A stretch of DNA of 64,000 nucleotides. It comes from Bacteroidales bacterium. GTDB taxonomy: Bacteria > Bacteroidota > Bacteroidia > Bacteroidales > P3. Each line of letters begins with the position of its first letter. Positions within the stretch are counted from its first letter, which is position 1. The DNA is taken from contig WQWI01000007.1 of the NCBI GenBank assembly GCA_009785425.1, positions 1-64,000 on the forward strand, read 5' to 3'. Under the pieces are notes generated by a model. That model did not search any database and had not been told where the DNA came from. It worked only from the letters and a program-made list of their open reading frames with translations. Positions 1 through 64,000 of this stretch are shown in pieces. The position numbers and the translations under genes were made by a program.

Positions 1-98
1 CAGTTATTGGCGTGAATGTTGGGATTAGCGAGGCAGGCATACAACCCTCGACGTGCTTACAAATCCACTGTCCTTGCTGTCAAAACCAAAACAACCCC
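1..98 (-). ncRNA. ssrA: transfer-messenger RNA (5' part, cut by window edge)
   Basis: Read on the minus strand from position 98, the sequence starts GGGGTTGTTTTGG, continues TTTTGACAGC and TAAGCACGTCGAGG, and closes a CGAGG/CCTCG stem with GCCTCGCTAATCCCAAC. This is the order of conserved blocks at the 5' end of bacterial tmRNA: GGGG acceptor strand, GGxTTxGACAGC, then GCAxGxCGAGG pairing with CCTCG before pseudoknot 1. The segment GCCAATAACTG at the window edge is where the tag reading frame would begin (Ala-Asn-Asn), but the tag is not complete here. tmRNA rescues stalled ribosomes and tags incomplete proteins. A minus-strand -7 box lies about 15 bases upstream. The 3' half is outside the window. 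Confidence 0.85.
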
Positions 99-112
99 AT
101 AGATTTGAACTG

Positions 113-120
113 CAAAGTTA
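113..120 (-). promoter_or_regulatory. -7 box of the tmRNA promoter
   Basis: CAAAGTTA on the plus strand is TAACTTTG on the minus strand, the Bacteroidota -7 consensus TAnnTTTG. It sits just upstream of the GGGG that begins the mature tmRNA at 98. Confidence 0.65.
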
Positions 121-161
121 CGAAAAAAATCTCAATTTACCAAAAATATAATTTTTTTTCG

Positions 162-169
162 TATCTTTG
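162..169 (+). promoter_or_regulatory. -7 box upstream of the DUF4831 gene
   Basis: TATCTTTG matches the Bacteroidota -7 consensus and lies 28 bases before the ATG at 198. It supports that ATG over more upstream in-frame starts, which would lie before the predicted transcription start. Confidence 0.65.
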
Positions 170-197
170 TACCCAAAATTGCGAAAAAATTCCAACA

Positions 198-1367
198 ATG
201 AAAAAGCTGTTTATTACCATCGTGGGTTTATGTATTGTTTTGACATCTTGCAAAACATCTACCCGGTTTGTCCCGTTTCAAGTTATACCAATTACAGAAC
301 GAACAGAGTCAATTCATTCAACAGGAAAATTTTATGCACTTCCTCGCCAAAGTGTGGGTGTGGATATTGTAGTTCGAAAACAGGAATTTATCAGAGGTCC
401 TTATGCTCAGTTTGCAGAAAGATTGTTGGGTGTAACAAACTTTATTAGAGAAGACTATAGTGTTTTCAGTATTGAAAACGTGTCGATTTCGCAAAGAATA
501 GAAGCTGATCCTAACCAAATTTTCTTTGTACAGTTCAACGATTCCGAATTGGCTTTGGAGTATTACGATGGACTGATTATCAGTAGTGTAAATGTACCAA
601 GCTTGGACTTGGCTGAAGCGAAAAGAAGAAATCTTGAGAGGCGAATAGTTTGGGCATCGCAAACGGCAGATTTTCCGATTGCTCCTACATTTAATCTCAC
701 TGAGCAACAACAAGATACTGTATTTTTTCAACAGTTAGTTGATACAGAGATAGTTCAGCGTTTTGAGGTTCGCACAATACAAACCGTAAGAACACCCTTG
801 CAAAGAGCACAAGAAATAGTAGCGAATATTGCCCAAATTCGTGAAGATAGAAATAGACTTCTAACTGGTTTTCATGAAGTTAATTATGAGTATGCCGCAA
901 TCAGATACATGAATGAGGAATTCAATCGCATGGAAGACGAGTATATTCGTTTGTTTACAGGCACGGTAAGAGTATCGTATGAGACTGTTCGTTTTGAGCT
1001 TATGCCGACTAATAGAAATAATTTAACATTCGAATTAACCGGATTTTCAGAAGATTACGGTTTTGCAAGCATAGGAACAGATCTTGGACATGACTTTCAG
1101 GCAATTAGGTTGAATATTTTGTTACAAGACGATATTATTTCTAATATTCAACGATTTTCTCAAAATATTCAATTGCGACAAACAGGTTTTCATTACAGAA
1201 TTCCGAGTCAGGCTTTGGTAACTGTAAAACTTGGAAATCAGTTGCTTCACTCACAACAAATGCCTTTTAGTCAATTTGGGATTACCCAGTCGCTGGCACC
1301 GGATTTGTTGCAAATTGATTTTTCGCCACAAACGGGGGAAATTCGGAGTATCCGCACAATTGACTAA
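198..1367 (+). CDS. DUF4831 family lipoprotein
   Basis: A 389-residue protein. The first 18 residues form a lipoprotein signal peptide (MKKLFITIVG then LTSC, Cys18 as the lipidation site), so it is probably anchored in the outer membrane or periplasm. The block YALPRQSVGVDIVVRK with GPYAQFAERLLG and EADPNQIFFVQF matches my memory of DUF4831, a Bacteroidota family of unknown function. The open frame extends upstream to position 12, but that part overlaps the tmRNA gene and the promoter, so I start at 198. It is convergent with the XRE regulator; a repeat hairpin lies between the two stops. The function is unknown; the family match is from recall of motifs, not a search. Confidence 0.8.
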   Translation: MKKLFITIVGLCIVLTSCKTSTRFVPFQVIPITERTESIHSTGKFYALPRQSVGVDIVVRKQEFIRGPYAQFAERLLGVTNFIREDYSVFSIENVSISQRIEADPNQIFFVQFNDSELALEYYDGLIISSVNVPSLDLAEAKRRNLERRIVWASQTADFPIAPTFNLTEQQQDTVFFQQLVDTEIVQRFEVRTIQTVRTPLQRAQEIVANIAQIREDRNRLLTGFHEVNYEYAAIRYMNEEFNRMEDEYIRLFTGTVRVSYETVRFELMPTNRNNLTFELTGFSEDYGFASIGTDLGHDFQAIRLNILLQDDIISNIQRFSQNIQLRQTGFHYRIPSQALVTVKLGNQLLHSQQMPFSQFGITQSLAPDLLQIDFSPQTGEIRSIRTID

Positions 1368-1419
1368 TGGTTAATGATTAGTGGTTAAAATTTTTACCAT
1401 TAATCACTAACCACTAACT
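1366..1419. repeat. family E repeat hairpin (TTAGTGGTTA type) between convergent genes
   Basis: The arms TTAATGATTAGTGGTTA (1371-1387) and TACCATTAATCACTAA (1395-1410) pair with a few G-T wobbles. It lies between two stop codons and could act as a bidirectional terminator. The same TTAGTGGTTA/TTAATGATTAG words recur at about 30980-31012 and, in the other orientation, at 46477-46498, so this is a dispersed repeat. Confidence 0.6.
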
Positions 1420-1902
1420 ATAGCTTCTAAATGTCCCATCTGTAAAAAACACGATAATTCTTTCGATGTCAGAATTATGATTTAAATCCGGCTTGCTTGC
1501 AGGCTGGATCTTATCGTGTTCCGCCGGTGCGGGTTTGTAATCCGTGGCACTACTTGACTTATCACGGACGTAGGCACTTCGACCATGCTCAGTGCAGGTG
1601 TCTGAAACAGCCTGTTCTTCCCATTCAAATTCGGGCGTTTTCGAACCCACTTGAGCTGTTTGCCCTGAGGGTAGAGTAGGGGCAGAGGTTCCGATATCGA
1701 ACATTTGACTTTTACCTGTAAGCAACCACTCGGCATTGATCTCCGGAAAACGATTGAGAAGTTTCATTACAAAATCCAAACTTGGTTTGTTTCTTCGAGC
1801 CAAAATATGCGACATGCTCGAACGTTGAATTCCGATCGCATCTGCGAACTGGGTTGGGGTCAAATTTTGAGTTTTTAAAATTAACTCGATACGGTCAGTC
1901 AT
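1414..1902 (-). CDS. XRE-family helix-turn-helix transcriptional regulator
   Basis: 162 residues. Residues 1-68 form a Cro/cI-type HTH domain: DRIELILKTQNLTPTQFAD, then IGIQRSSMSHILARRNKPSL as the recognition region and FPEINAEWLLTGKSQMF, the ending usual in Bacteroidota XRE proteins. A long polar linker (about 70-140) follows, then a short hydrophobic C-terminus (IERIIVFFTDGTFRSYS), also common in this family. It probably acts as a DNA-binding repressor or activator; the target is unknown. A palindrome starts one base upstream of its ATG, which suggests autoregulation. The neighbours give no clear functional link. Confidence 0.85.
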   Translation of the reverse strand: MTDRIELILKTQNLTPTQFADAIGIQRSSMSHILARRNKPSLDFVMKLLNRFPEINAEWLLTGKSQMFDIGTSAPTLPSGQTAQVGSKTPEFEWEEQAVSDTCTEHGRSAYVRDKSSSATDYKPAPAEHDKIQPASKPDLNHNSDIERIIVFFTDGTFRSYS

Positions 1903-1920
1903 AATTTACAAAAGTAAATT
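1903..1920. promoter_or_regulatory. candidate operator palindrome at the XRE regulator start
   Basis: AATTTAC-AAAA-GTAAATT is a perfect inverted repeat directly abutting the start codon of the XRE gene (1902). Similar TTTAC/GTAAA words recur across the following 300 bases. The placement suggests an autoregulatory binding site; this is inference. Confidence 0.45.
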
Positions 1921-2195
1921 TTGTTGTGAAATGTGAAAATTGACAATTTTAGTTTTGTAAAATTACGAAAAATTACAAAGTTAAACAAGTTTATTTTGCA
2001 AAAGATATCAACAATGACATTAATACGACGCTACATATTACTAATTATCACGCGTTTACATTGTTTGCAACTTAGTACAATAAAATGTTGCTTCAGCTGC
2101 AATTCCGTTGACTTCAGACTTTAAATATCATTGGGGAATTTCTGGTTTTTAACTACTTGTAATTGTTGTAGAGATATTTTTCGACATAATTCAAA

Positions 2196-2219
2196 GTTTA
2201 CAATATTAACATTGTAAAC
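2196..2219. promoter_or_regulatory. 24-bp perfect palindrome, candidate operator
   Basis: GTTTACAAT, six bases ATTAAC, then ATTGTAAAC. The arms are perfectly complementary and contain the same TTTAC/GTAAA core as the palindrome at the XRE start codon. A -7-like TATCTTTA follows about 10 bases downstream, so the palindrome would overlap the -33 region of a plus-strand promoter. Confidence 0.45.
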
Positions 2220-2479
2220 AACGTTTATCTTTACAAATCTATACCGATTTTACAAATTTACTTTTGTGAACTCATATTTGAGATTACAAAAATAATTCGA
2301 ATTAGCAAAAAATCGAATCAGAAAAATTTGGATTTTGAGACGCTTTTAGAGAAAAAATGAAGTTGGCATTCCAACAGGAAAAAAACGTTCGTTTAAAGGC
2401 AGATTTCATATTTTTAAATTTTACCGGAGAACTTGACGAATTAGCTTGGTGGATGTTTGCTTGGTTCGTTTTTTTTTTG

Positions 2480-2487
2480 TAACTTTG
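2480..2487 (+). promoter_or_regulatory. -7 box of the patatin gene promoter
   Basis: TAACTTTG, 14 bases before the ATG at 2502, preceded by a T-rich stretch. Confidence 0.65.
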
Positions 2488-2501
2488 CACAAAATTAGTA
2501 T

Positions 2502-4829
2502 ATGGTGAAAAAGACGTGCGTTTTTATTTTTCTGGTGGTGTTTTGTGCCTCCATTTTTGCAAACACATCTCGATTAGACACGTTTCAATTTGGTCCGGAT
2601 CGTCCAAGAATAGGTGTTGTTTTGAGTGGTGGAGGGGCGAAAGGGATTGCCCATATCGGCACACTGAGAATGCTTGAGAAGTTGAATATCCCAGTTGACT
2701 ATATCGCGGGAACAAGTATGGGAGCAATAGTCGGGGCACTTTATGCGATGGGATATACTGCTGATCAAATTGATACGATCGCTCAAATGACAGACTGGAT
2801 GAGTTTATTTAGCGATGCTCCTGATAGAGAGCATATTAGAGTTTTCGATAGAAAACATAATGACCACCATCAGCTTCGCGTATCGTTTGACCCGAGAAAT
2901 ATCACTGCATTTTCAAGCGGTATGATTGAGGGGCAGCGTATTGATAATATGCTTACCCGTTACCTTTTTGAATCTTACCGAACACCGAACTTTTCAGATT
3001 TACAAATTCCGTTTTTTGCTGTTGCAACAGATCTTGTTGCTGCAGAATATGTTATTTTGGATAGCGGTAACCTGATGCACGCTGTTCGTGCAAGTATGGC
3101 AGTTCCTTCGATTTTTTCCCCTATAGAAATTGATGGAAGACTTTTGGTTGACGGCGGTGTACTCAATAATTTTCCGGTTTTGGAAATGCGTCGAAGAGGT
3201 GCTGATATCGTCATAGGTGTTGATGTAGGATGGTATTATGGAGACATGAAAGAATTGCGGAGTTTTTTTCAAATCATTGAACAAGTTGTATTTATGGGCG
3301 GACAGTCGCTTAATAACAAAAATAGAGCAGCTGCGGATATCCTTATAAGACCTGATTTGGGTAGTTTGACGGCAATGAGTTTTGCAAGTTCAGACAGTAT
3401 TTTGCAAATAGGGCACAATGCCGCACAAAAAGCGTATCCTGAACTGAGAAAACTGGCAGACTTGTTATCCGAAAAATTTGGTATAGAGCCATTCGATAGA
3501 GAGCCGTATTTGCGAAATGAAATCGTAACCATTGACACAATTATTCTTCACGGAAACCAAAGATATACTGATAATTTCATACTTCAAAATCTTCGAATTA
3601 GGACACAAGCCCCTGTCTCTGTACGAGATATAGAGGAGGCAATTCAGAGACTATTTGGAACGCGATGGTTTACCAAAATCACCTATCACTTTTCAATATT
3701 ATCCGAAGAACCACGAAAAAAAGCTTTACACATTGATGTGCAGGAAGCACCTCCGGCTGAAGCGAGATTAGGATTTCGCTATGATGATATTCGTGGCTCT
3801 GCACTTTTGGCAGGAGTTACGTTTAGACATCTCTTATTGAGAGATTCTGAATTTCATGCTAATTTGGACTTATCAACGCTACCTATACTCGACTTGCAAT
3901 ATCGTTTTTCTCCAACCGTTAGTCGTCGACCACAGCGTTATTCGGCATTTAGACCAACTTTTTTCTTGTCTTATATGCTTTGTAATCTGAGATTTTATGA
4001 GTATGACGTTCGGGAAACGGAAACGATAGATGGCGTTCTATCTCATACTGTGCGTAACGTTCAATACGGTATGACAGGACATAGATTCGCCATCGGAAAA
4101 GAAATTGATATTAGAAATAATGTTTTAGGGGTAGGATTCTTTTGGGATATAACTCGTTCGAGAGAGCACGTTGGCGGAACCGGTGCCGTACTATCATCAA
4201 ATTATTGGTATCCGCAAGTCTATTTTCTCAGAAATACACTCAATCAAAGACATTTTCCGACAAGGGGAACAGTAATCAACGCAAGAGGGCGAGTATTGAA
4301 CAGCATGGATAGAGAAATAGCAGACCACCCCATGGTTAGAAGGTTTGGTACATATTACGTTGATGCAAAGGGTGCAATATCGCTTTCACAAAGAATAACG
4401 TTGATTCCAAGTGCTATGTTTGCCGGAACATTTGTATTTCGCTCGGAAGATGCAGTAAGTAATCATATTTCTCAGCAACAAAAGTTTTATCAAGGCGGAT
4501 TATTTCAGGTTCCTTTTTTGAATCAAACGCCGTTTGTCGGTTTACTTTTCATGCAAAAAAGCGGAGCGTATGCAGCAAATGTTCAACTCAACTTGCAATA
4601 CAACGCGTTTAATAACTTTTTTCTAACAGGTCGTATCGGTGCACTTAAAAGCGAAAACGATGTGGAGGAAATGCTCAACCTTAGCAATACTCTGTTTGGA
4701 GCGGGACTTACAGCGTCGCTCAACACAAGGTTAGGACCTATCGGTATAACTGTCCACGGTTCTCGAGCACACGGTTCTGAAAATAGAGACCCGTTGGGGG
4801 TGTTTGTTAATTTTGGTTTTTGGTTTTGA
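2502..4829 (+). CDS. patatin-like phospholipase with POTRA and Omp85-type barrel domain
   Basis: 775 residues. After a signal peptide (1-20) comes a patatin domain: oxyanion-hole motif GGGAKG (43-48), nucleophile elbow GTSMG with Ser72, and the catalytic Asp in DGG (about 217, VDGGVLNNFP). A POTRA-like segment (about 335-415, ILHGNQRYTDNFILQNLRI) and a C-terminal Omp85/surface-antigen beta-barrel (about 415-775, ending in aromatic GVFVNFGFWF) follow. This order matches the PlpD-like type Vd arrangement of an N-terminal lipase with an outer-membrane barrel, where the lipase faces or crosses the outer membrane. Predicted activity is acyl-ester hydrolysis of phospholipids. It has its own promoter and no obvious operon partner. 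Confidence 0.88.
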   Translation: MVKKTCVFIFLVVFCASIFANTSRLDTFQFGPDRPRIGVVLSGGGAKGIAHIGTLRMLEKLNIPVDYIAGTSMGAIVGALYAMGYTADQIDTIAQMTDWMSLFSDAPDREHIRVFDRKHNDHHQLRVSFDPRNITAFSSGMIEGQRIDNMLTRYLFESYRTPNFSDLQIPFFAVATDLVAAEYVILDSGNLMHAVRASMAVPSIFSPIEIDGRLLVDGGVLNNFPVLEMRRRGADIVIGVDVGWYYGDMKELRSFFQIIEQVVFMGGQSLNNKNRAAADILIRPDLGSLTAMSFASSDSILQIGHNAAQKAYPELRKLADLLSEKFGIEPFDREPYLRNEIVTIDTIILHGNQRYTDNFILQNLRIRTQAPVSVRDIEEAIQRLFGTRWFTKITYHFSILSEEPRKKALHIDVQEAPPAEARLGFRYDDIRGSALLAGVTFRHLLLRDSEFHANLDLSTLPILDLQYRFSPTVSRRPQRYSAFRPTFFLSYMLCNLRFYEYDVRETETIDGVLSHTVRNVQYGMTGHRFAIGKEIDIRNNVLGVGFFWDITRSREHVGGTGAVLSSNYWYPQVYFLRNTLNQRHFPTRGTVINARGRVLNSMDREIADHPMVRRFGTYYVDAKGAISLSQRITLIPSAMFAGTFVFRSEDAVSNHISQQQKFYQGGLFQVPFLNQTPFVGLLFMQKSGAYAANVQLNLQYNAFNNFFLTGRIGALKSENDVEEMLNLSNTLFGAGLTASLNTRLGPIGITVHGSRAHGSENRDPLGVFVNFGFWF

Positions 4830-4830
4830 T

Positions 4831-4970
4831 TTTCTTCATTTTTTTGTAGCGACAAAAAAACGAAGCAAAAAAAACGCTGTGCGAAAATTATGTCTCCGCT
4901 ACCGCTCTGACAATTTTCGCGATAAGGTATTCGTCGCGTTGCTCCTCATAGTTTTTTTACGCTTCGCTAA
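4831..4970. repeat. left copy of a long imperfect inverted repeat
   Basis: Begins one base after the patatin stop. It contains a T-run/A-run hairpin (TTCATTTTTTTGT / ACAAAAAAACGAA), then TTTTCGCGATAA and ends GTTTTTTTACGCTTCGC. The reverse complement of 5741-5867 shows the same blocks in the same order over about 130 bases. The first hairpin probably terminates patatin transcription. Confidence 0.6.
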
Positions 4971-4979
4971 ACTGTGAAA

Positions 4980-5708
4980 TCAGTGTGTATCACTACGAAC
5001 TTCAATAATAATCTGTCCTTCGTCTGATATATTTGTGTTCTTCTCTAAGATAAGGTTGAAAAAAGCGAGTGGGACGAAAATTGTACCATTATCATCAATA
5101 TACGGAGCAGAAAAAAATAGCCTGCCAGTATTCTGGCCTGTTGACACAAATTCACGTCCAATCGTGAAAGTGGCATTTCCTATTCTAACTCTTGGACGTC
5201 GTGATGTGTCCAAAACCTCATATTCTAAATTCAATTCTTTAACAATAGGTTGAAACGGAACCATTGCGTAATGAGATAATGCAATAATTGATGCACCACG
5301 TGCGTAAAACGGACTTGGTGCATCGATTATTATGTTGTTCACTATTATTTCGCCACTAAGTTCAGGAGGATTAAGGTCAATGCTTTCCATAAACCCTACG
5401 ACTATACTTGCCAATTCGTCAGCTCGTTGCCTTGATCGATTAAGGTCTGCTCTAATTATTTGCTGTGCTATTAGAAGGACAGCAAGTATTATGAGAATTA
5501 TTACCTCTTTTCCTACTTGTTTTTTCGTTACCTCTTTTTTTTCTTTCAAGTCTTCTTGAGCCTTAAGTTCTGCGTCTTCCTTAAAATGAACACATGATGT
5601 CTCAAAGTCAGCAGGAAGATTTGTCAATCCACAAACAAGTCCTTGCTTAATATCAAACTTTTGCTCTTTACAAACTCTGCAAAATTTTAATCGTTCGGCT
5701 CTTGTCAT
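4980..5708 (-). CDS. unknown single-pass membrane protein: Cys-cluster N-terminus, stalk-like C-terminal domain
   Basis: 242 residues, in three parts. Residues 1-45 hold a CxxC...C...C cluster (CRVCKEQKFDIKQGLVCG, later SCVHF), a zinc-knuckle-like motif that I recall at the N-terminus of several Bacteroidota membrane proteins. A lysine-rich linker and one transmembrane helix follow (VIILIILAVLLIAQQII, about 68-84). The C-terminal half (about 125-240) resembles the copper-amine-oxidase N-terminal-like or stalk domain (VPFQPIVKELNLEYEV, then GTIFVPLAFFNLIL), which in other proteins is an extracytoplasmic binding module. The gene lies alone between the two inverted repeat copies. The function is unknown; the domain match is by eye. 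Confidence 0.7.
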   Translation of the reverse strand: MTRAERLKFCRVCKEQKFDIKQGLVCGLTNLPADFETSCVHFKEDAELKAQEDLKEKKEVTKKQVGKEVIILIILAVLLIAQQIIRADLNRSRQRADELASIVVGFMESIDLNPPELSGEIIVNNIIIDAPSPFYARGASIIALSHYAMVPFQPIVKELNLEYEVLDTSRRPRVRIGNATFTIGREFVSTGQNTGRLFFSAPYIDDNGTIFVPLAFFNLILEKNTNISDEGQIIIEVRSDTH

Positions 5709-5740
5709 GTTAATTAGTTATATCGTAATGACCGCTTTTA

Positions 5741-5867
5741 GGCGAAGCGTAAAAAAATCTACGAACGAAGTGAGTACATTATCGCGAAAAACTGTCGCAC
5801 GGGTGCGACGTTTTTTTTCGCAAAGACTTTTTTTGGTTCATTTTTTTGGTCACAAAAAAATGAACGA
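5741..5867. repeat. right copy of a long imperfect inverted repeat
   Basis: In reverse complement this reads CATTTTTTTGTGACC, then TTTTTCGCGATAA, then ATTTTTTTACGCTTCGC, matching the left copy at 4831-4970. It ends at the stop of the converging saccharopine-dehydrogenase-like gene and carries its own A/T hairpin plus CGTCGCACCCGTGCGAC, a GC-rich hairpin. Confidence 0.6.
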
Positions 5868-7067
5868 TTAAGAAAATTCTAAATCAACATCATGTAGTTC
5901 AACATAGGGAAGTCCCCACTTGCCAAGTTCCGCCATAAACGGATCAGGATCAAATTCTTCAACATTGAACACACCCGGCTTCTTCCAAAGACCTTTCAAG
6001 TACATCATTGCACCAATCATCGCAGGAACACCTGTGGTATAACTCACGCCTTGTGTGCCGGTTTCTTTGTAAGCCACCTCATGACTACAATTGTTGTAGA
6101 TATAATAGGTTTTTTCTTTGCCTTGCTTGTCCAAACCTTTGATGCGGCATCCGATAGATGTCCAGCCTTTGTAGTTTTCGCCTAAATCGCCCGGGTTTGG
6201 TAAAACGGCCTTCAAAAATTGAATTGGTACTATCTCTTTTCCTTCGTACATAATCGGCTCTATTCCTGCCATTCCAATATTTTGAATCACACGGAGGTGC
6301 GTTAGATATTCTTGTCCGAATGTCATCCAAAAACGAGCACGCTTCAACGTCGGATAATTTTTTACCAACGACTCCAATTCCTCGTGATAAATCAGATAAG
6401 ACTCTTTAGGTCCGATATTCGGATAAGTAATCGGCTGGTGAATTTCGTGAGGCTTGGTTTCGATCCATTGTCCGTTTTCCCAGTATTTTCCTGGTTGCGT
6501 AACCTCACGGATATTGATTTCCGGATTAAAATTGGTTGCAAACGCTTTGCCATGGTCTCCGGCATTGCAATCTACGATGTCCAAGTAGTGAATCTCGCTG
6601 AAATGATGCTTTACGGCATGAGCCACAAAAACACTGGTTACGCCTGGATCAAAGCCACAGCCGAGAATTGCCGTAATGCCCTTTTCTTTGTAGCGATCTT
6701 GATAAGCCCACTGCCAACTGTATTCGAATTTGGCTTCGTCAATCGGCTCGTAATTTGCTGTATCCAAATAGCTCACGCCGGTTTCCAAGCAGGCATCCAT
6801 AATAGGTAAATCTTGATATGGAAGTGCTAAATTTACAACTAAGTCCGGCTTCACTTCACGGATTAATTTAACCATTTCGGGAACGTTGTCGGCATCAATC
6901 TGTGCCGTTTTGATATTTTTTCCCGGTAGTGCTGCTGCAATCGCGTCACACTTAGACTTGGTACGGCTGGCAATCACGATTTCCTTGAAAACATCTGAAT
7001 TTTCAGCCATTTTGTGAACAGCAACGGTTGATACACCGCCCGCTCCGATAACTAAAACTTTGCTCAT
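5868..7067 (-). CDS. saccharopine dehydrogenase family protein, probably carboxynorspermidine dehydrogenase
   Basis: 399 residues. An N-terminal Rossmann fold (VLVIGAGGVSTVAVHKMAE, residues 4-22) binds NAD(P). DLVVNLALPYQDLPIMDACL and GVSYLDTANYE are typical of the saccharopine-dehydrogenase fold, as is GCGFDPGVTSVFVAHAV. The closest family I recall is carboxy(nor)spermidine dehydrogenase, which condenses aspartate semialdehyde with a diamine in the alternative spermidine pathway of many Bacteroidota. The length of about 400 residues fits. Lysine-pathway saccharopine dehydrogenase is the alternative. It would act in the cytosol. It has its own promoter, shared divergently with the LRR adhesin gene; the decarboxylase partner is not in the window. 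Confidence 0.8.
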   Translation of the reverse strand: MSKVLVIGAGGVSTVAVHKMAENSDVFKEIVIASRTKSKCDAIAAALPGKNIKTAQIDADNVPEMVKLIREVKPDLVVNLALPYQDLPIMDACLETGVSYLDTANYEPIDEAKFEYSWQWAYQDRYKEKGITAILGCGFDPGVTSVFVAHAVKHHFSEIHYLDIVDCNAGDHGKAFATNFNPEINIREVTQPGKYWENGQWIETKPHEIHQPITYPNIGPKESYLIYHEELESLVKNYPTLKRARFWMTFGQEYLTHLRVIQNIGMAGIEPIMYEGKEIVPIQFLKAVLPNPGDLGENYKGWTSIGCRIKGLDKQGKEKTYYIYNNCSHEVAYKETGTQGVSYTTGVPAMIGAMMYLKGLWKKPGVFNVEEFDPDPFMAELGKWGLPYVELHDVDLEFS

Positions 7068-7081
7068 GGTTTTTTAGATTT

Positions 7082-7117
7082 TTTGCAAAGATACAAAAAA
7101 AATCGTATCTTTGCAAC
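7082..7117. promoter_or_regulatory. symmetric divergent promoter pair (saccharopine-DH-like / LRR adhesin)
   Basis: The minus-strand -7 box (CAAAGATA, 7086-7093) and the plus-strand box (TATCTTTG, 7106-7113) face away from each other, with exactly 12 bases between. TTTG at 7082-7085 lies 20 bases before the plus box, the right distance for its -33 element. GCAAC after the plus box gives a GTTG at the matching place for the minus promoter. Three other divergent pairs in the window have the same geometry. Confidence 0.7.
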
Positions 7118-7146
7118 ATCAAAATTAAATATTAAAACCAAATTTT

Positions 7147-10100
7147 ATGAAAAAAATCACAACTTTTTTAGTTTTCGCATTGGTGTTTGCCTTTGCGATT
7201 GTTCCATCGCAGACAGCAATAGCACAATTGCAAATCAACGGAACAGGCAATTTCACAACTGTTGCCGACTTTCAAACCGCAATCACATCAGCACTTGCAA
7301 GTGGAGATGTTACCGTTACGGGAGAACTTACAGGTGCAACAGAAAGCCTTACGCTTTCCATTCCTGCAAACAGGCGAGTTGTTTGGGAGGCAGAATATAC
7401 TTCCGAAGCATCAGTAGTAATTCGCGGTGTGGGTCCAGTTGCTACAATCGCTCCTGCCGGAACATTTGAAATAGTCGCGGGGGGAAAAATTCAAAACACA
7501 GTAGATATGTTTGGTGTGGCTATTTCCATACAAAGTCGTGGTACGACAGTTATTGTTAGCGGTGGCGAAGTAGTTAGTAGTGGAGGTATCTTTCCAGTAG
7601 GGATTGTTGTCGGTACAGGTTCGGAGCAACAAGTCATAATTACAGATGGTGTAGTGTCAGGTAGTCATCACTCCATTGATATTACTAATGATGCAGTTGT
7701 TTTTATATCGGGAAATCCTACAATTACAGGCACGATATCTACCGGCAACGGCGTTGCTATCACATACACAGGTGCTGGAGGAACGTATGATGCAGGAACA
7801 AATGAAAACCTTACGATACAACCAAACACTGCAACGGCTGTATGGGCGATTGAAAATGGTGTAAGCGGAGTTTCGTTTGCGAGAGGTGCGAACACGGGGT
7901 TCATTGCCGTTGATGGAGTAACGGTTACCGGTGCTGTTCCACAAACTTGGGATATTGGTTCGCCAATTGCCACGAGTGTAACAGCTACTTTGCACAACGA
8001 TACGCTTACTATTAGCGGCTTTGGCCCTACTCAAAATTTCAACAATACGACCAATAGGTCTCCGTGGTTTAATGTCGTTGCAAATATCGAAAAGGTAATC
8101 ATTAACAACGGAGTTACATCTATAGGAGAATCTATGTTTTTTGAGCACGCTAACCTTACTTCAATTACCATCCCTAACACAGTAAGCACTATCGGAGCGT
8201 TTGCATTTCGAGCGAGTGGACTCGTTTCTGTGACTATTCCTATCGGTGTAACATCTATCGAAGAAGGATTATTTTGGGATGCGACCAATCTTGTTTCGGC
8301 AACCATTCCTAACAACGTAACTTCAATTGGAAGTAGTGCATTTTGGAATACCGCTCTCACTTCAGTCGTGATACCTAACAGCGTGACCACTATAAGACGC
8401 TGGGCATTTGGCAATTGTACGAGCCTCACTTCGTTAACCATTGGTAGTGGTGTAACATTAATCGAAGGGGACGCATTTGCAAATACAGGCTTGACATCGG
8501 TAACTATTCCTAACAACGTAACTTCTATCGGACTTCTTGCGTTTGCCAATAATGCAAATCTAAGAAATGTGACTATAGCTGATGGCACGAGTAATTTAGC
8601 ATTAGCAGGTACTGGTATGGCTATTGGTCCGGGTTGGACGCCCGATACGCTACATTTGGGCAGAAACATTACTCATTCAATGTCCATTTCACCATTTGGC
8701 ACAAATATTGAGTATCTTACGATCGGTGAAAGCGTTACAAGCATTCCAAACAACGCCTTTTGGGACAATGCCAATCTGACCACAGTAGTGATCCCAAATA
8801 GTGTGACTACTATTGGAACTTGGGCATTTGGCGATTGCCCTAACCTCACTTCGGTAACCTTTGGTAGTGGCATAACCTCTATTGGGAATAATGCATTTCG
8901 GAGCACTGGTCTCACATCTGTGGTAATTCCTGACGGCGTAACGTCTATTGGAATTTCTGTATTTCAGGATTGTATTGATCTTGCTTCAGTAACTATGCCA
9001 AACAGCGTAACTTCTATCGGAAATTATGCATTTCTAAATAGCGGCCTTACAAGCCTAACCTTGCCTGCTAACCTAACAAGCATCGGCAATTCTGCATTTC
9101 AAAACAATACAAGTCTCACAGGAAATTTGATTTTGCCTGTAGGATTAACAACTATCGGCAATTCTGCGTTTGAGAACACAGGGTTCATTGGAGAGTTAAT
9201 TTTTCCTGCAAACTTAACGAGCATAGGAAGCCGTGCCTTTGCAGACTGCATAGGACTAACGTCTCTATTTATCCCCAATGGTTCGATTACGATTGGAGAT
9301 TTTGCGTTTTTTAACAATCCGAGTTTGGTCTCTGTAATTAGTCCAAGTCTTGTGCCACCTATAGTTCAGGCAAATACATTTTTAACATTAAGTCCAACCA
9401 TTTGTCTATATGTGCCAGGAGAGTCTCTTGAAGCCTATCAGGCTGCTATCGGTTGGAATTTGATTTTGTGTGTTGAACCGTTAGCAACATTTACCGTAAC
9501 TTTCAATTCACAAGGTGGTTCGGAAGTAGAAACACAAACTGTGATGCAAGGCGACAGACCAATAATGCCAACGCCACCTGTTCGTGCAGGCTCTATTTTC
9601 GAGGGTTGGGCAGTAGATGCAAACGGCACGATTGTTTGGAATTTTGCAACAAGTATCATAACATCAGACACCACGCTTTTTGCGAAGTGGAACGTTGTTT
9701 TTGAGGGAGAAGGTACGAGTGAGAATCCATTCACAATTGCGACTGCAGAACAACTTGCACAATTAGCAAGTATTGTAAACGTTGGCGACACGCTTCACAG
9801 TACTCGGTATTATATGCTGATTGCAGACATTGACCTATCTAGTTTCGGTGTAGATTTCAACAGCAGCAGAGGTTGGATTCCGATTGGCACTCCAACAAAT
9901 CCGTTTAGAGGTCATTTCGATGGCGATGGTTTTATGATTAGCAATTTATTCATTGATAACGGAGGTGTTGGTGGTGCTGACGATCTAGGATTGTTCGGTG
10001 TGATTGATAGAGGTTCGGTACAAAATCTTGCTGTTGTCGATGTAGATATTACCGGCCGACATCGAATAGGTGGCATAGTAGGTGTATTAGGAAGCGGTAG

Positions 10101-10959
10101 TCGTATACATGCTTGCTACACTGCAGGAGTAGTTAGTAATAGTAACTTTATTGGTAATGAGATTGGCGGTATAGTAGGGCGAAACTACGGTAGTGTAGAA
10201 AATAGTTTTTCTACAAGCTCTGTTACAGCACACAACTCTGCTGGTGGTATAGCGGGTCGTTCCGAAGAAGGTAGCAGTGTAAGCAACAGCTATGCTACAG
10301 GAGAGATTCGGGGACAAGCCTCTGGTGGAGGCATCGTTGGTTCCTTTAGATTTCCTGGAAGAATAATAAGCAGTGCAGCTTTAAATCTCAGTTCATCTGC
10401 AGGACGTGTACTGGGAACCGTTGTGGTGGACTGGCGGGACGCTGTCCTTTCAAACCATGCTTTGGATGTCATGGTAACTACTGGGGGTGGTGTATTCGAG
10501 TGGGAACTTGAACTCCACCTGCGGAATGGTAAAAACATGAGTGCCCAACAGGCTCTAACCGCATCTTTCTGGACAACCGCATCCAACTGGTACGGTGGCT
10601 CCGGATGGGATACAGATGTGTGGATAATCGAAGATGGCAAATTACCACAACTCAGAACTATGAGAGGTGAACAGCCCGATGTTCCTGAGCATATTACCCG
10701 TCACGCCACGAACATCACAGATTTCGAAATCCAAAGCACAATCAACGTGTTTCCAAACCCATTCACCGACATCATACACATCGCAGAGGCAGAAGGTTTC
10801 TCGCTACAAGTATTAACCCAAACCGGTGCAGTTGTTCACACGCAAAGACTCACAACTTCTCTCGAAACCGTGAATTTGCAACACCTTCCGGCAGGAATCT
10901 ACATTCTACGTTTGGAAAAAGACGGACAAATCAGAACAACACGAGTTGTGAAACAATAA
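7147..10959 (+). CDS. BspA-like leucine-rich-repeat surface protein with T9SS sorting domain
   Basis: 1270 residues. Signal peptide (about 1-26). A beta-rich N-terminal part is followed by many BspA/TpLRR-type leucine-rich repeats (about 280-750), each like LTSVTIPNNVTSIGLLAFAN. Then come one Listeria-Bacteroides (InlB B-type, Flg_new) repeat (about 781-850: VTFNSQGGSEVETQTV to ITSDTTLFAKW), GLUG-type repeats (about 960-1060: GGIVGRNYGSVENSFSTSSV), and a type A T9SS C-terminal domain (about 1198-1270: NVFPNPFTDIIHI to AGIYILRLEKDG). It should be exported by T9SS and displayed on the cell surface, where BspA-like proteins act in adhesion. The repeats are also visible at DNA level, so array length may vary by recombination. 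Confidence 0.9.
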   Translation: MKKITTFLVFALVFAFAIVPSQTAIAQLQINGTGNFTTVADFQTAITSALASGDVTVTGELTGATESLTLSIPANRRVVWEAEYTSEASVVIRGVGPVATIAPAGTFEIVAGGKIQNTVDMFGVAISIQSRGTTVIVSGGEVVSSGGIFPVGIVVGTGSEQQVIITDGVVSGSHHSIDITNDAVVFISGNPTITGTISTGNGVAITYTGAGGTYDAGTNENLTIQPNTATAVWAIENGVSGVSFARGANTGFIAVDGVTVTGAVPQTWDIGSPIATSVTATLHNDTLTISGFGPTQNFNNTTNRSPWFNVVANIEKVIINNGVTSIGESMFFEHANLTSITIPNTVSTIGAFAFRASGLVSVTIPIGVTSIEEGLFWDATNLVSATIPNNVTSIGSSAFWNTALTSVVIPNSVTTIRRWAFGNCTSLTSLTIGSGVTLIEGDAFANTGLTSVTIPNNVTSIGLLAFANNANLRNVTIADGTSNLALAGTGMAIGPGWTPDTLHLGRNITHSMSISPFGTNIEYLTIGESVTSIPNNAFWDNANLTTVVIPNSVTTIGTWAFGDCPNLTSVTFGSGITSIGNNAFRSTGLTSVVIPDGVTSIGISVFQDCIDLASVTMPNSVTSIGNYAFLNSGLTSLTLPANLTSIGNSAFQNNTSLTGNLILPVGLTTIGNSAFENTGFIGELIFPANLTSIGSRAFADCIGLTSLFIPNGSITIGDFAFFNNPSLVSVISPSLVPPIVQANTFLTLSPTICLYVPGESLEAYQAAIGWNLILCVEPLATFTVTFNSQGGSEVETQTVMQGDRPIMPTPPVRAGSIFEGWAVDANGTIVWNFATSIITSDTTLFAKWNVVFEGEGTSENPFTIATAEQLAQLASIVNVGDTLHSTRYYMLIADIDLSSFGVDFNSSRGWIPIGTPTNPFRGHFDGDGFMISNLFIDNGGVGGADDLGLFGVIDRGSVQNLAVVDVDITGRHRIGGIVGVLGSGSRIHACYTAGVVSNSNFIGNEIGGIVGRNYGSVENSFSTSSVTAHNSAGGIAGRSEEGSSVSNSYATGEIRGQASGGGIVGSFRFPGRIISSAALNLSSSAGRVLGTVVVDWRDAVLSNHALDVMVTTGGGVFEWELELHLRNGKNMSAQQALTASFWTTASNWYGGSGWDTDVWIIEDGKLPQLRTMRGEQPDVPEHITRHATNITDFEIQSTINVFPNPFTDIIHIAEAEGFSLQVLTQTGAVVHTQRLTTSLETVNLQHLPAGIYILRLEKDGQIRTTRVVKQ

Positions 10960-10995
10960 AGCATAACGTGGTATGGGTTACGGTGTGTGTTTCGT

Positions 10996-11147
10996 AGTAA
11001 ACAGATTCCTCGCTTTGCTCGGAATGACGAGTGGTGGTAGGTGGAGGAGAGAAAAAGGGAGCGACAAAGTCGCTCCCTTTTTCTCCTTCTTACCTCTATA
11101 ATCGCTGTCATTCCGAAGGAGTGAAACGACTGAGGAATCTGTTTGCT
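10996..11147. repeat. family A composite nested palindrome, copy 1
   Basis: The outer arms are AACAGATTCCTCG to CGGAATGACG (10996-11029) and GTCATTCCG to GAGGAATCTGTTTGCT (11107-11147), in inverted orientation. Inside lies a perfect 17-bp hairpin with a 3-base loop (11049-11065 pairs with 11069-11085; core GGGAGCGAC-AAA-GTCGCTCCC). It fills the space between the LRR adhesin stop and the deformylase promoter. A second element with the same architecture lies at 40699-40847. Confidence 0.7.
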
Positions 11148-11164
11148 ATTCCGATATTTTTTCG

Positions 11165-11172
11165 TATCTTTG
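11165..11172 (+). promoter_or_regulatory. -7 box of the def promoter
   Basis: TATCTTTG followed by CAAA, 29 bases before the def ATG at 11201 and 18 bases after the end of the family A repeat. Confidence 0.65.
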
Positions 11173-11200
11173 CAAATTATTTTATTCGCTTTTAGACTGT

Positions 11201-11758
11201 ATGATAAGACCAATTTTAGCCCTCGGGCATCCGAACCTACGAAAGAAATCGGAAAAAATCACTCCGGATTTTCCTGAACTGAAAACGCTGATTGTAGACT
11301 TATATGAAACCATGAACAACGCAAGTGGCGTTGGTTTAGCTGCAATTCAAGTGAACGTTCCTGTGAGTGTGGTTGTCGTAAATGCAGACCCGTTTAAAGA
11401 AGACCATCCGGATTTGGAAGGTTTTCAAAAAACATATATCAACCTCGAAATTCTTGAAGAAACCGGTGAAGAATGGACTTACAACGAAGGTTGTTTGAGC
11501 GTCCCAACCATTAACGAAGATGTTTCACGGAAGCCGACCATCAAAATAGAATACGATGATGAAAATTTTGTACGTCAAACCGAAACGGTGAGTGGTATGG
11601 TGGCACGCATTCTGCAACACGAATATGACCATTTGCAAGGACGTGTATTTACGGATAGTTTGAGCAGTTTAAGACGAATGCTACTGCGAAAAAAAATCGA
11701 TCAAATCTCAAAAGGTCAGATTTCCGGAAAATATAAAATGATACACCCTCGAAAATAA
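11201..11758 (+). CDS. def: peptide deformylase
   Basis: 185 residues, normal length. It removes the formyl group from the N-terminal methionine of new proteins in the cytosol, using a metal ion. All three family motifs are present: GVGLAAIQ (motif 1), EGCLSVP with the metal-ligand Cys (motif 2), and QHEYDHLQG, the HExxH motif (motif 3). The start at 11201 follows a TATCTTTG box. The next gene (SpmAB fusion) starts two bases after its stop, so the two are very likely co-transcribed, with def first. Confidence 0.97.
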   Translation: MIRPILALGHPNLRKKSEKITPDFPELKTLIVDLYETMNNASGVGLAAIQVNVPVSVVVVNADPFKEDHPDLEGFQKTYINLEILEETGEEWTYNEGCLSVPTINEDVSRKPTIKIEYDDENFVRQTETVSGMVARILQHEYDHLQGRVFTDSLSSLRRMLLRKKIDQISKGQISGKYKMIHPRK

Positions 11759-11759
11759 T

Positions 11760-12998
11760 ATGGTACTGAATTATATTTGGGTCGGCTTTTTCTTGATAGC
11801 ATTTGTAATCGCTGTTTTGAACCTTGCCATAACCGGCGATGCGACTACGTTCAGAGTCGTTATTGATGCAACGTTTAGTGCTTCGAGAATGGCTGTACTC
11901 GACATTGCGTTGCCGCTAACCGGAATTATGACGCTATGGCTCGGCTTTATGAATATCGGTGAAAAAGCCGGTGCTATAAGGATTATGTCGAGAATAGTCG
12001 GACCATTTTTTAGTAGATTATTTCCCGAAATTCCCAAAGACCACCCTGCTTCAGGGCAATTATTAATGAATTTTTCCGCAAACCTGCTTGGTTTGGACAA
12101 TGCTGCTACTCCAATGGGACTAAAGGCAATGAAAAGTTTGCAAGAACTCAACCCAAACAAAGAAGTGGCGAGTAATGCCCAAATCATGTTTCTGGCAATC
12201 AACACATCAGGTTTAGCAATCATTCCCGTTTCCATCATCGCACAACGTGCAATCATGGGGGCTTCAAGCCCGACAGATATTGTTATTCCGCTTTTGATTA
12301 CAACCTATATTTCAACATTGGCGGCGATTATATTTGTTGGAATTAAGCAAAAAATAAACCTGCTAAACAGCGTTTTTTTAGGTTGGATAATTGGAATAAC
12401 GGCTTTTTTGGGAACATTAACACTTTATCTTTCAACGTTGCCCGAAGAGCAGATGCAAGCCGTTTCAAGTTTGGTGAGCAACGGCCTTTTACTCTTGATT
12501 ATATGCGGATTTATTGCAGGCGGTGTGTACAAACGTATCAATGTTTACGAGGCGTTTATTGACGGTGCAAAAGACGGATTTACGACAATCATAAAAATCA
12601 TTCCGTTTTTAGTTGGAATGCTTGTCGCAATCGCTGTTTTCAGGGCTTCCGGAGCGATGGGATATTTGATTGATGGAATTGCTTGGTGTGTTGCTGCCGT
12701 TGGATTACCCACTGACTGGGTGAATGCTTTACCAACTGCAATTATGAGACCATTAAGCGGAAGCGGTGCAAGAGCCATGATGATAGAAAGTATGGCGACC
12801 TATGGTGCGGATAGTTTCGTAGGAAGGTTATCAGCTTTATTTCAAGGTTCGACAGACACAACGTTTTACATCATTGCATTGTACTTCGGTTCTGTAGGAA
12901 TTAAACGCATACGCTATTCCGTGCAAGCGGGCTTGATGAGCGATTTTGTTGGTGTGATTGCTGCGATATTTGTGGCGTATTTGTTCTTTGCACTGTAA
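11760..12998 (+). CDS. SpmA-SpmB fusion, nucleoside-recognition-domain membrane protein
   Basis: 412 residues, strongly hydrophobic with about ten membrane helices. The N-terminal half (1-190) matches SpmA (LGLDNAATPMGLKAMKSLQ, then FLAINTSGLAIIPVSIIA); the C-terminal half (about 235-412) matches SpmB (MRPLSGSGARAMMIESMATY, then QGSTDTTFYIIALYFGSVG). Both halves carry the nucleoside-recognition (gate) domain. In Bacillus the two separate proteins are involved in spore dehydration; this organism is not expected to sporulate, so the role here is unknown, perhaps small-molecule transport. The fused form is common in Bacteroidota. It lies two bases after def. Confidence 0.9.
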   Translation: MVLNYIWVGFFLIAFVIAVLNLAITGDATTFRVVIDATFSASRMAVLDIALPLTGIMTLWLGFMNIGEKAGAIRIMSRIVGPFFSRLFPEIPKDHPASGQLLMNFSANLLGLDNAATPMGLKAMKSLQELNPNKEVASNAQIMFLAINTSGLAIIPVSIIAQRAIMGASSPTDIVIPLLITTYISTLAAIIFVGIKQKINLLNSVFLGWIIGITAFLGTLTLYLSTLPEEQMQAVSSLVSNGLLLLIICGFIAGGVYKRINVYEAFIDGAKDGFTTIIKIIPFLVGMLVAIAVFRASGAMGYLIDGIAWCVAAVGLPTDWVNALPTAIMRPLSGSGARAMMIESMATYGADSFVGRLSALFQGSTDTTFYIIALYFGSVGIKRIRYSVQAGLMSDFVGVIAAIFVAYLFFAL

Positions 12999-13063
12999 CA
13001 CTTTTTAACAATTTGCTGTTTGTTTTTTGTGTAATTTTGTTTTGATTTGTCAAAAAAAATACT

Positions 13064-13071
13064 TAACTTTG
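13064..13071 (+). promoter_or_regulatory. -7 box of the restriction-modification gene
   Basis: TAACTTTG at 13064-13071 with TTTG at 13041-13044 (19-base spacing). The predicted transcription start is near 13075, so the in-frame TTG at 13083 would have almost no leader. The ATG at 13110 is preferred. Confidence 0.6.
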
Positions 13072-13109
13072 CAAAAGCATAGTTGTATACGTCTTATAAA
13101 CCCACAAGC

Positions 13110-16100
13110 ATGGACTATAAAAAAAATCTTGTCGCATTGGGATTTAGCCCAAAAGAGAAGGCTATTGAAGTTTTTTCAAAAAAATATCCGCAGGTTGGTA
13201 ACTATAGTATTGATGTGGATTTGAAAAAACAAACCATTAATTATGGTGGTAAAATAAAATCTGAAAATAAAACCACTCAAAATTTATCTCAACCCGAAAA
13301 TTTTGTGGTACTGGAGTGTGTAAATCGTCTGCTTGAAAAGGGTTATAAGCCTGAAAATATTATCCTTGAAAAAACTTGGCAAACAGGACACGGAACCTCG
13401 GGCAGGGTAGATATTTGCGTGACGCGGAATGATGGTACTATCTACTTGATGGTAGAATGTAAAACTTACGGAAAAGAATTTGATAAAGAACTAAAAAACA
13501 TTCAAAAAAACGGAGGACAACTTTTTACCTATTTTCAACAAGATAAGAGTGCAGAAGTGTTAATGCTCTATGCTTCAGAATTAAAGGGAAATAAGATTGA
13601 TTACAAAAATGAAATAATACACATAGAGGAAGGTTGCAGACAAACTAACAATGTAAAAGATTTTTATGATAGTTGGAATAAACTACCTGTTTCGAATGGA
13701 ATCTTTGAAGAATGGGTCGCTCCATACAGTTTTCAAAGTAAGGCATTAACGCCGGAAGAATTAAAGTACATAACTCAAGCGGATAGTGGCTTTATTTTTA
13801 ATCGTTTTCTTGAAATCTTGCGACATAATGCAGTATCTGATAAGCCGAATGCGTTCAATAAAATTTTCACGTTATTTCTTTGTAAAATATATGATGAGAA
13901 AGCCACGAAACCAAATGAAGAGTTGGCTTTCCAGTGGTTCTATACACCATATCAATATGAAGGCACTTTTTATCCCCCTGACACCAATATTTCATTTCAG
14001 AAACGCTTGACAGACCTTTACAAAAAAGGAATGAAAGACTTTTTGGAAAAAGAGGTTACTGATATTTCGGATGCTGATTTTACCTGCAAATATGGGAGTA
14101 TAGACGAAAATATTCGCAAAAGAATTTTAGACGACCTAACAGAAATTAGATTAAAAAAGAACAACGAATTTGCTATAAAAGAAGTTTTTGATGATGATTC
14201 CTTTAACGAAAATGCTAAAGTTGTAAAAGAAGTTGTTGAACTTCTGCAACGATATAAAATTCGCTACGCTTCTAAACAGCAGTATCTTTCTGATTTTTTT
14301 GAAATGCTTCTAACCACGGGATTGAAGCAAGAATCAGGACAATTTTTCACTCCGGTTCCCATTGCACAATTTATCATCAAAAGTTTGCCGACTGATAAAA
14401 TAGTTCAAGAAAAATTAGAAAAAGGAATTAAAGATGATTTCCTGCCTCAAGTTATTGATTATGCGTCTGGCAGCGGGCACTTCATAACAGAAGGTATGCA
14501 TGAATTACAACGCCTACTTGACAATTACGATCGCGATAGTTTATTTGGTGATGCAAAAAAGTTCGTTGAGGTTGCAGAAATCCTTCCTTACAATTGGGCT
14601 TTTGACTACGTTTATGGTATTGAAAAAGATTATCGCCTTGTAAAAGTGGGTAAGGTCGGTTGTTATTTACATGGTGATGGCTTGGCAAGAGTTATTCATA
14701 GCGATGGTTTGGGTAGTTTTGCGAAAACGAAAGAATACAAAGGATTTTTGAAGAAAACGGACAAAGATTTTCCTAAAGAAAATAAACAGTTTGATATAGT
14801 TATTTCCAATCCGCCTTATTCAGTTTCATCATTCAAAAACAATGCGAGTAAATACTACGGAGAAGAGGATTTCGATTTGTACGAAAGTCTTACTGATAGC
14901 AGTTCTGAAATAGAGTGTCTTTTCATAGAGCGTACCAAACAACTTTTGAAAGACGGCGGTGTGGCAGGAATTATTTTACCGAGTTCTATATTTAGCAATG
15001 AAGGAATTTATACCAAAGCACGTGAGATTATTTTACGAAATTTTCAAATAACTGCAATTGCCGAATTAGGTAACAACACATTTATGGCAACAGGTACAAA
15101 TACTGTTGTTCTTTTCCTACGTCGTGTAAATAACTACGACAGTATCAATCTACAAAAGAGTATTGATAGCTTTTTTATCAATTGCCAAGATGTTACACTA
15201 AACAAAACAGAACAACCATTCAGTAAGTATGTTCAACATGTTTGGGAAGCAATTACTTTTGATGATTACGTTTCGTTGGTAAAAAAAATCCCAAACACAG
15301 CGGTGAAAAATCACGAGTTCTATAAAAACTATGAAAAAACCGTTGAGGAAAAAATTAAACGTGAAATTTCAATAAAACAAAAAAACAGGAAAACAAAACT
15401 AACAACTGAAGATATAGAAAAAATAGAAGAACGTGTCGAAAAAGAATGTTGGACTGTTTTTATTGAAACCGAAAAGGAAAAACTTCTCTATTTTATTTTG
15501 GCATATCCTCAACAGGTTGTGTTAGTGCAAACAGGCGAAAAAGATGCCGAAAAAAAATTCTTGGGTTACGAATTTTCAAATCGCAGAGGCAACGAGGGGA
15601 TTCACCCGATACGGCGAGGAATAAATCCAAATACAGGAAAAGAATATAAGATAAGCGATTGTACAAGATTGTTTGACGATAACATATTTGACAATCCTCA
15701 AAAAGCAAGTACTTATATTTACAAAGCATTTTCAAATGATTACGAATTTCCAATTGACGAAAGTTTGAAAAACAATATCTCTCGTGTTCGCTTAATTGAT
15801 ATGCTCACTTTTGATCGTGCAGGATTTGCAAAGAGTATTTCTACAGCGGTAAAAAAAAAAGTGAAAGTTGATAGTAAGTGGGATTTAGTGAAATTAGGTG
15901 ATGTTTCGCAAATTAATTATGGAACGAGAATAGTAAAAAGGACAGAAGAGGGAACAATTTATCCCGTTTATGGCGGCGGTGGTGAAACATTTAGAGCAAA
16001 TTCTTTCAACAGAAAAAACACCTACATTATTTCACGATTTGGAATGTCGCCTGAGTGTGTCAGGCTTGTATTAGGAAATTTTTTTTTAAATGATTCGGGA

Positions 16101-16961
16101 ATGACATTAGATAGTTCGAATGTTTTGCTGAATCAAAAGTATCTCGACTATTACTTATACTTTAACCAGGAACTTGTGTACCTATGTGGTAGGGGTATCG
16201 CCCAAAAAAATATCGACATTGAGGCTTTTAATTCAATTCCTTTACCTCTTCCACCCCAAGAAATACAACAAAAAATTGTTAAGGAAATAGAAGTGCAGGA
16301 AAGGAAAGAAGGTACGGCGAAAGACAAAATTGAAAAATGCAAAGAGCAAATTGAGAATATATGTTTGCAGGTACATTCCAGCCACAATAAAGAGAGGTTA
16401 TCCCAACTGACGAAAACAAATCCATCAAAAAAAGAAATTGCAGATTTAGATATAAATACGCTAATTTCATTTGTGGATATGCCGTCTGTAAGTAATGACG
16501 GATATATTGTAAATAAAGTTGATAAACCATACTCCGAAATAAAAAGAGGAAGCTACACTTATTTTCGTGAGGGCGACATCATTATAGCAAAAATCACGCC
16601 TTGTATGGAAAATGGGAAGTGTGCATTAGCAACAAATCTCACAAATGGCTTAGCGCTAGGAAGTTCAGAATTTCACGTACTTAGAGCAGATAATGATAAA
16701 ATCAACACCAGATATCTGTTTACTTTGCTGAATAGAAAATCTGTTAGGGCAGAAGCAGAAAAAAATATGACAGGAACAAGCGGACACCGCCGTGTTCCTA
16801 TCAATTTTTATGAAAATTTGGAAATTCCTTTGCCACCACTTTCCGAACAACAAAAAATCGTTTTCAAAATTGAAAAAATTGAAGCAGAGATTGCCAAGTT
16901 AGAACAACAATTAGCCGAAATTCCAAAAGAAAAAGAAGCGATTTTGAAAAAGTATCTGTAG
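13110..16961 (+). CDS. single-chain restriction-modification enzyme (nuclease, N6-adenine methyltransferase and two specificity domains)
   Basis: 1283 residues from the ATG. Residues 1-190 resemble the HSDR_N nuclease domain, with a PD-(D/E)xK-type core (GRVD101, then VE116CK118). A helical connector leads to an HsdM-type methyltransferase: SGQFFTPVPIAQFI, SAM motif I IDYASGSGHF (about 448) and catalytic NPPY (about 568). Two type I S-like target-recognition domains follow (about 923-1075 and 1108-1260), each ending with IPLPLPP or IPLPPLSEQQKI and a helical spacer. No helicase or translocase motifs are visible, so it resembles type IIG/IIB-like enzymes rather than classical type I. It should cut and methylate DNA at a bipartite site. 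It is more AT-rich than the flanking genes and is probably acquired. The T9SS plug gene starts four bases after its stop. Confidence 0.88.
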   Translation: MDYKKNLVALGFSPKEKAIEVFSKKYPQVGNYSIDVDLKKQTINYGGKIKSENKTTQNLSQPENFVVLECVNRLLEKGYKPENIILEKTWQTGHGTSGRVDICVTRNDGTIYLMVECKTYGKEFDKELKNIQKNGGQLFTYFQQDKSAEVLMLYASELKGNKIDYKNEIIHIEEGCRQTNNVKDFYDSWNKLPVSNGIFEEWVAPYSFQSKALTPEELKYITQADSGFIFNRFLEILRHNAVSDKPNAFNKIFTLFLCKIYDEKATKPNEELAFQWFYTPYQYEGTFYPPDTNISFQKRLTDLYKKGMKDFLEKEVTDISDADFTCKYGSIDENIRKRILDDLTEIRLKKNNEFAIKEVFDDDSFNENAKVVKEVVELLQRYKIRYASKQQYLSDFFEMLLTTGLKQESGQFFTPVPIAQFIIKSLPTDKIVQEKLEKGIKDDFLPQVIDYASGSGHFITEGMHELQRLLDNYDRDSLFGDAKKFVEVAEILPYNWAFDYVYGIEKDYRLVKVGKVGCYLHGDGLARVIHSDGLGSFAKTKEYKGFLKKTDKDFPKENKQFDIVISNPPYSVSSFKNNASKYYGEEDFDLYESLTDSSSEIECLFIERTKQLLKDGGVAGIILPSSIFSNEGIYTKAREIILRNFQITAIAELGNNTFMATGTNTVVLFLRRVNNYDSINLQKSIDSFFINCQDVTLNKTEQPFSKYVQHVWEAITFDDYVSLVKKIPNTAVKNHEFYKNYEKTVEEKIKREISIKQKNRKTKLTTEDIEKIEERVEKECWTVFIETEKEKLLYFILAYPQQVVLVQTGEKDAEKKFLGYEFSNRRGNEGIHPIRRGINPNTGKEYKISDCTRLFDDNIFDNPQKASTYIYKAFSNDYEFPIDESLKNNISRVRLIDMLTFDRAGFAKSISTAVKKKVKVDSKWDLVKLGDVSQINYGTRIVKRTEEGTIYPVYGGGGETFRANSFNRKNTYIISRFGMSPECVRLVLGNFFLNDSGMTLDSSNVLLNQKYLDYYLYFNQELVYLCGRGIAQKNIDIEAFNSIPLPLPPQEIQQKIVKEIEVQERKEGTAKDKIEKCKEQIENICLQVHSSHNKERLSQLTKTNPSKKEIADLDINTLISFVDMPSVSNDGYIVNKVDKPYSEIKRGSYTYFREGDIIIAKITPCMENGKCALATNLTNGLALGSSEFHVLRADNDKINTRYLFTLLNRKSVRAEAEKNMTGTSGHRRVPINFYENLEIPLPPLSEQQKIVFKIEKIEAEIAKLEQQLAEIPKEKEAILKKYL

Positions 16962-16965
16962 CTTA

Positions 16966-18198
16966 ATGACAAAAAAAATACTTCTAATAGTCGCTTTAAT
17001 TTGTACGGCAACGCTATCTTTCGGACAGATATTCTCCAGCGTAAGAACCGCTCCAACCGGCGATGTTTTGGGACTTCCGATTATTCGATTGAACAGCAAC
17101 GACCAACTGCATGTTTCGTTCGACGAAATTACACCGGACATTGTACGCACGTTGGAATACCGCTTTGTGCTTGCCAATGCAGATTGGACGCCGTCCGATC
17201 TGCGACCCATTCAATACATTACGGGAATAAATCGTTTTCAAATTGACGACATCAGCTTTTCAATAAATACTATTGCGGAATACACGCACTACCGGTTTTC
17301 ATTTCCGGACGAACGCACACGCTTCTTGGTTTCCGGAAACTTTAAGTGCGAAATTTTTGATGCAAGCGATCCCGAAACCGTGCTGTTGACGATTCATTTT
17401 TTTGTTACAGAAGAAGCCGTTACAATCAACGCAAACGTCATACCACCTCGGCGTGTAGAACTTCGCCGAACGCATCAACAGCTCGAATTTGAAGTTACTC
17501 CACGTGGTTTCGATATCAGTCAACCTCATCGAAATCTCACGGTACTAGTTCAGCAAAACCAACGAACGGATAATGTCCGCCGAGTTCAACTGCAACATAT
17601 TTCCGGAAGAACGCTAAGGTTTGCAGATTCCGAAAACTTGATATTCGAGGGAGGCAATGAATTTCGAAATTTCGACACGCAGTTTTTGAGTTTTAACGGG
17701 CGTGGCGTTGGAAATATCACAACGCTGTACGATCATTATTTCGTCCAACTTATACCCGACCGAAGCCGTGCGACCGGGTCGTTTCTCAACAATGGTGACA
17801 TCAACGGACGATATGTCGTGCGTGCCGATCGACGACAAAATCCGGATATAGAATCCGAATATACGCTTGTGGAATTTTCGTTATTTTCACCTTTCTTAGG
17901 CGAACAGAGGACTGTACATGTGTTTGGCGAATTGACGAATTGGGCGATTGGTGAAAGCTCTCGAATGGAATACGATTTCGTAAATAATCGTTATGTGAAA
18001 CGCTTGTTTTTGAAGCAAGGTTGGTACGATTATCAATATGTTGTGTTCGATAATCGTACGCAAACTGTTGATATTACACATTTTGAAGGTAGTCATCAAC
18101 CTACGCGAAATAATTATACAATTTATGTGTATTATCGTGGAATTTCCGATCGTCATGATCGACTAATTGGTGTTACTACGGTCAGAGCCAATGAATGA
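16966..18198 (+). CDS. type IX secretion system plug protein (DUF5103)
   Basis: 410 residues with signal peptide (1-20, ending LSFGQ). The N-terminal region (DVLGLPIIRLNSNDQLHVSF, then FDEITPDIVRTLEYRFVLANADW and LRPIQYITG) matches DUF5103. This family is known as the plug that closes the periplasmic face of the SprA translocon in the type IX secretion system. It fits with the two T9SS-sorted proteins in this window. It overlaps the following ECF sigma gene by 8 bases (ATGAATGA), implying translational coupling. I see no clear promoter of its own: it starts four bases after the restriction-modification gene, so transcription may come from that gene or from a site within its 3' end. Confidence 0.85.
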   Translation: MTKKILLIVALICTATLSFGQIFSSVRTAPTGDVLGLPIIRLNSNDQLHVSFDEITPDIVRTLEYRFVLANADWTPSDLRPIQYITGINRFQIDDISFSINTIAEYTHYRFSFPDERTRFLVSGNFKCEIFDASDPETVLLTIHFFVTEEAVTINANVIPPRRVELRRTHQQLEFEVTPRGFDISQPHRNLTVLVQQNQRTDNVRRVQLQHISGRTLRFADSENLIFEGGNEFRNFDTQFLSFNGRGVGNITTLYDHYFVQLIPDRSRATGSFLNNGDINGRYVVRADRRQNPDIESEYTLVEFSLFSPFLGEQRTVHVFGELTNWAIGESSRMEYDFVNNRYVKRLFLKQGWYDYQYVVFDNRTQTVDITHFEGSHQPTRNNYTIYVYYRGISDRHDRLIGVTTVRANE

Positions 18199-18730
18199 GG
18201 ACGTTTTGATACAACAACTTCGCTGTGAAAACAGTCGAAATTTTGCGTTCCGGCAACTCATGCAGCAGGAACAAGAAAAAACATACCGTTTGATTCGTCG
18301 AATGGTTATCGATCATGATGATGCTAACGATTTAACGCAAGCCACATTCATCAAAGTATTTGAAAAAATCAATGAATTTGAAGGAAAATCGAAACTCTCA
18401 ACGTGGATTTATCGTATTGCAGTGAATGAAACGCTAAATTTTTTGAGACACAAACGCCGAAAATTGTTTGTCCCGATTGTAGATGTGGAGCGACAGTTAT
18501 CGAACAAAATTGATACCGGTTCCAACTTTACCGGCGATGAAATCGAAAAAAAGTTGCAAAAAGCCATTTTGACACTTCCCGAAAAACAGCGCTTAGTTTT
18601 CAATATGCGTTATTACGAAAGCGTTAAATACGAAGAGATGAGCGAGATACTGGGTACCTCCGTAGGTGCGTTAAAAGCGTCTTATCACATTGCTGAAGAA
18701 AAAGTTGAAAGAATTTTGAAGTCTGATTAA
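18191..18730 (+). CDS. ECF-family RNA polymerase sigma factor
   Basis: 179 residues from the ATG at 18191. Region 2 (DDANDLTQATFIKVFEKI, then KLSTWIYRIAVNETLNFLR) and region 4 (LPEKQRLVFNMRYYE, then YEEMSEILGTSVGALKASY) are both complete, as in extracytoplasmic-function sigma-70 factors. The open frame continues upstream, but the start chosen overlaps the plug gene stop by 8 bases, a typical coupled arrangement. A membrane protein with the profile of an anti-sigma factor follows. In Porphyromonas an ECF factor (SigP) controls T9SS genes; a similar role here is inferred from position only. Confidence 0.93.
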   Translation: MNEDVLIQQLRCENSRNFAFRQLMQQEQEKTYRLIRRMVIDHDDANDLTQATFIKVFEKINEFEGKSKLSTWIYRIAVNETLNFLRHKRRKLFVPIVDVERQLSNKIDTGSNFTGDEIEKKLQKAILTLPEKQRLVFNMRYYESVKYEEMSEILGTSVGALKASYHIAEEKVERILKSD

Positions 18731-18758
18731 ACCTTTGATAATTTCAAACGTCAAACCA

Positions 18759-19214
18759 ATGAAAAACGAAACAAAAATGAGCACATCGCTATCAAATATG
18801 CCACGAAAAAACGCGTTTAACGTGCCGAACGGGTACTTTGAAGAACTACCGACGGCGGTGTTGGCAAAATGTTCGGTTTCAAAAGTAAAAAAAGAACATT
18901 TTCTTGTGTCGAAACCTCTGTGGTGGAGTGTTGCGGCTTGTGGTCTTCTGCTTTTGGGTATTTGGTTTGTTGTACCGAACACAGCACCGTCGTCGAGTTC
19001 TTTGTTGGCAGAACACGACTTTTATGTTGCGGAAATTTGGAGCGATTATTTGGCTCAGCGTGTCTGTCCGTTCATAATAGAAGAAGAGTTGTTTGCTTCA
19101 AATATAGAGTTTACACCGTTTTGGGAAGAATTTACACCGGAAGAGCTTTGGGCTTATGACGACTTTTTAACCTATGCCGAATTTTACCTTTTCTACGATT
19201 TTTATGATTACTAA
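18759..19214 (+). CDS. probable anti-sigma-like single-pass membrane protein
   Basis: 151 residues. The N-terminal cytoplasmic part contains MPRKNAFNVPNGYFEELPTA, a motif frequent in Bacteroidota proteins encoded right after ECF sigma factors. One transmembrane helix follows (SVAACGLLLLGIWFVVP), then an acidic, aromatic-rich periplasmic tail (about 90 residues, rich in E, F, Y and D). I find no catalytic motif. Position directly after the sigma gene (28 bases) and topology suggest that it holds or releases the sigma factor. The in-frame TTG at 18735 is less likely than the ATG at 18759. Confidence 0.7.
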   Translation: MKNETKMSTSLSNMPRKNAFNVPNGYFEELPTAVLAKCSVSKVKKEHFLVSKPLWWSVAACGLLLLGIWFVVPNTAPSSSSLLAEHDFYVAEIWSDYLAQRVCPFIIEEELFASNIEFTPFWEEFTPEELWAYDDFLTYAEFYLFYDFYDY

Positions 19215-19226
19215 AAACACAAAACC

Positions 19227-19781
19227 ATGAAAAAAATCACATTCATTTGTTTAGTCGGTTTTTTGACTTTCTTTGGATATTCTAAAAAACTTTATGCTGC
19301 TGACGAAGTACAGCAACAAGCACAGCAAGTACAACAACAAGACCGAGACCAAGATCGTGAGGCTTTTAGACAAAGAGTCCAAGCACAGCGAATAGCCTTT
19401 TTCACAGAACGATTGGCGCTTACACCGGAAGAAGCCGAAAGATTTTGGCCGCTGTACAACACATTTCAAAGAGAACGTGAACAATTGATCAGCGAATTCA
19501 ACCGAAAAACACGAGTGCGCGGAGCATCGGGCGAAAGAGCAGTATTTGATGTTTCGAACTTATCGGATGAAGAGGTTCAAAGATTGGTGGACAACAGAGC
19601 CAAACAAATTGATTTGGAAAGAAGATTTCACGATGATTTGACCAAATTATTTTCGCCTCAGCGTGTGCTGGCGTTTTATGATGCAGAACGTAGCTTTCAG
19701 CGGGAGCTCGTTGATGCAAGGACTAGAGTAAGAGTAACAACGATAGACACAAGAAGAGGTCAAGGAGGGCGTGAACGCTAA
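19227..19781 (+). CDS. periplasmic helical protein, LTxxQ/Spy-like
   Basis: 184 residues with a signal peptide (cleavage about residue 24, KLYAADE). The mature protein is very rich in Gln, Arg and Glu and is helical: FFTERLALTPEEAERFWPLY resembles the LTxxQ motif of Spy/CpxP-type proteins, and NTFQREREQLISEFNRKTR is coiled-coil-like. Bacteroidota ECF sigma operons often end with such a protein, which may monitor envelope stress. It is the last gene of the plug / sigma / anti-sigma-like operon (12-base gap). Confidence 0.75.
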   Translation: MKKITFICLVGFLTFFGYSKKLYAADEVQQQAQQVQQQDRDQDREAFRQRVQAQRIAFFTERLALTPEEAERFWPLYNTFQREREQLISEFNRKTRVRGASGERAVFDVSNLSDEEVQRLVDNRAKQIDLERRFHDDLTKLFSPQRVLAFYDAERSFQRELVDARTRVRVTTIDTRRGQGGRER

Positions 19782-19860
19782 CGTCATTAGCGAACTGCAA
19801 AGCAGTGAAGCAATCCATAAAACAATAGATTGCTTCGCTTCGCTCGCAATGACGGCTATA
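19782..19860. repeat. dispersed repeat (GAAGCAATC type) between convergent genes
   Basis: GAAGCAATC and GATTGCTTC form a stem across about 12 bases, followed by GCTTCGCTCGCAATGACG. This is the widely seen intergenic repeat built of CATTGCGAGCGAAGC and GAAGCAATC words. Its CGCAATGAC end is similar to the GGAATGAC ends of family A. It lies between two converging stop codons and may also act as a terminator. Confidence 0.6.
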
Positions 19861-19864
19861 GTTT

Positions 19865-20518
19865 TTAAATTTTCATTACACACATCAACCCATCCCGAAA
19901 CGGCAACAAAACGTTTTGGGATTTTTTGTCATTCTGCACCAAGTCATTGAACGTTTGAAGTGCGATAACTTCTTTATCTTTGCTGTTCTCGTTTGTGACG
20001 GCTCCGCTCCAAAGTGCGTTGTCGGCAATCAAAACACCGCCTTTTTTGAGTTTGGGCATCAACAATTCGTAGTAAAGCGGATAATTTATTTTGTCAGCAT
20101 CCAAGAATATCAATTCGAAGAAATCATTTTCAAACTTTGGAATTTCGCTTTTTGCTTCGCTGATGATTAGCGTGATACGTTCTTTAAGTCCGGATTTTTC
20201 AATATATTTGCGAATGATTTCCTCTTGTTCGGGATTGACCTCAATCGTATAAAGGTGAGACTTTTCATCTGTTCCATACAGCATCGAGAGTGCGGAATAG
20301 CCTGTAAAAGTACCGACTTCTAAAATATTTTCAGGCTTCAGCATTCGGCAGATCAAATTCAAAAACTGTCCTTGTAATTTCCCCGAGAGCATTCTTGGAT
20401 TGATAGATTTTACGCAGGTTTCGCGTTCCAACTCTTGTAAGATTTTTGGCAAATCCGAAGTGTGGGTATCGGCGTACTCGCTGATAGAGGCAGGTGTTAT
20501 GTTTTGAAATTCGGACAT
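19865..20518 (-). CDS. SAM-dependent O-methyltransferase, family 3 (COMT-like)
   Basis: 217 residues, usual for the family. The SAM-binding motif is ILEVGTFTGYSALSMLYG, and the acidic residue that binds the ribose is in LYTIEVNPEQ. FFELIFLDADKINYPLYYELL carries the metal-binding Asp of class I catechol-type enzymes, and LIADNALWSGAV is the matching second site. It should methylate a small catechol-like or phenolic substrate in the cytosol; the substrate is unknown. It lies downstream of a tRNA-Leu gene on the same strand with no separate promoter that I can see, so it may depend on read-through past the palindrome at 20531-20558. Confidence 0.9.
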   Translation of the reverse strand: MSEFQNITPASISEYADTHTSDLPKILQELERETCVKSINPRMLSGKLQGQFLNLICRMLKPENILEVGTFTGYSALSMLYGTDEKSHLYTIEVNPEQEEIIRKYIEKSGLKERITLIISEAKSEIPKFENDFFELIFLDADKINYPLYYELLMPKLKKGGVLIADNALWSGAVTNENSKDKEVIALQTFNDLVQNDKKSQNVLLPFRDGLMCVMKI

Positions 20519-20530
20519 ATCAGATACAAT

Positions 20531-20558
20531 GTAGGGGCGGAAAATTTTCCGCCCCTAC
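20531..20558. repeat. family C palindrome (GTAGGGGCGG type)
   Basis: GTAGGGGCGGAAAA followed by TTTTCCGCCCCTAC is a perfect 28-base palindrome. The outer GTAGGGGCG arms are shared with the copies at 24010, 36377 and 41630, but the centre differs. It lies between the tRNA-Leu gene and the methyltransferase start. Confidence 0.7.
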
Positions 20559-20566
20559 GTGTTTTG

Positions 20567-20650
20567 TACCCGGAGCCGGGGTCGAACCGGCACATGTTTA
20601 ACCATACTGGTGTTTGAGACCAGCGCGTCTACCAATTCCGCCATCCGGGC
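20567..20650 (-). tRNA. tRNA-Leu (anticodon CAA)
   Basis: On the minus strand the sequence folds as a class II tRNA of 84 bases. The acceptor is GCCCGGA/TCCGGGT. The D-arm region is TGGCGGAATTGGTAGACGCG. The anticodon stem CTGGT/ACCAG has loop CTCAAAC (anticodon CAA, reading UUG). The variable arm is extended and contains ATG..CAT, and the T-arm is GCCGG-TTCGACC-CCGGC. The discriminator base is A. CCA is not encoded directly (the next bases are CAA). Confidence 0.95.
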
Positions 20651-20671
20651 TTTTCCCTAAAAAAGGGACTG

Positions 20672-20679
20672 CAAAGATA
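20672..20679 (-). promoter_or_regulatory. -7 box of the tRNA-Leu gene
   Basis: CAAAGATA on plus is TATCTTTG on minus, 21 bases upstream of the tRNA 5' end. Confidence 0.6.
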
Positions 20680-20766
20680 CAAAAAAATATTGACACGGCA
20701 AAATTTTGACTAAAAAAAAACAATAACAACGCCTTTTATGATGACCAATCGTTGAAAAGTTTGCTT

Positions 20767-22170
20767 TTATCCGAACCTTCCCAAAAACAAGGTTACGCAG
20801 ATAAAGTAAATCGTAAGAGCTACAATGTCTTTTATTGTCGTAATAATAGGGGCAGATCCAGCTGCTTGGTCAAGGTTCATTCTTATGAGTATGTAGGGGA
20901 CTAAATAGCCGAGCAAAGATGCTGTTGTCATGGAAATCACCATCGCAACACCCACGGCAAGTCCTAAAGTCGGTATATTATTCGGCATTCCTTGCCAAAG
21001 CCATGCGACAGTTCCTGCTAATACCCCGACCAATACTCCAATACTTAATCCTACACCTACATTTTTTAGGAAAGGCTTGGCGAATTCATTTATTTTGATG
21101 TGTCCTAACACAAAACCACGAATAAAAATAGTTGATGATTGTGTTCCGATGTTTCCTCCCATTCCCATAACCATCGGGATAAACACTGCGACACCAACAA
21201 TTGCTTCAAGCGTTGACTCAAAACTGTCGATTACAAGCCCGGATACCATTCCAAGAGCTAACGTTATAAGCAGAATAGGCAATCGAACTTTTAAAATTTC
21301 CCAAAGGCTTCCATGGATCAGAACCTCGCTTCTGTCGGACTCATTGTTTGAAATTCCGGCTAAACCTGCATGGTCTAAGATGTCTTCTGTGGCTTCATCG
21401 ACAAGGATGTCAACAGCGTCATCAATTGTAACAATTCCTACAAGTCGCCCTTCTCTATCTACAACCGGAATCGCCAAAAGGTCTAATTCTCGCAAAATAT
21501 GAGCAACCTCTTCTTGGTCGGTGTCAGTGGATACACTTATTGCATTCTTGGACATTATATCCCCAACAAGTGTGTTGCCATCTGTTTTACCGATAGTTTT
21601 ACCGCCCTTTGCAATCAGCAAGCCTTTTAGGGTGAGCACACCTTCAAGTTTTCTAAAGGAATCTGTTACAAATAACGTATAAATGGTTTCCTTGTCTTCT
21701 GCCTGTAAACTTACTCTTTCCAAGGCTTGCTCCACAGTCATTTCCTTGTTTAGAGAAATATATTCCGTGGTCATTATACGACCTGCGGTTTCCGGTTCGT
21801 AACCCATCAAGATATTTGTAACAGCACGTTCTTCGGGAGACAATGAAGCTATAAGTTTTTTCGCTACAGTGGCAGGAAGTTCGTCCAAAAGTTTTACTCT
21901 ATCGTCAGGTGCCATTTCGTTGACAAGTTCTATTGCACGTTCCCCGGTAAACGAACGTAGCAAATTCTGCTGTTCGTCTGTGTCAAGTTCCTCGAATATT
22001 GATAAAGCCTTATCTTTGGTAAGTAGTCTGAATGCGATTACTTGGGCTTCATCCGATAGATCGTAAAATGCATCGAGAAACTCTAACTCCTCCACATTTG
22101 CAAGCGTATTTTTAAGCCCAAGCATATCTTTGTTGGAGATGTGATCAAGTATTTTCTCGTGTAGTGTCAT
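20767..22170 (-). CDS. mgtE: MgtE-family magnesium transporter
   Basis: 467 residues. The order is the MgtE N-domain (1-130, superhelical: LDAFYDLSDEAQVIAFRLL, LDELPATVAKKLIASLSPEE), a tandem CBS-domain pair (about 135-260: AGRIMTTEYISLNKEMTVE and VGDIMSKNAISVSTDTDQ), and five membrane helices (about 285-467) with PMVMGMGGNIGTQSSTI near the pore and TASLLGYLVPYILIR. The N and CBS domains sense cytosolic Mg2+ and close the channel. It has its own promoter on the minus strand. Confidence 0.96.
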   Translation of the reverse strand: MTLHEKILDHISNKDMLGLKNTLANVEELEFLDAFYDLSDEAQVIAFRLLTKDKALSIFEELDTDEQQNLLRSFTGERAIELVNEMAPDDRVKLLDELPATVAKKLIASLSPEERAVTNILMGYEPETAGRIMTTEYISLNKEMTVEQALERVSLQAEDKETIYTLFVTDSFRKLEGVLTLKGLLIAKGGKTIGKTDGNTLVGDIMSKNAISVSTDTDQEEVAHILRELDLLAIPVVDREGRLVGIVTIDDAVDILVDEATEDILDHAGLAGISNNESDRSEVLIHGSLWEILKVRLPILLITLALGMVSGLVIDSFESTLEAIVGVAVFIPMVMGMGGNIGTQSSTIFIRGFVLGHIKINEFAKPFLKNVGVGLSIGVLVGVLAGTVAWLWQGMPNNIPTLGLAVGVAMVISMTTASLLGYLVPYILIRMNLDQAAGSAPIITTIKDIVALTIYFICVTLFLGRFG

Positions 22171-22222
22171 TGGATTTCCACATTTAGTAAAAAATCATAG
22201 CTGCGTACGATTTTTTAGGTTG

Positions 22223-22230
22223 CAAAGATA
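22223..22230 (-). promoter_or_regulatory. -7 box of the mgtE promoter
   Basis: CAAAGATA on plus (TATCTTTG on minus), about 52 bases upstream of the mgtE start codon. No riboswitch-like structure is evident in the short leader. Confidence 0.6.
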
Positions 22231-22283
22231 CGATTTTTTTTCAGAAATGACAAAATAAATTTGCAAAATTTAAAAAAATGTTG

Positions 22284-22291
22284 TAACTTTG
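22284..22291 (+). promoter_or_regulatory. strong orphan plus-strand promoter
   Basis: -7 box TAACTTTG with TTTG at 22260-22263, a 20-base spacing that fits the Bacteroidota -33/-7 consensus. No protein gene lies downstream on this strand before a terminator. Confidence 0.55.
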
Positions 22292-22294
22292 TGA

Positions 22295-22390
22295 TGTTGA
22301 AAGAGGGAGCATCTCTTTTGTAAAATTGGCAATGCGTGACCTACTGTCAATATCCGAAAAAAAGTCTGAAATTTTTCAGACTTTTTTCCG
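22295..22390 (+). ncRNA. candidate small RNA, about 95 nt
   Basis: A consensus promoter (22260-22291) is followed about 70 bases later by an intrinsic-terminator-like hairpin with a T-run (22358-22387). Between them there is only a nine-codon open frame (starting ATGTTGAAAGAGGGAGC). The unit is convergent with, and at its end antisense to, the last codons of the PBECR-like gene. It could be a small RNA, a leader-peptide transcript or an antisense regulator. No known RNA family is recognised. Confidence 0.4.
22358..22387. terminator. bidirectional intrinsic terminator
   Basis: AAAAAAGTCTGAA and TTCAGACTTTTTT form a 13-bp stem with a 4-base loop. It has A-runs and T-runs on both sides, so it can terminate in both directions. 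It overlaps the stop codon of the minus-strand gene at 22376. Confidence 0.65.
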
Positions 22391-22798
22391 TAAATCAAAG
22401 GTCGTCAATAAAAATGTTTTGTTTTTCCCATTCCACTTTTGAGCGATAACAACACGAAACATTTTGTTTGATAAGATTATTTTTTTCTCATTCGACCTTT
22501 TTATATCAAACAGTCCATATTCTATGGCTAATGGAATAAAGTCGTCAACCTCAAATCCTAATTGCTTAATTTCATCGCCGTGTTTTTCGATAATGTGTTT
22601 TAGGCCATATCCGTTGTTTGTGTTTGGATTATGTTCGCCCCAAACAAGATCAATATAACCAACATCTTTTCGATAAAAAGCTTTTGTACATTCGCCGTTT
22701 TCTACTTTTTTCAAGTGTTTAATGGCATCTTTTGGTTTGTTTTTGAACTGTGTGTAAATTTGACCAAATTCGCCGATTTGTTGCATGACAGTTTTCAT
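22376..22798 (-). CDS. small PBECR/EndoU-like nuclease-fold protein (putative)
   Basis: 140 residues. The block DVGYIDLVWGEHNPNTNNGY followed by GLKHIIEKHGDEIK, a mid-region acidic helix and a C-terminal MFRVVIAQKWNGKNKTFLLT strand resembles the phage-type Barnase-EndoU-ColicinE5-RelE-like (PBECR) nuclease domains, which share the (G)LxHIIxKH signature. These are usually parts of phage or conjugative-element polyproteins; here the domain stands alone. The lysine-rich N-terminus (KHLKKVENGECTKAFYRK) resembles a linker. It has no signal peptide. An RNase toxin role is possible but unproven, and I see no adjacent antitoxin. The assignment is from motif recall. Confidence 0.6.
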   Translation of the reverse strand: MKTVMQQIGEFGQIYTQFKNKPKDAIKHLKKVENGECTKAFYRKDVGYIDLVWGEHNPNTNNGYGLKHIIEKHGDEIKQLGFEVDDFIPLAIEYGLFDIKRSNEKKIILSNKMFRVVIAQKWNGKNKTFLLTTFDLRKKV

Positions 22799-22960
22799 AA
22801 TTTCTGACTTTTTTGTTAATAGCCGGGCGTATGCGATATGCCCTTACCCTATATAACGCAAAAATCCAGTTTTTCGTATAAAAAATTCCTTAAAAAATGT
22901 TAAATTGTTGAAAACTTCCGGATTTTGTTAATAAACCCTCGCTATTTCAGAATTTTTTCG

Positions 22961-22968
22961 TATCTTCG
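22961..22968 (+). promoter_or_regulatory. -7-like box of the FISUMP lipoprotein gene
   Basis: TATCTTCG, one base off the TAnnTTTG consensus, 31 bases before the ATG at 23000. Confidence 0.5.
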
Positions 22969-22999
22969 CATTTCTTTTCACAAGCCAAAAATCAAACTC

Positions 23000-23899
23000 A
23001 TGAAAAACTTTTTCACATTTTTAATTTCTGCAATTTTACTGTTAACCGTTGCTTCTTGCAACAATAACAACAACGATTCTGTTTCTGCTACAGGCGTAAC
23101 TCTACAGGATTCAGCCACTTTGTTTTTGGGTAATACGGTTCGTTTGAACGCTATTGTTTTGCCTGAAAATACTACTAACAAAACTGTAACTTGGTCAAGT
23201 ACTGACCCTGCTGTTGCTACTGTTTCTAATGGTACTGTAACCTCTGTAACAGCCGGTATAACAAACATTATTGCTACTACTCAAGATGGTAATTTTACTG
23301 ATACCGCTGTTGTAACTGTTGGAGCATTTTCTTGTAATTCTAACACTCCTGGTTGGGGCGAGAGCCTTGGCACTGTAACTCGTGGTACACAGGAGTGGAT
23401 TATTGAGGGGCATGGGATTTCTCAAATTTGGTCTGATGCTGTAACTGCTACGGCTTGTGTTAATAGAACGACTGAATTTAGAGGGGGTACAACCGATAAT
23501 TTCAATGCTGATTGTCGTTCAAATCCTGATCTTCCGGGTGATTTCTTTTCTTGGTGTGCTGTTGTGCGTTTTGCTGATCAACTTTGTCCTTATCCTTGGC
23601 GTGTTCCCACTACTCAAGACTTCCGTGATTTAGATATTGCTATGGGTAGTAACGGAAATTCACGAACGGATTTGGCTTTTGTTAATGCAAATTACATTAC
23701 TCGTTGGGGTGGTCGTTTTGGTGGCTTCAGCCGTTCAGGCGGTACGCTTTGGCATCAGGGCGTCTGGGGCCTCTACTGGGCTCAGTCAGAGCACGATGCT
23801 ACGGTCGGACGTAACTTGACCTTCGGCATGAATGGTGTCGTCGGCCCTCAGAGTTGGGGCCTCAAGGACATCAGTGCTCCCGTGCGTTGTGTCCGCTAG
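23000..23899 (+). CDS. lipoprotein with BIG2 domain and C-terminal FISUMP domain; candidate DGR target
   Basis: 299 residues. Lipoprotein signal (1-20, LTVASC, Cys20). A bacterial Ig-like group 2 domain (about 27-110) carries LPENTTNKTVTWSSTDPAVA. The C-terminal two-thirds match the FISUMP (Fib_succ_major) domain, a C-type-lectin-like fold: CPYPWRVPTTQDFRDLD, then WGLYWAQSE, LTFGMNGVV and the terminal VRCVR. The last about 160 bases (from about 23737) are clearly more GC-rich, with codons ending in C and G, than the AT-rich rest of the gene. The WGxYWxxSE...LxF...VRCVR arrangement is that of variable regions of diversity-generating retroelements. It is probably a surface or periplasmic binding protein. 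The ATG at 23000 is chosen for its signal peptide. Confidence 0.85.
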   Translation: MKNFFTFLISAILLLTVASCNNNNNDSVSATGVTLQDSATLFLGNTVRLNAIVLPENTTNKTVTWSSTDPAVATVSNGTVTSVTAGITNIIATTQDGNFTDTAVVTVGAFSCNSNTPGWGESLGTVTRGTQEWIIEGHGISQIWSDAVTATACVNRTTEFRGGTTDNFNADCRSNPDLPGDFFSWCAVVRFADQLCPYPWRVPTTQDFRDLDIAMGSNGNSRTDLAFVNANYITRWGGRFGGFSRSGGTLWHQGVWGLYWAQSEHDATVGRNLTFGMNGVVGPQSWGLKDISAPVRCVR

Positions 23900-23926
23900 G
23901 AACTTCGATTTTTGAATTTTGATATT

Positions 23927-23956
23927 GCCTCGTGGCGTGCGTAGCTGACACGAGGC
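23927..23956. other. hairpin just downstream of the FISUMP gene
   Basis: GCCTCGTG pairs with CACGAGGC around a 14-base loop, 28 bases after the stop. It may be a terminator-like structure, or the hairpin that often follows DGR variable regions. Confidence 0.45.
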
Positions 23957-23968
23957 GGCTGTAAAATT

Positions 23969-24037
23969 GTAGGGGTATGCCCAACCCCTACAAAAGGGTG
24001 CGTATAACCGTAGGGGCGAGGCATGCCTCGCCCCTAC
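23969..24037. repeat. two tandem family C palindromes
   Basis: First GTAGGGGT-ATGCCCA-ACCCCTAC (23969-23991), then the perfect 28-base palindrome GTAGGGGCGAGGCATG / CCTCGCCCCTAC core (24010-24037). The second is identical to the copy at 36377-36404. The rest of the 285-bp gap up to ftsZ shows nothing more than the ftsZ promoter. Confidence 0.75.
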
Positions 24038-24163
24038 AAATAACCAAAAGTGGAAAACAGTTCAGTCGTTACACTCCATAAATGTTTGAATGCATCTACG
24101 AAATTAACAACCCATAGTGAATAAAATCCTTGAACAACTATACCTATCTCTGTTTTTTTTTGC

Positions 24164-24171
24164 TAACTTTG
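24164..24171 (+). promoter_or_regulatory. -7 box of the ftsZ promoter
   Basis: TAACTTTG, 13 bases before the ftsZ ATG; the predicted leader is about 10 nt. Confidence 0.6.
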
Positions 24172-24184
24172 CACAAATAAAACT

Positions 24185-25732
24185 ATGACCAATATGGAAG
24201 ATATTTTGAAATTTGAATTTCCGCGTAACCAATCGTCTTACATCAAAGTTATCGGTGTCGGTGGTGGCGGAAGTAATGCAGTAAATCACATGTTTGAGCA
24301 CGGTATTGAAGGTGTCGATTTCATCATTTGTAATACTGATGCATCATCGCTGGACGGAAGTCCTGTTCCGAATAAAATTCAGCTTGGAAAAGGTCTTGGT
24401 GCCGGAAATATGCCGTCTGTAGCGGAAAAAGCGGCTATGGAAAAAGCTGATGAAATCAAAGCCTTGTTTGAAAACAATACGCAAATGGTGTTCATTACTG
24501 CCGGAATGGGTGGTGGAACGGGAACGGGTGCTGCACCTGTGGTTGCAAAACTTTTGAAAGAGATCGAACTTGAAGACGAGGAAGTGAAGCGTATTCTAAC
24601 TGTTGCAGTTGTTACAACGCCATTCAGCATTGAAGGTCGCAAACGCATACAACAAGCACAAGACGGCATCGCCGAACTTCGTAAACATGTAGATGCTATT
24701 CTCATCATCAACAACGATAAACTCAAAGAATACGGCGAATTCAAGTTGGGGCAAGCTTTTGCTTTGGCAAACGAAATTTTGAATACCGCAGTAAAAGGTA
24801 TCTCCGAAATTATGACCATTCGCTCGACGGTTCAGATTGACTTCCGTGATGTGAATACTGTGATGCAAAACAGTGGTGTTGCCTTGATGGGCTTTGGCTC
24901 TGCGGAAGGCGAGGATCGTGCGACAAAAGCGGTAATGCAAGCCATCGAATCGCCACTTCTCAATGATAATAATATCAGCGGTGCGAAAAATGTGTTGCTT
25001 TATATTTCGTCGTCTGCGGAAAATGAAGTGACAATGAGCGAATTTGAGGAAATTACAGACTTTGTTCAAAGAACAACCGGCACAAATGTTGATGTGATTT
25101 GGGGTGCAGGAAATAACGAAACGCTTGGCAATAAAATCGCTATAACCCTTATTGCAACAGGGTTTTCAGAAAGCGAACTCTATACGAAAAAAGAACCGAC
25201 AAGAATTGATTTGGAAAAGGGTCAAATACAGGATGTCAAGCAACCATTTTTGGGGCATTCGGAAGTTGCTCCTTCCATTCCGACATTCACTCTTGATGAT
25301 GAAATTGAGGATCGTCCATCTTTCGAGATGTCCACAATATCTGATAGGGCAGCGGAAACGAATAGTTTGGAAGCGTCTTTGAATTTTATGGAACAACGTA
25401 TTTCTGCACCTGCAAAAGTTGAAGTTGTAAACGAACTTTCTCGCAACGACGAACCGTATTTGCGTGCTGAAAGAACGGTTGAAGCCCCAGCTGTGAACAC
25501 CGAGCGTTTTCAAGCACACAGCACGGACCGTATTCAGCAACTTCGTGAATTGAGTGCGAAGGTAAAAACTGTTGAAGGTTTGGAGGAAATTGAGCGTGTT
25601 CCTGCTTATATGCGTCGCAATGTGAAAATGGTTGAACCTGCACATTCGTCAGCATCTGAAGCACCTCGCTACAATCTTACAGAGGACGGTCGCGTGATCG
25701 AAAATAGTTTTTTGGATACAAAAGTTGACTAA
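24185..25732 (+). CDS. ftsZ: cell division protein FtsZ
   Basis: 515 residues. It is the GTP-dependent tubulin homologue that forms the division ring. The N-terminal GTPase has IKVIGVGGGGSNAVNHM and the signature GMGGGTGTGAAPV (about 107-119). The T7-loop region is NVDVIWGAGNNETL. The long C-terminal linker (about 330-490), acidic and poorly conserved, is usual in Bacteroidota FtsZ; the tail VIENSFLDTKVD is the Bacteroidota-type conserved C-terminal peptide. Unlike in many bacteria, ftsA, ftsQ and mur genes do not flank it here; it is transcribed alone from a TAACTTTG promoter and converges with a TonB receptor gene (four-base gap). Confidence 0.98.
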   Translation: MTNMEDILKFEFPRNQSSYIKVIGVGGGGSNAVNHMFEHGIEGVDFIICNTDASSLDGSPVPNKIQLGKGLGAGNMPSVAEKAAMEKADEIKALFENNTQMVFITAGMGGGTGTGAAPVVAKLLKEIELEDEEVKRILTVAVVTTPFSIEGRKRIQQAQDGIAELRKHVDAILIINNDKLKEYGEFKLGQAFALANEILNTAVKGISEIMTIRSTVQIDFRDVNTVMQNSGVALMGFGSAEGEDRATKAVMQAIESPLLNDNNISGAKNVLLYISSSAENEVTMSEFEEITDFVQRTTGTNVDVIWGAGNNETLGNKIAITLIATGFSESELYTKKEPTRIDLEKGQIQDVKQPFLGHSEVAPSIPTFTLDDEIEDRPSFEMSTISDRAAETNSLEASLNFMEQRISAPAKVEVVNELSRNDEPYLRAERTVEAPAVNTERFQAHSTDRIQQLRELSAKVKTVEGLEEIERVPAYMRRNVKMVEPAHSSASEAPRYNLTEDGRVIENSFLDTKVD

Positions 25733-25736
25733 AATT

Positions 25737-27806
25737 CTATCGACTAAGTTGCAGGGAGATACCTGTTTTTACCCAGCGTCCGGCTTGAATTAGATTGACA
25801 AAATCGAAATACTGCTTGTCGAATAAATTACTTGCTTCAATGAAAATTTGATAATTTTTCGTTCGCCATTCGACTCTGGCATCAAACAAATTTATGGGTT
25901 GCTGTCTTCGTGTTTCGCCTGCTAAATTTACGTAAGTGCCAACTCTTGCCCGATGATTCCAGCTCAACGAAGTATATAAATTTTTCCAGATTCTTGCGTG
26001 AGCACTTGCAACAAACTTGTGTCGCAAGTAGTCTAATCGCCGTCCCATTCCGGATGTTTCCGCACCGAGATTATCCATACTCATATTCAGATATGCGTAT
26101 GATGCTCGAATGGATTGTAAAAACCGACTGTTCGCAAAGCGATAAATCACATCGGTTTCTACTCCAAATGTATTGACTTCACTGTGATTCATACTTCGAA
26201 AGACTGTATCGCCGGGTGCTCTTACCCAATCAATTGTGTTTCTACCTTCACGGTAAAAAACAGACATATTCGCAGAAAATCCGGAACGGTTGAATCTGCT
26301 GCCTATTTCAAAGGTGTTTGAACGCTCGGGTCTCAAATACGGATTGCCCACACTCGTTGGATCGCTATAATATAGATCCGTAAATGTTGGCAAACGCAGT
26401 GCTTGATTAACAGAAGCAAACACCGATAAGTCGTTAGAGATTTGATAACTCGCATCAACTCCTAAACATGTGTGGTGCCCGAAATCATTAGAAAAACTGC
26501 CCATTGCACCGATTGAAGCACTGAATCTCGATGCGAAAAAACTTTGCTCAATGAACCAATTTGCGATCGTTCGGTGTTTGGACCTTGTGAAAAATACCGT
26601 ATCACGCTCAAACGGAACACGCCGTCTGTTCGACATCGGTTCACCAAGCACGTTGCTAAAAATATGTTCACTTCGAAATTCTCCACCAACCGTTGTTCGC
26701 CAAGGAAAATACGAGATTTCCGAGCGAACATTTAGCCCTGTAACATCCGTTTGATGAAAATTGTGTCCGGCGTACCAAGCAGGTGCGTCGAATCGGAAAA
26801 GTTCAAAACGGTCAAAAACACGGCGATGATACACATTGGCATTCAGGTTTATGCGCTCAAAATTTTGCCGATAGCTCAACGCATTGATAAATGTTCGAAG
26901 TCGTTCAAATTGTTCCGGAAATTGAACAGAGTAAAACATGTTTGCCCCAAAGGCTTTTAGTTGGTAACCGGATTGAAAATTAAATTCACCACGTTCCAAA
27001 CTTCCGGTTTGTATTTGTAGAAACAGATTGGTAATATCAAAATCTGTATTCTCTGTATAGCCTGTAGAACTTGAGTGTCCGGCAGATGCGTGAACTCTGA
27101 AATTTCGGCGAGCCAAATTTGCTCGTGCGTGTAAATCGGAAAAATTATGATCGCCAACAGCGATTCTTGCACCAAGCAAATTGGTGTCGGCTGTCATCGT
27201 AATAATGTTGATTGCACCGGACGATGCATTCGGACCTAAAACGCGTGCACCAGGTCCTTGCAGGATTTCAATCCTGTAAACACTGCTCAAATCTATCGGG
27301 AGGTTCAAGTTGTGATGTCCCGTTTGCGGATCGGTCAAATTGATGCCATTGAGCATAATCATGACTTGATCGAAATTTCCTCCACGAATGTTGATATCCG
27401 CCTGAACACCCTTTCCGCCACGCTGACGCAAGTCAATTCCGGCAACATGCGACAACAATTGTTGAATGTCTCGAACGGGTAATCTCTGTATATCCTCTCT
27501 CTCAAAACTGACGACTACTCGCGAAAGCGACGACACCATTGGTCGTGAAACTGCTTGAATAACCGTGGTTTCTAAAAGAATAGTGTCTGGTGGTTCCTCG
27601 TAAAAATCAGAATCATCGTTGAGTACTTTTCGCACATCCGAAACACTTGCGAAAACAGATGTGTTCAGCATCAAAATAGAACAACAAAATGTTAAAACAC
27701 AAATTTTAATTTGCCTTCCCAAACTGTTGTATATAGCGTAATTTTTACGCGACCACTTGCTGAAATGTATTTGGTTTTTTGCTGTATTTTTGTCTGTTAA
27801 TTTCAT
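25737..27806 (-). CDS. TonB-dependent outer-membrane receptor (BtuB/CirA-like)
   Basis: 689 residues. A plug domain (about 70-185: QLLSHVAGIDLRQRGG, then NIRGGNFDQVMIMLNGI and IEILQGPGARVLGPNASSGA) precedes a 22-strand barrel ending in an aromatic-rich strand (VKTGISLQLSR). It lacks the carboxypeptidase-like N-terminal domain of SusC-type receptors, so it more likely imports a siderophore, a vitamin or a metal complex than a glycan. The substrate is unknown and I see no cobalamin riboswitch upstream. The start is uncertain: about 30 polar residues precede the signal peptide (IKICVLTFCCSILMLNTSVFA), and an in-frame TTG at 27722 is an alternative. It lies 7 bases after the small antitoxin-like gene. 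Confidence 0.9.
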   Translation of the reverse strand: MKLTDKNTAKNQIHFSKWSRKNYAIYNSLGRQIKICVLTFCCSILMLNTSVFASVSDVRKVLNDDSDFYEEPPDTILLETTVIQAVSRPMVSSLSRVVVSFEREDIQRLPVRDIQQLLSHVAGIDLRQRGGKGVQADINIRGGNFDQVMIMLNGINLTDPQTGHHNLNLPIDLSSVYRIEILQGPGARVLGPNASSGAINIITMTADTNLLGARIAVGDHNFSDLHARANLARRNFRVHASAGHSSSTGYTENTDFDITNLFLQIQTGSLERGEFNFQSGYQLKAFGANMFYSVQFPEQFERLRTFINALSYRQNFERINLNANVYHRRVFDRFELFRFDAPAWYAGHNFHQTDVTGLNVRSEISYFPWRTTVGGEFRSEHIFSNVLGEPMSNRRRVPFERDTVFFTRSKHRTIANWFIEQSFFASRFSASIGAMGSFSNDFGHHTCLGVDASYQISNDLSVFASVNQALRLPTFTDLYYSDPTSVGNPYLRPERSNTFEIGSRFNRSGFSANMSVFYREGRNTIDWVRAPGDTVFRSMNHSEVNTFGVETDVIYRFANSRFLQSIRASYAYLNMSMDNLGAETSGMGRRLDYLRHKFVASAHARIWKNLYTSLSWNHRARVGTYVNLAGETRRQQPINLFDARVEWRTKNYQIFIEASNLFDKQYFDFVNLIQAGRWVKTGISLQLSR

Positions 27807-27813
27807 GAAAAAA

Positions 27814-28008
27814 TCATTTATAGTCTATTTTGGGTTCAGCGGCAATACTTTTCTCCACATCAAAGGAATAAGGAGTTGTATTTGCTTTTTTGGTAGCAAT
27901 AAATGCTTTGAATTGCTCAAAGGTCATGTCTTTCGTAGCCTCATAGAGTTCGCTACGAATGTCTTGCATCATTTTTACAGCATCAAATGCTTTTTCCTTA
28001 GTCTTCAT
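27814..28008 (-). CDS. small protein, likely partner (antitoxin-like) of the PIN protein
   Basis: 64 residues, charged and mostly helical: FDAVKMMQDIRSELYEATKD then MTFEQFKAFIATKKANTTPY. The DAVKMMxxIRxxL pattern is one that I recall in short proteins encoded next to PIN-domain toxins in Bacteroidota. It starts inside the last codons of the PIN gene (11-base overlap), so translation is coupled. An antitoxin role is inferred from position and family resemblance. Confidence 0.65.
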   Translation of the reverse strand: MKTKEKAFDAVKMMQDIRSELYEATKDMTFEQFKAFIATKKANTTPYSFDVEKSIAAEPKIDYK

Positions 28009-28474
28009 GGCTATTTCGGTTTAATTCTCTCGGGCTTCTTATCTCAATCATCGGGAGTCCGTTTTTTAAGTTTACTGCATTAAATCGCTTTATTCTATCG
28101 AGATTAACAATGTGTTTAAAATTCCAGCTTACGATTACGTCTACATTTGCCAACGTCGCTGTTGCGATATGACGACAATCAATTAAACAGCTTACTCCTA
28201 CAACTTTTTCAACAATATACTGCTCTGCCAACCACTCTGCTTCTTTCGACATCACAATTTTCTCAAAATTATCTTTCGAATATCTATTTAGTAACGTTCT
28301 TACTTTTTCAGGTGCCCTTTCAAGCTCATAGTCCAACACATCAGACAATACAAAACACACCTCTTTTCGTTCCAGTTGCTCAAACAACATCTTGGCATCT
28401 TCGCAAAATTCCGTATCAAAGAAACCGCCAATAATTGATGTGTCTATATAATAACGCTGTTTTCTCATTTGCAT
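27998..28474 (-). CDS. PIN-domain protein (VapC-like ribonuclease toxin)
   Basis: 158 residues. The PIN fold's acidic residues are visible: Asp in RYYIDTSIIGGFFD, Glu in VLDYELERAP, and Asp in LIDCRHIATATLANVDVIVS with WNFKHIVNLDRI closing the domain. Such proteins cut RNA (often tRNA) unless bound by an antitoxin. The gene comes first and the small antitoxin-like gene second, the reverse of the common order. Starts at 28474 or 28468 are both possible (MQMRKQRYY). A -7 box lies about 88 bases upstream (28562-28569), giving a long leader. Confidence 0.82.
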   Translation of the reverse strand: MQMRKQRYYIDTSIIGGFFDTEFCEDAKMLFEQLERKEVCFVLSDVLDYELERAPEKVRTLLNRYSKDNFEKIVMSKEAEWLAEQYIVEKVVGVSCLIDCRHIATATLANVDVIVSWNFKHIVNLDRIKRFNAVNLKNGLPMIEIRSPRELNRNSHED

Positions 28475-28561
28475 AAATTCCTTTGTGCTTCAGGTATATT
28501 AGCTAATTGCTCACACTTTCCTACTTTACGACTAATCTGTATCTCATATCGCTATTTTTTG

Positions 28562-28569
28562 CAAAGTTA
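28562..28569 (-). promoter_or_regulatory. -7 box of the PIN operon
   Basis: CAAAGTTA on plus, TAACTTTG on minus; it predicts a leader of about 85 nt before the PIN gene. Confidence 0.5.
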
Positions 28570-28653
28570 CAAAATATATTTGGTATTACAAAATTTGCTA
28601 CTTTCCAGATAGTTTTCAACGCAGTGTCATAAATTAGAGCTTTGACTAATCTC

Positions 28654-30435
28654 CTAATTCGGCACCATTACACTATACAAACTGCTTTGCGTTCGAATCA
28701 CAATTTGTCTATCTATAAACGCCGGAGTTGCGTACGTTTGCTCGCCGGTATCGAAAGAATTGATCAGTTCGAATTCGCGTTGTGCAGAGAGAATAAATAC
28801 CCTTCCGCGTGTACAGACCAAGTAAATTCTACCTTCGACTACCATTGGCGATGCATTGAAATCTGCGTTCAATTCCATTTCCCTTATCAACTCACCGGTA
28901 TGTAGGTCGAAACTTGCTACCACGCCGTAGACTGTGGCAACAAACACAAAATCTCTTAGTGCCACAGGGCTTGCGATTTCGGGTAAAATATCATTATTTT
29001 GCCAAAGTATGGAGCCATCAACAGGATTGATAGCTGTCATTTGTGCATATTCGGTGGCGACTACGAGAACTCCACTGGCAAATGCCGGAGCTGGAGCCGG
29101 TTCGCCCGACATCACTTCCACCCGCCAGTTCACATTACCGTTGATAGGATTGTAAGATGTAACACCCGGATTGCCAATCACGATCAATTGCGGACGATTT
29201 TCAACGCTAATAATTGCCGGACTTGCCCACGATGAATTTCGTTCCGGACGTGCTCTCGACCAAACTTCGTTGCCGGTATCTAAGTCCAAAGCCATAACCC
29301 TCGGCGAATTACGTGTATCGTATTGTATAATCAACAAATTTCCGAAAATGAGCAACGAAGACGAAAGTCCGTAAGAAATATCGGGCACACCGATGTTTCT
29401 CGCCCACACTAAATTTCCATCCATATCAACGCAAATCACATCACCTGTGCCAAACATTGCAGCCACGACTCTACCGTTGGTTGCTGCCGTTGATGCCCCA
29501 AGCCCTGTATCGTCAGTTGTTTCAGGCATAGTACTTGGCGAGCCCGGGATATTGACCGCCGGAACTCTCCACAGCAATCTACCCGTACTTAATTCAAAAG
29601 CAAACAATTCTCGAACATCTTGATCGGCACCTGTAAAGAAAATTCTATTTCCGTTGATAATCGGCGAATTAAATGCTTGACGAGGCATGGGAACTCTCCA
29701 TAAGATATTTTCTCCTGTTGCAAGATTCCAGGATGTTGGAACATTTCGTGCAGCACTCATTCCAAGCGAACTGTTTCCTCGAAATGCATTGTGTGTGACG
29801 TTTGATACTTGGGCAACAGGGGCAACAGGAGTTGGAGTACCTGCTTCTTCAACGGCTTGAACTTGTTCTGCAGTTTCTACAATCTCGGCAGTAGTTGCCA
29901 AAGTAGTTTCTAACCCCATCATTTCGTAATCCGGAAGATAGAAAGCTACCCATTCCGTTTCCTCTGCTTGTTCAGGTCTTAAATTTCTCAGATATGGCGA
30001 AGCTAACAAGGCAAAAATGAGTCCGCTTATCACAAGTCCGCTTGCTATCCAAACAATAGATTTTCTCGTTTTGGTTTGGATTGCCCAATCATCGATCGGA
30101 TCAATATCTTTATCGGGAATATTTTTGCTTTTTTCAAAATAAATTCGCAAAGAAACCACAAAAACAGCAACCATGATCAACAATATGGCTACACCGACTC
30201 TAAGCCTACCTATACCGGTAAAATAAGCTCTCCTTGCCAACAAGTCAAGTTCGCGAATTTGTTCCTGTAATTGCGGATCATTGCCGAATTCCACGTTAGC
30301 CTGCTTCAACCGCTCAATCATTTCCAAGGCACCCGAGTTACTGACTTTGAAATAATTGGTTACAAGCATAACCGAAAAAGCAATCATAAAAATTGCCGAA
30401 ACGATTGCTATATTTCTACTGATTGTTTTTTTCAT
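28654..30435 (-). CDS. membrane-anchored PQQ-like beta-propeller protein
   Basis: 593 residues. The N-terminus has a membrane helix (about 8-28), a helical segment (about 35-68), a second helix (VAILLIMVAVFVVSLRIYF, about 80-98) and a third (IVWIASGLVISGLIFALLA, about 128-146). A Pro/Ala/Thr-rich linker leads to a periplasmic propeller (about 225-593) of PQQ_2-type blades: NLATGENILWRVPMPRQAFN, FELSTGRLLWRVPA, LDLDTGNEVWSRARPE, INPVDGSILWQNND. No catalytic residues of quinoprotein dehydrogenases are obvious, so a scaffold or sensor role is more likely. The function is unknown. Confidence 0.82.
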   Translation of the reverse strand: MKKTISRNIAIVSAIFMIAFSVMLVTNYFKVSNSGALEMIERLKQANVEFGNDPQLQEQIRELDLLARRAYFTGIGRLRVGVAILLIMVAVFVVSLRIYFEKSKNIPDKDIDPIDDWAIQTKTRKSIVWIASGLVISGLIFALLASPYLRNLRPEQAEETEWVAFYLPDYEMMGLETTLATTAEIVETAEQVQAVEEAGTPTPVAPVAQVSNVTHNAFRGNSSLGMSAARNVPTSWNLATGENILWRVPMPRQAFNSPIINGNRIFFTGADQDVRELFAFELSTGRLLWRVPAVNIPGSPSTMPETTDDTGLGASTAATNGRVVAAMFGTGDVICVDMDGNLVWARNIGVPDISYGLSSSLLIFGNLLIIQYDTRNSPRVMALDLDTGNEVWSRARPERNSSWASPAIISVENRPQLIVIGNPGVTSYNPINGNVNWRVEVMSGEPAPAPAFASGVLVVATEYAQMTAINPVDGSILWQNNDILPEIASPVALRDFVFVATVYGVVASFDLHTGELIREMELNADFNASPMVVEGRIYLVCTRGRVFILSAQREFELINSFDTGEQTYATPAFIDRQIVIRTQSSLYSVMVPN

Positions 30436-30453
30436 GAGTCGTTATTTTGCTTA

Positions 30454-30461
30454 CAAAGATA
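30454..30461 (-). promoter_or_regulatory. -7 box of the beta-propeller gene
   Basis: CAAAGATA on plus (TATCTTTG on minus), 19 bases upstream of the start codon at 30435. Confidence 0.6.
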
Positions 30462-30478
30462 CGAAAAAAAAATGATAT

Positions 30479-30973
30479 TTAGTGCAGTTTATTGTTTTCG
30501 CTATCATCATCCACAATTTCAGCATCTTGAAAATCCTGTGAATTTTCAGATTGTTGCTGTTGCTGCATATCTTTGAACATCGGATTATCGTCGAAGTTCA
30601 TCATTGTACGTTTGATAATGATTTGCTGTTGACGAATTTTTTCGGGCAATCCCAAAAGAAAACTGATTATCGGCATCAAAATACCAAACCAAAACGCCGT
30701 CCAAAACGAAGCTACCTCAAAACCGGGCGTGACAGCACCGGCAAGCATGACCATTCCTGCATTGATAACCAAAAGAAACAACCCCATTGTGACAGCAGTA
30801 ATTTGAAGGGTCAGTGCAATCAATAGCGGTCGCAGGAATGTGTTGAACAAAGCCAACACAATGGCAACCATAATTGCTGTAAACGCATTTTCCAAATGAA
30901 TGCCCGAAAGCATCCATGCAACGATGAAAACAGACACCGTGTTAACGACTATTTTGAAAAAAATCCCTCTCAT
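30479..30973 (-). CDS. phage-holin-family IV-like (PF04020-type) membrane protein
   Basis: 164 residues with four membrane helices in the first 115: IVVNTVSVFIVAWMLSGIHL, AIMVAIVLALFNTFLRPLLI, LFLLVINAGMVMLAGAVTPG and SFWTAFWFGILMPIISFLLG. The NTFLRPLL motif between helices 2 and 3 is the mark of the mycobacterial 4-TMS holin-like family, which is widespread in bacteria and of unknown role. The C-terminal tail is cytoplasmic, Gln-rich and acidic. It could be co-transcribed with the following propeller gene, although that gene has its own promoter box. Confidence 0.82.
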   Translation of the reverse strand: MRGIFFKIVVNTVSVFIVAWMLSGIHLENAFTAIMVAIVLALFNTFLRPLLIALTLQITAVTMGLFLLVINAGMVMLAGAVTPGFEVASFWTAFWFGILMPIISFLLGLPEKIRQQQIIIKRTMMNFDDNPMFKDMQQQQQSENSQDFQDAEIVDDDSENNKLH

Positions 30974-30979
30974 TTTGAT

Positions 30980-31012
30980 TTAATGGTTAGTGGTTAATGA
31001 TTAGTTGTGGTT
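30980..31012. repeat. family E repeat (TTAGTGGTTAATGA type)
   Basis: AATGGTTAGTGGTTAATGATTAG, the same words as in the hairpin at 1366-1419 and, inverted, at 46477-46498. Only one arm is present here. The remaining bases up to 31052 show nothing recognisable. Confidence 0.55.
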
Positions 31013-31052
31013 ACTTATTGTTATTAGGTTGTTATGTTGCAATGTGGCATTT

Positions 31053-31787
31053 TTACTCTAATCCTGAAGCGAGAATATCCACGATGTGAATACACTTAAT
31101 CGGTAGCTCTTGTTTTTTGATGTAAGCCTCCATGTTGAGCAAGCAGGTCATATCCGTAGAAACGATATACTCCGCACCGGTTGCCAAAGCATGATTGATT
31201 TTTTCTTGTGTCATTGCCACGGAAATTGGCTCGAAAGTCATGCTAAACATACCTCCGAATCCGCAACATTCTTCAGTTTTATTCATTTCTATCAACTCCA
31301 AACCTTTCACATGGCTAAGTAAAATTCGTGGTTCTTCTTTAATGCCGTATTCACGAAGCGCACTGCAACAATCGTGAAACGTTACGGAGTGATTAAATGT
31401 TGCACCGATATCGGTAACTCGCATCATATTGACTAAAAAATCCGTAATTTCGAAGATATTGTCGTGAAGTTCGTTGTTCTCTAAATGTAGTCCGGTATTG
31501 TGAAACAGATTGGTATAATAATTTTTGACATAACTCACACATTTTGTTGAAGGAGCCACAACATAGCGTTTGTTGCAGAAATCACGAATAAATTTTTCGC
31601 CGATTTCTTTAGCTTCATCCCAAAAACCGTTTTTGAATGCCATTTGTCCGCAACACGTTTGGTTGTGATTATAGTTGACCTTTACATCCAATTTTCGAAG
31701 AATTTTCAGCAAATTGAACGCTACTTCTGGCACCAAACGGTCGATGCAACAAGGTATAAAAAGGTCAACTTCTTTTTTTAATGTCAT
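31053..31787 (-). CDS. CCG-domain iron-sulfur protein, LutA/GlpC-like
   Basis: 244 residues from the ATG at 31787. Two CCG (cysteine-rich) domains: CCIDRLVPE with TCCGQMAFKNG in the first half, and FHDCCSALREYG with EECCGFGGMFS in the second. This is the arrangement of LutA (YkgE), an iron-sulfur subunit of the L-lactate oxidation complex. LutB and LutC are not next to it, so it may act with another partner in electron transfer. The open frame extends to 31841, but the -7 box at 31808-31815 lies inside that extension, so the ATG at 31787 is correct. Confidence 0.87.
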   Translation of the reverse strand: MTLKKEVDLFIPCCIDRLVPEVAFNLLKILRKLDVKVNYNHNQTCCGQMAFKNGFWDEAKEIGEKFIRDFCNKRYVVAPSTKCVSYVKNYYTNLFHNTGLHLENNELHDNIFEITDFLVNMMRVTDIGATFNHSVTFHDCCSALREYGIKEEPRILLSHVKGLELIEMNKTEECCGFGGMFSMTFEPISVAMTQEKINHALATGAEYIVSTDMTCLLNMEAYIKKQELPIKCIHIVDILASGLE

Positions 31788-31807
31788 TGGGATACAATTT
31801 TGCTTCG

Positions 31808-31815
31808 CAAAGATA
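31808..31815 (-). promoter_or_regulatory. -7 box of the iron-sulfur protein gene
   Basis: CAAAGATA on plus (TATCTTTG on minus), 21 bases before the ATG at 31787. It decides the start against the longer frame, whose ATG at 31841 lies upstream of the box. Confidence 0.65.
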
Positions 31816-31821
31816 CGATTT

Positions 31822-32535
31822 TTATTTTTTATTTGCCGCAATCGACATAATCACTCCCAAAACAATCCCTAACATCGCAGCAAACAACACTTGAAACTCT
31901 GGTAAAAGAATAAACGTTATGGTGTGTGCAGGAATCCAAAAAAACGGAATGGTTTTCATGAATACGAATTTCCATTGCACTGTCCAATTCAGGTTTTGCA
32001 GAATGTTTGAGAAATCGAGTCTGTTTGTGAAAAAACCTTTTAACGTCCCTCCGGTTTGTGCGATGTGTGTATCGGTAATTTTATGAAAAACCATAAAAAC
32101 GGGTGCAAAAATAGCGTTCAGCATCACGCTGATTGAAAATGCACCGAGCAGTTTCAACCCACTGAAACTACCGGACATTGCAGCAACTATAGCACTATCT
32201 GCTCCATAAAGAGCCGTAGGAACGCCCACCTTGAATATAGCAAGTGCAGCAGTAATTATCACACCAAGAAATCCCCAAATCAAGGCTCGCGAGGCAATTC
32301 CGAAACCCGGTTCGTTGTAAACACCTTTACGAATGCGAAGTCCGAGCATTTCGCCCATCGTCGCGAGTATGGCGAATTTTGCAAAACCCATGGGTAGAGC
32401 ATAGTTGTCGGAGGCAAATTTAAACCAACCGTACATGGTTTCGCAGATTGCAAAAGGTACAAAGAGTAAGGCTAAGGTTAGTACAAAAAGTGCATCAAAT
32501 AAAATTGGCTTTGGCTTTTGTGCTGTTTTTTCCAT
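31822..32535 (-). CDS. multi-pass membrane protein, possibly Mpv17/PMP22-like
   Basis: 237 residues with about five hydrophobic segments, such as ALFVLTLALLFVPFAICETM, LGVIITAALAIFKVGVPTAL, and FFWIPAHTITFILLPEFQVL near the end. The C-terminal W-x-IPAHTITF region resembles the end of Mpv17/PMP22-type proteins as annotated in Bacteroidota, but my match is weak. It has no signal peptide besides the first helix. It is transcribed divergently from the mannose-1-phosphate guanylyltransferase gene. The function is unknown. Confidence 0.7.
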   Translation of the reverse strand: MEKTAQKPKPILFDALFVLTLALLFVPFAICETMYGWFKFASDNYALPMGFAKFAILATMGEMLGLRIRKGVYNEPGFGIASRALIWGFLGVIITAALAIFKVGVPTALYGADSAIVAAMSGSFSGLKLLGAFSISVMLNAIFAPVFMVFHKITDTHIAQTGGTLKGFFTNRLDFSNILQNLNWTVQWKFVFMKTIPFFWIPAHTITFILLPEFQVLFAAMLGIVLGVIMSIAANKK

Positions 32536-32550
32536 CGTTTTGCTTTATTT

Positions 32551-32586
32551 TTTGCAAAGATACGATTTTTTTTGTACCTTTGCAAA
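32551..32586. promoter_or_regulatory. symmetric divergent promoter pair (membrane protein / manC)
   Basis: The minus box CAAAGATA (32555-32562) and plus box TACCTTTG (32575-32582) are 12 bases apart. TTTG at 32551-32554 and CAAA at 32583-32586 lie just outside the boxes, each at the -33 position (20-base spacing) of the opposite promoter. Confidence 0.7.
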
Positions 32587-32598
32587 AAATTATGGACA

Positions 32599-33690
32599 AT
32601 GAATAAGAACTACTACTGTGTAATCATGGCAGGTGGGGTAGGAGCCCGTTTTTGGCCTATGAGTCGCACATCGCAACCCAAGCAATTTATTGATATTCTC
32701 GGAACAGGCGAAAGTCTTTTGCAACGCACTTTTCAGCGTTTTCTAAAAGTTTGCCCGCCCGAAAATATTTTTATTGCAACGAATTCGATTTATCGAGATT
32801 TGGTTAAGCAACAATTGCCTCAAATTACCGATTCTCAGATTTTGTGTGAGCCGAGCCGTAGAAACACTGCACCATGTATTGCTTACGCAAATTACAAAAT
32901 TCACCAGATCAATCTGGATGCTACGATTGTGGTGGCTCCGTCCGACCATATTATCACGAAAGAAAGCGATTTTTCGAATGTGATCTTATCGGCAATGGAT
33001 GCAGCAACACACAATGACTGGCTGATAACATTGGGCATTCAGCCGTGTAGCCCGAATACAGGCTATGGCTACATTCAGTTCGACGAAAACGAAGTTTATG
33101 CTAAAGACAACCGTTTGAAAAAAGTGAAAACGTTTACAGAAAAACCCGAATTGGAGATGGCAAAGAAATTTCTTCAAAGCGGGGATTTCCTTTGGAATGC
33201 AGGAATTTTTATTTGGAAATTGAAGAATTCCATGAAAGCATTTAAGCAGTTTTTGCCGGAAATAGACGAGCTGTTTCAATCGGGACTTCCATATTACAAC
33301 ACACCCGAAGAACGCGATTTCATTGAGAAAACCTATCCAATGTCTAAAAATATCTCCATCGACTATGGTATCATGGAAAAAGCCGAAAATGTGTATGTGC
33401 TTGCCTCTGAATTTGGCTGGTCGGATTTAGGAACGTGGGGCTCTCTCTACGAACATCTCCCGAAAGACGACAACCAAAATGCTGTTGTTGGGCGAAATGT
33501 ACTGCTGTATGGCACAAAAAACTGTATCATCAATTTTCCAAAAGATAAACTTGCCGTAATTCAAGGTTTGGAGGATTACATTGTTGCCGAAGATAGTGGT
33601 ATTCTGCTGATTTGCAGAAAAGAAGATGAACAGAATATTCGCCAATATGTGGCTGATGTTGCCATTGAAAAAGGGGAGAAATACATTTAA
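32599..33690 (+). CDS. manC: mannose-1-phosphate guanylyltransferase
   Basis: 363 residues. It makes GDP-mannose from mannose-1-phosphate and GTP, for glycan synthesis. The nucleotidyltransferase signature is VIMAGGVGARFWPMSRTSQP-K with LCEPSRRNTAPC; DHIITKESDF and FTEKPELE are family blocks, and GDFLWNAGIFIWK completes the active site. The length (about 360) fits the single-domain GTase without the phosphomannose isomerase fusion. The start is the ATG at 32599, 16 bases after the -7 box; the out-of-frame ATG at 32592 meets a stop after four codons. The S46 peptidase follows after 11 bases. Confidence 0.94.
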   Translation: MNKNYYCVIMAGGVGARFWPMSRTSQPKQFIDILGTGESLLQRTFQRFLKVCPPENIFIATNSIYRDLVKQQLPQITDSQILCEPSRRNTAPCIAYANYKIHQINLDATIVVAPSDHIITKESDFSNVILSAMDAATHNDWLITLGIQPCSPNTGYGYIQFDENEVYAKDNRLKKVKTFTEKPELEMAKKFLQSGDFLWNAGIFIWKLKNSMKAFKQFLPEIDELFQSGLPYYNTPEERDFIEKTYPMSKNISIDYGIMEKAENVYVLASEFGWSDLGTWGSLYEHLPKDDNQNAVVGRNVLLYGTKNCIINFPKDKLAVIQGLEDYIVAEDSGILLICRKEDEQNIRQYVADVAIEKGEKYI

Positions 33691-33701
33691 TACATAAAAA
33701 A

Positions 33702-35849
33702 ATGAAAAAAACACTCAAACTATTCGTTGCGTTCTTTATTTTACTATCCTCGCAACTGTACGCGAACGAAGGCAAGTGGATCCCAATGTTGTTGGATCAA
33801 AACATGGAAAACATGCAACGCCTTGGCTTGAGGCTTACTGCAGAAGAAATTTACAGTATAAATCAGACAAGTTTGAAAGATGCTGTCGTTCATTTTGGTG
33901 GATTTTGTACCGGTACATTGATTTCTCCGTACGGTTTAGTTTTGACTAACCATCACTGCGGACGTAGCCAAATTCAAGCACATTCGACATTAGAGAACAA
34001 CCTTATGCAAGACGGTTTTTGGGCGATGTCGAGAGACGAGGAATTGCCCAATCCGGGGCTGTTTGCACGTTTTCTGGTTCGTGTGGAAGATGTAACCGAA
34101 GAGGTTTTAGCAACATTGAACAACGAAATGTCCGAAAGCGAACGTGATGAACAAATTCGCAGAATTTCGACAGAAATTGAGAATAGAGCAACTGAAGGAA
34201 CGCATTACGATGCGAGGGTTGCATCCTTTTTCGAGGGTAATGAATTCTTTTTACAAGTTTTCGAAACATTTTTAGATGTTCGCTTGGTGGGAGCACCGCC
34301 AAATTCGATCGGAATGTTTGGCGGGAGCACCGACAATTGGACTTGGCCACGACATGTCGGCGATTTGGCATTGTTCAGAATTTATACAGCTCCTGATGGA
34401 AGTCCGGCACCATTTGCAGAAGAAAATATTCCGATGAGATCGAGACACTATCTTCCAATTTCGCTCGACGGTATTAACGATGGCGATTTTGCTATGATTT
34501 TGGGATTTCCGGGCAGAACAGACCGCTTTGCTACATCTTTTAGGCTCAACCACTTGCTTGATTTCAGACATCCGACAGTTATCGAGGTTCGAACCGAAAG
34601 ATTAGGAATCATCGATGAGTTTGCTGAAACATACCCTGATATCAGGTGGCTTTATGCAGGCAGATACTTAGGTATTGCAAATCTTTGGAAAAACAGCATT
34701 GCACAAACAGAGCAGTTGAGAAAATATGGAATTGTCGATAGAAAAGTACAAATTGAAAACGATTTTCGAGAGTTTGCCAGACGAAATCCGCAATTTGCCG
34801 ATGTACTCTCCGATATTGAGAGTGCTTATCAAGTGTTCAATCAATACGAACATGCAATTCGTTTTCAAGCCGAAGCAATCGGAAATATCGAGCCTTTTAT
34901 GGTTGCAAATCACTTTGCAAGTCTTCAAACAGCATTGCAAAGGCATGAAGAAGAGGAAAATGAATATACTTTAGAAGAAGTATTAGACGCGATCGAACGT
35001 ATAACAAATACCGTTGAACGCATTTTTGGAAACTCTTATCCGAGGGTGGAGCTAAGAAACACTGAAAGTATGTTGAGACTGTATTCGGAAAGAGTGCCGA
35101 GAAATCAGCAGCCCGAGGAATTTGTTACTTGGGTTGAGCAAAACAGAAATGATTTTGCACGAATGGCACAAGAACTTCACGGAAGTGTGTTTGCGAGCAG
35201 GGAAGGGGCATTGGCAGTTTTGAATAATTGGGATAAAACTATTTTTGAAAACGACAAAGCCTTCAAAATGGCACGAATTTTTGCCGGGCATTCAAAGGGA
35301 ATCACGGAAATGCTTGTTCCAACTAACGAAAAACTACGCAGAGCCAATCGTTTATTTGTACAAGGTTATCGAGAAATGAACCCCGATCGTTTGATTGCAC
35401 CAAATGCAAATTCGACTATGCGTCTAACTTATGGACAGATATTGGGTTATTCTCCGGAAGACGGCGTTCATTTCAGTCACAAAACCACGCTCACAGGCGT
35501 GATGGAAAAAGAAAATCCGGATTGTCACGAATTTGTTGTCCCTGCGAGGTTGCGAGAACTTTATGAAACAAGAGATTTCGGAATTTATGCCGAAGATGGA
35601 AATATTATCGTGAATTTCATTACCAACAATGACATTATAGGTGGAAACTCAGGAAGTTCCTTATTGAATGCCGATGGCGAAATTATCGGTCTCGTTTTCA
35701 GCGGAAACCGGGAGTCGACAGGTGGTACTATTTTCCTTGGAGAAAATGCACGAGCTATCCACGCAGATATTCGCTACGTGCTGTTCATCATCGACAAATT
35801 TGCAGGTGCGAGACATTTGATCCAAGAAATGTCGCTACGTGCAAGGTAA
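33702..35849 (+). CDS. S46-family dipeptidyl-peptidase (DPP7/DPP11-like)
   Basis: 715 residues with signal peptide (1-21). S46 peptidases release dipeptides in the periplasm and feed peptide-fermenting Bacteroidota. The catalytic His is in VLTNHHCG (about 82), the substrate N-terminus pocket is in STDNWTWPRHVGDLALF, and the nucleophile is in IIGGNSGSSLLN (about 648). The residue 18 positions after the catalytic Ser, which separates DPP7 (Gly) from DPP11 (Arg), is Gly (FSGN), pointing to DPP7-type preference for hydrophobic P1. The neighbouring residues (FSGNRES) differ from the usual FDGNWE. It is 11 bases after manC and probably co-transcribed. Confidence 0.92.
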   Translation: MKKTLKLFVAFFILLSSQLYANEGKWIPMLLDQNMENMQRLGLRLTAEEIYSINQTSLKDAVVHFGGFCTGTLISPYGLVLTNHHCGRSQIQAHSTLENNLMQDGFWAMSRDEELPNPGLFARFLVRVEDVTEEVLATLNNEMSESERDEQIRRISTEIENRATEGTHYDARVASFFEGNEFFLQVFETFLDVRLVGAPPNSIGMFGGSTDNWTWPRHVGDLALFRIYTAPDGSPAPFAEENIPMRSRHYLPISLDGINDGDFAMILGFPGRTDRFATSFRLNHLLDFRHPTVIEVRTERLGIIDEFAETYPDIRWLYAGRYLGIANLWKNSIAQTEQLRKYGIVDRKVQIENDFREFARRNPQFADVLSDIESAYQVFNQYEHAIRFQAEAIGNIEPFMVANHFASLQTALQRHEEEENEYTLEEVLDAIERITNTVERIFGNSYPRVELRNTESMLRLYSERVPRNQQPEEFVTWVEQNRNDFARMAQELHGSVFASREGALAVLNNWDKTIFENDKAFKMARIFAGHSKGITEMLVPTNEKLRRANRLFVQGYREMNPDRLIAPNANSTMRLTYGQILGYSPEDGVHFSHKTTLTGVMEKENPDCHEFVVPARLRELYETRDFGIYAEDGNIIVNFITNNDIIGGNSGSSLLNADGEIIGLVFSGNRESTGGTIFLGENARAIHADIRYVLFIIDKFAGARHLIQEMSLRAR

Positions 35850-35850
35850 A

Positions 35851-36021
35851 CTAGTTTTCCGATTTGCCTTTTTTGAGGTAATTTTCGATTTTGTCGGCTT
35901 CTTGGGGATTAGCTTTTCTGAAAGCAACGGGGTTTTCACTGTATTCACGCAAGGCAATTTTGTGATACACTTGCTCCTTCATGTTTCGAAGTTCTTCCAA
36001 GGATTTGATTTTGTCGCTCAT
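35851..36021 (-). CDS. 56-residue protein, last gene of the metal operon
   Basis: The minus-strand frame MSDKIKSLEELRNMKEQVYH continues to NPQEADKIENYLKKGKSEN. It is short, helical and charged, with no membrane segment. Its first 20 residues resemble the N-terminal helix of small 2Fe-2S ferredoxin-like (HndB/NuoE-type) proteins, but the cysteine part is missing. It starts 21 bases after the HMA gene stop and ends one base after the convergent S46 peptidase stop, so it fills the space exactly, which supports its being real. The function is unknown. Confidence 0.55.
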   Translation of the reverse strand: MSDKIKSLEELRNMKEQVYHKIALREYSENPVAFRKANPQEADKIENYLKKGKSEN

Positions 36022-36042
36022 TTTTTATCTTTTTTAGCAGTT

Positions 36043-36357
36043 TCAACTACACCTTCTTGGTGCTACATTCACGATATCTTCGTGACGATCTCTTACTTCA
36101 AAACCTAACCTTATCAATGTTTGGCGAAGGGTGTCTGGATTTGTGCGGCGAGGGTTGTAGGTAATTACAATACTTCTACCGGGCATGTCAATTCTGTAGT
36201 TTGTCACGCCTCTCTCGTGAGGTAGGTTTCGCTCAATTACTCTAACACACGAACTACAATGGTAGTTCAAGAAAAATGTAACTGTTTGGTTTCTGTTTTG
36301 TGCCATTGCAGTGCTGGTTAATGCAAGTGCGAAGATGGCGAGGATGATTTTTTTCAT
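36043..36357 (-). CDS. secreted heavy-metal-associated (HMA) domain protein
   Basis: 104 residues from the ATG at 36357. Signal peptide MKKIILAIFALALTSTAMAQ, then an HMA-like fold with NYHCSSCVRVIERNLPHERG in place of the usual MxCxxC, and two beta strands (SIVITYNP, then LGFEVRDR). The CxxC pair would bind Cu(I) or a similar ion in the periplasm. The frame extends to 36447 across a repeat, but the signal peptide fixes the start. It lies downstream of a TonB receptor on the same strand and probably works with it in metal uptake or handling. Confidence 0.85.
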   Translation of the reverse strand: MKKIILAIFALALTSTAMAQNRNQTVTFFLNYHCSSCVRVIERNLPHERGVTNYRIDMPGRSIVITYNPRRTNPDTLRQTLIRLGFEVRDRHEDIVNVAPRRCS

Positions 36358-36376
36358 GGTTTTATTTTTTTGGTTT

Positions 36377-36404
36377 GTAGGGGCGAGGCATGCCTCGCCC
36401 CTAC
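36377..36404. repeat. family C palindrome (exact copy)
   Basis: GTAGGGGCGAGGCATG / CATGCCTCGCCCCTAC, a perfect 28-base palindrome identical to 24010-24037. It sits between the TonB receptor stop and the HMA gene start, inside the presumed operon. Confidence 0.8.
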
Positions 36405-36412
36405 AATGGTTT

Positions 36413-38695
36413 TTAATTTCTACCAAACGGCGTCCAACGGATTCCAATGTAAAACTTTCGCTCCATCAGCGAACCATAAATGATGCTTGCATCAAAATTC
36501 GGTCCGAACGGATTGCCGGGGTTTATGATTGGGTTACTTTGAAGGGAATTCAAGATATTTTCGCTACCGGCATAGATATCGAGATTTCTGAAACGCCGTG
36601 TGATTTGTGCGTGAAGTATCGGAAAGGGACTTGAACGCTCTTCCCACAAACCGTGCGTATTATCCGGCAAACGCACACTACCGTGAAATTGTGTAGTAAC
36701 ATCAAACTGCCACGTGTTTAGATTGTTAGTCAAATTATTAACCATCAAAAATTTCCACGGTGCAACAAACGGACTTTGACGTAATTCTCCGTCAATCGTT
36801 TGTCGAGAATCGTTGTAACGTCCTGCCAATGTGAGTATCCAGTTGCTGTTCGGCAAAATATCTGTTCGGATTTCCAACTGTGCATTGTTCGAAAACGAAC
36901 GATCTCTTGACATATAAAAATGTGCTTCTTGATGGTTACGGTCTACATTCACAAGCAATTGATTGTTAAAAACTGTTCGATAAGCACCCAACGCAACAGA
37001 AATCGTACGTTCTTCATCAATTGCAAAAATATGATGATAATTCAAACCGAAATTCCAAGCATCTTCCAAGCCCATTTCTTCACCAATATTAAAAATACGA
37101 GAACTTGCCAACAGGTTCATGTTTTCGGCAACCGGGATAGGGGAGCGAAAGGCTCGTCCGAAAGAACCACGCAAGGTACCATGTTCCGAAACGCTCAATC
37201 TGCCATGTAAACGTGGCGTAACCATGTGATGCTCGTAAAGCGTGTTGAAATCGTAACGCAAGCCGGCAACAACTGTAAATCTATCATTTGCGAAAGTATA
37301 TTGTCCGAAAATTCCGGGAATATTTTCTGTTTTTCTACGGTTGTCTAACGTTGCCCAAACGGTGTCCATACGGAGAATGTCGCCACCGAAATTCTCTCGA
37401 ATATCGTTGTGTTGAAAACTTGCACCTAAATTCAAATTATGTCCATCGGAAAGCGTGTTGTCATAAATGATATTGGCATACAAATTGAATTCGGTAGCAT
37501 CATAAGACCTTGGGCCATACAGTGTTCGCAAGTCCATATATGTTGCCGAAAGTTGTGTGCCAATGCTTGATGTTTCGGTGAGTCGAAAACCGTTTCTTGT
37601 AAAAATCTGCCCTCGATTGGTGCGATTGGTAAAGCCCCAATGCGTGTCATTATTTACGCCCGGTCTGAATCCCATTTGTCCGCCAACTCTATCGTCAAAC
37701 ACAAACATCGCTGTCGTAATGCTTGTGCGTGTAGGGGTAACATAACTAAAACGAGTGGCCATATTGAATTGCCGAGATTTAGGTTTATCCATAAAACCAT
37801 CGCCGTGATGGTCGGGATCACTCGGACAATGGCCAATATGGTCTTTCTCTTGTTGAAATTGTGAGTAATGTGCAAAAACTGTGATGCCGAGTCTATCGTT
37901 GATTTGGTTGTTTTGAATCACATTGGCTTCCAATTGGTGGTGACTGTCGTAAAACAAGTTTATGAATAACGGATCGGCAGTTTGCGGACTACGATATTCG
38001 AGATTGATTTGTCCGGCCAATCCTTCAAAACCATTGATAACGGAGGCAGTTCCTTTTGAAATTTGAATAGCCTGCATATACGAACCCGGCACATAGAGCA
38101 TTCCGAAAGGAGCCGAAAGTCCACGAAAAAACGGCATATTTTCAAACATCAACTGTGTGTGAAGTCCCGTCAATCCAAGCATCTGAATTTGCCTTGCTCC
38201 CGTAATGGCATCGGCAAAACTGACGTCAACGGTGGCACTGTTTTCAAAACTTTCCGCAAGGTTACAACACGCCAACTGACAAAGTCCGACAATCGTAATG
38301 ACGTCCATCCGTTGCGGATTTAATTGGTCAATAAAATGTCCGCGCTGACGTTCGACAATTTCAACTCCCTCAATCGTAAGGTTTGGGTCTTGCACAAGAA
38401 CAATTCTTATGTTGTTATCGTTGGGTCTCACTTCTATTGTGTCGCTAATCCATCCGAGAAACCTAACAACCAAAAGATTTCCGTCTGCCGGAGTTTTTCG
38501 AAGTTCGAATCTCCCGTGGCTGTCCGCCACTGTTCCGCTATATGTTTTTAGCCAATGCACAGTGGCTCCGGGAAGTGGTTCTGTCCTGTTTATCAAAGAA
38601 GTACCATCTCGAGTAACAACCGTTCCGGAAATAGTTTGAGAAAAAAGAGGTTGGCTTAAACACAAAAGGAATAGGCCGAAAAATATATGTTTCAT
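36413..38695 (-). CDS. TonB-dependent receptor with carboxypeptidase-like domain, probably metal-related
   Basis: 760 residues. Signal peptide (1-19); a carboxypeptidase-regulatory-like beta domain (about 20-105: ISGTVVTRDGTSLINRTEPL, DSHGRFELRKTP); a plug with ITGARQIQMLGLTGLHTQLM and ISKGTASVINGFEGLAGQINL; then a barrel ending YIGIRWTPFGRN. A His/Asp-rich loop (HIGHCPSDPDHHGDGFMDKP) and Cys residues near the plug (LCQLACCNLAE) could bind metal. The neighbours are an HMA protein downstream and a Cys-rich HYC/CC protein upstream, as in Bacteroidota loci thought to handle copper. The substrate is inferred from context only. Confidence 0.9.
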   Translation of the reverse strand: MKHIFFGLFLLCLSQPLFSQTISGTVVTRDGTSLINRTEPLPGATVHWLKTYSGTVADSHGRFELRKTPADGNLLVVRFLGWISDTIEVRPNDNNIRIVLVQDPNLTIEGVEIVERQRGHFIDQLNPQRMDVITIVGLCQLACCNLAESFENSATVDVSFADAITGARQIQMLGLTGLHTQLMFENMPFFRGLSAPFGMLYVPGSYMQAIQISKGTASVINGFEGLAGQINLEYRSPQTADPLFINLFYDSHHQLEANVIQNNQINDRLGITVFAHYSQFQQEKDHIGHCPSDPDHHGDGFMDKPKSRQFNMATRFSYVTPTRTSITTAMFVFDDRVGGQMGFRPGVNNDTHWGFTNRTNRGQIFTRNGFRLTETSSIGTQLSATYMDLRTLYGPRSYDATEFNLYANIIYDNTLSDGHNLNLGASFQHNDIRENFGGDILRMDTVWATLDNRRKTENIPGIFGQYTFANDRFTVVAGLRYDFNTLYEHHMVTPRLHGRLSVSEHGTLRGSFGRAFRSPIPVAENMNLLASSRIFNIGEEMGLEDAWNFGLNYHHIFAIDEERTISVALGAYRTVFNNQLLVNVDRNHQEAHFYMSRDRSFSNNAQLEIRTDILPNSNWILTLAGRYNDSRQTIDGELRQSPFVAPWKFLMVNNLTNNLNTWQFDVTTQFHGSVRLPDNTHGLWEERSSPFPILHAQITRRFRNLDIYAGSENILNSLQSNPIINPGNPFGPNFDASIIYGSLMERKFYIGIRWTPFGRN

Positions 38696-38717
38696 AAATT
38701 TGTTTTTTTGTTAAGAG

Positions 38718-38751
38718 TAAAAAGGTCTAAAGATAACTAAAAAGGTTTAAA
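38718..38751. promoter_or_regulatory. direct-repeat pair, candidate operator before the TonB receptor gene
   Basis: TAAAAAGGTCTAAA (38718-38731) and TAAAAAGGTTTAAA (38738-38751) are near-identical and exactly 20 bases apart. The first overlaps a minus-strand -7-like TATCTTTA (plus TAAAGATA, 38728-38735) 29 bases or so before the receptor start. Two helical turns of spacing is typical for a dimeric regulator. Inference. Confidence 0.4.
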
Positions 38752-38763
38752 AATTTAGACTTT

Positions 38764-39186
38764 TCACAACAAAAATTCGGTTGTTTGCTTTGCCAATAAC
38801 TGTATAGAAAGCCCTATATTGCTCAAAAAAACATGGCAATGAAGCGAGCAGCAATTTTTACAAACAACATTTTTTATACTAAAGAAATCTGCGATATAAA
38901 AAACCGGGTAGTTATCGATTTTTAGATCGTGATGCGTTGAAAAGAAATCAGCATCTAATTGCGTGAAATGGCTAATGTTTTGGCAACAATCAGATGTGTG
39001 CTCGTGTGAACAACACATTTCAGGCGAACAACTGTGCCCCTCGCAATTCGCATTTTGAGCCATCAAAAACAAAAAACTTTTGTTTTTTGCCGAACAGTAA
39101 TGTTCTATCAAATTCAATCCGTTGGTCGCTGTGAGAAAGCAGACCAAAGTAATGCATGTAACAATATGTTTGAAAATAAATTGCAT
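38764..39186 (-). CDS. small Cys-rich exported protein, HYC_CC_PP-like
   Basis: 140 residues from the ATG at 39186 (the frame opens with a GTG two codons earlier). A hydrophobic N-terminus (IFKHIVTCITLVCFLTATNG) is followed by HYCSAKNKSFLFL, then CSPEMCCSHEHTSDCCQ, and a late CKNCC-x-LHCH. The HYC and CC pairs resemble the Bacteroidota HYC_CC_PP family, often found before TonB receptors, although I do not see its PP element. Nine or more cysteines plus histidines suggest metal binding in the periplasm. It is the first gene of a four-gene minus-strand operon. The name is from recall. Confidence 0.7.
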   Translation of the reverse strand: MQFIFKHIVTCITLVCFLTATNGLNLIEHYCSAKNKSFLFLMAQNANCEGHSCSPEMCCSHEHTSDCCQNISHFTQLDADFFSTHHDLKIDNYPVFYIADFFSIKNVVCKNCCSLHCHVFLSNIGLSIQLLAKQTTEFLL

Positions 39187-39207
39187 TGGCACATATTTCT
39201 ACCACTA

Positions 39208-39215
39208 CAAAATTA
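39208..39215 (-). promoter_or_regulatory. -7 box of the metal operon
   Basis: CAAAATTA on plus is TAATTTTG on minus, consensus TAnnTTTG, 21 bases before the ATG at 39186. Confidence 0.5.
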
Positions 39216-39255
39216 CTAAGAAAAAATGAAAAAAACAAGTTTTTTCAGAAAATTT

Positions 39256-40659
39256 TTATGCTTGCATTTTTTTATACGTTTGAATCGCTAACTGCTTGGC
39301 TGCCTCATGTTCATTAGGAATCGTGCCTTCCAAAATGGCTTCTTTCACGGCATCTTTAATAATTCCTACGGTTTTCGAAGGCTGAAGGCTGAACATCTCC
39401 ATGATTTCTTCGCCTGTAATCGGAAGTTTGAAATTGCGAATACGATCTTTTTCTTCCAGCTCAATCAATTTTTTCTCAACTAACTCGAAATTACCTTTGT
39501 AACGCAAGACTTTTTCACGGTTTTTCGATGTGATGTCTGCTTTGCAAAGTAGCATCAAATCATCAATATCGTCTCCGGCTTCAAAGAGCAAGCGTCGAAC
39601 TGCGGAATCGGTTACAACATCTTCTGCAAGCACGATTGGACGCAAATGCAACTCCACTAACTTTTGGACATAACGCATTTTTTCGTTCATCGGCAAACGC
39701 AAGCGCTTAAAGATTTTCGGCACCATTTTTGCTCCGATAAATTCATGAGCATGAAACGTCCAGCCGACTTTTTGGTCATATCTTTTGGTTTGTGGCTTTG
39801 CGATATCGTGTAGTAGTGCAGCCCAACGTAACCAAAGATTATCCGTGACTTTTGCAGTGTTGTCCAACACTTCTAACGTGTGCAGAAAATTATCTTTGTG
39901 AGCATTTGTTCCGACTTTTTCAATGCCTTTCAAATTCGTGATTTCGGGCAAAATCTTTTCAAGAATTCCTGACGCATCTAAGAGTTTGAAGCCATAAGAG
40001 GGTTTTGGAGAGCCTATGATTTTATTGAGTTCTTCGGCAATTCGTTCTTCCGAAAGGATTTCGAGACGATGTAGATTTCGCTGAATGGCTTCAAAAGTTT
40101 CCGGATCAATATCGAAATACAATTGGGAAGCAAATCGTACGGCACGAAGCATTCGCAGCGGGTCATCGGAAAACGTAATATCAGGGTCTAACGGCGTACG
40201 AATAAGCATATCACGCAAATCTTCAACGCCATAAAAAGGATCGATCAATTCGCCAAAGGTAGCTTTGTTCAGCGAAAGAGCCATAGCATTAATCGTGAAA
40301 TCTCGACGATTTTGGTCGTCTTCCAAAGTTCCATCCTCCACATGCGGTTTGCGAGAATTTTCGACATAAGATTCTTTTCGAGCTCCGACAAACTCAATTT
40401 CAAAATCTTCATAATGCAGCATCGCTGTTCCGAAATTTTTGAATACCGAAATTTTTGTACTGTCACCGATAATTTTGCCTACGGTTTCCGCCAATTCTAC
40501 ACCCGATCCAATCGTCATAATGTCGATGTCTTTTGACGGACGATTGAGCATCAAATCTCTCACGAAACCGCCAATTACATACGTTTCGATTTGTTTTTCT
40601 TCGGCAATTCTTGAAACCAAATCAAAGATGGGGTGTGTGAGTTTATCAGCAAGATTCAT
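39256..40659 (-). CDS. cca: CCA-adding enzyme / poly(A) polymerase-type nucleotidyltransferase with HD domain
   Basis: 467 residues from the ATG at 40659. The class II nucleotidyltransferase head has [20 protein letters not shown], carrying the GG and DxD catalytic motifs, followed by [10 protein letters not shown] and the neck block [15 protein letters not shown] with [10 protein letters not shown]. An HD domain follows ([15 protein letters not shown], about 260-380). It most likely adds or repairs the 3' CCA of tRNAs; the tRNA-Leu in this window does not encode a complete CCA. The frame extends 11 codons upstream to 40692, but the -7 box lies inside that stretch, so the ATG at 40659 is used. 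The leader is only about three bases. Confidence 0.94.
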
Positions 40660-40665
40660 AGCTTG

Positions 40666-40673
40666 CAAAGATA
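40666..40673 (-). promoter_or_regulatory. -7 box of cca, giving a near-leaderless transcript
   Basis: CAAAGATA on plus (TATCTTTG on minus); its last base is only seven bases from the ATG at 40659, so the predicted 5' leader is about 3 nt. Confidence 0.6.
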
Positions 40674-40698
40674 CGATTTTTTTTTGAAACAACCAAGT

Positions 40699-40847
40699 AG
40701 CAAACAGATTCCTCAGTCGCTATGCTCGGAATGACTACGACTGCATACGTGGAGAGGGAGAGTGGGGCAACGGAGTTGCTCCCACTCTCCCTTTTCTCTC
40801 CCTATTTAATCGCCGTCATCCCGAACGTAGTGAGGGATCTCCTTGCT
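40699..40847. repeat. family A composite nested palindrome, copy 2
   Basis: The outer arm AGCAAACAGATTCCTCAG to CGGAATGAC (40699-40735) matches copy 1. The central hairpin (40756-40771 with 40775-40791, one bulged T, 16 bp; core GTGGGGCAAC-GGA-GTTGCTCCCAC) has the same design but a different sequence. The right arm GTCATCCCGAAC to GGGATCTCCTTGCT (40815-40847) has diverged. It precedes a plus-strand promoter, as copy 1 does. Confidence 0.7.
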
Positions 40848-40894
40848 ACAAGGCTGTACAACGGTTACTGTTTGTCAATGTCATTTTTTTTTTG

Positions 40895-40902
40895 TATCTT
40901 TG
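40895..40902 (+). promoter_or_regulatory. -7 box of the MBL-fold hydrolase gene
   Basis: TATCTTTG, 30 bases before the ATG at 40933. Confidence 0.6.
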
Positions 40903-40932
40903 TGGAACAAAAATATAAAAACACCTATTACC

Positions 40933-41625
40933 ATGAGCTCTACAAACTTGCAAATCGACCAATTCCAAACTCCAAAAAACAGCATTGTCAACGTAAATTT
41001 TATCAAACATGCGTCTTTGTTTTTCGAAGTGAACAACTACGTTATTTACATCGATCCGGTGGATGAAGCTACTGATTTTTCAACGCTTCCGAAAGCCGAT
41101 TTGATTTTATACACGCATGATCACTACGATCATCTTTGTAAAAAAGCGTTATCGGATATTTTGACCGAAAAAACAGAAATTATCGGAACTCTTGAAATTG
41201 AAACTGCCTTGAAAGACAGCGATGCGAAGCATGTAAAAGTTCTGAAAAACGGCGAAGAAACAGATGTTTCCACGTCTGCTGCAGAAATTTCTGTTTTGGC
41301 AGTTCCGGCTTACAACACCACACAAACCCAGTTTCATCCGAAAGGCAGAGATAATGGTTATGTATTGACCATTGACGGTCTGAAATTCTACATTCCGGGC
41401 GATTGTGAAGACATGCCGGAATTGGCAGATTACAAAGGTTTGGATGTAGTTTTCCTTCCTGTAAATCAGCCTTACACCATGACGATTGATCAATGCGTTA
41501 ATGCTGTAAAAATGATGCAACCAAAGGTGTTTTTCCCCATTCATTACGGCGACACCGATACGAATGAATTGATGGAAAAACTCAATGCAATTGAGGGAGT
41601 TGAAGTTCGTTTGCGCCGCATGTAA
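40933..41625 (+). CDS. MBL-fold metal-dependent hydrolase (UPF0173-like)
   Basis: 230 residues from the ATG at 40933, which follows the -7 box; the upstream extension to 40843 overlaps the repeat and promoter. The metallo-beta-lactamase motif is LILYTHDHYDHL (HxHxDH), with NGYVLTIDGLKFYIPGDCED supplying the metal-bridging Asp and FFPIHYGD the last His. LIKHASLFFEV-type N-termini belong to the L-ascorbate-lactonase-like or UPF0173 branch. It should hydrolyse a phosphoester or lactone with two bound metals in the cytosol; the substrate is unknown. It precedes rseC with a family C palindrome between. Confidence 0.9.
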   Translation: MSSTNLQIDQFQTPKNSIVNVNFIKHASLFFEVNNYVIYIDPVDEATDFSTLPKADLILYTHDHYDHLCKKALSDILTEKTEIIGTLEIETALKDSDAKHVKVLKNGEETDVSTSAAEISVLAVPAYNTTQTQFHPKGRDNGYVLTIDGLKFYIPGDCEDMPELADYKGLDVVFLPVNQPYTMTIDQCVNAVKMMQPKVFFPIHYGDTDTNELMEKLNAIEGVEVRLRRM

Positions 41626-41629
41626 ATCA

Positions 41630-41657
41630 GTAGGGGCGAGGCATGTCTCGCCCCTAC
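41630..41657. repeat. family C palindrome with one mismatch
   Basis: GTAGGGGCGAGGCATG then TCTCGCCCCTAC; compared with the copies at 24010 and 36377 one base differs (GTCTCG for GCCTCG), giving a G-T wobble in the stem. Confidence 0.75.
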
Positions 41658-41669
41658 AATAATTCAATC

Positions 41670-42077
41670 ATGAACAAAACTAAACACCCCGGAACTGTTG
41701 TAGAAATTGACAAAAATCTTGTCTTTGTCGAGATTATTTCGCTTTCGGCTTGTGCAAGTTGCAAGTCAAAAAATATGTGCAGCATGTCGGAAAGCAAAGA
41801 AAAAGTCATCGAAGTTGCTGCTTCCAATCCGGAAAACTATGCTGTCGGGCAATCTGTGAATATTGTGATGAAAGAATCCTTAGGATTAAAAGCCGTTTTC
41901 TTGGCTTATGTGATGCCGTTTATTGTGTGTATGATTGTCTTGTTTGGACTGTCGTTCGTTTTCGAAAACGAATTGATTTACGGCGTAGGTGCGATATTGG
42001 CGGCGGCTCTTTACTATTTCACCTTAAAACAGTTTTCCGATAAACTCAGTAAGGAATTTGTTTGGCATTTGGAATAA
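41670..42077 (+). CDS. rseC: RseC/MucC-family membrane protein (SoxR-reducing system)
   Basis: 135 residues from the ATG at 41670. An N-terminal cytoplasmic part with the cysteine motif CASCKSKNMC (about 27-36) precedes two membrane helices (AVFLAYVMPFIVCMIVLFG and LIYGVGAILAAALYYFTL). RseC proteins work with the Rnf complex in electron transfer, for example in keeping SoxR reduced. In many Bacteroidota rseC starts the rnf operon, but no rnf gene follows here, so it may have been separated from it. It is probably co-transcribed with the MBL gene. Confidence 0.88.
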   Translation: MNKTKHPGTVVEIDKNLVFVEIISLSACASCKSKNMCSMSESKEKVIEVAASNPENYAVGQSVNIVMKESLGLKAVFLAYVMPFIVCMIVLFGLSFVFENELIYGVGAILAAALYYFTLKQFSDKLSKEFVWHLE

Positions 42078-42136
42078 AATCATAAGTTCCCCTAACCCTC
42101 ATCAGCGAGGAAAACCACTAGCTCATAACCAAGGAT

Positions 42137-45100
42137 ATGAAACGAATTTTCATCTTTGTCACAACCGTAACACTTGCGATACAGCAGATTTTTGCTGTTC
42201 CGGCGTATCCTCACCCGATAAATTATACGCTGCCCGATGGCTCGCAAATTACGATTCAACTGCGAGGCAGCGAGTGGATAAATTGGGCTGAAACACTTGA
42301 CGGCTTTACGTTATTACAAAACTCGGAAGGCTTTTTTGAGTATGCAACGCTAAACGAACATGGCGACCTAACTCTGTCGGGTATTCGTGTAAACGATATG
42401 CAAAGACGAACACGTGGCGAACAAGATTTTTTGCATACTTTGGAAAGAGGTTTAACGTTTAGTGACTATCAAATCGAAGCCAAACTTCAATTTCGCAGAA
42501 CAGCAAACGATTTCGTAATAGAAAATGTAGTAGAAAGTGCGCAAAGAACCCAGGGATCTTCTGTACGCATACCGGTTATTTTAGTTGGGTTTTCAGACCA
42601 ACCATTCACAAGATCGGAACAAGACTTTGTGAACATGTTCAATCAACCGAATTTTTCAGTTGGTGGTGCTACCGGAAGTGTGCGTGATTATTTTTACGAT
42701 ATTTCGCACGGACAATTGGATTTACAAGCCGATGTTTTTGGTCCGTTTATTTTGCCAGGTCCGATAAGCAGATTTACAAACAACACCACAGAAGTAGGTG
42801 GTACAACGCTTTGCGATAATAGCGGTAATTCTCAAGATATGGCTCGCTTGGCTATTGATTTGGCGATTTCCCAAGGTGGTGCAAATTTTGCGAACTATGC
42901 TGTGAGCGGCATTGTTCCTACTGTACATATTATTTTTGCCGGTCATGGAACAGAGGCAGGTGCACCAAGATGTCAGTCTATATGGTCGCACGCTTGGAGT
43001 ATTCAGCCAGCAATTACGCGCAACGGTGTTACACTTGGTGTTTTTTCTACTTCTCCGGAACTTCGTGGTAATTCTAATAATAATCCATCAGGTGATCTTG
43101 GAACTATTGGCGTTATCGTACATGAGTTAGGTCATTCTCTATTGGGTTGGCCCGATTCTTATTCTGTTGTGACTAATCAGGAGAATCGTTGTGTGGATTT
43201 AGGAACTTGGTGTGTGATGGCAGGCGGTGTTTGGAATGGGAATCCTGGGGGCTCGACGCCGGCAAGACCTTCTGCGTGGTTTGTTGTTGATGCAGGTTGG
43301 GCTGAGGAAGTAACTCTGTCAACACCACAAAATGCTACCATGCCAAATCCTACGCAAACAGGTATCGTATTCAGAATAAATACAACCACACCGGGCGAAT
43401 ATTTTTTGCTTGAAAACCGACAAAGAGTTGGTTGGGACGCTTTTATTCCTGCAAGTGGTATGCTAATTTATCATGTTGACAGAACAAGTGCTGCTTTGAA
43501 TGATTGGCGTACTAATCGCATTCTGACTAACTGCAATCGTCGCAGGCTTTATATCAAGCAAGCCGGTTGTGCTACAGCGAATGGCTGTGTCGGAAATCGG
43601 GCAAACGATGTTTGGGGACGAGCAGGTTTTACGGCATTTACAGACAACTCAACACCAAATGCAAGATCGTGGGTGGGTGCACTCACAAATCGTCCTGTAA
43701 CCAATATTGTACACAATGCAGGTGCAAGAACGATTTCGTTCGCATTTATGGCTGATGCTACTGCTAACAGCCTTGAAATTATTGCAGATGCATTCCCATA
43801 TACACAAATTCCAACTTTTTTACGCTTACCGGCTTCACTTTCGGCAAGAGCAGTAAATAGTGGGACAGCAGCACAAACCAATGTGAGACTTTCGGCAACG
43901 CTGAACGGAAATTCAATAGGCCAATCCGCTCCGGTAAGTTCCATAGCAACAGGTGCAGTATCACCAAATATGACCTTCACGCCAAGTCGAAGAATAATTT
44001 CTACCGGGAACAACACCATAGTTTATACAGTAAGCGGTACACAGGCTAACCATGGCACAAAGAATACCGACACATTCACATTTGTAGGAACAGATGGCGT
44101 GCTTGCCGTGGACAATGTAACAGATTTTACCAGTGGCATCGGTTCCAGAGCCGGAGCCATCACCCTCGGAAATATCTTTGAAATAACCGATACTGTGCTA
44201 ATTACAGGTGTTCAGGTCGGATTTGGAAGTGCAGCTACCTTAAATTACAGCGTCTCCGTATTTGCTATGACCGGAGCCTCGACCATCGCTCCTACACCTT
44301 TATTCACGCAACCGGCAACTCGGAGGACAACCGGTTTTTACACGGTTAATGTTCCGGAAACTCGACTAAATCCGGGTCGCTATTTTGTGTCTGTAAACCA
44401 ACTTGATACTACACATATCACGGTTGCCGCTGATGATGCAGATGGTAGAGCTCTTCACATCAGAAATGGGAATAACTTAGTAGCCAACAGCGAGTTTGGT
44501 GCTCTCGCTATTCGTATGGTGCTTGCCAAAGTAGCACCAATCTACGGTATTGCGTTAAGCCAAACAGATACGTTCATATTTAGGCATGCTTTTTATGGCT
44601 ACAGTGAACAAACAGCACTTGAAGTAACCGTTACAAACACCGGAAATCGACCAACGGGAGAATTAACCATCGAATTAAGCGGTGAAAACTCGAATAGCTT
44701 TACTCTTTCAGAAACAACTGTTCCGAGCATTGCAATACATGGTACAGGTATTTTTTCCATTGTCCCCAACATAGGTCTTGATACGGGAACTTACACGGCA
44801 ACAGTTACAGTTATCGGTGACAATGATGTCTCCCAAAGTTTTGAAGTGAGTTTTACCGTAAACCCTGTACCGGCTTTCGGTATCATGTTAGACCAAATAG
44901 GAACGTATATATTTACGGAAGTTTTTTTGGGCTACGATGACAACGAACTAATACCGCTTGAGGTAACAATTACAAATGTAGGATATCAGCCAACAGGCAC
45001 ATTGGCTCTTGCCTTAAACGGAGAAAATGCAAGCAGTTTTACACTTTCGCAAACGCATGTTTCAAACATTGCAGTAGATGGTATAGATAATTTTTTCGTT

Positions 45101-45460
45101 GTCCCCAATACAAACTTGAGCACGGGAATTTATACGGCGACCGTTACAGTTACAGGCAACAATGGTATTTTGGAATATTTTAACGTGAGTTTTACCGTGA
45201 ATGAAACAACAAGCATTTCCTTCTTTGAGCGAAATGTTGCATTGAGCGTTTTTCCGAATCCTGTATTTGATGGAATATTGGTTGTTGAAGTTCCTGACGA
45301 TATCGAAAGTGCTGTTATACAAATTTATAATCTTTCAGGGCAGTTAGTGTTAACACGTCCAGTCAATCGCCCGGAAACAGAAATTGATATTTCGCATTTG
45401 CCGAATGGTATGTATATTGTAAGAGTCGGGCACCACTTTGTGAGAATTATCAAGCAATAG
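42137..45460 (+). CDS. M6-family metalloprotease with T9SS sorting domain
   Basis: 1107 residues with signal peptide (1-20). The N-terminal block HPINYTLPDGSQITIQLRG is typical of immune-inhibitor-A-like M6 proteases. The zinc site is VIVHELGHSLLGWPDSY (HExxHxxxxxD, about 328), with SVRIPVILVGFSDQPFTRSE and DYFYDISHGQLDL before it. After the catalytic domain come a beta-sandwich region and two tandem repeats of about 110 residues (about 800-1026: IALSQTDTFIFRHAFYGYSE and IMLDQIGTYIFTEVFLGYDD). The end (about 1033-1107: LSVFPNPVFDGILVVEV to NGMYIVRVG) is a T9SS type A domain. It is secreted and probably degrades host or environmental proteins. Confidence 0.93.
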   Translation: MKRIFIFVTTVTLAIQQIFAVPAYPHPINYTLPDGSQITIQLRGSEWINWAETLDGFTLLQNSEGFFEYATLNEHGDLTLSGIRVNDMQRRTRGEQDFLHTLERGLTFSDYQIEAKLQFRRTANDFVIENVVESAQRTQGSSVRIPVILVGFSDQPFTRSEQDFVNMFNQPNFSVGGATGSVRDYFYDISHGQLDLQADVFGPFILPGPISRFTNNTTEVGGTTLCDNSGNSQDMARLAIDLAISQGGANFANYAVSGIVPTVHIIFAGHGTEAGAPRCQSIWSHAWSIQPAITRNGVTLGVFSTSPELRGNSNNNPSGDLGTIGVIVHELGHSLLGWPDSYSVVTNQENRCVDLGTWCVMAGGVWNGNPGGSTPARPSAWFVVDAGWAEEVTLSTPQNATMPNPTQTGIVFRINTTTPGEYFLLENRQRVGWDAFIPASGMLIYHVDRTSAALNDWRTNRILTNCNRRRLYIKQAGCATANGCVGNRANDVWGRAGFTAFTDNSTPNARSWVGALTNRPVTNIVHNAGARTISFAFMADATANSLEIIADAFPYTQIPTFLRLPASLSARAVNSGTAAQTNVRLSATLNGNSIGQSAPVSSIATGAVSPNMTFTPSRRIISTGNNTIVYTVSGTQANHGTKNTDTFTFVGTDGVLAVDNVTDFTSGIGSRAGAITLGNIFEITDTVLITGVQVGFGSAATLNYSVSVFAMTGASTIAPTPLFTQPATRRTTGFYTVNVPETRLNPGRYFVSVNQLDTTHITVAADDADGRALHIRNGNNLVANSEFGALAIRMVLAKVAPIYGIALSQTDTFIFRHAFYGYSEQTALEVTVTNTGNRPTGELTIELSGENSNSFTLSETTVPSIAIHGTGIFSIVPNIGLDTGTYTATVTVIGDNDVSQSFEVSFTVNPVPAFGIMLDQIGTYIFTEVFLGYDDNELIPLEVTITNVGYQPTGTLALALNGENASSFTLSQTHVSNIAVDGIDNFFVVPNTNLSTGIYTATVTVTGNNGILEYFNVSFTVNETTSISFFERNVALSVFPNPVFDGILVVEVPDDIESAVIQIYNLSGQLVLTRPVNRPETEIDISHLPNGMYIVRVGHHFVRIIKQ

Positions 45461-45515
45461 TTGTGTAATTTTCAATTAACCTCGTTAAGGGTTTCATCGT
45501 TCTCAATTTTTTTCG

Positions 45516-45523
45516 TATCTTTG
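45516..45523 (+). promoter_or_regulatory. -7 box of the lipid A acyltransferase gene, predicting a leaderless transcript
   Basis: TATCTTTG ends five bases before the ATG at 45528, so transcription should start at or next to the start codon. Confidence 0.6.
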
Positions 45524-45527
45524 CATC

Positions 45528-46394
45528 ATGCGAATACTGTTTTACATCGTAATTCTTCCGCTTTCGAAGCTTCCTTTTGCTTTGATATACGGCATTTCCA
45601 ATGGATTGTCGTTTGCGTTGAATCGTGTTCTGAAGTATCGCAAAGAAATTGTTATGCAAAACCTTAAAAATTCGTTTCCGGATCGCAGTGAAGCCGAAAT
45701 CAAAACGCTTGCTAATCAATTTTACGATCATTTTGCCGATATTCTTGTAGAAGGCATCAAGATGTTTTCTTTATCGAAAAAACAAGTCATGCAGCGTTAT
45801 GCCTGCAAAAATCCGGAGGTTTTATTCCCTTATTTCGAGCAAAAAAAATCCCTTATTTTAGTTTCAGCACACTATAACAACTGGGAATATATGGTGCTTT
45901 CGATGGGTATGCAATTCAAACATCATGGTGTTGGTGTCGGGAGACAGCAGAAAAACAAAGTGTTCGACCGCATTATAAATCGCTATCGCCAACGCTACGG
46001 TACCGAAGTTGTATTTGCATCGAATGTTCGCGAAACGTTTGAAACTTACGAAAACCAACAACTTCCGACAGCCTACATGATGCTTTTCGATCAAGCGAAA
46101 AGTCCTAAAAAAAGTTATTGGACAACGTTTTTAAATCAAGACACCGGCTTTATTTTTGGCCCGGAATACTTTGCTAAAAAGTACGATTTTCCGGTGTTTT
46201 ACTACAATGTGAAAAAAGTTAAACGAGGTTTTTACGAATTTGATTTGACGCCGATTGCAGAAAATCCCAACCAAACCGAATACGGCGAAATCACACAAAA
46301 ATGTATCAATATCTTAGAACAAACCATCAACGAAAAACCGCAATACTGGCTTTGGTCTCACCGCCGCTGGAAACACAGAAGAATTGAGAATTAG
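45528..46394 (+). CDS. lipid A biosynthesis acyltransferase (LpxL/HtrB family)
   Basis: 288 residues. One N-terminal membrane segment, then the acyltransferase motif SAHYNNWEYMVLSMG, the H(x)4(D/E) catalytic pair, and FDQAKSPKKSYWTTFLNQDT with FGPEYFAKKYDFPVFYYNV as the conserved second half; QYWLWSHRRWKHR near the end is the usual C-terminal signature. It transfers a secondary acyl chain to lipid A at the inner membrane. It is the first gene of the surface-glycan region, followed after a repeat by GT2. Confidence 0.93.
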   Translation: MRILFYIVILPLSKLPFALIYGISNGLSFALNRVLKYRKEIVMQNLKNSFPDRSEAEIKTLANQFYDHFADILVEGIKMFSLSKKQVMQRYACKNPEVLFPYFEQKKSLILVSAHYNNWEYMVLSMGMQFKHHGVGVGRQQKNKVFDRIINRYRQRYGTEVVFASNVRETFETYENQQLPTAYMMLFDQAKSPKKSYWTTFLNQDTGFIFGPEYFAKKYDFPVFYYNVKKVKRGFYEFDLTPIAENPNQTEYGEITQKCINILEQTINEKPQYWLWSHRRWKHRRIEN

Positions 46395-46410
46395 TAATGA
46401 TAATGATGCC

Positions 46411-46498
46411 GTCATTCCCGCGAAAGCGGGAATCCCCTTGCTTAAGGGGATTGCGGGTCAAGCCCGCAAAGACTACAACCACTAACCACTACCCACTA
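46411..46498. repeat. family B (CATTCCCGCG) and family E repeats between acyltransferase and GT2
   Basis: 46411-46472: GTCATTCCCGCGAAAGCGGG, then CCCCTTGCTTAAGGGG and TGCGGGTCAAGCCCGCA, three small hairpins in a row. 46477-46498: ACCACTAACCACTACCCACT, the inverted family E word. Other family B copies are at 59795-59877 and 63258-63320. Confidence 0.75.
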
Positions 46499-46500
46499 AA

Positions 46501-47505
46501 ATGAAAGTAGCAGTCGTCATATTAAATTGGAACGGAAAAAAGTTTCTCGAAAAATTTCTGCCTAATGTTATTGAACATTCGGTGGGTGGGGGAGAGGTGA
46601 TTGTTGCCGACAACGCTTCGACCGATGACTCCATTGATTTTTTGAAGAAAAATTTCCCGCAAATCCGACTCATAGAGAACAGTGAGAACGGCGGATTTTC
46701 AAAAGGTTACAACGATGCACTGAAACATGTCGAAGCAGATTATTTCGTACTGCTAAATTCTGACATCGAAGTCACAAAAAACTGGATTCAACCTGTGATT
46801 GACTTAATGGAAAGTGACCCGAAAATCGCCGCTTGTCAGCCCAAAATTCGCTCTTATCACGAGCGTGAAAAGTTCGAGTACGCAGGTGCAGCAGGCGGTT
46901 TCATTGATAAATTCGGCTATCCGTTTTGCCGAGGACGAATTTTTGAAACGCTTGAAACTGACACAGGACAATACGATGATGCTTGCGAAGTGTTTTGGGC
47001 TACTGGTGCAGCAATGTTCGTAAAAGCCTCTATTTACAAAGAGTTTGGAGGACTTGACGAAGATTTTTTCGCTCACATGGAAGAGATTGATTTTTGTTGG
47101 CGAGTAAAAAATGCAGGCTATAAAGTGATGTATTGTCCGAATTCTGTGGTCTATCATGTTGGCGGAGGAACTTTGCCCAAATCTTCATCGCGAAAAACGT
47201 ATTTGAACTTCAGAAATAATTTGAGCTTAATTTACAAAAACCTACACACCAAAAATCTGCTCTTTGTGTTTTTTGTACGTTGGTTTTTAGATGATATCGC
47301 AGCCCTGAAATTTTTATTAGGTGGAAAACTTGGAGACTTTTTCGCCGTTTTGAGAGCACAATTTTATTTCATAAGAAATTTCCGAAAAATCCGAAAAAAA
47401 CGCAGAAAACAGCTTGGAATTCGCAAGTCTCATACCGGACTTTATCCAAATTCAATTGTTTGGAAATACTACATACAAAAGCGAAAAACATTCGACCAAC
47501 TATGA
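46501..47505 (+). CDS. glycosyltransferase family 2 (rhamnosyltransferase-like)
   Basis: 334 residues. The GT-A fold begins VAVVILNWNGKKFLEKFLP; nucleotide-sugar binding is in VIVADNASTDDSIDF and the DxD-like site in FVLLNSDIEV; the acceptor-side block is FFAHMEEIDFCWRVKNAGY, typical of WbbL-like GT2. It adds a sugar, often rhamnose, to a lipid-linked glycan on the cytoplasmic face. Its TGA overlaps the ATG of aroQ (ATGA, 4 bases), so the two are translationally coupled. dTDP-rhamnose genes rmlB and rmlA lie further on in the window. Confidence 0.92.
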   Translation: MKVAVVILNWNGKKFLEKFLPNVIEHSVGGGEVIVADNASTDDSIDFLKKNFPQIRLIENSENGGFSKGYNDALKHVEADYFVLLNSDIEVTKNWIQPVIDLMESDPKIAACQPKIRSYHEREKFEYAGAAGGFIDKFGYPFCRGRIFETLETDTGQYDDACEVFWATGAAMFVKASIYKEFGGLDEDFFAHMEEIDFCWRVKNAGYKVMYCPNSVVYHVGGGTLPKSSSRKTYLNFRNNLSLIYKNLHTKNLLFVFFVRWFLDDIAALKFLLGGKLGDFFAVLRAQFYFIRNFRKIRKKRRKQLGIRKSHTGLYPNSIVWKYYIQKRKTFDQL

Positions 47506-47915
47506 AAAAAATCGCCATCATCAACGGACCAAATTTGAATTTATTAGGCACGAGAGAACCCAAAATCTACGGCAATCAAACGTTTGAAAGTTATTTCGAG
47601 AAACTTGAAACGAAATTTCCAAACCTTGATTTGACTTACTTTCAAAGCAATGTTGAAGGCGAAATTATCAACAAACTTCACGAGGTTGGCTTCGATTTCG
47701 ATGGTATCATTCTCAATGCGGCTGGTTATACGCACACTTCTGTATCCATTGCTGATGCTGTGAAATCCATCACAACACCGGTTGTTGAGGTGCACATTTC
47801 CAACATTTATGCACGCGAAGAGTTTCGTCAGAAATCGTTGATAGCACCGAATTGCAAAGGCGTTATCGCCGGTTTTGGATTGTTGGGATATGATTTGGCA
47901 GTTGAAGTTTTTTGA
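47502..47915 (+). CDS. aroQ: type II 3-dehydroquinate dehydratase
   Basis: 137 residues, normal length. It catalyses step three of the shikimate pathway (3-dehydroquinate to 3-dehydroshikimate). The motifs are INGPNLNLLGTREPKIYG (with the catalytic Tyr in the flexible lid), SNVEGEIINKLHE, ILNAAGYTHTSVSIADA and EVHISNIYAREEFR (catalytic His). The ATG at 47502 overlaps the GT2 stop; the open frame from 47460 is inside GT2. It is metabolically unrelated to the glycan genes around it. Confidence 0.96.
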   Translation: MKKIAIINGPNLNLLGTREPKIYGNQTFESYFEKLETKFPNLDLTYFQSNVEGEIINKLHEVGFDFDGIILNAAGYTHTSVSIADAVKSITTPVVEVHISNIYAREEFRQKSLIAPNCKGVIAGFGLLGYDLAVEVF

Positions 47916-47940
47916 TTTTGTATTCTCAAAAATTATGCGT

Positions 47941-47948
47941 AACTTTGC
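47941..47948 (+). promoter_or_regulatory. promoter of the seven-gene glycan cluster
   Basis: -7 box TAACTTTG with TTTG at 47918-47921 (19-base spacing). The leader of about 39 bases carries a small GTGC/GCAC hairpin. No other promoter is visible before 54958. Confidence 0.6.
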
Positions 47949-47990
47949 AAAGATAAACTTAAAGGTGCACAAAAAAGCACAAACCAGAAT

Positions 47991-48986
47991 ATGGGAGAAA
48001 TAGACTTTGTAGTTACTTGGGTTGACATGGATGACCCGAAGTGGAAAAAAACTTTTGCCGAGTATTCGGGCAGAACAGAGAATGAGAAAAATTCCGTTTC
48101 GGTGGCGCGTTTTCGTGATTACGGCTTTTTGAAATACTGGTTTCGAGGGGTGGAGAAATTTGCACCTTGGGTGCGGAAAATCCATTTTGTAACTTGTGGG
48201 CAAAAGCCCGAATGGCTTGACGAAAATCATCCAAAGATTAACCTTGTAGACCACGAAGACTATATTCCCACGCAATTTCTACCCACATTCAACTCCAATG
48301 TACTTGAACACTACCTGCACAAAATACCTGATTTGACCGAACATTTTGTGTACTTCAATGACGACTTTTTTATAATAAACGCCGTTGAGAAAGAGCGCTT
48401 TTTCAAGAATGGCTTACCTTGCGATATTGCTGCTTTTAGGTTAAATTTTGGTGAGTCACAGTGGAACAAAATGTTGAGAAATAACATACGCATTATCAAC
48501 CAGCATTTCGACAAAAAAGAGGTGATGAGGCAATTTTCGGATAAATGGCACAACAAAGTTTACGGAAAAAAGGCACGATTGAACTATCTTTTTAAGCACT
48601 TTAACAGATTTTTTGTTCTGCGTACACCACATAATGCCCAGCCATTTTTGAAAAACACGTTTGAAGATGTATGGAAAAATTGTGAAAAAGAGTTAATTGC
48701 AGCATCAGCAAACAGATTTCGATCAACGACTGATTTAACGCCCGAACTTTTCAGAACGTGGCAAGCTTGCAAAGGCGACTTTGAACCCTACAACACTTAT
48801 GACGACACAAAAATGTTTCCGCTCCTAATAAAGCCAAAGCAAGCTGTGAAAGCGATATATAATCAATCGTATAAACTCATTTGCCTCAATGATAATGTAC
48901 ACATTCGTAACTATCAGCAAGTTATGCGAAATATTGACAATGCTTTTGAACACATTTTGCCGGAAAAATCAAGTTTTGAAAAGTAA
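47991..48986 (+). CDS. Stealth-family sugar-phosphate transferase
   Basis: 331 residues. All main conserved regions of Stealth proteins are present: CR1 IDFVVTWVDMDDPKWKK at the N-terminus; CR2 ARFRDYGFLKYWFRGVEKFA with PWVRKIHFVTCGQKPEWL; CR3/CR4-like LEHYLHKIPDLTEHFVYFND with DDFFI. These enzymes transfer hexose-1-phosphate from a nucleotide sugar to make phosphodiester-linked capsule or cell-wall glycans. It heads the cluster of glycosyltransferases that runs to 54958; the next gene begins 6 bases after its stop. It has no signal peptide and is cytoplasmic. Confidence 0.92.
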   Translation: MGEIDFVVTWVDMDDPKWKKTFAEYSGRTENEKNSVSVARFRDYGFLKYWFRGVEKFAPWVRKIHFVTCGQKPEWLDENHPKINLVDHEDYIPTQFLPTFNSNVLEHYLHKIPDLTEHFVYFNDDFFIINAVEKERFFKNGLPCDIAAFRLNFGESQWNKMLRNNIRIINQHFDKKEVMRQFSDKWHNKVYGKKARLNYLFKHFNRFFVLRTPHNAQPFLKNTFEDVWKNCEKELIAASANRFRSTTDLTPELFRTWQACKGDFEPYNTYDDTKMFPLLIKPKQAVKAIYNQSYKLICLNDNVHIRNYQQVMRNIDNAFEHILPEKSSFEK

Positions 48987-48992
48987 AAAATT

Positions 48993-49916
48993 ATGAGAAC
49001 ATTTTTGACAAAACTGCTTTGCAGTGCAATACCAACAAGGTTTTTCAAGAGCAAAATTCGTAATGTTCTTTGGGGAAAATTTGAGTCAGAAGTGCAATTC
49101 AAAAGCTTTCTTTCCATTGCAGCAATAGTCAAAAATGAAGGAATATATTTTAAGGAGTGGATTGAATATCATAGGCTCATAGGCATTGACAAATTCTACA
49201 TTTATGACAATGAATCTACCGATGATACCTGTGAAATTTTGAAGCCATACATCAAGCAAGGAATTGTTGAATATACCTATTTTCCCGGAAAGAAAAGACA
49301 AAAACCGGCATACAGAGACTGCCTCAAAAAACATAAATACGACTCAAAGTGGATTGCTTTTATTGACCTCGACGAATTTATTGTGCCGTTAGATTGTGAT
49401 ACAATCCCTCAATTTTTGGAGAAACTTCCAAAAACAGCGACACAACTCTGTATCGGATGGTTCAACTATGGAAATAGCGGATTTGAAGACAAGCAAAACG
49501 GACTTGTTATAGAAGTGTTTAAGCATACGTCGGGAAAAGCGGCAAATTATGGAAAATATATTGTAAATCCACGAGATGTCTGCAAACCTAATGTCCACAA
49601 ATGTAAGATGATCGGCGGGTTTACGATTGATGAAAACATGAAGCCCATAAAACGTTTTGATTGGCAGTTAGACAGAGATGTTCTGAAAAAAGGGTATTCA
49701 ATTCAAAAAATAAGAATCAATCATTACCAAATAAAGTCGTGGGAGGAGTATTCAAAAAAATATGAGCGAGGAGATGTAAATAGAAGTAAGCCAAGATACA
49801 CACGGGAATTGTATGATAGAATAAATTCAGACAAGACAGTTGCAGACAATACTATGGACAAACACATTGATTCGCTAAAAAATAGGCTTAACGATAAAGA
49901 AAATGGATTGGTATAG
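48993..49916 (+). CDS. glycosyltransferase, GT92/DUF23-like, type A copy 1
   Basis: 307 residues. The core is IAAIVKNEGIYFKEWIEYHR then IDKFYIYDNESTDDTCEIL, with the DxD-type metal site in WIAFIDLDEFIVPLD and a late IRINHYQIKSWEEYSKKY. This is the GT92 (DUF23)/Glyco_tranf_2_4 type often found in capsule loci. It is a paralogue of the gene at 51852 (near-identical blocks FYIYDNESTDDT, TATQLCIGW, INHYQIKSWEEYS). It overlaps the next gene by 14 bases. The acceptor is unknown. Confidence 0.88.
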   Translation: MRTFLTKLLCSAIPTRFFKSKIRNVLWGKFESEVQFKSFLSIAAIVKNEGIYFKEWIEYHRLIGIDKFYIYDNESTDDTCEILKPYIKQGIVEYTYFPGKKRQKPAYRDCLKKHKYDSKWIAFIDLDEFIVPLDCDTIPQFLEKLPKTATQLCIGWFNYGNSGFEDKQNGLVIEVFKHTSGKAANYGKYIVNPRDVCKPNVHKCKMIGGFTIDENMKPIKRFDWQLDRDVLKKGYSIQKIRINHYQIKSWEEYSKKYERGDVNRSKPRYTRELYDRINSDKTVADNTMDKHIDSLKNRLNDKENGLV

Positions 49917-50793
49917 AGTAAATAAAACATTTGCAGAGATTGTAGCTTCTGTCATTCCGCATAAAATGGCACGAAACAGATGGCGTGGAATTTTACGTTT
50001 TGGGGTTTTTAGAGCTCTAAGGCTTAAGCGTAAACTGAAACGAGATACTTCATCACCTGAAATTTATTTAGCAGTTTGTACAATGGCAAAAAATGAAAGT
50101 TCTTACTTTGACGAGTGGATAAAATGGCATCGTGATTTAGGAGTTGAAAAATTTTACATCTATGATAATGAAAGTACTGACAATACAAAAGAGGTTCTCG
50201 CACCGTACATAAAATCGGGCTTGGTAGAATATACTTTTTTTGCAGGCAAAAGAAAGCAACTCCCTATCTACGATGACTGCTTTGCAAAACACAGGTTAGA
50301 TGCACACTGGATCGCATTCATTGATATAGATGAGTTTATCGTTCCGATAAAAGAAAAGACAATTCCTGACTTTTTGAAGCAATTTGAAAATTTTTCGGCG
50401 ATTGAAATAAATTGGCTCATTTATGGTAGTGGTGGTGCAAAAGAGCGAGAAGAAGGAGCTGTCATGGAGCGTTTCAAGCACCATGCACCGTTTGACCACG
50501 AATTAAATAGAATTGTCAAAAATATCGTTAACCCTCGTCGTGTTTTCAATTTTAGCGGTGTTCATGAAGTGGCTCGAATTTGTGGAAAAACAGTCGATTC
50601 GCATGGGGAAATCATAAAAAAGAAGTACACAGATAGAGAACCACAATTTGATGTAATTCGGATAAATCATTATGCTGTAAAGTCGTACGAAGAGTTTTTG
50701 GAAAAAAGAGCCCGTGGTCGTTCGAGATCGCTCAAAACACGCCGATTAGATTATTTTGACAAATTTGACCTCAACGACATAAAAGAGGAATAG
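49903..50793 (+). CDS. glycosyltransferase, GT92/DUF23-like, type B copy 1
   Basis: 296 residues. The N-terminal block MDWYRVNKTFAEIVASVIP and ARNRWRGILRFGVFRALRLK distinguish it from type A; the catalytic core is CTMAKNESSYFDEWIKWHRD, FYIYDNESTDNTKEVL and WIAFIDIDEFIVPI. It ends LDYFDKFDLNDIKEE. It is a close paralogue of the gene at 52776, which starts and ends with nearly the same words. The start lies inside the previous gene (14-base overlap). It is cytoplasmic and acts on nucleotide sugars. Confidence 0.88.
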   Translation: MDWYRVNKTFAEIVASVIPHKMARNRWRGILRFGVFRALRLKRKLKRDTSSPEIYLAVCTMAKNESSYFDEWIKWHRDLGVEKFYIYDNESTDNTKEVLAPYIKSGLVEYTFFAGKRKQLPIYDDCFAKHRLDAHWIAFIDIDEFIVPIKEKTIPDFLKQFENFSAIEINWLIYGSGGAKEREEGAVMERFKHHAPFDHELNRIVKNIVNPRRVFNFSGVHEVARICGKTVDSHGEIIKKKYTDREPQFDVIRINHYAVKSYEEFLEKRARGRSRSLKTRRLDYFDKFDLNDIKEE

Positions 50794-50811
50794 CAACAAA
50801 GTTACACCAAA

Positions 50812-51840
50812 ATGAAAATTTTAATCACAGGAACTGCAGGATTTATTGGGTTTTACTTGGCGAAAACACTTCTTGAAAAAGGGCATCAAGTCGTTGGTGT
50901 TGATAATATCAATGATTATTATGATGTAAATCTAAAATTTGCACGACTGTCTGAAAGTGGCATTGATAAAAATGAAATCGAAAATTTGAAGATGGTTCAA
51001 AGCAAAAAATATCAGAATTATCGTTTTATGAAATTGGATATTTCTAACAAAGATGATGTTTTTTCGCTTTTTGATTCTGAACGTCCTGACTGTGTTTGTA
51101 ATATGGCAGCACAAGCCGGAGTGCGCTTCAGTCTTACCCATCCAAATGCTTACATTCCGTCTAACATAACAGGTTTTCTCAATATTTTGGAGGCTTGCCG
51201 TTTTTATACCGTTAAGCAGTTGCTGTATGCTAGCAGTTCGAGTGTTTATGGGCTAAATCAAGAGCAACCCTACACTACTTTTCAAAAAACTGATAGCCCG
51301 ATTAGTTTGTACGCAGCAACAAAAAAAATGAACGAATTGATGGCACATAGTTACAGCCATCTGTACGGAGTACCTACAATCGGTTTAAGATTTTTTACCG
51401 TTTATGGTCCCTGGGGCAGACCGGATATGGCACCGTTCATTTTCACAAAAGCAATCGTAGAACAGACTCCGATAAATATCTATAACGAAGGAAAGATGTA
51501 CAGAGATTTCACGTACATTGATGATATTATTCAATCTATCGTATTGCTTCTTGATAAACTGACAGAAGAAGATGATGGCGAATTATACAGAATTTACAAT
51601 ATAGGAAACAGCAATTCGGTGTATTTAATGGATTTTGTAGAAACATTAGAAAAAAAATTGAACACCACAGCCATTAAAAATTTTCTTCCTCTGCAGCAAG
51701 GTGATATGATTTCTACCCTTGCTGATGTGTCGGAATTGGAAAGCAAAACAAATTTTCGACCAAATACCTCGATCGAAGAAGGAGTTAGTAAATTAGTTGA
51801 TTGGTATTTAAGTTTTAAATCGGATAGTAAAAATCATTAA
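50812..51840 (+). CDS. NAD-dependent epimerase, UDP-glucuronate 4-epimerase-like
   Basis: 342 residues. Extended SDR fold: ILITGTAGFIGFYLAKTLLE (GxxGxxG), catalytic YxxxK in ISLYAATKKMNELMAHSY, and Ser in LLYASSSSVYG. GLRFFTVYGPWGRPDMAPF is the block of the UDP-GlcA/UDP-GalA 4-epimerase branch (GalE-like but with GRPDMA). It should supply UDP-galacturonate for the glycan made by the flanking transferases. It sits between the two GT92 A-B pairs, 18 and 11 bases from its neighbours. Confidence 0.92.
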   Translation: MKILITGTAGFIGFYLAKTLLEKGHQVVGVDNINDYYDVNLKFARLSESGIDKNEIENLKMVQSKKYQNYRFMKLDISNKDDVFSLFDSERPDCVCNMAAQAGVRFSLTHPNAYIPSNITGFLNILEACRFYTVKQLLYASSSSVYGLNQEQPYTTFQKTDSPISLYAATKKMNELMAHSYSHLYGVPTIGLRFFTVYGPWGRPDMAPFIFTKAIVEQTPINIYNEGKMYRDFTYIDDIIQSIVLLLDKLTEEDDGELYRIYNIGNSNSVYLMDFVETLEKKLNTTAIKNFLPLQQGDMISTLADVSELESKTNFRPNTSIEEGVSKLVDWYLSFKSDSKNH

Positions 51841-51851
51841 AAACGAAGAAT

Positions 51852-52751
51852 ATGAAATGGATTTGGCGTAGAATCATCTCTTGCTTTCTGCCTTTTAAGA
51901 TTTTATGGCTGAAGATTCGTAATAGGCAATTGTATAAAATGGAATCGCAGTTAAAATTCAAACATTTTTTGTCTGTGGTTGGCATCGCCAAAAATGAGGG
52001 GCACAATTTTATAGAATGGATTGAATATCACAGGCTCGTGGGAGTAGAAAAATTTTATATCTATGACAACGAATCAACAGACGACACCTACAAAATTTTG
52101 CGTCCATACATTGAACAGGGACTGGTTGAATATACATATTTTCCGGGCAAGAAGAAACAGATACCGGCATATTTAGACTGCATCAACCGGCACAAACTTG
52201 ATACAAAGTGGATTGCTTTTATTGACTTAGATGAGTTTATAGTACCCATAGATTGCGAAAGTATCCCGGAAACCTTAAAAAGGCTACCGCCTACCGCCAC
52301 CCAATTGTGTATAGGATGGCTCGTTTACGGAGATAGCGGACATGAAAAAAAACACGATGGACTCGTTTTAGAGGCGTTTAAATATAATTGGGGTGAACCC
52401 TCTGTTTGTGGAAAAATCATTGTTAATCCACGAGATATTGCTGTGGCAGGCTCTCATAAATCAATTATGATAAACGGAGAAACGGTGGACGAAAATGGAG
52501 ACGTAATCAAACCAAGTCGATGGAGCAAGGGTAGAAGATTAAAAGGTAAATTTACCATCGATAGGATACGCATAAATCACTACCAAATAAAGAGTTGGGA
52601 AGAATATTCTCAAAAGTATAGCCGAGGAGCTGTTGGTAGTGGCAATTACAAGAAGTACACCCGAAAAACTTTTGACGAAATAAACATTAACAAAGTATTG
52701 GACAATACTATGGACAAATATATTGAACGTTTGAAAGATATTTTGGATTAA
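51852..52751 (+). CDS. glycosyltransferase, GT92/DUF23-like, type A copy 2
   Basis: 299 residues. Paralogue of the gene at 48993, with VGIAKNEGHNFIEWIEYHRL, FYIYDNESTDDTYKIL, TKWIAFIDLDEFIVPIDCES, PPTATQLCIGWLVYGDSG and RINHYQIKSWEEYSQKY. The differences concentrate in the middle and C-terminal third, the part expected to bind the acceptor, so it may make a different linkage. It is 11 bases after the epimerase. Confidence 0.88.
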   Translation: MKWIWRRIISCFLPFKILWLKIRNRQLYKMESQLKFKHFLSVVGIAKNEGHNFIEWIEYHRLVGVEKFYIYDNESTDDTYKILRPYIEQGLVEYTYFPGKKKQIPAYLDCINRHKLDTKWIAFIDLDEFIVPIDCESIPETLKRLPPTATQLCIGWLVYGDSGHEKKHDGLVLEAFKYNWGEPSVCGKIIVNPRDIAVAGSHKSIMINGETVDENGDVIKPSRWSKGRRLKGKFTIDRIRINHYQIKSWEEYSQKYSRGAVGSGNYKKYTRKTFDEININKVLDNTMDKYIERLKDILD

Positions 52752-52775
52752 TAATTGTTGATTGACAGAGAAATA

Positions 52776-53672
52776 ATGAGTTGGTTCCGTGTAAATAAAG
52801 TATTTTCTGAAATAGTTGCAGGATTTATTCCGAACAAGCTGGCACGAAATAGATGGCGAGGAATCTTACGCTACGGACTTTTTCGTGCGATGAGGCTAAA
52901 ACACCGATTAAAAAAAGATAAATCGCAACCACAGTATTATTTGACGGTTTGTGCAATTGCAAAAAACGAAGGAGCATATTTTGACGAGTGGATAAAATGG
53001 CATCACGATTTGGGTGTTGAAAAATTCTATATCTACGACAATGAAAGCATTGACAACACTAAAGAGGTTCTTGAGCCGTACATAAAATCAGGGTTGGTAG
53101 AGTACATTTTTTTTCCCGGTAAAAGACGGCAGATACCTGCATACGACGATTGCCTCGAAAAACACAGATTTGATGCACACTGGATTGCAGTAATTGATTT
53201 AGATGAGTTTATAGTGCCAATAAAAGACAAAACTATTCCCGATTTTTTGAAACGATTTGAGAGCTTTTCGGCAGTAGAAATAAATTGGCTTGTTTACGGA
53301 AGTGGTGGAGCAAAAGAAAAAAAATCAGGAACAGTCATGGAAAGATTTACGCAACATTCATTACCCGAACACGAGCTGAATAGAAAGGTTAAAACCATTG
53401 TTAACCCTCGTTGTATTTTTAACTTTATTGGATGTCATGAGGCATCTCGAATATGTGGAAAAACTGCAGATTCGCACGGAAGTCCGATAACAAAAAGCTT
53501 CAACGATCGTTCGCCACAACACGATGTGATCCGTATCAACCACTATGCTGTGAAATCATATGAAGAGTTTTTGGAAAAGCGTGCAAGAGGTAGTGCCCGA
53601 TCGGTTAATCAGCGCGGGCTTGATTATTTTGAACAGTTCGATCTTAACGATATAAAAGAGAGTAGGATATGA
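52776..53672 (+). CDS. glycosyltransferase, GT92/DUF23-like, type B copy 2
   Basis: 298 residues from the ATG at 52776 (MSWFRVNKVFSEIVAGFIP), matching the start of the paralogue at 49903. The core is CAIAKNEGAYFDEWIKWHHD, FYIYDNESIDNTKEVLEPY and WIAVIDLDEFIVPIKDKT; it ends LDYFEQFDLNDIKESRI. The in-frame TTG at 52755 is rejected because it would add residues absent from the paralogue. Its stop overlaps the start of the next gene (ATGA). Confidence 0.88.
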   Translation: MSWFRVNKVFSEIVAGFIPNKLARNRWRGILRYGLFRAMRLKHRLKKDKSQPQYYLTVCAIAKNEGAYFDEWIKWHHDLGVEKFYIYDNESIDNTKEVLEPYIKSGLVEYIFFPGKRRQIPAYDDCLEKHRFDAHWIAVIDLDEFIVPIKDKTIPDFLKRFESFSAVEINWLVYGSGGAKEKKSGTVMERFTQHSLPEHELNRKVKTIVNPRCIFNFIGCHEASRICGKTADSHGSPITKSFNDRSPQHDVIRINHYAVKSYEEFLEKRARGSARSVNQRGLDYFEQFDLNDIKESRI

Positions 53673-54958
53673 GAAGAGCAGTAGAACATTTCTTTTATGA
53701 GTACATCGCATTAACTCGTTTTGGCAGAAATGTAGCAAAAATATGTGAAATGTTGTTGCCGACAAAATTGAGAGATGGATCACAGATTGGTGAGGCACCA
53801 CAAATCTCAAAGCCTATTGTCGCTATGCTAACCGGTGATAAAGGTGATAGACCATCACAAACGTTTATACGTTTACAAAGAGACAAAATTAATGCGAAAG
53901 TAAATTTTTATACAGGTGGAATCCAGGCAACATGCATAAATGAAAGTAAGCTAGCAAGTGTTCATAATATCGCACGTTTTGCAAATTATTGGAAAGAATT
54001 GAAGAGAGATAGCTTGAGTAATTGTGAAACTCTTATTGCAGCATCTTTTGTGAGCGAAAACACAGATGTTGTTTATGCACAATTCGGGAACAACGGGGCT
54101 CGAATTCTAAATGTATGCAAAGCACTTGAGCTCCCTTTGATTGTTCACTTTAGGGGATACGACAGCTCAAGAAAAAGTATGCTTAGAAAATATGAAAAAA
54201 AATACTTGGAGTTATTCGAATATGCCTCGCTTGTCATTGTCGTTTCGCACGATATGGCAGATAGGTTAGTAAATTTGGGTTGCCCGAGAGAGAAAATAGT
54301 TTACAATCCGTCTGCACCAAATGACGTATATTATCACATTCAACCGATATTCAACAAGAAATTATTTGTAGGCGCAGGAAGATTTGTTCAAAAAAAAGCA
54401 CCGCAAAACACAATCCGCGCGTTTATGAAAGTGCTTGAGAAACATCCCGATGCGAAGTTGATTTTGGCAGGAGGTGGAAAATTGTTCAGCTATTGTAAAA
54501 AAATGGTAAAACAAAATAATCTCAATAATTCGGTTTATTTGCCGGGAGCGTTTACCCCAGAGCAGTTAACACAATGGCTTAGTGAGGCTACGGCATTCGT
54601 TCAGCATTCTATAACCGCTCCAAACGGAGATAAAGAGGGCACGCCAAACTCAATATCGGAAGCGAGTTTATCCGGACTACCTATTGTTTCAACGTTTCAC
54701 GCAGGAATTCCTGATGTAATCATTGATCGCAAAACGGGGTTATTAAGTAATGAAGGCGATATTGATGCAATGGCAAAAAATATGATTTGGATTTTGGATA
54801 ATCCTCAAGAGGCTCAAAAAATGGGGAGTGCAGGTAAAGAAAATATTTGGAGGAATTTCAATCTAAATAAATGTATTGGAATTTTGGATGAAGTGATTAG
54901 GAAGTCCGTCCGGACAAATACTTGCAGTAGGAAATCAAAAAACAAAACCAAAACATAA
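53669..54958 (+). CDS. glycosyltransferase family 4
   Basis: 429 residues. GT-B fold: the N-terminal half includes VVYAQFGNNGARILNVCKAL and LIVHFRGYD; the C-terminal half has KKLFVGAGRFVQKKAPQNTI, AKLILAGGGKLFSYCKKMV and the donor-binding EGTPNSISEASLSGLPIVST with the E(x7)E signature. It transfers a sugar from a nucleotide donor in the cytoplasm. It is the last gene of the cluster started at 47991. Its 3' end overlaps the converging O-antigen ligase gene by 62 bases. Confidence 0.92.
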   Translation: MRRAVEHFFYEYIALTRFGRNVAKICEMLLPTKLRDGSQIGEAPQISKPIVAMLTGDKGDRPSQTFIRLQRDKINAKVNFYTGGIQATCINESKLASVHNIARFANYWKELKRDSLSNCETLIAASFVSENTDVVYAQFGNNGARILNVCKALELPLIVHFRGYDSSRKSMLRKYEKKYLELFEYASLVIVVSHDMADRLVNLGCPREKIVYNPSAPNDVYYHIQPIFNKKLFVGAGRFVQKKAPQNTIRAFMKVLEKHPDAKLILAGGGKLFSYCKKMVKQNNLNNSVYLPGAFTPEQLTQWLSEATAFVQHSITAPNGDKEGTPNSISEASLSGLPIVSTFHAGIPDVIIDRKTGLLSNEGDIDAMAKNMIWILDNPQEAQKMGSAGKENIWRNFNLNKCIGILDEVIRKSVRTNTCSRKSKNKTKT

Positions 54959-56138
54959 ACGTTACAGCCCATCTAGACGAATATAATACAATTTCAAAAT
55001 AAAATGTCATAGTGGACATGATTATAAACGAAAGTAGCAGAAAGTGCTTTTCGCGTATGGCGATCCAAAAAGTCCAAAAAATTAGACCAAGCAGAACTAC
55101 TATACCAACTATGCCAAATTGCACCATAATATCAAGGTAGAGATTGTGAAAGTGCCATTGTGAGTGGGGTGCTTGGATTCCCAGACTCTTCGCCCGATCT
55201 TCATCAACAATCAAATGGCGTTGTTGCCACGTGCCCCAGCCCAGAATTGGCTTTTCTTTGATTGCAGAGATAGCGGTATTTCGCAGATCTACACGTATTT
55301 GGTCTGTATAGCGACTTTTTATTTCTGTGGGAATGAAAAACAATGCAAGACATAGACCAACTACTCCAACAGCTACCAAGCCCCATTTGAGGATAGGTTT
55401 GAAGTTGCAGTAAAACAAATAGCCTAAAGCCAACAACACAGGAAAAACAGCCACTCCAATACGAGCCCCTACCATAAACGTAACGAGTATTGGTAATATA
55501 GTTGCTAGCAACATTTCGAGGAATGTAATTTGTCTTTTATTGTGATACCTCAAATAAAATGATACTGGCAAGGCCATCAATAGCGTGATGCTCAATGCCG
55601 AGGGCTGCCACGTTATGGGCCATATTGTGAAAAAATGTGCATACTGCTTGCCTTCCAACAACACCATTTTCCACGAAAGTTCGTACACAGCAGAAGCGTA
55701 CGACAGTAAACCATATATACACACCGCAATTACCATCCACACAAAAAAGCGAAGAAGTAGCATAACATTTCGTTTAGACAACTGCACCATACTAAAAAGA
55801 ATAGGGAACAGAATCATGGGTAGGGCAGAATCAACACCTCTATTGGAAAAAGTAAAATCGCCCATGCCTACTAACCAAACAAAATTCAAAAGATACAGAC
55901 CAACGACAGCATAAAATATAGGCTGCCAGGTAAATTGACGAGACTTGTTGAGGATAAAAGCTATTACTATCAACACAGATACAATTAGCATGCCCCAGCT
56001 GTTCAAACTTTCACGCAAAGGTAAAAGAATAATTAAAAAAGCCAGTGTAAAAACTTGAAAATGTTGTTCATGTGCTTGCTTAAGTAGAAGACAAAGCAGC
56101 ACAAATATAGTAGCAAAAAACAAAATAGAAAGAAACAT
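54897..56138 (-). CDS. O-antigen ligase/polymerase family membrane protein
   Basis: 413 residues with about 11 hydrophobic helices and a large periplasmic loop between about residues 268 and 340 (RYTDQIRVDLRNTAISAIKE, KPILGWGTWQQRHLIVDEDR, HSQWHFHNLYLDIMVQFGI). The loop motif GxGxW...H(S)...HNxYLD is the Wzy_C/WaaL signature. It joins or polymerises lipid-linked glycan at the periplasmic face. It lies 29 bases after the PAP2 gene on the same strand, so the pair is probably one operon. The 62-base overlap with the glycosyltransferase coding end is unusual. Confidence 0.88.
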   Translation of the reverse strand: MFLSILFFATIFVLLCLLLKQAHEQHFQVFTLAFLIILLPLRESLNSWGMLIVSVLIVIAFILNKSRQFTWQPIFYAVVGLYLLNFVWLVGMGDFTFSNRGVDSALPMILFPILFSMVQLSKRNVMLLLRFFVWMVIAVCIYGLLSYASAVYELSWKMVLLEGKQYAHFFTIWPITWQPSALSITLLMALPVSFYLRYHNKRQITFLEMLLATILPILVTFMVGARIGVAVFPVLLALGYLFYCNFKPILKWGLVAVGVVGLCLALFFIPTEIKSRYTDQIRVDLRNTAISAIKEKPILGWGTWQQRHLIVDEDRAKSLGIQAPHSQWHFHNLYLDIMVQFGIVGIVVLLGLIFWTFWIAIREKHFLLLSFIIMSTMTFYFEIVLYSSRWAVTFMFWFCFLISYCKYLSGRTS

Positions 56139-56167
56139 AGCAATTAAATTATTAAAGACCTAATTTT

Positions 56168-56878
56168 TCAAAGTAGTCTGCCGTAGAAAAGCAAACTGTA
56201 AATAACAACTCCGGCAAAATACAAGGTAAAGCCTATCCACAATATCTTTCCGTTTTGTTCGGCATAAAGTTTTATTTTTTGCGATTCTTTGAGTTTGAGT
56301 AACTTTCTATACAAAGGTCGAAGTGCACAATAGTACAATAGCACGGCAATTAACATACCTACAATAATTCCGGCGATGACATCTGTAACAAAATGCCTGC
56401 CAAGATAAATTCTTGAATAGGCAATTGCTGTCGCCCACGTAAAGGCGACAAGCGTCGCCCATTTGTTTCTGAACACAAGCCAAAGCATTGTGGCAAATCC
56501 GAATACATTGGTAGCATGTGAAGAAAAGAATCCATAAAGTCCGCCTCTACCGCTAACTAACTGTACATAATCTTTGAAATCCGGATGATGCCCCGGGCGA
56601 TAACGCTCGAAAAATGGTCGTGCTACGCTTGCAGAAAGTTGGTCGGTCAGAGTAACCAACAACACAAATATAAGCGTAACAAGAATAGATTGCTTTACCG
56701 GTGTTTTGAAAAAAACTACAAATACGACAAACAAATAAAACGGAAACCATATTTGTGTTTGACTTATGGTATGCATAAGACTGTCAAGCATAGCGGAATC
56801 GCTACCATTAAGCAAAAAAAACAAGTTTCGCTCGTAAGGAAGCCAACTTTCAACAAATTGCTGGATACTTTCTCTCAT
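56168..56878 (-). CDS. PAP2-family membrane phosphatase (undecaprenyl-diphosphatase-like)
   Basis: 236 residues with about five helices. The three PAP2 motifs are present: ARPFFERYRPGHHP (variant of KxxxxxxRP), GFFSSHATNVFGFATML (SSHAT in place of PSGH) and YSRIYLGRHFVTDVIAGIIV (SRxxxxxHxxxD). It probably dephosphorylates undecaprenyl diphosphate or a lipid phosphate at the outer face of the inner membrane. This recycles the glycan carrier and fits the O-antigen ligase gene downstream. A -7 box lies at 56901-56908. Confidence 0.91.
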   Translation of the reverse strand: MRESIQQFVESWLPYERNLFFLLNGSDSAMLDSLMHTISQTQIWFPFYLFVVFVVFFKTPVKQSILVTLIFVLLVTLTDQLSASVARPFFERYRPGHHPDFKDYVQLVSGRGGLYGFFSSHATNVFGFATMLWLVFRNKWATLVAFTWATAIAYSRIYLGRHFVTDVIAGIIVGMLIAVLLYYCALRPLYRKLLKLKESQKIKLYAEQNGKILWIGFTLYFAGVVIYSLLFYGRLL

Positions 56879-56900
56879 CTTTCATAAAAATTACAAACCA

Positions 56901-56908
56901 CAAAGATA
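56901..56908 (-). promoter_or_regulatory. -7 box of the PAP2 / O-antigen ligase operon
   Basis: CAAAGATA on plus (TATCTTTG on minus), 23 bases upstream of the PAP2 start codon. Confidence 0.6.
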
Positions 56909-56978
56909 CGAAAAAAATGAGAACTGAGAATGGAAACTGAAAATTATTTTTAATTTCGATTAAAAAATATCAAACTTT

Positions 56979-57644
56979 TCACACCCAAACAATCGGATCA
57001 ATCCCATTTTTTTGCAAATACTCGTTACATTTAGAAAAATGCCCGCTTCCGAAAAAGCCACGATGAGCAGAAAGGGGAGACGGATGGACGGTTTTTAGAA
57101 TGAAGTGTTTCGAGGTATCAATCAATTTTTCTTTCGATTGTGCATGACTACCCCAAAGCATGAAAACCAAATGCTCACGTTCGATCGAAAGTTTTTGAAT
57201 TACAACATCGGTAAACTGCTCCCACCCTTGATTTTGGTGAGATAAGGGACTGTGTGCACGAACCGTTAAGGTTGTGTTTAACAAAAATACGCCTTGCTTT
57301 GCCCAACGCTCCAAATTTCCGGAAGTTGGAACAGAGATGTTCAAATCGTTTGAAATTTCTTGAAAAATATTTCGCAACGACGGTGGAAAGGCGATTCCAT
57401 CGGGTACCGAAAAACACAAGCCATGTGCTTGTCCAATGCCGTGATACGGGTCTTGCCCCAAAATCACAACTTTCACATCGTGAAAAGGTGTTAAATTAAA
57501 CGCATTGAAGATCAGTTTGTTCGGAGGGCAGGTGGTGTGTTGACGTTGTTCGTGTTGCAAGAAGTTGCGCAAAGAGCTCATGTGATTTTTTTCAAATTCA
57601 GGAGCTAAAACAGAGAGCCAAGAGAGTTCGATGTTAACGGCCAT
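56979..57644 (-). CDS. ung: uracil-DNA glycosylase, family 1
   Basis: 221 residues from the ATG at 57644. It removes uracil from DNA. The catalytic motif is VVILGQDPYHGIGQAHGL (Asp in GQDPYH), the uracil pocket FSVPDGIAFPPSLRNIFQE, and the minor-groove loop HPSPLSAHRGFFGSGHFS. The open frame extends to 57707, but the minus-strand -7 box (57662-57669) lies inside that extension. It shares a symmetric divergent promoter with the small lipoprotein gene. Confidence 0.97.
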   Translation of the reverse strand: MAVNIELSWLSVLAPEFEKNHMSSLRNFLQHEQRQHTTCPPNKLIFNAFNLTPFHDVKVVILGQDPYHGIGQAHGLCFSVPDGIAFPPSLRNIFQEISNDLNISVPTSGNLERWAKQGVFLLNTTLTVRAHSPLSHQNQGWEQFTDVVIQKLSIEREHLVFMLWGSHAQSKEKLIDTSKHFILKTVHPSPLSAHRGFFGSGHFSKCNEYLQKNGIDPIVWV

Positions 57645-57657
57645 AGTAAGATTTTTT

Positions 57658-57693
57658 TTTGCAAAATTACAATTTTTTTTGTAACTTTGTGAA
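57658..57693. promoter_or_regulatory. symmetric divergent promoter pair (ung / small lipoprotein)
   Basis: The minus box CAAAATTA (57662-57669) and plus box TAACTTTG (57682-57689) are exactly 12 bases apart. TTTG at 57658-57661 is at the -33 position for the plus promoter; the matching minus element (57690-57693, TGAA) is weak. Confidence 0.65.
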
Positions 57694-57709
57694 AATATTT
57701 TGATCAATC

Positions 57710-57841
57710 ATGAAAAAAATTTGTCAAATCGCACTGTTTCTTTTGGCTATCGGCATTTTAGCGTCTTGTGCTTCATCAAGAAAGCCTGCTTGTGCAACTC
57801 ATGTTACGCGAACCAATAATTTTGAACGTTTACCTTTCTAA
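57710..57841 (+). CDS. 43-residue lipoprotein
   Basis: MKKICQIALFLLAIGILASC is a complete lipoprotein signal with Cys20 in the lipobox; only 23 residues remain (ASSRKPACATHVTRTNNFER and a short end), with a second Cys. Its TAA shares a base with the ATG of the next gene (TAATG), so the two are translated together. It has its own promoter box at 57682-57689. The function is unknown; the coupling suggests a partner of the barrel protein. Confidence 0.75.
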   Translation: MKKICQIALFLLAIGILASCASSRKPACATHVTRTNNFERLPF

Positions 57842-58653
57842 TGCGAAAATTAATTCGATATGTTTGTTTGACATTTTTGCTTTTCTCTGCAAAATTCGCA
57901 TTTTCGCAGGTAGAGGTGTTGGAAAACTTGATTCCAGAGCCGGAACTACAGGTGTGGAGGCAGCACTCGTTTTTCGGACACATTCATAGTGGTGGTTTTG
58001 GCTTGGGCTTTCGTTGGGGAAATATCCGATCTATTGAGAGATACACTTTTCAGGAGGCTGAATTTTTACAGCTTAGGCATCGGCATGCCGAGAGAAATCC
58101 GGGAAGGAATGCATTCGGCACGCCTCGCAGGTACATTTATGGAGGAATTAATCAGTTATTTGCGTTAAGATATGGTTTTGGCGTACAACGCACACTTAAT
58201 GAAAAGCCCTATTGGGGAGGTGTTCAGGTGGATTATACCATTTCAATAGGGGCTGTCTTGGGTTTGGCGATTCCGCAATATTTGAGTATTATTCACAGAG
58301 ATACGACACTACCGTTGCACCAGCAATTCTATGCTCGGACAGAAAGGTTTGACCCAAACAATCCCAGACACACCGAGTGGCAGTTTATCAACGGGATGGG
58401 ACCAATGTTTAGAGGTTTATTCAATCTTCGTCCATACCCCGGAGTTTACGCAAGGTTCGCCTTTAATTTTGATTTTGGTAGATATCAAGAGCGTGTCAGT
58501 GCCCTTGAAGTGGGTGTAATGGCTGATTTTTTTCCTATTCCTGTTCCAATGATGGCGGTGCCGGATAGGAACGATCCCGGGCGCTTTGTTCCTGATCGAA
58601 ATTTTTTATTCTTTAACTTTTTTATCGCCTATCATTTTGGACGGAGGAGGTAG
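57841..58653 (+). CDS. putative outer-membrane beta-barrel protein
   Basis: 270 residues. Signal peptide (1-22, ending FAFSQ). The mature part is rich in alternating aromatic/hydrophobic strands and ends with FLFFNFFIAYHFGRRR, consistent with an outer-membrane barrel of about ten strands. HIHSGGFGLGFRWGNIRSIE, GINQLFALRYGFGVQRTLNE and NGMGPMFRGLFNLRPYPGVY are the clearest blocks; I recall similar proteins in Bacteroidales but no name. It is coupled to the small lipoprotein upstream. The function is unknown. Confidence 0.75.
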   Translation: MRKLIRYVCLTFLLFSAKFAFSQVEVLENLIPEPELQVWRQHSFFGHIHSGGFGLGFRWGNIRSIERYTFQEAEFLQLRHRHAERNPGRNAFGTPRRYIYGGINQLFALRYGFGVQRTLNEKPYWGGVQVDYTISIGAVLGLAIPQYLSIIHRDTTLPLHQQFYARTERFDPNNPRHTEWQFINGMGPMFRGLFNLRPYPGVYARFAFNFDFGRYQERVSALEVGVMADFFPIPVPMMAVPDRNDPGRFVPDRNFLFFNFFIAYHFGRRR

Positions 58654-58654
58654 G

Positions 58655-58710
58655 CTTCGACTTCGCTCAACCACCTACCATCGGACGTTGAGCGAAGTCG
58701 AAACGTCCAC
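58655..58710. repeat. family D inverted repeat (TTCGACTTCGCTCAAC)
   Basis: TTCGACTTCGCTCAACC (58656 onward) and GTTGAGCGAAGTCGAAACG (58687 onward) are inverted copies. It lies between the converging barrel gene and rmlB and may serve as their terminator. Confidence 0.7.
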
Positions 58711-58711
58711 C

Positions 58712-59770
58712 CTATCGCCCCGAGTACATAGTTTCATAGTATTTTTGGTAATCTCCCGAAGTTACATTGTTGAGCCATTCTTCATTTTCGAGGTACCAGT
58801 CCACGGTTTTTTCCATACCTTCTTCGAATTGAAGCGAGGGTTTCCAACCTAATTCGTTGACTAATTTTGAGGAGTCGATAGCATAACGCAAGTCGTGTCC
58901 GGCGCGGTCTTGCACGAATGTAATCAACTTTGCAGAAGTTCCGGGATTACGGTTTAGTTTGCGATCCATAATCTCGCAAAGTTTATGAATTAAATCGATA
59001 TTTGTCCACTCGTTAAGACCGCCGATATTGTAAGTATCTCCTATTTTTCCGCTGTGAAAAATCATGTCAATTGCATGTGCGTGATCGAGCACATAGAGCC
59101 AATCGCGAACATTTTCGCCTTTTCCGTAAATCGGAATCGGCTTCATGTTTTTGATATTATTGATTGCCAATGGCAATAGTTTTTCCGGAAAATGGTTTGG
59201 TCCGTAATTGTTCGAGCAATTTGAAATCACAATCGGCAGATGATACGTGTGAAAATATGCACGCACTAAATGGTCGGAACTCGCCTTTGACGCAGAATAC
59301 GGACTACGTGGGTCATACGATGTTTCTTCCGTAAACATTGAGCCATCGTTTTCCAACGAGCCGTAAACCTCATCCGTGCTAACGTGATAAAAACGTTTGT
59401 CGTCAAAATTATCTTTCCACGCATGACGAGCGGCGTTCAGCAGATTTACCGTTCCAACGATATTGGTCATGATAAATTCCATTGGATTAGCAATCGAGCG
59501 ATCCACGTGCGATTCGGCTGCCAAGTGAATCACACCAAAAGGTTGATATTTTTCAAATAACGCTTGGACAGCATCTCCATCAACAATATCTACCTTTTCA
59601 AATTTGTAGTTGGGAAGGTCTTTTGCATCTTTCAGATTTTCCAGATTTCCTGCGTACGTGAGTTTATCAACATTCACGATCTGATAATCGGGATACCTTG
59701 TTGCGAATAACCTAACGACATGCGAGCCGATAAATCCTGCTCCGCCTGTAATGAATAAGGTTTTTTTCAT
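58712..59770 (-). CDS. rmlB: dTDP-glucose 4,6-dehydratase
   Basis: 352 residues. SDR fold with LFITGGAGFIGSHVVRLFA (NAD binding), the HLAAESHVDRSI signature of dTDP-glucose dehydratases, VSTDEVYGSL, and the catalytic YSASKASSDHLVRAYFHTY. The block NCSNNYGPNHFPEKLLPLAI and KGENVRDWLYVLDHAHAI also fit RmlB. It makes dTDP-4-keto-6-deoxyglucose for rhamnose synthesis. rmlA lies 3.6 kb away on the same strand, with two other genes between, so the rml genes are dispersed here; rmlC and rmlD are not in the window. Confidence 0.96.
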   Translation of the reverse strand: MKKTLFITGGAGFIGSHVVRLFATRYPDYQIVNVDKLTYAGNLENLKDAKDLPNYKFEKVDIVDGDAVQALFEKYQPFGVIHLAAESHVDRSIANPMEFIMTNIVGTVNLLNAARHAWKDNFDDKRFYHVSTDEVYGSLENDGSMFTEETSYDPRSPYSASKASSDHLVRAYFHTYHLPIVISNCSNNYGPNHFPEKLLPLAINNIKNMKPIPIYGKGENVRDWLYVLDHAHAIDMIFHSGKIGDTYNIGGLNEWTNIDLIHKLCEIMDRKLNRNPGTSAKLITFVQDRAGHDLRYAIDSSKLVNELGWKPSLQFEEGMEKTVDWYLENEEWLNNVTSGDYQKYYETMYSGR

Positions 59771-59794
59771 AAGTTTTGCTTTTTGTTTTTTATT

Positions 59795-59877
59795 GTCATT
59801 CCCGCGAAGGCGGGAATCTCCTTGTTATTATCATTTCCCCTTGCTTCTTGGGGGGTTCCCGCCTTCGCGGGAATGAC
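59795..59877. repeat. family B repeat, two arms in perfect inverted orientation
   Basis: GTCATTCCCGCGAAGGCGGG (from 59795) and CCCGCCTTCGCGGGAATGAC (to 59877) pair over 22 bp across a 39-base spacer that holds its own CCCC/GGGG stem. It lies between the ureohydrolase-like gene and rmlB, both on the minus strand. Confidence 0.75.
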
Positions 59878-59879
59878 GT

Positions 59880-61040
59880 CTATACAAACCTTGCCAGTGC
59901 TCCAACCCATCGATCGGGTAGTTCGTTACGCATAGCCTGCTCGTAGTCGGCATAACTGCAAGGTAGCATGTAGTGCGATTGAAATTTGGTTTTATCCTCA
60001 TGTCCGGGGATTTCCATCCACCAGCGATTTGTGTTTTTGCTTTTATAAAATACAATTTCTTGATCGTGCTCTTCAACGTAAACGATGAACTTAGTTAGTT
60101 TTTCCTTGTCTTTGTAGGGATATTCGTGTTTACGCTGATAAAATCCTTCAATAAAACACCACATCATAACTCCTATTAACTGCGCGGTTTGTCCGTCAAT
60201 ATCTAAACTTGGATTATATTCGTAAAAGCCGACAGTCCGCATCTTTTCGCTCATTCCGGCATAACGCATAATTTGCGATGCTTCTTCGCCGAAAAGCCCG
60301 ACAACAACAGCGTTCGAATTACCCGGTGCGTCGCTTTTCCGCACAGCGGAAATATCTACACTCATCATATCTGCATTGCGAACAACAGGTTCGATTCCTT
60401 GAACATCTTGACGAAGAGTTCCTAATCGGTACACATCAAAATTCAAATTTTTCATCAATTGTACCGCATGTTTATCCACCAAATAAGTTTGAAAACCTGC
60501 ATTGGAGTATGTAAACAAATAATTCGGCTGACTTACGATAATTTTGCTGAGATACGAACGTGACGAAATTTCATGCTCAGGATCACCCAAATCAAAACGG
60601 TTGTCTAATGCAAAAAGATTAATAATTTGCTTACGATTTGCAAATGCATTATAACTCGCAATCGTCAAATCCTGACTGCCTCCGAGAACGATCGGCAAGA
60701 TATTCGCATCCATCAGACCCCCAACAATATCAGCTAATGCAGCATATGTGTCTTGAGGAGTTTGCCCGAGTTTTAGATTTCCAAGGTCGGCAATTTTATG
60801 CTTGAATTCGCCTTGATGAAGAGAGTAAAAATGTTCGCGAATAATGTCTGGAGCATCGTCACATTTGGCGTTATTCCAAGCATTTCGAGATTCCGGAACA
60901 CCGATAATTGCGATATCAGTATCGTCCAATTCCGGAAAATTGTCCACTTCGGAATACACACGAACACCTTGTACCATCAGTGTTTGTAATTCATCGTCGA
61001 TAGCAAACAGGGTCGGTTCTAAATAGGTTTGTATGTCCAT
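59880..61040 (-). CDS. ureohydrolase (arginase/formimidoylglutamase) family protein with lost metal ligands
   Basis: 386 residues from the ATG at 61040. The overall fold matches the arginase superfamily: DIAIIGVPESRNAWNNAKCD, then VLGGSQDLTIASYNAFANR, LFALDNRFDLGDPEHEI and MMSVDISAVRKSDAPGNSNA. However, the manganese ligands are largely gone: GGDH is GGSQ, DAHxD is DNRFD, and SxDxDxxDP is SVDISAV with the second Asp missing. In my memory a Bacteroidota subgroup shares these changes and is often annotated as formimidoylglutamase. Normal hydrolase activity is doubtful. The start is set by the -7 box at 61059-61066. It has no signal peptide. Confidence 0.82.
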   Translation of the reverse strand: MDIQTYLEPTLFAIDDELQTLMVQGVRVYSEVDNFPELDDTDIAIIGVPESRNAWNNAKCDDAPDIIREHFYSLHQGEFKHKIADLGNLKLGQTPQDTYAALADIVGGLMDANILPIVLGGSQDLTIASYNAFANRKQIINLFALDNRFDLGDPEHEISSRSYLSKIIVSQPNYLFTYSNAGFQTYLVDKHAVQLMKNLNFDVYRLGTLRQDVQGIEPVVRNADMMSVDISAVRKSDAPGNSNAVVVGLFGEEASQIMRYAGMSEKMRTVGFYEYNPSLDIDGQTAQLIGVMMWCFIEGFYQRKHEYPYKDKEKLTKFIVYVEEHDQEIVFYKSKNTNRWWMEIPGHEDKTKFQSHYMLPCSYADYEQAMRNELPDRWVGALARFV

Positions 61041-61058
61041 AATTTTAATTTCGTTCCA

Positions 61059-61090
61059 CAAAGATACAATTTTTTTCGTATCTTTGCAAA
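61059..61090. promoter_or_regulatory. symmetric divergent promoter pair (ureohydrolase-like / propeller lipoprotein)
   Basis: The minus box CAAAGATA (61059-61066) and plus box TATCTTTG (61079-61086) are exactly 12 bases apart. CAAA at 61087-61090 is at the -33 position of the minus promoter; the plus -33 site (61055-61058) is poor. Confidence 0.65.
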
Positions 61091-61096
61091 AAAATT

Positions 61097-62251
61097 ATGA
61101 CAATGAAAGTGAAAAATTTAATAACGTTCAGCATCTTACTTTTTCTCTTGATGTCTTGTAGAAATCAATCAGTCAATAACGAAGATAATTCCACTAACTG
61201 GTCTATTTTTCGGGGAAATCCGGCTCTTACCGGACACACAAATGTGTCGCTACCTAATAATCCTGTTCTTTTGTGGACATTTCAAAGCGGATCAAACACT
61301 AGGTCTTCGCCGGTTGTGTACAATCAAGTTGCATATTGGAGTGATCGACGCGGACGGATTTTTGGTGTAGATATCAACGGCGAGCAAGTTTTTGATTTTA
61401 ATATGAATACTGCTGTTGACGCAATTCCGATGGTGCATAACAACGTGTTGTATATCGGACGAATTGACGGTTTTTTATATGCAATATGCTTGGAAAAACA
61501 AGTGGTATTGTGGACTTTCGAAGCACAAGGGCAAATCGGTGCCTCGCCAAATCGCATGATTTTTGACGGAAAAGATGCAATTATCGTAGGGTGTTTTGAT
61601 AGTTATCTTTACGTACTTAACAGTAAAACTGGTGAGGAAATCGCGCGTTTTGAATCCGGTGATCGGATCAATGGTGCGGTGGCACAAAACAACAATATTC
61701 TTGTTTACGGTGGATGTGATGGCTGGATTAGAGTGATTGATGCCTCTTCCGGAAGACAAACCGATTCTTTACATGTGGGTATGTACATTCCTGGTTCGCC
61801 TGCTATGATTGGGAATTTTGTGTATATCGCAGATCACGATGGTAATGTTTTTGAACTCCGATTAAACAGAGGGCAAATTGCTTCTCACAGAAAAATTTTT
61901 GAGCCAAGAGACGACAATCGCAGACACACTTCGGTTCCGGCAGTTACTGACAATATACTTTATATCCTTTCAGATGACAGGCATGTTTATGCGATCAATC
62001 GGAGTGATGGCTCAATTGTTTGGTCGTATCTTTTGAGGGGCGACACCAGCGAAAGTTCACCTGTGGTTGCCAACGATAGATTATTGGTGTACACTCGAAA
62101 TGGAATTGTTACTATACTCGACGCTCAAACCGGCAGATTGGTGTGGGACTACGACATCGGAGAACAAATTTTTGCTTCGCCTGCCGTGATAAATGGGCAT
62201 TTTTATGTTCTAACGTCTAGAGGAAACCTATTTGCCTTCGGGAACAGGTAG
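61097..62251 (+). CDS. PQQ-like beta-propeller lipoprotein (BamB-like architecture)
   Basis: 384 residues. Lipoprotein signal (MTMKVKNLITFSILLFLLMSC, Cys21). The rest forms about seven blades of the PQQ_2 type: NPVLLWTFQSGSNTRSSPVV, LEKQVVLWTFEAQGQIGASP, LNSKTGEEIARFESG, SDGSIVWSYLLRGDTSESSP and LDAQTGRLVWDYDIGEQIFA. Length and domain layout resemble BamB, the lipoprotein of the outer-membrane protein assembly machine, but propeller lipoproteins have many roles and I cannot confirm it. An alternative start is the ATG at 61103. It converges with the polyprenyl synthase gene. Confidence 0.85.
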   Translation: MTMKVKNLITFSILLFLLMSCRNQSVNNEDNSTNWSIFRGNPALTGHTNVSLPNNPVLLWTFQSGSNTRSSPVVYNQVAYWSDRRGRIFGVDINGEQVFDFNMNTAVDAIPMVHNNVLYIGRIDGFLYAICLEKQVVLWTFEAQGQIGASPNRMIFDGKDAIIVGCFDSYLYVLNSKTGEEIARFESGDRINGAVAQNNNILVYGGCDGWIRVIDASSGRQTDSLHVGMYIPGSPAMIGNFVYIADHDGNVFELRLNRGQIASHRKIFEPRDDNRRHTSVPAVTDNILYILSDDRHVYAINRSDGSIVWSYLLRGDTSESSPVVANDRLLVYTRNGIVTILDAQTGRLVWDYDIGEQIFASPAVINGHFYVLTSRGNLFAFGNR

Positions 62252-62263
62252 AAATTGGGCAAG

Positions 62264-63232
62264 TCAATTCTGTCTCGTTAGCAAAGTCTCTGCCAAATTT
62301 CTTAACGGCTCTTTAGACTGTGAGTTTACAGAAATCTTCGACAACGCAGTCATCGCAAGGTCTTGGTATTTTTGCATTTCAGACTTTGTGTGTTTGCCAA
62401 TGTTGAGCTCATTGTAAATGGACAAAACGGCATCAAATTTTTCTTTTACATCGAAACTTGTTGAGGAAAAATAATGTTTCAATTGCTTGGATTGCTCGTC
62501 ATTGGCTAATTCCAATGCTTTCAAATACAAAAAAGTTTTTTTGTTTACAGCGATATCCCCGCCGTGAACTTTACCGAATTTTTCCACTTCGCTGTACACA
62601 TCCAACCAATCGTCTTGCAACTGAAAGGCAAGTCCGATATTCTCGCCAAACGCACACAGGTGCTCCAAATCCTGATCATCGGCACCACCAATGATTCCGC
62701 CGATTTCCAAAGCTCCGCCTAAGAGTACGGATGTTTTCAAGCGTATCATTTCGATGTACTCCGGAATGGTTACATGGTCTTGTGTTTCGAAATTTATGTC
62801 GTATAGCTGTCCTTCGCAAACACCGATTGCCATGCGATTAAACGTTTGAATGACTCGCTGAACAAGACTTGAATCGGTTCGAACCATAAAGCTGTAAGCT
62901 AGTGCAAACATGGCATCTCCAGAGAGAATGGCGGTAGTCTCGTTCCATTTTTTGTAAACGGTCGGCTGTCCGCGACGAACGGGAGCCCTATCCATAATAT
63001 CATCGTGAAGCAGTGTGAAATTGTGAAAAACCTCCACGCCAACTGCCGGATACAAGGCTTTTTCAACATCGCCGTCAAACATCTCGCAACCCATCAATGT
63101 AAGCAGGGGACGAATGCGCTTGCCACCTTGCGACAAACTGTAGACAATTGGATCATACAATAAATTCGGCTGTTTCGAGACAATTTCCGTTTGGATGACG
63201 TGTTGGATTTTTTCTAAATAATGTGTGTTCAT
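62264..63232 (-). CDS. polyprenyl diphosphate synthase (farnesyl/octaprenyl type)
   Basis: 322 residues, all helical. The first aspartate-rich motif is FTLLHDDIMDRAPVRRGQPT (DDxxD), the second FQLQDDWLDVYSEVEKFGK (DDxxD), with GGKRIRPLL for the first diphosphate-binding region. It condenses isopentenyl diphosphate with an allylic diphosphate to make the chain of quinones or the carrier lipid precursor. Chain length cannot be set from the residues before the first DDxxD with confidence. It is on the minus strand, downstream of rmlA across a family B repeat. Confidence 0.93.
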   Translation of the reverse strand: MNTHYLEKIQHVIQTEIVSKQPNLLYDPIVYSLSQGGKRIRPLLTLMGCEMFDGDVEKALYPAVGVEVFHNFTLLHDDIMDRAPVRRGQPTVYKKWNETTAILSGDAMFALAYSFMVRTDSSLVQRVIQTFNRMAIGVCEGQLYDINFETQDHVTIPEYIEMIRLKTSVLLGGALEIGGIIGGADDQDLEHLCAFGENIGLAFQLQDDWLDVYSEVEKFGKVHGGDIAVNKKTFLYLKALELANDEQSKQLKHYFSSTSFDVKEKFDAVLSIYNELNIGKHTKSEMQKYQDLAMTALSKISVNSQSKEPLRNLAETLLTRQN

Positions 63233-63257
63233 TGCTTGTTTTCATTTCTAATTGTCC

Positions 63258-63320
63258 GTCATTCCCGCGTAGGCGGGAATCCCCCATAGCAAGGGGATTG
63301 CGGGTCAAACCCGCAATGAC
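63258..63320. repeat. family B repeat
   Basis: GTCATTCCCGCGTAGGCGGG, CCCCCATAGCAAGGGG and TGCGGGTCAAACCCGCA form three successive hairpins, ending ATGAC. It closely resembles 46411-46472 and lies between rmlA and the polyprenyl synthase gene. Confidence 0.75.
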
Positions 63321-63335
63321 GATACACACTCTCTC

Positions 63336-64000
63336 TTACTTCAAAAGTTTCATCAGATATTCACCGTAACCACTTTTCAGTAAAGGTTTGGCAAGTTCTT
63401 CAAGTTGTGCATCTGTGATAAATTTTTGTCGCCATGCGATTTCCTCAATACAGCAAACCTTCAAGCCTTGGCGTTGCTCAATAACCTCAACAAATTGACT
63501 TGCTTGTAAAAGGGATTCAAATGTGCCTGTATCAAGCCAAGCCGTTCCACGACTGAGCGTACACACTTTGAGTTTGCCCATTTCGAGATATTTTTTGTTT
63601 ACATCGGTAATTTCATATTCGCCTCTTGCGCTTGGCTTAAGGTTTTTAGCGATTTCAACAACGGAATTATCGTAAAAATACAAACCCGGAACAGCGTAAT
63701 TCGATTTAGGTTGTTTCGGCTTTTCCTCAATGGAAACGGCGTTCATATCTTTGTCAAATTCAACTACGCCGTAGCGTTCGGGGTCGGACACATGGTAAGC
63801 AAAGACAACACCTCCATCGGGATTATTGTTCTCTTGCAACAATTTTTCAAGATCACTCGCATAAAAAATATTGTCGCCCAAAACGAGAGCCACCTTATCG
63901 TCTCCAATAAATTCTTCGCCGATTACGAAGGCTTGTGCCAGTCCGTTCGGAATTTGTTGTTCAGCGTAAGAAAATTTACAGCCCAGCGAAGTTCCGTCGC
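63336..64000 (-). CDS. rmlA: glucose-1-phosphate thymidylyltransferase, 3' part (start outside window)
   Basis: The reading frame is open to the window end: before [20 protein letters not shown] it continues upstream as [20 protein letters not shown] with [14 protein letters not shown], the RmlA blocks that bind dTTP and glucose-1-phosphate. The C-terminal part has [40 protein letters not shown] and [20 protein letters not shown]. It makes dTDP-glucose, the substrate of RmlB. About 220 of the usual 290 residues are inside the window; the start lies beyond 64000. Confidence 0.95.

Follow-up and report, generated by a model that had tools for sequence, protein, structure and literature searches.

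Does the 3' end of a FISUMP lipoprotein gene from an uncultured Bacteroidales bacterium represent a variable region (VR) of a diversity-generating retroelement (DGR) that is encoded elsewhere in the genome? The question arises from a single gene in the window, i.e., the whole stretch of 64,000 nucleotides that was analysed, which is contig C7 of a 1.63-Mb metagenome-assembled genome (MAG; 71% complete, 49 contigs). For comparison we used four Bacteroidales MAGs of sister species (G001-G004, one genome per species), whose source we take to be termite guts, as read from the sample codes. The gene and the elements that follow it in the window are:

23000..23899, + strand: FISUMP (Fib_succ_major) lipoprotein gene with N-terminal Big_2, DGR-type variable protein (from ORF and Pfam)
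23705..23899, + strand: 3' end resembling a variable region, 64 codons and the stop (from codon table, GC3 rank and permutation)
23900..23905, + strand: GAACTT, 3' end of a shared repeat element, common to the template repeat (TR) on contig C33 and to C40, C11 and C9
23906..23926, + strand: conserved spacer CGATTTTTGAATTTTGATATT from VR to hairpin
23927..23956, + strand: hairpin GCCTCGTG ... CACGAGGC with loop core TGCGTNAGC, candidate DGR target-site hairpin

Composition break at the end of the gene

The open frame extends over 22925-23899, with an MKN start at 23000 and the stop at 23897-23899, and bears out the FISUMP lipoprotein gene proposed in the sequence-only reading, including its frame and stop. 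Pfam domains in the encoded protein are Big_2 (1.9e-12) and Fib_succ_major (2.8e-8, just over the cut-off), and there is a weak match to the signal region of PG1828-family lipoproteins. The VR is 3'-terminal and lies within the Fib_succ_major domain; the encoded end contains all three motifs that had been read there (WGLYWAQSE, LTFGMNGVV, and VRCVR). Sequence searches returned no solved structural relative of the Fib_succ_major domain, and a single-sequence structure model of the protein was useless (pLDDT 28).

GC3 of the gene rises from 0.25 upstream to 0.65 across the final 55 codons, the change point being best placed at 23723 (codon permutation p 5e-5). The abrupt codon shift that had been placed at about 23737 is thus real, and is the top terminal GC3 shift among the 41 window ORFs of at least 200 codons (runner-up +0.12). 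Richness of the tail in NNC/NNT codons, claimed on the same occasion, holds as a number (69% of codons) but is not distinctive, as these codons already make up 72% upstream; the change is in NNC codons, which account for 40% of the tail versus 13% upstream. Among 60 terminal FISUMP genes from five genomes, the GC3 jump of the window gene ranks fourth; five of the eight top jumps belong to proven cognates of a template, and genomes lacking a reverse transcriptase (RT) reach a maximum of 0.31. The GC3 jump alone was rejected as a marker of activity, because smaller jumps also occur in RT-less genomes.

The DGR locus and its remote targets

As the sequence-only reading had observed, the window itself contains no RT; the RT matches of the genome are on contigs C33 and C8. 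The C33 RT (RVT_1) carries IGNLTSQ, which conforms to the DGR motif [IVL]GxxxSQ of the SQ type, and its best PDB match is 8ub7 'Reverse transcriptase' (328 aa, E 1.9e-27; next match 1e-5), presumably the DGR RT of BPP-1. It is frameshifted near residue 297; the 91% identical RT of G001 is encoded in an uninterrupted frame of 366 codons. The RT on C8 was rejected as a DGR RT, being of the AbiP2 type of antiphage defence. Features on these two contigs are:

C33:3985-4725: Avd (PHROG 'Avd protein of DGR' 7e-13; NF033474 1.6e-9, below its curated cut-off)
C33:6236-6427: template repeat, reading WGGAYGGNCNVNGTLNNQGTWGFYWSQTENSATNAWILNFDTNGNVNPQNANNKNNGFALRCVR; FISUMP-type, 64 codons, AAC/AAT-rich
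L002:892-2403 (G000:C8): AbiP2-type RT (PADLOC E 7e-192)

The C33 locus additionally contains an IS200-like gene and a FISUMP target on the opposite strand. Judged from its sequence, the genome of the window gene possesses a DGR, with the RT motif, Avd, and an adenine-focused TR/VR pair all present. No second Avd and no second TR were found in this 71% complete genome. The DGR locus L108 (G004:C131) has a single RT and a pair each of template repeats and Avd genes, in opposite orientation. Sequence upstream of all four template repeats is conserved (L005:6140-6232; CCAGT..., CAC..., GTGGTTACT) and likely represents a structured leader of the template RNA; Rfam gave no match at the DGR loci, leader stretch included. 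Viral contigs scanned with the window gene and with the RT likewise yielded no match.

Comparison of the C33 template with the end of a FISUMP gene on contig C40 revealed mismatches at 23 of 50 adenines and at 9 of 142 other positions (odds ratio (OR) 12.6, p 2e-9); by this mismatch pattern, C40 is clearly a remote target of the C33 template. Sister species include intact RTs and several more cognate remote targets. In G004, the targets on the separate contigs C176 and C149 differ from the template at 15/53 and 22/53 adenines and at 3/139 and 4/139 non-adenines, respectively, and three further targets have 14-18 non-adenine mismatches. The C22 target of G001, which closes a 1481-codon frame, differs at 19/40 adenines versus 6/137 non-adenines. 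The existence of remote DGR targets of the FISUMP type in the window-gene genome is supported, because RT, Avd, and TR are present and the TR has a proven target in C40.

The exact TR tail AACAATAAGRATAACGG occurs only at the four template repeats and at one cognate VR (G004 C176), and is absent from G002 and G003, neither of which has an RT or Avd. These two genomes also lack a TR and have kept FISUMP genes. One of them, at G003:C86:1431-2058 (L211), contains a FISUMP VR with an in-frame TGA and a weak copy of the post-VR hairpin, which is likely a DGR relic.

How does the window VR relate to these templates? It equals the template repeats of C33 and G004 in length and frame, and its variable codons coincide with the AAC/AAT positions of the template. 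Mismatches to four templates are in excess at adenines (OR 2.8-4.0, p 2e-4 to 3e-5), whereas the non-adenine mismatch to the best template is about 31%, compared to 2-13% in proven cognates. Because about 31% of the non-adenine sites differ, none of the known TRs is the template of the window VR; the C33 TR was rejected as its cognate on 46/146 non-adenine mismatches. Similarity searches of the 71% complete genome and the four sister species did not retrieve a cognate TR, and an A-to-N pattern search with narrow mismatch tolerance matched the window gene alone, the similarity searches being the stronger negative of the two. The proposal that the window gene is a remote DGR target is therefore strengthened by RT, Avd, and a FISUMP-type TR in the same genome and weakened by the lack of a template of its own. 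Of the two absences that had been named as speaking against it, that of an RT did not hold, and that of a matching template did in the 71% complete assembly.

A paralogue on contig C11 (73% protein identity) is informative on the mode of divergence. At codon positions 1-2, the VRs of the window gene and C11 differ at 29/48 TR adenines versus 15/80 other bases (p 2e-6). Silent divergence between the two genes is equal in the VR (10/31 codons) and the gene bodies (53/175), and amounts to 2/47 between two G004 co-targets of one TR. The VRs of C7 and C11 were not recently rewritten from one template, because their silent divergence matches the level in the gene bodies. Both may be relics, or each may be served by a separate template in the part of the genome that the assembly lacks.

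Current homing into the window gene has about an even chance. Its competitor is a relic state, in which the VR was once written by a DGR, has lost its template, and now evolves like any other gene; as a sub-case of DGR origin it competes with current targeting only, and we rate it at somewhat less than even. The missing cognate TR in the 71% complete genome, the VR silent divergence from C11 at gene-body level, the frameshifted C33 RT, and the persistence of FISUMP genes in G002 and G003 without RT and TR, one of them with a stop codon inside the VR, all fit such a relic. However, in GC3 jump the window gene equals proven current targets, its hairpin stem is intact, and the assembly in which a template was sought is only 71% complete.

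The element downstream of the variable region

A [GC]AACTT box downstream of the stop is shared by TRs and by some VRs of the sister species. In the window, GAACTT directly follows the stop, an arrangement 9 nt shorter than that of C11. The conserved post-VR element is ordered as AACTT, TTGAATTTTGAT, and a stem with the TGCGTNAGC loop. An 8-bp hairpin had been described from the window sequence and is found in that place, with the 28th base past the stop as its first; its arms GCCTCGTG/CACGAGGC at 23927-23934/23949-23956 form an 8-bp stem, or 10 pairs including wobble. A TTGAATTTTGAT-like sequence with a stem is shared by the window gene, C11, G004 C176, and G001 C22, and thus by three species. 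The stem letters vary among these four copies, all of which retain the loop core TGCGTNAGC.

REP-like inverted repeats GTAGGGGCGAGGC/GCCTCGCCCCTAC are present in the window at 24010-24037, 36377-36404, and 41630-41657, with six half-sites versus 0.01 expected.

That the hairpin is a mere transcription terminator or REP-like repeat, unrelated to homing, is unlikely. Proximity of the REP-like repeats, the first of which begins just downstream, the IS200-like gene in the C33 locus, the lack of a window-type hairpin behind C40 and several other proven VRs, and stem covariation over the four sequences that is not clearly above shuffles would agree with this explanation. Against it, a TGCGTNAGC loop with a stem of at least seven pairs occurred only behind the four FISUMP VRs of three species in the 460 kb searched, and no T-run follows the window hairpin. 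A covariance model, which scored E 1e-17 to 1e-22 on its four building sequences, found a fifth copy that was not used in building, again behind a FISUMP VR relic, namely the one in G003 (E 0.008); its other hits were weak chance matches.

The Bordetella phage BPP-1 requires a target-site hairpin, and hairpins of phage DGRs have a GC-rich stem of 7-10 bp, 4-34 bp from the VR, and a GRNA loop, with structure rather than sequence being decisive (PMC3240598). The window hairpin lies within the range of about 4-34 bp downstream; its loop differs from GRNA and is of a GTNA type inside the TGCGTNAGC core, unlike that of BPP-1 (PMC3240598).

Proposed mechanism and relation to known DGRs

Ordinary diversification of a C-type-lectin paralogue by selection and recombination, with a DGR never having acted on the window gene, is quite improbable: the FISUMP family is large (35 matches in the window-gene genome), other members vary at the same surface positions, selection could also make the variable codons of lectin paralogues diverge, and VRs are static in some orthologous pairs (C1_77/g1C14, C12/g1C21), but this would leave unexplained the sharp change in third-position composition, a TR of equal length that has AAY codons where the VR varies, and the conserved post-VR hairpin common to cognate VRs of other species.

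The components of a DGR, remote VRs that are cognate, a break in composition, adenine-focused paralogue divergence, and a conserved hairpin are all observed, and we consider it likely that the tail of the window gene is a VR written by a DGR of the C33 family acting remotely. The DGR family at work would be that of C33, with its TR, Avd, and SQ-motif RT, and of two sister species. Briefly, the element would act in trans: reverse transcription of TR RNA, erroneous at adenines, would yield a cDNA that replaces the 3' ends of scattered FISUMP lipoprotein genes upstream of the AACTT-hairpin target site. The predicted C-type-lectin ligand surface of the exported lipoprotein would thereby be rewritten. 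The window gene's own TR would either have been lost or belong to the 29% of the genome that is missing from the assembly. We infer both homing itself and the ligand-binding role.

FISUMP families of the genus comprise 27-44 matches per genome and extend to very large genes. In the window-gene genome, an open frame of 6034 codons (G000:C1:108484-126585; L029, L030) runs off the contig end and contains 14 FISUMP domains, which are of a second template type (WGGARFTG...YWSSTE...GFALRCVR). Repeated FISUMP domains also occur in G001, in frames of 4279, 2860, and 1481 codons. An internal VR-like domain in a giant G001 gene (L119:8889-9065) differs from the G001 template at 17/40 adenines and 10/137 non-adenines; another (L116, minus strand, ending at 6422 on the reversed strand) differs at 19/40 and 20/137, respectively, and is followed by 2325 more codons. 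The internal VRs on contigs C11 and C3 of G001 match the TR at most non-adenine sites. It is conceivable, albeit rather doubtful, that in this genus a large FISUMP lipoprotein repertoire is targeted in trans by a compact DGR via the AACTT-hairpin and that the VR type of this DGR has spread into giant multi-FISUMP genes. If true, these genes would give rise to multi-valent hypervariable adhesins.

We count the system among the known kinds of DGR because there are precedents for Fib_succ_major targets, remote lipoprotein targets, and action in trans (PMC4159848, PMC4891356, PMC10907252). A survey of human-microbiome DGRs listed nine target proteins with Fib_succ_major and nine with Big_2 (Ye 2014, PMC4159848), i.e., the same target domain family as the window gene; the present system differs in its termite-gut Bacteroidales hosts and in having several remote targets per genome. 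Treponema denticola has one core DGR locus with scattered lipoprotein targets, including leftover targets that have outlived their DGR or TR type (PMC4891356), which resembles the remote lipoprotein targets and leftovers described here, although its targets are TvpA-like and its phylum is different from that of the window genome. In Thiohalocapsa PB-PSB1, several DGR loci act in trans on targets that include multi-VR proteins, and some VRs have no perfect TR in the reference genome (PNAS 2024, PMC10907252). Trans action and VRs without a perfect TR recur here; the Thiohalocapsa targets, however, are conflict-system sensors rather than surface FISUMP lipoproteins (PMC10907252). The Bordetella phage BPP-1 DGR (Mtd, Avd, bRT) and the C33 family have an SQ-motif RT, Avd, and TR/VR in common, and the window gene is like the BPP-1 target in having its VR at the 3' end and a hairpin downstream. 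BPP-1 is a phage cassette that acts in cis with a 4-nt GRNA loop, whereas the system described here is chromosomal and remote (PMC3240598).

Contig-based surveys state that remote VRs are invisible to them, VR and RT not being neighbours (PMC8144416). What stands out against known DGRs is the size of the FISUMP family and the giant multi-FISUMP genes, some with internal VRs. Our analysis contributes a DGR family that is chromosomal and serves several remote targets in uncultured termite symbionts, and the shared post-VR hairpin element provides a sequence handle to find remote targets without a template. The giant multi-FISUMP genes raise a testable question on hypervariable multi-domain adhesins in the gut.
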